The notes under the pieces are model-generated. The model was not told where the DNA came from and ran no database searches. It saw nothing but the letters and a program-made list of their open reading frames with translations. A stretch of 12,905 nucleotides of DNA from Candidatus Poribacteria bacterium. Its GTDB lineage: Bacteria > Poribacteria > DTPJ01 > WJIO01. Where the stretch lies: NCBI GenBank assembly GCA_014730235.1, contig WJIO01000072.1, forward strand, positions 1 to 12,905. The letters are read 5' to 3'. A program made the translations under genes and the position numbers. Below, one piece after another: positions 1 through 12,905 of this stretch (its first letter is position 1; every line of letters starts with the position of its first letter).

Positions 1-28
1 GCATAAATTTTATGTCCGTGAAAACTTT

Positions 29-211
29 GGTTCTTCCGGTTTGAGTATGGTAATAATTTGAAAATTTTCTCAGCTTGTCATTCCTGCGAAACTCTTATTC
101 CTTTTTGCTCAAGCTTTTTCAAAAAGCTTGAAGCAGGAATGACAAATGGAGGATGTTTTTTTCTTAATTGGACAATGTCTTTTACACTTCCACACTTAAA
201 CTGGATGAACC
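29..211. repeat. MITE-like element, copy A, with 22-bp terminal inverted repeats
   Basis: The left end at 29-50 (starts GGTTCTTCCGG) and the right end at 190-211 (ends GGATGAACC) are reverse complements at 18 of 22 positions. Both are followed outward by an A/T tract (AAAACTTT on the left, AAAAATTTT on the right). The same ends recur at 12650/12769 and in weaker form at 9202/9280, and the left end alone recurs at 4435. A palindrome (75-145) lies inside. There is no room for a transposase, so if mobile it would be non-autonomous. I see no clear target-site duplication. This is read by eye; the family name is unknown. Confidence 0.65.
75..145. repeat. Hairpin core with 13-bp arms inside copy A
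   Basis: The arm TTGTCATTCCTGC (75-87) pairs perfectly with GCAGGAATGACAA (133-145) around a 45-nt core. The core contains its own near-perfect palindrome, CAAGCTTTTT, one C, AAAAAGCTTG (110-130). The same core is present in reverse-complement orientation at 4493-4537, between the same arms. Confidence 0.85.
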
Positions 212-242
212 AAAAATTTTGATACAGACTAAAAACTTTATT

Positions 243-267
243 TGTTACTCCGTTCTTCGCAATAACA
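243..267. repeat. Short palindromic repeat of a second type
   Basis: TGTTA at 243-247 pairs with TAACA at 263-267. Read on the minus strand the segment resembles a repeat I remember as TGTCATTGCGAGGAACGGAG, common in several bacterial genomes. It lies just outside copy A. Further out, 1-12 and 276-287 form a perfect 12-bp inverted repeat (GCATAAATTTTA), so 1-287 may be one composite element whose left edge is at or beyond the window start. Confidence 0.45.
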
Positions 268-302
268 CAGGGATGTAAAATTTATGCTTGGAATTTTCAT
301 TA

Positions 303-331
303 TTGCAAAATTCAATAAGATGTTTTATTAT
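303..331 (+). promoter_or_regulatory. Sigma-70-like promoter for the GH36 operon
   Basis: TTGCAA (303-308), a 17-nt spacer and TATTAT (326-331) lie 48 nt upstream of the ATG at 379. Spacing is ideal and each hexamer has one or two mismatches to consensus. A start near 338 would give a leader of about 40 nt. No operator or riboswitch structure is visible between promoter and gene. Confidence 0.5.
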
Positions 332-366
332 CTTTCTTGAAAAAATCGTCTTTAAAACACATACAC

Positions 367-372
367 AGGAGG
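367..372 (+). promoter_or_regulatory. Ribosome binding site that fixes the GH36 start
   Basis: AGGAGG with a 6-nt spacer before ATG 379. The frame is open from a TTG at 337, but that codon would include the ribosome binding site in the coding region and falls at the predicted transcription start. 379 is therefore the better start. Confidence 0.85.
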
Positions 373-378
373 TTAATC

Positions 379-2433
379 ATGGCTGAGGTTCCGGATATGG
401 ATTATGAAATAATTGATCTTCTGCCGGATCACCTGGAAGAAAGTGGTCGGGTAACATGGGAAGAGATGAACACAACTCAAAACTGGGCAGAATTATTGAC
501 GGATAGCAAGGAGGAATATATTGAAAATTGGTTAAAAACCGGTCCACCCTTCAGTTTTTTGTATTCTGGAAAAGAGTCCGGTGAAATTTTGAAAAACTTT
601 AACCTCCAGATCGGTAAGAAATACGATAATAAAAATGTTACATATCAGGATTTTGTATGGCTGGATGTGGATACTGGTCTGCAAATAACAATGAAAACGA
701 AAATGTTTAAAGGTTATCCGGCCGTTGATTGGGTTATAGAAATTGAAAACACAGGATCGACTGATACACCCCTGATTGAGGGATTTAATGCCCTTGATAT
801 TAAACAGAAATCCTCCGGAAAAACCCTCTCATACGGTGTTTTTAACAGGGAAAATGTACCGTATAAAATACACGGTGTAACAGGAGGTCGCAGCTTTGCA
901 GATGATATGATTCCCTTTACCTGGGAGCTACCTTCCAGGGAAATAGGCAACAGCGTTACCCTGGGTGGTGATCATCCATCCAGCAACAGGCATATGCCGT
1001 TTTTTAATATAGAATCACCGGAAAATCGCGGGATGATCGTGGGCGTGGGCTGGTCAGGAAACTGGATCGCCAACCTATCTGTTGAAGACCATGAACTCAC
1101 CACTGAGGTTGGTTTAAAAGGCAACCGTTTTATACTGCATCCAGAAGAAAAAATCCGCACAGCCCGGATACTTTTGCTTTTCTGGAAGGGAAAAAGGCTT
1201 CATGGACAAAATATGTTCCGGCACTTGCTTCATAAACATTATGTTCCACAACTTAACGACGAACCACAGAAGCCGCTGGTATCAGTAAACGTATGCTTTA
1301 CCCATCACGGCCGGGGTGGATTCTTACATCAGGCTACTGAAAAAGAAGTGCTGTCAATTGTCCAGCCTTTTATTGAAATAGGTTCAGAGCTTTTCATTAT
1401 AGACGCGGGATGGTATGACGGCGCACCCTGGCAAAATTGGCTTGGTAACTGGAAATACTCAAAGGAAAAATATCCCCGGGGATTTAAACCCATATCCGAA
1501 CCTTTGGAAAAAGGAAACGTCGCTTTCGGTCTATGGTTTGCCTCTGAAAACGTAAGCGGTAACGCCCCTATAATGAAAGAGCATCCCGAATGGGTTCGCA
1601 ATGGCACGCTCAGGATGGATATTCCGGAAGCCCGGGAGTGGTTCCTGAAACAGGTGGAATACATGATTAGGAACGAAGGCATGGACTGTTTCCGTCAGGA
1701 TGGCTCTGGTGAATACGGGGAAGATTCAGAAGATCGTAAGGGCATTAACGAAAGCAAGCACATCCAGGGCTTATACAAACTGTGGGATACTTTACTGGAA
1801 AGACATCCAGACCTGATTATGGAAGGTTGTTCCGGCGGCGGAAGGCGCATTGATCTTGAAACTTTATCTCGCTTTCACTGGCATCAGAAATCCGACAGGT
1901 GGTATGATTCTGAAAGCGATCAATGCAGTCTCTACGGTGCAAATTTGTTTCTCCCCGGCAGCGTGATCAACATACCTACAGAAAGAACCGACGATTACGG
2001 CGCATGGTCCAGCTTCGCCGGTCAGTTCAGCCTGGGATGGCATCCCCTGGACGATGATTTCCCGATGGATAAAGCCAAAAAGCAGGTTGAGTTGTATAAG
2101 CAGATACGTCATCTGCTAATCGGCGATTTTTACCCGTTGACGCCGTGTTCTATGAATCAGACATGGATCGGATACCAGTTCCACCGAAATGATCTGAACA
2201 CCGGTCTTGTCCTTATATATCGTCGCCCTGCAGCTGAGGACGCAGTATATCCCGTAGGTGATAGCTTTAAAGCATATCTAAGGGGTGTTGATCCGGGTGT
2301 GAAATACAGGGTAACGCTGGAACGCAGTGGAAAAAGCGGTGAATATACAGGTTCAGAGCTAAACAGCGGTCTGGAAATCACCATCGCTGAAACAGAAGGT
2401 GTTGAACTCATACGATATGAACCGGCAGATTAA
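379..2433 (+). CDS. GH36 family alpha-galactosidase-like glycoside hydrolase
   Basis: A 684-residue retaining alpha-glycosidase of the GH36/melibiase type, expected to release terminal alpha-galactosyl (or alpha-GalNAc-like) residues. An N-terminal beta-sandwich covers roughly residues 1-290, a TIM barrel about 300-610, and a small C-terminal beta domain follows. Family landmarks are DAGWYDG (342-348), LWFASE, the EGCSGGGRRIDLE stretch (482-494), nucleophile candidate D441 in FRQDGSG, and acid/base candidate D506 in KSDRW. There is no signal peptide, so it is probably cytoplasmic and acts on imported oligosaccharides. It is odd that the nucleophile sits in RQDGSG rather than the usual KWD(x)N, so sugar specificity may differ from classic alpha-galactosidases. 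It is the first gene of an operon: the next start is 12 nt after its stop. The fold is secure; the substrate is not. Confidence 0.88.
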   Translation: MAEVPDMDYEIIDLLPDHLEESGRVTWEEMNTTQNWAELLTDSKEEYIENWLKTGPPFSFLYSGKESGEILKNFNLQIGKKYDNKNVTYQDFVWLDVDTGLQITMKTKMFKGYPAVDWVIEIENTGSTDTPLIEGFNALDIKQKSSGKTLSYGVFNRENVPYKIHGVTGGRSFADDMIPFTWELPSREIGNSVTLGGDHPSSNRHMPFFNIESPENRGMIVGVGWSGNWIANLSVEDHELTTEVGLKGNRFILHPEEKIRTARILLLFWKGKRLHGQNMFRHLLHKHYVPQLNDEPQKPLVSVNVCFTHHGRGGFLHQATEKEVLSIVQPFIEIGSELFIIDAGWYDGAPWQNWLGNWKYSKEKYPRGFKPISEPLEKGNVAFGLWFASENVSGNAPIMKEHPEWVRNGTLRMDIPEAREWFLKQVEYMIRNEGMDCFRQDGSGEYGEDSEDRKGINESKHIQGLYKLWDTLLERHPDLIMEGCSGGGRRIDLETLSRFHWHQKSDRWYDSESDQCSLYGANLFLPGSVINIPTERTDDYGAWSSFAGQFSLGWHPLDDDFPMDKAKKQVELYKQIRHLLIGDFYPLTPCSMNQTWIGYQFHRNDLNTGLVLIYRRPAAEDAVYPVGDSFKAYLRGVDPGVKYRVTLERSGKSGEYTGSELNSGLEITIAETEGVELIRYEPAD

Positions 2434-2445
2434 GAGGTAATAATA

Positions 2446-3174
2446 ATGGATAACAAGCTTTCCCGGGATGTTCAGATGCAGTTCATGCGTCCCGGTCAGC
2501 TAGATTCAGCTATCAGGGATTTTCCGGTGGTTTATGTACCTTTTGGATTGATAGAATGGCATGGAAAGCATCTTCCGTTAGGTAATGATGCAATTAAAGC
2601 CCATGCAATACTGGTAAAATGCGCGGAGGAATTCGGCGGAGTGGTGTATCCTCCCCAGTGGCTTCACAACGGTTTTAATCAGGATCATCTTGTTCCTATC
2701 TACACTGAACTATTTGAACGTTTAAAAAGGACAGGATTTCGGGTAATTATAGGTGTTTCCGGGCATAATGTAAAAGAGCAGATACACATGATTAACAATG
2801 CCCTGAAACCTGTTATCGCCGATGGAACGGCAGCGGGAATCGGTCTGTGGGAAATGACCTTAAGTCAGGGAGAAGAATCCAACAGTGACCACGCAGCCAA
2901 GTGGGAGACTTCCAACATGATGTTCTTCTACCCCGACCGGGTGGACATGTCCGAATTAGGAAATGAAGAGATAATACTGGACATGCGTGCCCCCTGGGGC
3001 ATTGGAGGTCTTGATCCCAGAACCCACGCATCGGTGGAAGTGGGTAAACGCAACGTTGAGCTGGCATCCAAAGCCATAGGCGAGAAGGCCCGGGAACTGC
3101 TGAATTCCCTGAGGCCTGAAAACAGAAGTATGGGTATAGAAAAAATCGAACCGGGACACTGGTGGTTGATATAA
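2446..3174 (+). CDS. Creatininase-family metal-dependent hydrolase
   Basis: 242 residues, the usual size for the creatinine amidohydrolase fold. These enzymes use two divalent metals to open cyclic amides or related C-N bonds. Signature I is EWHGKHLPLGND, giving ligand candidates E37, H39 and D48. Signature II is SGHN with H107, shorter than the common GHGGN. Signature III is DHAAKWETS with H149 and E154. The start at 2446 has AGAGG at 2433-2437, partly using the stop of the GH36 gene, so the two are likely translationally coupled. The gene lies in a sugar operon, so creatinine is an unlikely substrate. A lactam, lactone or N-acyl sugar derivative is more plausible (inference). Other family members are FAPy deformylases and MftE-like peptidases, and nothing here marks either. 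Cytoplasmic; no signal peptide. Confidence 0.85.
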   Translation: MDNKLSRDVQMQFMRPGQLDSAIRDFPVVYVPFGLIEWHGKHLPLGNDAIKAHAILVKCAEEFGGVVYPPQWLHNGFNQDHLVPIYTELFERLKRTGFRVIIGVSGHNVKEQIHMINNALKPVIADGTAAGIGLWEMTLSQGEESNSDHAAKWETSNMMFFYPDRVDMSELGNEEIILDMRAPWGIGGLDPRTHASVEVGKRNVELASKAIGEKARELLNSLRPENRSMGIEKIEPGHWWLI

Positions 3175-3190
3175 TTAAAGAGGTGCAGAT

Positions 3191-4420
3191 ATGGCAGAAA
3201 AGTTTGATATATTGCTTAAAGACGGACACGTTATTGACCCGGCCAACGACATTGACAGCAAAGTGGATGTGGCCATCAAGGATAAGAAGATAGCAAAGGT
3301 AGAAGCTGATATTCCGGAATCAGAAGCGTCACAATCAATTGATGTTTCTGATCACTATGTAACACCGGGTATTATTGACATTCACACCCATGTATACACA
3401 TTACCTCCCGGCGCAGGATATTACGTCATGAGTGTGAATGCAGATGCCCATTTCTTTGCATCCGGCGTTACAACTACTGTTGACGCAGGTACGGTGGGAT
3501 GGTGGCATTTTGCGGATTTTAAGAAAAGCTGTATGGATGCAGCAAGAGTAAGGATACTGGCTCTTGTAAACATTGCCAGCGGTGGTATGGTGCAGACTTC
3601 CACAGAGCAGGATCCCAAGGAGATGCACCCAAAGATGTCAGCGGCTGTAGTTGAAGCCTATCCCGATGTGGTAATAGGCATAAAAGCCGCTCATTACTGG
3701 ACGCAAAAGCCCTGGGATGATGAACATCCACCCTGGGCATCGGTGGAAAATGCAGTAGAAGCCGGAGAGATATGCGGCAAGCCGGTCATGGTTGACTTCT
3801 GGCCCCGACCGCCGGAAAGGCCTTATCCTGACCTTATTCTGGAAAAACTGCGTCCCGGTGATATGCACACCCATGTATTCGCCCGGCAGTTCCCTATTAT
3901 AACAGACGACGGCAAAGTTTATGATTACATGTACCAGGCCAGAGATAGAGGCGTTATCTTTGATCTGGGTCATGGCGCAGGAAGTTTCTGGTTCCGCAAC
4001 GCATATCGGGCCCTGGAAAATGGTTTCGCTCCTGATTCCATAAGCACAGACCTGCATATGGGAAACATAAATGGGCCGGTGGTGAGTATGATAAATACCA
4101 TGTCCAAGTATCTAAGCATGGGTATGCCGGTGCAGGATGTCATCAAGCTGTCAACAGTAAACCCGGCAAAAGAGATCGGTCATCCTGAATTAGGCACTTT
4201 AAGCGTAGGCGCAGAGGCTGATGTGGCTGTGCTGGAACACCTGAAAGGCAAATTTGGCTTTGCCGACTGTGGTAAAGCAAAACTGACTGGCTCAGATAAG
4301 CTGGAATGTGTCATGACGATCAGGGCAGGTGACATTGTTTATGATCCAACAGGCATGAGTATGCCGGAATGGGTTGATGCCCCTGAACCTTATTGGGAAA
4401 TTCCTGATCTACAGAAATGA
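3191..4420 (+). CDS. COG3964-type amidohydrolase/deacetylase (EF_0837/Atu3266-like)
   Basis: A 409-residue amidohydrolase-superfamily TIM barrel flanked by the small beta domain that begins KDGHVIDPAND. Metal-centre residues are all visible: H65 and H67 in PGIIDIHTHV, likely carboxylated K165 in GIKAAHYW, histidines at 226/228 (DMHTHVF) and 261 (DLGHGAG), and D287 in STDLHMGN. The best match from memory is the group annotated as dihydroorotase-like, EF_0837 or Atu3266; characterised members remove acetyl groups from alpha-acetoxy acids such as acetyl-(R)-mandelate. In other bacteria this family is often next to a DgaE/SelA-like PLP gene, as here (4600). The start at 3191 follows AAAGAGGTG (3177-3185), 16 nt after the creatininase stop, so it is the third gene of the operon. 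Natural substrate unknown; an acylated sugar acid would fit the neighbourhood. Confidence 0.85.
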   Translation: MAEKFDILLKDGHVIDPANDIDSKVDVAIKDKKIAKVEADIPESEASQSIDVSDHYVTPGIIDIHTHVYTLPPGAGYYVMSVNADAHFFASGVTTTVDAGTVGWWHFADFKKSCMDAARVRILALVNIASGGMVQTSTEQDPKEMHPKMSAAVVEAYPDVVIGIKAAHYWTQKPWDDEHPPWASVENAVEAGEICGKPVMVDFWPRPPERPYPDLILEKLRPGDMHTHVFARQFPIITDDGKVYDYMYQARDRGVIFDLGHGAGSFWFRNAYRALENGFAPDSISTDLHMGNINGPVVSMINTMSKYLSMGMPVQDVIKLSTVNPAKEIGHPELGTLSVGAEADVAVLEHLKGKFGFADCGKAKLTGSDKLECVMTIRAGDIVYDPTGMSMPEWVDAPEPYWEIPDLQK

Positions 4421-4434
4421 TTTTTTACAATTAC

Positions 4435-4549
4435 GGCTCTTCCGGGTTTAGTATTGTTATAATTAAAAATTCTCTCAGCTTGTCATTCCTGCTTCAAGCT
4501 TTTTGAAAAACCTTGAGCAAAAAGGAATAAAAGTTTTGCAGGAATGACA
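4435..4549. repeat. MITE-like element, copy B, one-ended, with inverted core
   Basis: The left end at 4435-4456 matches the left end of copy A at 18 of 22 positions, in the same orientation, and the similarity runs through the A/T stretch up to TCTCAGC. Then TTGTCATTCCTGC (4480-4492) and GCAGGAATGACA (4538-4549) bracket a 45-nt core (4493-4537). That core equals the reverse complement of the copy A core at 42 of 45 positions. No right terminal repeat is seen; 4550-4599 leads into the next gene. A weak TTGCAG (4536-4541), 18 nt, TATTTA (4560-4565) could let the repeat supply a -35 box to the gene at 4600. Confidence 0.75.
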
Positions 4550-4599
4550 TAAGTGATGTTATTTAGCGATTAAACCAATTAGTTAAGTTAGGAGATGAA

Positions 4600-5721
4600 A
4601 TGGATGTATATGATGATTTGGGAATAAGGAAAGTTATTAACGGTCTTGCAACGGTAACTACCCTGGGTGGTTCTATAATTCCGCCAGAAGTTATGGGAGC
4701 TATGGCAGAAGCAGCCCGTTATTTTGTGGATGTAGACGAACTACAGCATAAAATTGGCGAGAGAATAGCCCAGTGGACACATAACGAAGCCGCTTATATA
4801 TGCTGTGGAGCCGCCGCTGGAATTGCCGTTGCAACAGCTGCTTGCATCGCTGGAACAGACCCGGCCAAAAGCAGTCGTTTGCCCCATACTGAGGGCATGA
4901 AAAATCAGGTTATCGTCCATAAGCATGGTCGCGTAGGTTTTGATTATTCCATCAAACAGGCCGGGGGCGTATTGGTGGAGATCGGTGATGAAACAGGCAC
5001 TACCGTTGAGGATATGGAAAAAGCCATCAACGAAAAAACCGCCGCCATATTTTATTTTTACAGACCCCATGTTATGGAACTTCAGCTTCCCCTGGACAAG
5101 GGAATCCAGGTGGCAAAGAAATATGATATACCGGTAGTTGTGGACGCAGCAGCCCAGATTCCTCCGGTGGAAAACCTCTGGTGGTATACCCAGCAGGGGG
5201 CGGATCTTGCCATATTCAGCGGTGGAAAGGGTTTGCGTGGACCTCAGAGCAGCGGTCTTATTGTAGGAAGGAAAGACCTGATTGACGCCTGCGCGTTTAA
5301 TTCGTGTCCCAGAATATCCATAGGCCGTCCTATGAAAGTAGGAAAGGAAGAGATGGTAGGCCTTATGGCTGCAGTTAAACGATACCTGAACCTGGATCAT
5401 AAAAAGCTTATGCAGACCTACGAGGATCAGGTTCAGTATATAAGGGACGCGTTTAAGGATATGGAACATGTATCCACAAAACGAAATTTCCCCAGCGAAG
5501 CTGGCCAACCCATGCCAAGAGCAGAATTGATTTTTGATGAAGAAAAACTGGGCAAAACCAGAAATGATATACTCCGGGAGTTAAGGGAGGGTGAACCCTC
5601 AATAGCTCTTGCCGGGGCTGGTAATAACGGCATATATGTCAATCCACAAACCCTTGAACCCGGTCAGGAGGAGATTATTGTCCGAAGAATAAAGGAAATA
5701 ATTCAGGAGATTACATCATGA
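4600..5721 (+). CDS. SelA/DgaE-like PLP-dependent enzyme
   Basis: 373 residues of the fold-type I PLP family related to selenocysteine synthase SelA and to DgaE, the D-glucosaminate-6-phosphate ammonia-lyase. The Schiff-base lysine is K210 in FSGGKGLRGPQSSG, the pyridine-N aspartate is D182 in VVVDAAAQIPP, and a phosphate-binding segment is near CCGAAAG (68-74). DgaE-type enzymes remove ammonia from a 2-amino-2-deoxy sugar acid to give a 2-keto-3-deoxy acid. SelA itself is unlikely: the protein is shorter and sits in a catabolic operon. The start at 4600 follows AGGAG (4590-4594). Its stop overlaps the next start by 4 bp (ATGA, 5718-5721). An EF_0837-like amidohydrolase upstream and a DgaE-like enzyme is a pairing known in other bacteria, but the DgaF aldolase usually seen with it is absent. 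The exact reaction is inferred. Confidence 0.82.
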   Translation: MDVYDDLGIRKVINGLATVTTLGGSIIPPEVMGAMAEAARYFVDVDELQHKIGERIAQWTHNEAAYICCGAAAGIAVATAACIAGTDPAKSSRLPHTEGMKNQVIVHKHGRVGFDYSIKQAGGVLVEIGDETGTTVEDMEKAINEKTAAIFYFYRPHVMELQLPLDKGIQVAKKYDIPVVVDAAAQIPPVENLWWYTQQGADLAIFSGGKGLRGPQSSGLIVGRKDLIDACAFNSCPRISIGRPMKVGKEEMVGLMAAVKRYLNLDHKKLMQTYEDQVQYIRDAFKDMEHVSTKRNFPSEAGQPMPRAELIFDEEKLGKTRNDILRELREGEPSIALAGAGNNGIYVNPQTLEPGQEEIIVRRIKEIIQEITS

Positions 5722-6713
5722 ATAAATATCGTGTCGGAGTTATCGGATGTGGAGGTATAGGTACAAGACATGCTTCCGGTCTGGTAGGGCTGGAAAATGC
5801 AGAATTTGTAGCAGCTTGTGATATATCGGAAAAGACCTTAAACAGCTTCAATGATAGATGGGCCGACACCTGGCCCAATATTTCCCTTTATAATGACTAT
5901 CGGGAAATGCTGGACAAAGAAAACCTGGATGTGGTTACAGTCGCCACACCGGACCATCTGCATACAGAACCGGTGGTAGATTCAGCTAACTCAGGCGTAA
6001 AAGGCATATTCTGTGAAAAACCTATGGCCACAAGCCTGGAAGACGCAGACCGGATGATGCAAGCTGTAGAGAAGAATAAAACTATACTCTCCATTGACCA
6101 TACCCGGAGATGGCAACCCCTGTGGAGACATATTAAAGAGGATTTAGTCAATGGTGGAAACATTGGTGAACTCAAATATATAGTAGGCACTTTGAGCGGC
6201 AGGCGCGCGTCCATTTTCCGTAATGGCACTCATTTGATTGATGCCATGATATATATTGCCCAGAGTGAACCCGAATGGGTCTTTGCTGAGTTGGAAGAAG
6301 GCTATGAAGATTATGTTGAATATAAAGGTGATGGCGGATATGACCCAACCCTTGAGCCTTCAGCCAGCGGGTATATCCATTTTAAAAATGGTGTCAGGGG
6401 ATTCTACACAGGTACATCAAAGCAGACTCCTGCACCTAAATGGCGCTTTGAAGTGGTGGGAAGTGAAGCATATATAAACGTTTCCGACGAACCGGTTATA
6501 TACAGGAAAGGAAAGCCCGAACCCATAATCCCGCCAGTTTGGGATGTAGAAGGAATACCCGCCGGTGCTCAGGAGTTAATAGAATTGATCGATGTAGGTG
6601 GCGAACCCCAATCACCGGCAATAGATGCCTATAACGTCGTTCAGGTTATATTTGGTTTCTTTGAATCCCAGCAAAAGGGAAATGTAAGGGTAAATCTACC
6701 TCTTTCCAGATAA
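5718..6713 (+). CDS. Gfo/Idh/MocA-family NAD(P)-dependent oxidoreductase
   Basis: 331 residues. The N-terminal Rossmann domain has GCGGIG (10-15) and the family EKP motif at 100-102 (K101 is the conserved lysine). The C-terminal alpha/beta domain has H172 in NGTHLID at the usual catalytic-histidine position. These enzymes oxidise or reduce a sugar, inositol or sugar-acid hydroxyl using bound NAD(P). DHTRRW (127-132) replaces the more usual NRRF-like segment. It is not GH109, since the GxxHxxHC hallmark is missing. It is translationally coupled to the PLP gene through the ATGA overlap, with AGGAG(A) at 5705-5710, so both probably act in one pathway. Substrate not deducible; an aldose or amino-aldose giving a lactone is the natural guess here. 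Confidence 0.88.
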   Translation: MNKYRVGVIGCGGIGTRHASGLVGLENAEFVAACDISEKTLNSFNDRWADTWPNISLYNDYREMLDKENLDVVTVATPDHLHTEPVVDSANSGVKGIFCEKPMATSLEDADRMMQAVEKNKTILSIDHTRRWQPLWRHIKEDLVNGGNIGELKYIVGTLSGRRASIFRNGTHLIDAMIYIAQSEPEWVFAELEEGYEDYVEYKGDGGYDPTLEPSASGYIHFKNGVRGFYTGTSKQTPAPKWRFEVVGSEAYINVSDEPVIYRKGKPEPIIPPVWDVEGIPAGAQELIELIDVGGEPQSPAIDAYNVVQVIFGFFESQQKGNVRVNLPLSR

Positions 6714-6727
6714 TCAGGAGTATAAAA

Positions 6728-7173
6728 CTGAAAAAAGTAAAAATCAAAATCGGGAAGATCATTCTTTTTATATCATTAATCTTTGTCATCCTGAGCTTTT
6801 TTACGTGTTCCCGGAAAGGGCTTATTGAAGAAAAATATCCCTTTTCTATAAACATAAAGTGCCTCTTATTCTAAGCAGTCATGAGCATCTTTACGAAAAT
6901 AACATAATTCGTAACGGTGGAGAGAATGGGAAAATTCATATAATAGTTACCGGAGGCGGAGGCGCGCCTCTGCGGGATGCTACATCTCAGGATAAAATTC
7001 AGGAGTATTTAAATGATTACAAAACAGAAGGATTTGAGGTAATACCTTGCCAGAAAATCATATATCACTACTGCCACGTAAAAATAAATTCTGATGAAAT
7101 TCATATAAGGGTCAATAAAATAACCGATAAATCAAAATCCACAGAAACTGCCGAAGAGATATTTATAAGATAG
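6728..7173 (+). pseudogene. Remnant of a calcineurin-like metallophosphatase lipoprotein (internal deletion plus frameshift)
   Basis: Two fragments in different frames. Fragment 1 begins at a CTG (6728) with AGGAG at 6716-6720. It encodes a basic start, a hydrophobic stretch (about IILFISLIFVILSFF) and a cysteine followed by SRKG, i.e. a signal peptide or imperfect lipoprotein signal, and ends at TAA 6872-6874. Fragment 2 is open from 6829 to TAG 7171-7173 and reads FYKHKVPLILSSHEHLYENN, then IHIIVTGGGGAPL. Those are the C-terminal HxH metal motif and the glycine-rich motif of purple-acid/calcineurin-type phosphatases. The first ~200 residues of the catalytic domain, with the DxH, GDxxD and GNHD motifs, are missing. 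The frames would join if the A tract at 6831-6835 were read one base longer, so slippage could give a ~147-residue product, but it could not be a working phosphatase. It lies 14 nt after the oxidoreductase, as if once in the operon. Confidence 0.7.
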
Positions 7174-7296
7174 TAATCGTTAAAAAATGGATATAATTTA
7201 GTTGTCATTCCTGCTTTAGCAGGAATGACAAATTTTGTAATTTACCATAATTATAAAGGTATTTTCTAAACACATTTTTCATTTTTTAACGATTAC
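7173..7296. repeat. 124-bp MITE-like element with perfect 17-bp terminal inverted repeats
   Basis: GTAATCGTTAAAAAATG (7173-7189) and its exact reverse complement (7280-7296) bracket 90 nt. Inside is a perfect hairpin with arms TTGTCATTCCTGCT (7202-7215) and AGCAGGAATGACAA (7218-7231). The terminal repeats differ from those of copies A, B, D and E, but the hairpin arms are the same. The element fills the gap between two convergent coding regions and could act as a bidirectional terminator (inference). It holds no open frame of note. Confidence 0.75.
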
Positions 7297-7303
7297 AAGA
7301 TAA

Positions 7304-9157
7304 CTAAATATTCCATAGCAACTTTATACGGGCACTGGAGTAACTTTCAAGAACATTCTCTCCTGTCGAACATTTATGCCACCATATATCTGCATACCTG
7401 CCGTCTTCCACTTTCAATGTATCCAAGTTATATTTATGCCAGGGTGATAATTTAACATTTGTGGTATAACGATAGCGATTGCCGTCGGGCTTAAATAATT
7501 CAAGATAAGAGACATTCAGACAGCCATCATCACAAGCATGAACCAGCATCTTGAAACTCCGACCTGCGGTTGTTTTTCCCACTACCACAGCATAATTCAG
7601 TAGTTTAGAGGAAACAGGACGCGTGTTCAGGGTTATCCTTCTGATTTGGTATAAATCCAGATCTGCAAAGTCAAAGGCGATATATATACCGGCCCTGTTT
7701 CGGGGAACCAGATTATTATTACCAAGAATTGAAGACTGCCACCAGAAATCAGCGTCCATACTGGTTTCCCTGCCGCTGTCCAGATCGCAGAGGTAATTTT
7801 TCCTTATAATCAGGGATTCTCTTTCCAGATGCACGCTTCCATCTTCATTATAAACCCGAATATTTTTCAAAAGCAGATTTTCTCCCGCATATGCTTCGCA
7901 TACAGCATAACGTCCATGAGAAGTGCGCATGAAAAGCACAGCCGCACCCAGCTTATCCCGGCTGATCTTTCCTGTTTCATAAGGGGCCTGCCTGAGACTG
8001 CGTGAAAGAGTATTACCATTTTTCTCCGGTAATACACTGTCCACCACAAAACCGTATTTAAAGCACGATCTGGCCAGGTTATAATGTAAATAGGCATATC
8101 CATTGTGTCCCCAACCCCTTCCCCAGCTATTTTTTACAATAAAATACTGCTCAAGACTATTGTAACCCACAAGCAGCATGGCATGTCCACCCAGACCCAG
8201 TGGTTTACCATTGGAAGCCAGAACCGGATCCAGGATGCCGTCGTTGTCCTTATCATCCCATGACACCCACGTACCGATAACGATGTTATAACCCTTTTGC
8301 AGAAGCGATTCCAGGTATTTGGTGTTTTTGATGCTTTCACCTTCCAACCCCCTATCGGTTATAATTTTGTAAGCATTCGGCATGTAACCATATATGGTCT
8401 TCTCCTCATATCCCCGGGGAGGAGCATAAGTTTTATTCTTAACCATCTGGTTAATGGTATATTGGCTTGTTATGTATGGCCAGTGCTTCTCTTCACATAC
8501 TTTACCATCCGAGCGGGATAAAAGCTTTGCGGCGTCTGTGGTTCTCAGACCGCTGTTATAGTTGTGAGGTCGGTTCATGAATTCGTTGAATTTGTAATGG
8601 GCGCATTGTTCCGAAAGGTCGTCAGGTATATGGTCAAAGGATTCCATAAGACCCAATGACGCATGAGCCACGCATGTTCCACGATAGCCCTGGTTTTTCA
8701 CTGAGGACTGGGAAGGTCTGTGATCTACTATTGGTGGAAGAGGGGAAAGATCATTTTCGGATTCTGATTCATCAGAAGATATTTCATCAACTTCGTAATA
8801 CGGCATAAGGTCTCTGGTTTTTTCATCAACTATCTTTGCCGCGTCTTTATCATATTCCATTTCCTCTGGCTCATAATCAAACTCATCAGCCGGTATAAGG
8901 GGAACTTCAGATATTTCAATTTCTTCTTTTTCCGGCTGGCTGCAATCCAATGATGTATCAGCTTCATATTCCTGACCGGCTTTATCAATATCCAGCTTCC
9001 CGGCCAGGGCTTTATCAGATTTCCTGAAGATGCGAAATACAATATTCCCATCTTTGTTTGTAAAACGCTCGTTTATTTCATCATCACTAAGCTTTTTGGC
9101 TTTTGATGTTATTGCCTTTTTCTGTTTATCTGTCAGCGTTTCCCAGGGTTCACTCAT
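7304..9157 (-). CDS. Papain-family (C1A) cysteine protease with acidic N-terminal region and duplicated C-terminal domain
   Basis: 617 residues. Catalytic residues are in order: Q156 in VKNQGYRGTC, nucleophile C162, H325 in GGHAMLLVGY and N343 in VKNSWGRGWG. The preceding ~140 residues are very rich in Asp and Glu (about 75-135) and probably form a pro-region or linker. No signal peptide or membrane segment is seen at the start. The start at 9157 has AGGAG 8 to 9 nt upstream on the minus strand. A DKDNDGILD loop (302-310) between the Cys and His parts looks like a calcium-binding insertion. The C-terminal 230 residues contain two related ~85-residue repeats (about 403-488 and 520-607), each with LxxAV, a DG turn (439-440, 558-559) and a (D)A-D-[FI]-WW motif (469-473, 589-593). 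It stands alone and opposite in strand to the sugar operons. Physiological substrate unknown. Confidence 0.87.
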   Translation of the reverse strand: MSEPWETLTDKQKKAITSKAKKLSDDEINERFTNKDGNIVFRIFRKSDKALAGKLDIDKAGQEYEADTSLDCSQPEKEEIEISEVPLIPADEFDYEPEEMEYDKDAAKIVDEKTRDLMPYYEVDEISSDESESENDLSPLPPIVDHRPSQSSVKNQGYRGTCVAHASLGLMESFDHIPDDLSEQCAHYKFNEFMNRPHNYNSGLRTTDAAKLLSRSDGKVCEEKHWPYITSQYTINQMVKNKTYAPPRGYEEKTIYGYMPNAYKIITDRGLEGESIKNTKYLESLLQKGYNIVIGTWVSWDDKDNDGILDPVLASNGKPLGLGGHAMLLVGYNSLEQYFIVKNSWGRGWGHNGYAYLHYNLARSCFKYGFVVDSVLPEKNGNTLSRSLRQAPYETGKISRDKLGAAVLFMRTSHGRYAVCEAYAGENLLLKNIRVYNEDGSVHLERESLIIRKNYLCDLDSGRETSMDADFWWQSSILGNNNLVPRNRAGIYIAFDFADLDLYQIRRITLNTRPVSSKLLNYAVVVGKTTAGRSFKMLVHACDDGCLNVSYLELFKPDGNRYRYTTNVKLSPWHKYNLDTLKVEDGRYADIWWHKCSTGENVLESYSSARIKLLWNI

Positions 9158-9201
9158 ATCAATGTCTCCTGTGCAAATTTTATAATGTATTTAATTTATC
9201 A

Positions 9202-9280
9202 GTTCTTCTGACTTGAGTGTGGAAATGAAAATAAAATTGTCTAAACAACTGAAAATTTCACCACTTAAACCTGAATAAAC
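9202..9280. repeat. MITE-like element, copy D, short and degenerate
   Basis: GTTCTTCTGACTTGAGTGTGG in two parts (GTTCTTCTGAC at 9202-9212, TTGAGTGTGG at 9213-9222) resembles the left end of copy A. The stretch ending at 9280 (CCACTTAAACCTGAATAAAC, 9261-9280) resembles its right end. The TTGTCATTCCTGC hairpin is missing, leaving about 38 nt between the ends. It lies 44 nt and more upstream of the protease start and may overlap that gene's promoter. The terminal repeats pair only with a gap, so this copy is less certain than A or E. Confidence 0.45.
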
Positions 9281-9288
9281 AATCTGCC

Positions 9289-9316
9289 TGTCATTATAAG
9301 CAGAATGAAGAATCTC
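9289..9316. repeat. Degenerate short palindromic repeat
   Basis: TGTCATTATAAGCAGAATGA followed by AGAATCTC resembles the dispersed bacterial repeat I remember as TGTCATTCTGAGCGGAGCGAAGAATCTC. It is imperfect and could be chance. The rest of 9158-9367, between the divergent genes, shows nothing else I can name. Confidence 0.3.
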
Positions 9317-9367
9317 ATTTCCATTGATACTTATCTATGGTAAAGGGTCAAAATGTGAACATGGCTC

Positions 9368-9396
9368 TTGATCTCCCAGGAAAACATACTTATAAT
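9368..9396 (+). promoter_or_regulatory. Sigma-70-like promoter for the amidohydrolase pair
   Basis: TTGATC (9368-9373), a 17-nt spacer and a consensus TATAAT (9391-9396). Transcription would start near 9403, just before the ribosome binding site at 9406, so the leader is very short. The -35 box coincides with a TTG that could open the frame earlier, which argues that the TTG is not the start codon. Confidence 0.65.
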
Positions 9397-9405
9397 ATCT
9401 CAGCG

Positions 9406-9411
9406 AAAGGA
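9406..9411 (+). promoter_or_regulatory. Ribosome binding site that fixes the first amidohydrolase start
   Basis: AAAGGA with a 7-nt spacer before ATG 9419. From this ATG the protein begins MIIDSHIHI, which is the normal N-terminus of the family. The 17 extra residues from the TTG at 9368 look like non-coding sequence. Confidence 0.75.
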
Positions 9412-9418
9412 AACAAAT

Positions 9419-10162
9419 ATGATAATAGATTCCCACATTCACATCACCCACACAGAGCCTATAGAAAACCTTCTGGAACATGCCGATATATCAGGAGTAG
9501 AAAAACTTATTGTTTCATCCCTGGGCGTAAGGGGATACATAAGCTATCCCACAGTTGAGGAAGTCAGAGGGGCCAATGATCTGGTTATAGATGCAGTAAA
9601 CAGCTTTCCGGATCGGGTTATAGGAATTTGCTATGTCAACCCAAGGCATTATCAGGAATCCCAGGAAGAACTTAAAAGATGTATAGCAGGGGGGCCTATG
9701 GTAGGAATAAAGCTGTGGATAGCCGCAAAAGCCAGCGAAATCTGCGTTGAACCCATAGCAGAGAAGGCAGTAGAACTGGACGTCCCTATACTACAACACG
9801 CATGGAACAAGACCACAGGAAACATGGAGGACGAATCCAACACAGAGGATGTGGCAGAACTTGCCCGTAAATATCCCGAACTCAGGCTTCATATGGCCCA
9901 TCTATACGGCGCAGGATTTAATGGTATAGCCCGGATCGCACCATACCCCAATATTTATGTTGATACTGGAGGAGGAGAACCAGAAGCAGGTATACTTGAA
10001 CACGCCGTTAAGAATCTAGGAGCAGAACGTATATTATTTGGTTCTGATGCTCCCGGCAGAGGCTTTGACGTCCAGTTAGGAAAGGTATTAGGAGCTGATA
10101 TTCCTGAACAGACAAAGCAAAAGATTTTACATATAAACACTGCAAAGGTTTATAAATTATGA
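9419..10162 (+). CDS. Amidohydrolase-2 family metal-dependent hydrolase (lactonase/decarboxylase type)
   Basis: 247 residues, a compact TIM barrel of the PF04909 type. Characterised relatives include 2-pyrone-4,6-dicarboxylate lactonase, aldonolactonases and ACMS decarboxylase. The metal site is complete: H6 and H8 in DSHIHI, K98 in GIKLW, H127 in LQHAW, H158 and H161 in RLHMAHLYG, and D210 in FGSDAPG. It is the first gene of a two-gene operon with its own strong promoter, and its stop overlaps the next start by 4 bp (ATGA, 10159-10162). In this neighbourhood lactonase activity on a sugar lactone is the most economical idea, but sequence alone does not separate lactonase, decarboxylase and hydratase. 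No signal peptide. Confidence 0.85.
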   Translation: MIIDSHIHITHTEPIENLLEHADISGVEKLIVSSLGVRGYISYPTVEEVRGANDLVIDAVNSFPDRVIGICYVNPRHYQESQEELKRCIAGGPMVGIKLWIAAKASEICVEPIAEKAVELDVPILQHAWNKTTGNMEDESNTEDVAELARKYPELRLHMAHLYGAGFNGIARIAPYPNIYVDTGGGEPEAGILEHAVKNLGAERILFGSDAPGRGFDVQLGKVLGADIPEQTKQKILHINTAKVYKL

Positions 10163-10935
10163 TTGATATAAATACATACACAGGTAGCTGGCCCTACCGC
10201 CCGTTAAAATATTCTCGGCTAACTGATTTACAACAAATGCTTAACTCCCATGGCATACAGAAGGCTTTGGTTTCGCCAATAGAAGGTATGTTCTATGACG
10301 ATCCCCAGCTTGCTAACGAAGAGCTTTACAAAGCTATAAAAAAATCACACCAGCTTTTGCCGGTAGCTGTAATTGACCCCAGCATGACAAATTGGTCCCA
10401 GAGTATGGAAAAATGCTTTATTGAGATGAAATTCATCGCTTTGAAGCTGCATCCGAACTATCATGGTTACAGCTTATCCCATGATAGCGTATACCAAATG
10501 CTCGAGCTGGCTGGTCAGACGAATAAGCCGGTTATAATACAGATGCGAATACAGGATATTAGAGCACAAAGCGATTTGGCAAGAGCAGAAGATGTAAGTA
10601 TTCAACAGGTGATCGGAGTTGTCCGGGATCATCCAAACACCGGATTCATACTTGGTGGTATAAAATGGGTAGAAGCCGCAGTATCATCTCAGGATATAAA
10701 AGAACTGGAAAACCTGTGGCTGGATATATCAAACCTTGAATACATGGGTGGTCTGAGACGCATGATCCAGTTATACGGCCCGCAAAAACTGGTTTTTGGA
10801 ACTCATGCCCCCTTCTTTGTTGTCAGGTCAGCCATCCTTAAGCTTCAGGCTGCCGGTCTGTCAGAAGAGGAAAGAAAAAATATAACAATAGGCAACGCTC
10901 AAACGGTCTTAAAAAACATGCTTATTCAGGTTTAA
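10159..10935 (+). CDS. Amidohydrolase-2 homologue lacking metal ligands
   Basis: 258 residues with the same fold and size as the gene before it, which it overlaps by 4 bp. Each metal-ligand position is changed: HxH becomes N5-T-Y7 (MIDINTYTG), the QHxW histidine becomes M129 (IIQMR), HxxH becomes L165-G-G-I168 (FILGGI), and FGSD becomes FGTH (H216). The scaffold is retained: LKLHPN with K96, the IIQ strand, the DISN segment and FGTHAPF. The frame is intact and full length, so it is not a pseudogene. Most likely it is a non-catalytic partner or pseudoenzyme of the upstream protein, or a metal-independent enzyme. A weak AAGG lies at 10145-10148, so translational coupling is likely. Confidence 0.8.
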   Translation: MIDINTYTGSWPYRPLKYSRLTDLQQMLNSHGIQKALVSPIEGMFYDDPQLANEELYKAIKKSHQLLPVAVIDPSMTNWSQSMEKCFIEMKFIALKLHPNYHGYSLSHDSVYQMLELAGQTNKPVIIQMRIQDIRAQSDLARAEDVSIQQVIGVVRDHPNTGFILGGIKWVEAAVSSQDIKELENLWLDISNLEYMGGLRRMIQLYGPQKLVFGTHAPFFVVRSAILKLQAAGLSEEERKNITIGNAQTVLKNMLIQV

Positions 10936-10960
10936 ATGGGGAAATAATTTGATAGTTTTC

Positions 10961-11045
10961 CAGACATGTCATTCCTGCGAAGGCAGGAATCCAAAACTTG
11001 TGATGATACTCCTGGATTCCTGCCTTCGCAGGAATGACATGTTTG
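10961..11045. repeat. Long perfect hairpin (30-bp arms, 19-nt loop)
   Basis: Arms at 10964-10993 and 11013-11042 are exact reverse complements, and pairing extends 3 more positions outward with one G-T wobble. Each arm contains ATTCCTGCGAAGGCAGGAAT-type sequence, so each arm can also fold on itself. This is the widely dispersed CATTCCTGCGAAGGCAGGAATCC repeat family. It lies 28 nt after the stop of the amidohydrolase pair and 100 nt before the GH4 start. There is no U tract, so intrinsic termination is doubtful; RNA stabilisation is possible. Confidence 0.85.
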
Positions 11046-11132
11046 TGTGATTTGGATTTATTGAAAAAACCTCAAAGCTAATGTTAATTATGATTTTGTA
11101 TTGAAGATAAATGTAAATAGTTAAACTTATTT

Positions 11133-11136
11133 GGAG
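11133..11136 (+). promoter_or_regulatory. Ribosome binding site that fixes the GH4 start
   Basis: GGAG with a 9-nt spacer before ATG 11146. The frame is open from TTG 11131, but that codon overlaps the ribosome binding site. From 11146 the protein starts MNKKIVCLGGGSW, the normal dinucleotide-binding N-terminus. I see only weak promoter candidates between the hairpin and this gene. Confidence 0.75.
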
Positions 11137-11145
11137 ATATTAAAA

Positions 11146-12519
11146 ATGAACAAAAAAATTGTATGCTTAGGTGGCGGAAGCTGGTATTTTACCAGGGCTT
11201 TAGGCGATATGGTGGTCATGGAAGGACTGAAGGGAAGCGAGATAGCCCTTTATGATATTGATTATGAAAAATGCCAGGTCATGGCAAAACACGGCGCAAG
11301 GCTGGCCGAGGAAAGCGGAACAGGTATGAAGGTCAGAGCTTGTAAAGATCTTGCAGAGGCTCTGGACGGCGCGGACTTCGCCGTTTCGTCCATCGGTGGT
11401 TCCGGCGCGTCTGTGGGCGGTGTATACGGCACAAGCTATCATATACAGGACATGATAATCCCTGCCCGTTACGGCATATACCAGATCATCGGTGATACCA
11501 CAGGCCCGGCTGGTATGATGATGGGTCTGCGTAGTGTGCGTATATACGTTGATATATGCCATGAAATGGAGAAGCGCTGTCCCAATGTGGTGTTTCTGAA
11601 CCATTCAAATCCTATGGCCGTATTGTGCAGGGCCATGAAGAAGTATACAGACATTGAAAACATTGTGGGTATATGTCATGGCGTCCAGGGGGGTATTATG
11701 GGGGTGGCAAAAATACTGGACGTTTCCCCTCATGATCTGGATACTGTTTGGATCGGCACAAACCATTATTACTGGTTTACCCGTATGTGCAACCGGCAGG
11801 GGAAAGACCTGTATCCTGAATTCTGGCAGAAGGTGAAAGAGCGGGGCCCGGTGCCGGGGCAGATCATGACCCACAAGCTGTCGCAGATATACGGATACCA
11901 GATAACATATCCCCCTGATGATCATGTCATCGAGTTTTACCAGTTCCCGGCCCAGATTAAAAGCAGGGATGATATCCCCTACGGCCTTCTGGATCATGTT
12001 CACGGCACAAACTACGAAAAGCTGGAACTGCAAGAACATCCTGAACTCTCAGAGGCACAGAAAAAGGAGATGCGCCAGAAGCAGTTAAAAGATATGACCG
12101 AAGGACTGGCAAAGGTCAATCTGCCCGATGGGCCCTCTGATCCGCTTACAGGCGAGGGGCTTGGTAAGCTTATTGAAAACATAGCCCTGGGTAAGAGACA
12201 GGTGCATATCGTAAACATTCCTAACAAGGGGTCAGTGCCAAACCTGCCGGAACATGCTATCCTGGAAGTGGAAGGCGTTACCGATGCCTGCGGTGTCAGG
12301 GGATTATACATGGACAAAGCACCTGTATGGCTAAAGGGATTCCTGGAAAAGCGCATAGCGTGGCAGGAACTGGTGGCTGACGCAGGCGTAAAGGCCGATA
12401 AGAATCTGGCTTTACAGGCCTTACTGCTGGACGAAATGGCCATCCCGCCGGAGAAGTCCGAGACCATGCTGGATGAGCTTCTGGCGGCGTCAAAGGCTAT
12501 GCTGCCTCAATTTGATTAA
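11146..12519 (+). CDS. GH4 family NAD+/Mn2+-dependent glycosidase, alpha-glucuronidase/galacturonidase-like
   Basis: 457 residues, typical for GH4. These enzymes cleave glycosides by transient oxidation at C3 with bound NAD+ and a divalent metal. The N-terminal Rossmann motif is VCLGGGSWYFT. Other landmarks are GDTTGPAG, NHSNPM (152-157), and metal ligand candidates C177 (GICHGVQ) and H207 (GTNHYYW). The residues after the metal-binding cysteine define subgroups. As I recall, CHEV marks alpha-glucosidases, CHSV alpha-galactosidases, CDMP and CNVP the 6-phospho-glycosidases, and CHGx alpha-glucuronidases. CHGV here points to a non-phosphorylated uronic acid glycoside such as alpha-galacturonide (LplD-like), but this is a motif-level argument. 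Monocistronic in this window, with hairpin repeats on both sides. Confidence 0.9.
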   Translation: MNKKIVCLGGGSWYFTRALGDMVVMEGLKGSEIALYDIDYEKCQVMAKHGARLAEESGTGMKVRACKDLAEALDGADFAVSSIGGSGASVGGVYGTSYHIQDMIIPARYGIYQIIGDTTGPAGMMMGLRSVRIYVDICHEMEKRCPNVVFLNHSNPMAVLCRAMKKYTDIENIVGICHGVQGGIMGVAKILDVSPHDLDTVWIGTNHYYWFTRMCNRQGKDLYPEFWQKVKERGPVPGQIMTHKLSQIYGYQITYPPDDHVIEFYQFPAQIKSRDDIPYGLLDHVHGTNYEKLELQEHPELSEAQKKEMRQKQLKDMTEGLAKVNLPDGPSDPLTGEGLGKLIENIALGKRQVHIVNIPNKGSVPNLPEHAILEVEGVTDACGVRGLYMDKAPVWLKGFLEKRIAWQELVADAGVKADKNLALQALLLDEMAIPPEKSETMLDELLAASKAMLPQFD

Positions 12520-12535
12520 TCTTACCTTTGTCAAG

Positions 12536-12554
12536 AAAAGTGTTTGACTTTTTT
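12536..12554 (+). terminator. Weak intrinsic terminator after the GH4 gene
   Basis: AAAAGT (12536-12541) pairs with ACTTTT (12547-12552) around GTTTG, and GTCAA (12530-12534) can alternatively pair with TTGAC (12544-12548). Both end in a run of six T. Stems are short and AT-rich, so efficiency would be low. It lies 16 nt after the stop codon. Confidence 0.35.
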
Positions 12555-12572
12555 GTGATCATGATGTAGATT
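12544..12572 (+). promoter_or_regulatory. Possible sigma-70-like promoter
   Basis: TTGACT (12544-12549), a 17-nt spacer and TAGATT (12567-12572). It overlaps the weak terminator and points toward the gene expected after the window end, more than 330 nt downstream. No coding region of note follows before 12905. It may be chance. Confidence 0.25.
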
Positions 12573-12649
12573 ATGAGTAAGAATAGGAGCCAAGATTTAA
12601 TAAATTATACTTTTCACACTAAAATGTTTTTTTTAGACATCCGATTTCT

Positions 12650-12769
12650 GGCTCTCCCGGGTTTGGTATGGCAATAATTTGAAAATTTTCTCGGCTTGTT
12701 ATTGCCGCGCAGGCAGGAATGACAGTATAAAGGGTTTCTTATCTTTGCCACACTGAACCAGGAAGAACC
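12650..12769. repeat. MITE-like element, copy E, with 22-bp terminal inverted repeats
   Basis: The left end 12650-12671 (starts GGCTCTCCCGG) and right end 12748-12769 (ends GGAAGAACC) pair at 16 of 22 positions. Each matches the ends of copy A (right end versus A left end, 18 of 22). After the left end the A/T stretch TAATTTGAAAATTTTCTC is nearly the same as in copy A. The internal hairpin is shortened and decayed (TTGTTATTGCC and GGCAGGAATGACA around a few bases, about 12697-12724) and the 45-nt core is gone. The rest of 12520-12905 has no gene that I can see. Confidence 0.6.
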
Positions 12770-12800
12770 TAAAAATTTAAGAATATGGCTTTTTATATAT

Positions 12801-12826
12801 GTTATTCCTGACTCTGCAGGAATGAG
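12801..12826. repeat. Short hairpin repeat
   Basis: ATTCCTG (12804-12810) and CAGGAAT (12817-12823) with a 6-nt loop, in the context GTTATTCCTG...CAGGAATGAG. It is a decayed single unit of the TGTCATTCCTGC family, 32 nt outside the right end of copy E. Confidence 0.55.
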
Positions 12827-12895
12827 GAAAATGACAAAACTTTATAATCATTTTCCAGGCAATTAAAACGTTCAGAAGCAATCCGAAAACACGGC

Positions 12896-12900
12896 AGGAG
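12896..12900 (+). promoter_or_regulatory. Ribosome binding site at the window edge
   Basis: AGGAG followed by AAATA to the last base. Spacing suggests that a plus-strand gene begins within a few bases after the window. No part of it is visible. Confidence 0.4.
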
Positions 12901-12905
12901 AAATA

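Follow-up and report, generated by a model that had tools for sequence, protein, structure and literature searches.

How does one 45-nt segment come to lie in opposite directions between the same palindromic arms at two places in one contig? The window, 12,905 nt long, is one entire contig (C437) from an assembly of 5.5 Mb, which comprises 451 contigs. In copy A, the left arm (TTGTCATTCCTGC, 75–87, plus strand) and the right arm (GCAGGAATGACA(A), 133–145, plus strand) enclose a core at 88–132 on the plus strand (forward reading GAAACTCTTATTCCTTTTTGCTCAAGCTTTTTCAAAAAGCTTGAA). In copy B, the left arm (TTGTCATTCCTGC, 4480–4492, plus strand) and the right arm (GCAGGAATGACA, 4538–4549, plus strand) enclose a core of the same length at 4493–4537 that reads forward on the minus strand. 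The two cores agree at 42 of 45 positions when one is reverse-complemented and at 13 of 45 when they are compared directly. They are not palindromes, because core A matches its own reverse complement at only 14 of 45 positions and core B at 12 of 45. The best 45-nt match to core A in the rest of the window, on either strand, was core B with its 42 positions; the next best outside the neighbourhood of A had 27 and overlapped B, and the highest value in 20,000 shuffles was 26. The left flanks of the two copies match in the same orientation (28 of 30 positions, 58–87 versus 4463–4492), and the profile of the MITE end that we call S matches the left flank of both at E = 3.4e-12. The sequence-only reading of this DNA had claimed that a common core is flipped between common arms, that the left flank keeps its orientation and that the reversal is confined to the segment between the arms; all of this holds, and further loci in the genome show both directions.

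The surroundings of the two copies

Copy A is the centre of a MITE that runs from an S end to an E5 end (29–211, plus strand; terminus GGTTCTTCCGG.../...CTGGATGAACC). The HMM matches to these ends lie at 28–75 for S (E = 3.4e-12) and at 204–145 for E5 (E = 1.2e-17), and the element is bordered by a near target duplication, AAAACTTT (21–28) and AAAAATTT (212–219). In copy B the S end occupies 4435–4479 on the plus strand (HMM match 4435–4480, E = 3.4e-12), and the right end (4550–4577, plus strand), which was aligned to the M end, is too decayed for assignment. We considered reading it as a decayed M end and rejected this, the alignment score being 8 against a shuffle mean of 6.1, with 233 of 2000 shuffles scoring as high. 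As the outer half is common to S and M ends, the likeness of the left flanks might itself have been an illusion created by terminal inverted repeats; this was also rejected, B scoring 46 bits with the S profile and 15 bits with that of M. The right flanks differ, that of A being of the E5 type and that of B unrecognisable, which means that the two copies do not represent alternative states of a single element. Each is a 69-nt single unit; they point in opposite directions and belong to two related MITE subfamilies.

The window holds other elements of the same kind. Positions 1–291 (plus strand) belong to an outer MITE, 'X', with the terminal inverted repeat CCAAGCATAAATTTTATGTCC...; its left end is cut by the contig start, the inverted pair being 1–20/268–287, and in other genomic copies the ends are complete (CCAAGCATAAA.../...TTTATGCTTGG). 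This stretch is nested, with a REP unit in an S-E5 MITE in an outer MITE (TIR CCAAGCATAAATTTTATG). Another MITE family, with the TIR GTAATCGTTAAAAAATG, is represented at 7168–7307 on the plus strand (HMM matches E7 7168–7202 and E6 7289–7232) and is centred on a plain 28-nt REP hairpin (7203–7230; −12.3 kcal/mol, z = −8.2). An inverted REP pair of the 72-nt doublet class (inverted pair I2) lies in a decayed MITE at 10967–11039 on the plus strand and folds at −33 kcal/mol (z = −12.4). An S-M MITE at 12649–12770 on the plus strand (HMM S 12649–12692, M 12770–12727) carries a plain 28-nt REP hairpin at 12697–12724. A decayed MITE-like remnant at 9200–9290 gave a weak N-end match (E = 0.02) and has no central REP hairpin. 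An Rfam search of the window gave no matches.

The core is the expanded loop of a REP unit

A core seed, CTTTTTGCTCAAG, had 128 matches in the genome at up to one mismatch, about 94 of them exact, against 10 for the backwards control. About 1.3 Mb containing most of these copies was taken, flank profiles were built and 240 paired elements were parsed. The sample was thus picked for copies of the core instead of at random from the genome, and elements with other centres are those that fell within the fetched stretches. Since the outer flanks are MITE terminal inverted repeats, flank likeness alone cannot fix the orientation of a copy, and the S, M, E5 and other ends were therefore separated before orientation was tabulated. 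The flip persists after this sorting.

The flanks proved to be MITE ends, from several families. The family with S and M ends is the largest; it has the TIR GGTTCTTCCGGGTT and 8-bp target duplications, which are perfect (8/8) in many copies. The centres of the elements have discrete lengths of 28, 49, 69, 72 and 113 nt. A centre of 28 nt consists of one REP hairpin, of the published CGTC/TGTC class, laid out as TGTC followed by an 8-bp stem, ATTCCTGC/GCAGGAAT, with GAAA as the normal loop; among the arms, TGTCATTCCTGC is the commonest reading. Two such units in inverted orientation make up the 72-nt centre. In the 69-nt centre, that of copies A and B, a single REP has the 45-nt core as its loop in place of the usual 4 nt, and the 113-nt centre pairs a long-looped unit with a second unit in inverted orientation, the long-looped one adjoining either of the two MITE ends. 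At 49 nt, the centre is a near-perfect palindrome made of the right half of the 69-nt unit and its own mirror image. Doublets have CCAG...CTGG between their two inverted units, and single units outnumber doublets in the sample. Core A contains a 10-bp hairpin of its own (CAAGCTTTTT-C-AAAAAGCTTG), and the DNA fold of the whole unit (75–145) has z = −6.3.

The 45-nt loop is present in several unrelated MITE families. The core had no matches in 38 related genomes, nor, searched as exact patterns, in a species-genome collection or in viral contigs, and a literature search with the sequence GTCATTCCCGC found nothing. The plain REP unit with its CCAG tail is widespread, occurring in Nitrospirae, Deltaproteobacteria, Rickettsia, Planctomycetes, Omnitrophota and others.

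Direction of the core across the genome

When core orientation was tabulated over all copies, as the sequence-only reading had proposed, both directions were found, and the outcome that all other copies share one orientation did not occur. Read from the S end, the core is reverse in 21 and forward in 11 S-M elements. The S-E5 elements, read in the same way, have 15 forward and one reverse, and at the E3 end the ratio is 11:1. Perfect 8-bp target duplications surround both reverse elements (e.g., AAATGTTT and CAAAATTT) and forward elements (e.g., ACAAAACT and ATATTTAA). On a tree of the S and M flanks (95 columns), the direction changes nine times, against a mean of 9.4 when directions are shuffled, with 253 of 500 shuffles as low; the well-supported (starred) branches of the S-M flank tree force two changes. 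Direction is mixed in S-M elements but almost fixed in the young families, indicating that the reversal is real and repeated but not rapid.

The cleanest flip is an S-E5 element at C232:5787 (L090), whose core, once reverse-complemented, is identical to core A and to the cores of eight other forward S-E5 copies, and lies between arms of 12 bp. Its left flank is identical at 72 of 73 positions to that of C53:10131 and at 68 of 73 to that of A, and its E5 flank at 27 of 27 positions to that of C311:6076 and at 26 of 27 to that of A. The junction between reversed core and E5 end occurs once in the genome; the normal type of joint between core and E5 has several dozen matches, some of them from 49-nt centres. 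The strongest flip on the flank tree, at L112:3894, looks more like a recombinant of two families than a simple inversion.

The pairs show how much is turned. In 10 of the 11 S-M core doublets inspected, the spacer of the pair is turned together with the core, which means that the reversal extends over everything between the outer arms. One doublet (L153:6092) has only its spacer turned, and the S-E5 group has spacers of opposite direction (L142:10214 and L129:2488). We also considered the direction of the loop in 28-nt hairpins, most of which have a 4-nt loop of GAAA, AAAA, TTTC or TTTT, as a proof of inversion; the GAAA/TTTC argument was rejected because the loss of either half of an inverted pair yields either loop.

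How the two directions may have arisen

Among the causes that the sequence-only reading had offered, the evidence most favours the class of recombination or strand switching at the arms. Within it, template switching (or conversion) at the palindromic arms is the best explanation of both core directions, and we regard it as rather probable. The 45-nt loop would have arisen when the loop of a REP hairpin grew, once, from 4 nt, giving a unit that begins and ends with the same inverted arms of 12–15 nt. A copying strand could then leave its template in one arm and re-anneal to the opposite strand at the same site, which would invert the inner segment, or re-anneal to another copy, which would swap the contents. 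Such a process would be blind to direction, as the arms look alike from both sides. Slippage between the direct repeats ATTCCTGC or GCAGGAAT within a pair would trim a 113-nt centre to 69 nt and a 72-nt centre to 28 nt. We infer from a comparison of many copies within one genome how the copying works and which way the trimming ran.

Template switching between short inverted arms has been reported to homogenise the arms and to invert the spacer, with inversions seen only where the arms exceed 9 bp (PMC8604942); the arms here have 12–13 bp, and the spacer at C232 is exactly reversed. Three S-M elements (L083:14584, L097:14690 and L149:5120) have identical 48+48-nt flanks around three different centres, namely 113 nt reverse, 69 nt reverse and 49 nt. 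The difference between 113 and 69 is 44 nt, exactly one slip between the ATTCCTGC repeats, and the 49-nt palindrome would be the expected product of arm copying on a 69-nt unit. Over all centres, both arms of one element carry the same variant nine times, against 0.7 expected and a maximum of five in 2000 shuffles, which fits arm copying; all of this signal stems from centres of 28, 49 and 72 nt, and arm-matched variants number 0 among 36 variants in the 69- and 113-nt centres.

Presumably the 45-nt loop originated once; as it occurs in MITE families unrelated to one another, copies must also exchange it. A strand that re-anneals at an arm of its own site or of another copy would account for both the in-place inversion and this transfer. 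A broader reading, which we put forward only tentatively, is that the MITE centre is an exchangeable cassette site, where REP units of several kinds are swapped and turned genome-wide by way of their palindromic arms, quickly enough to make the centre and its direction nearly independent of the flanks.

The main rival is that REP pairs are mobile miniature elements, similar to REPINs, which inserted independently and both ways into the tips of MITE hairpins. REP doublets that form hairpins are known miniature mobile DNA (PMC3116915), REP dimers lie within larger palindromes in Anabaena variabilis and Halothiobacillus neapolitanus (PMC3733652), and the spread of the 45-nt loop over several unrelated MITE families would be understandable if it arrived by insertion. 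However, all S-M elements have the unit flush at one and the same position, and the S-M elements of the sample that were classed as empty include no intact unoccupied S/M joint, being deletions or short-end variants. Moreover, the arms showed no shared target duplication, and these REPs do not flank the sole Y1 transposase that was found. We consider independent insertion of REP pairs unlikely. The core as an insertion sequence in its own right was not our first choice either, and it is disfavoured because the junctions nearly always lie within the REP arms.

A more improbable rival is that crossovers between MITE copies at their shared centre re-sorted the halves, with the core moving along with one of them and the unit itself never being inverted. 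Chimeric end pairs do exist (e.g., S-E3, S-E4 and E7-M), and S-E3, S-E4 and E3-M elements are without 8-bp target duplications; the element at L112:3894 has its left half and core from the S-E5 group and its right half from a different group. Crossing over of this kind should also have produced S-S and M-M elements, but only three and four of these were found against 112 S-M, a shortage that may also reflect the loss of unstable long palindromes. The element at C232 retains both its S and its E5 flank with the core reversed. Two further chimeras, L078:5674 and L100:12292, have an S end joined to an E3 end at a TCATTT microhomology and lack a hairpin centre.

An artefact of short-read assembly, with different copies fused across the 69-nt repeat, is very improbable. 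The assembly is fragmented into its 451 contigs, and several of them end within the core (C175, C176, C337 and C346); nevertheless, joints from S to core recur in both directions inside long contigs, in elements with 8-bp duplications. Arms of 12 nt are also shorter than any usual assembly word, so arm-spanning joints should have been present in the reads.

That the segment is an enzyme-driven invertible switch (inverton) turning a neighbouring gene on or off is scarcely credible, for although inverted arms do surround a short intergenic segment and the core is antisense to transcription at 23 of 32 loci between same-strand genes (L061–L156; p = 0.02, one of several tests and uncorrected), direction is almost fixed in the young families, no promoter-like site above chance lies in the core, well over a hundred copies are dispersed in the genome and, among the genes of the window, none was recognised as a recombinase.

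Gene context and function

A small phase switch, as the sequence-only reading had suggested, is not supported, given the 15:1 and 11:1 directions of the S-E5 and E3 groups and a consensus promoter scan that gave matches at chance level and none in the core. The sole match at copy B is on the minus strand, lies in the arm and the S flank, and has a counterpart at A. The gene neighbourhood at 337–12519 resembles one for carbohydrate and amide breakdown, with melibiase-like, creatininase-like, amidohydrolase, DgaE-like ammonia lyase, Gfo/Idh/MocA oxidoreductase and family 4 glycosidase genes, and with a papain-type protease on the minus strand among them.

Comparison with known systems

The units resemble the CGTC-1 REPs, which include dRS3 of Neisseria and RPE-6 of Rickettsia (PMC3733652). 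Those have a terminal CGTC, often TGTC, an 8-bp stem starting with AT, a 4-nt loop and a CCA tail, and form inverted dimers without a dedicated transposase, some of them within larger palindromes. The 28-nt units here have the CGTC/TGTC terminus and the AT-starting 8-bp stem, and most of them have the 4-nt loop as well, whereas the long-loop unit (45 nt) departs from it and is a variant. Two differences from the CGTC-1 REPs are that one unit of a pair has a 45-nt loop with an inner hairpin and that the carriers are MITEs with target duplications. REPINs are likewise inverted REP doublets with a spacer that form one long hairpin (PMC3116915); here, however, the REP sequence is another one and the units are nested in MITEs instead of being free. 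A RAYT flanked by these REPs was not found; the genome has one Y1_Tnp gene (C236), with neither TGTCATT nor CATTCCTGC in the 3.4 kb around it. Like other bacterial MITEs (70–300 bp, non-coding, with terminal inverted repeats and target duplications), the outer S-M element has a TIR and an 8-bp target duplication, but its centre is filled by REP units. Three partial ISL3 transposase matches are present in the genome, and matching ends were not seen in short stretches around them.

Small hairpin-loop inversions in chloroplast DNA are a parallel, and most descriptions of inverted spacers at short hairpins come from chloroplast DNA, birds and yeast genes. In the present genome, from a bacterium, more than 100 copies of one hairpin occur in both directions between recognisable flanks, together with likely trimming intermediates, and a comparison of strains could measure the rates of inversion, arm copying and slippage. 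The hairpin repeat reads as a case of repeat evolution and not as a regulatory finding, and it cautions that an inverted segment between palindromic arms need not be a switch. Its nearest counterpart in process is spacer inversion by intermolecular template switching (PMC8604942), where a segment between short inverted arms is likewise reversed, repeatedly and reversibly, with the arms unchanged or homogenised; the present case differs in that the segments are at least 45 nt long and belong to a dispersed bacterial repeat, and in that it was read from many copies in one genome instead of from orthologous loci.
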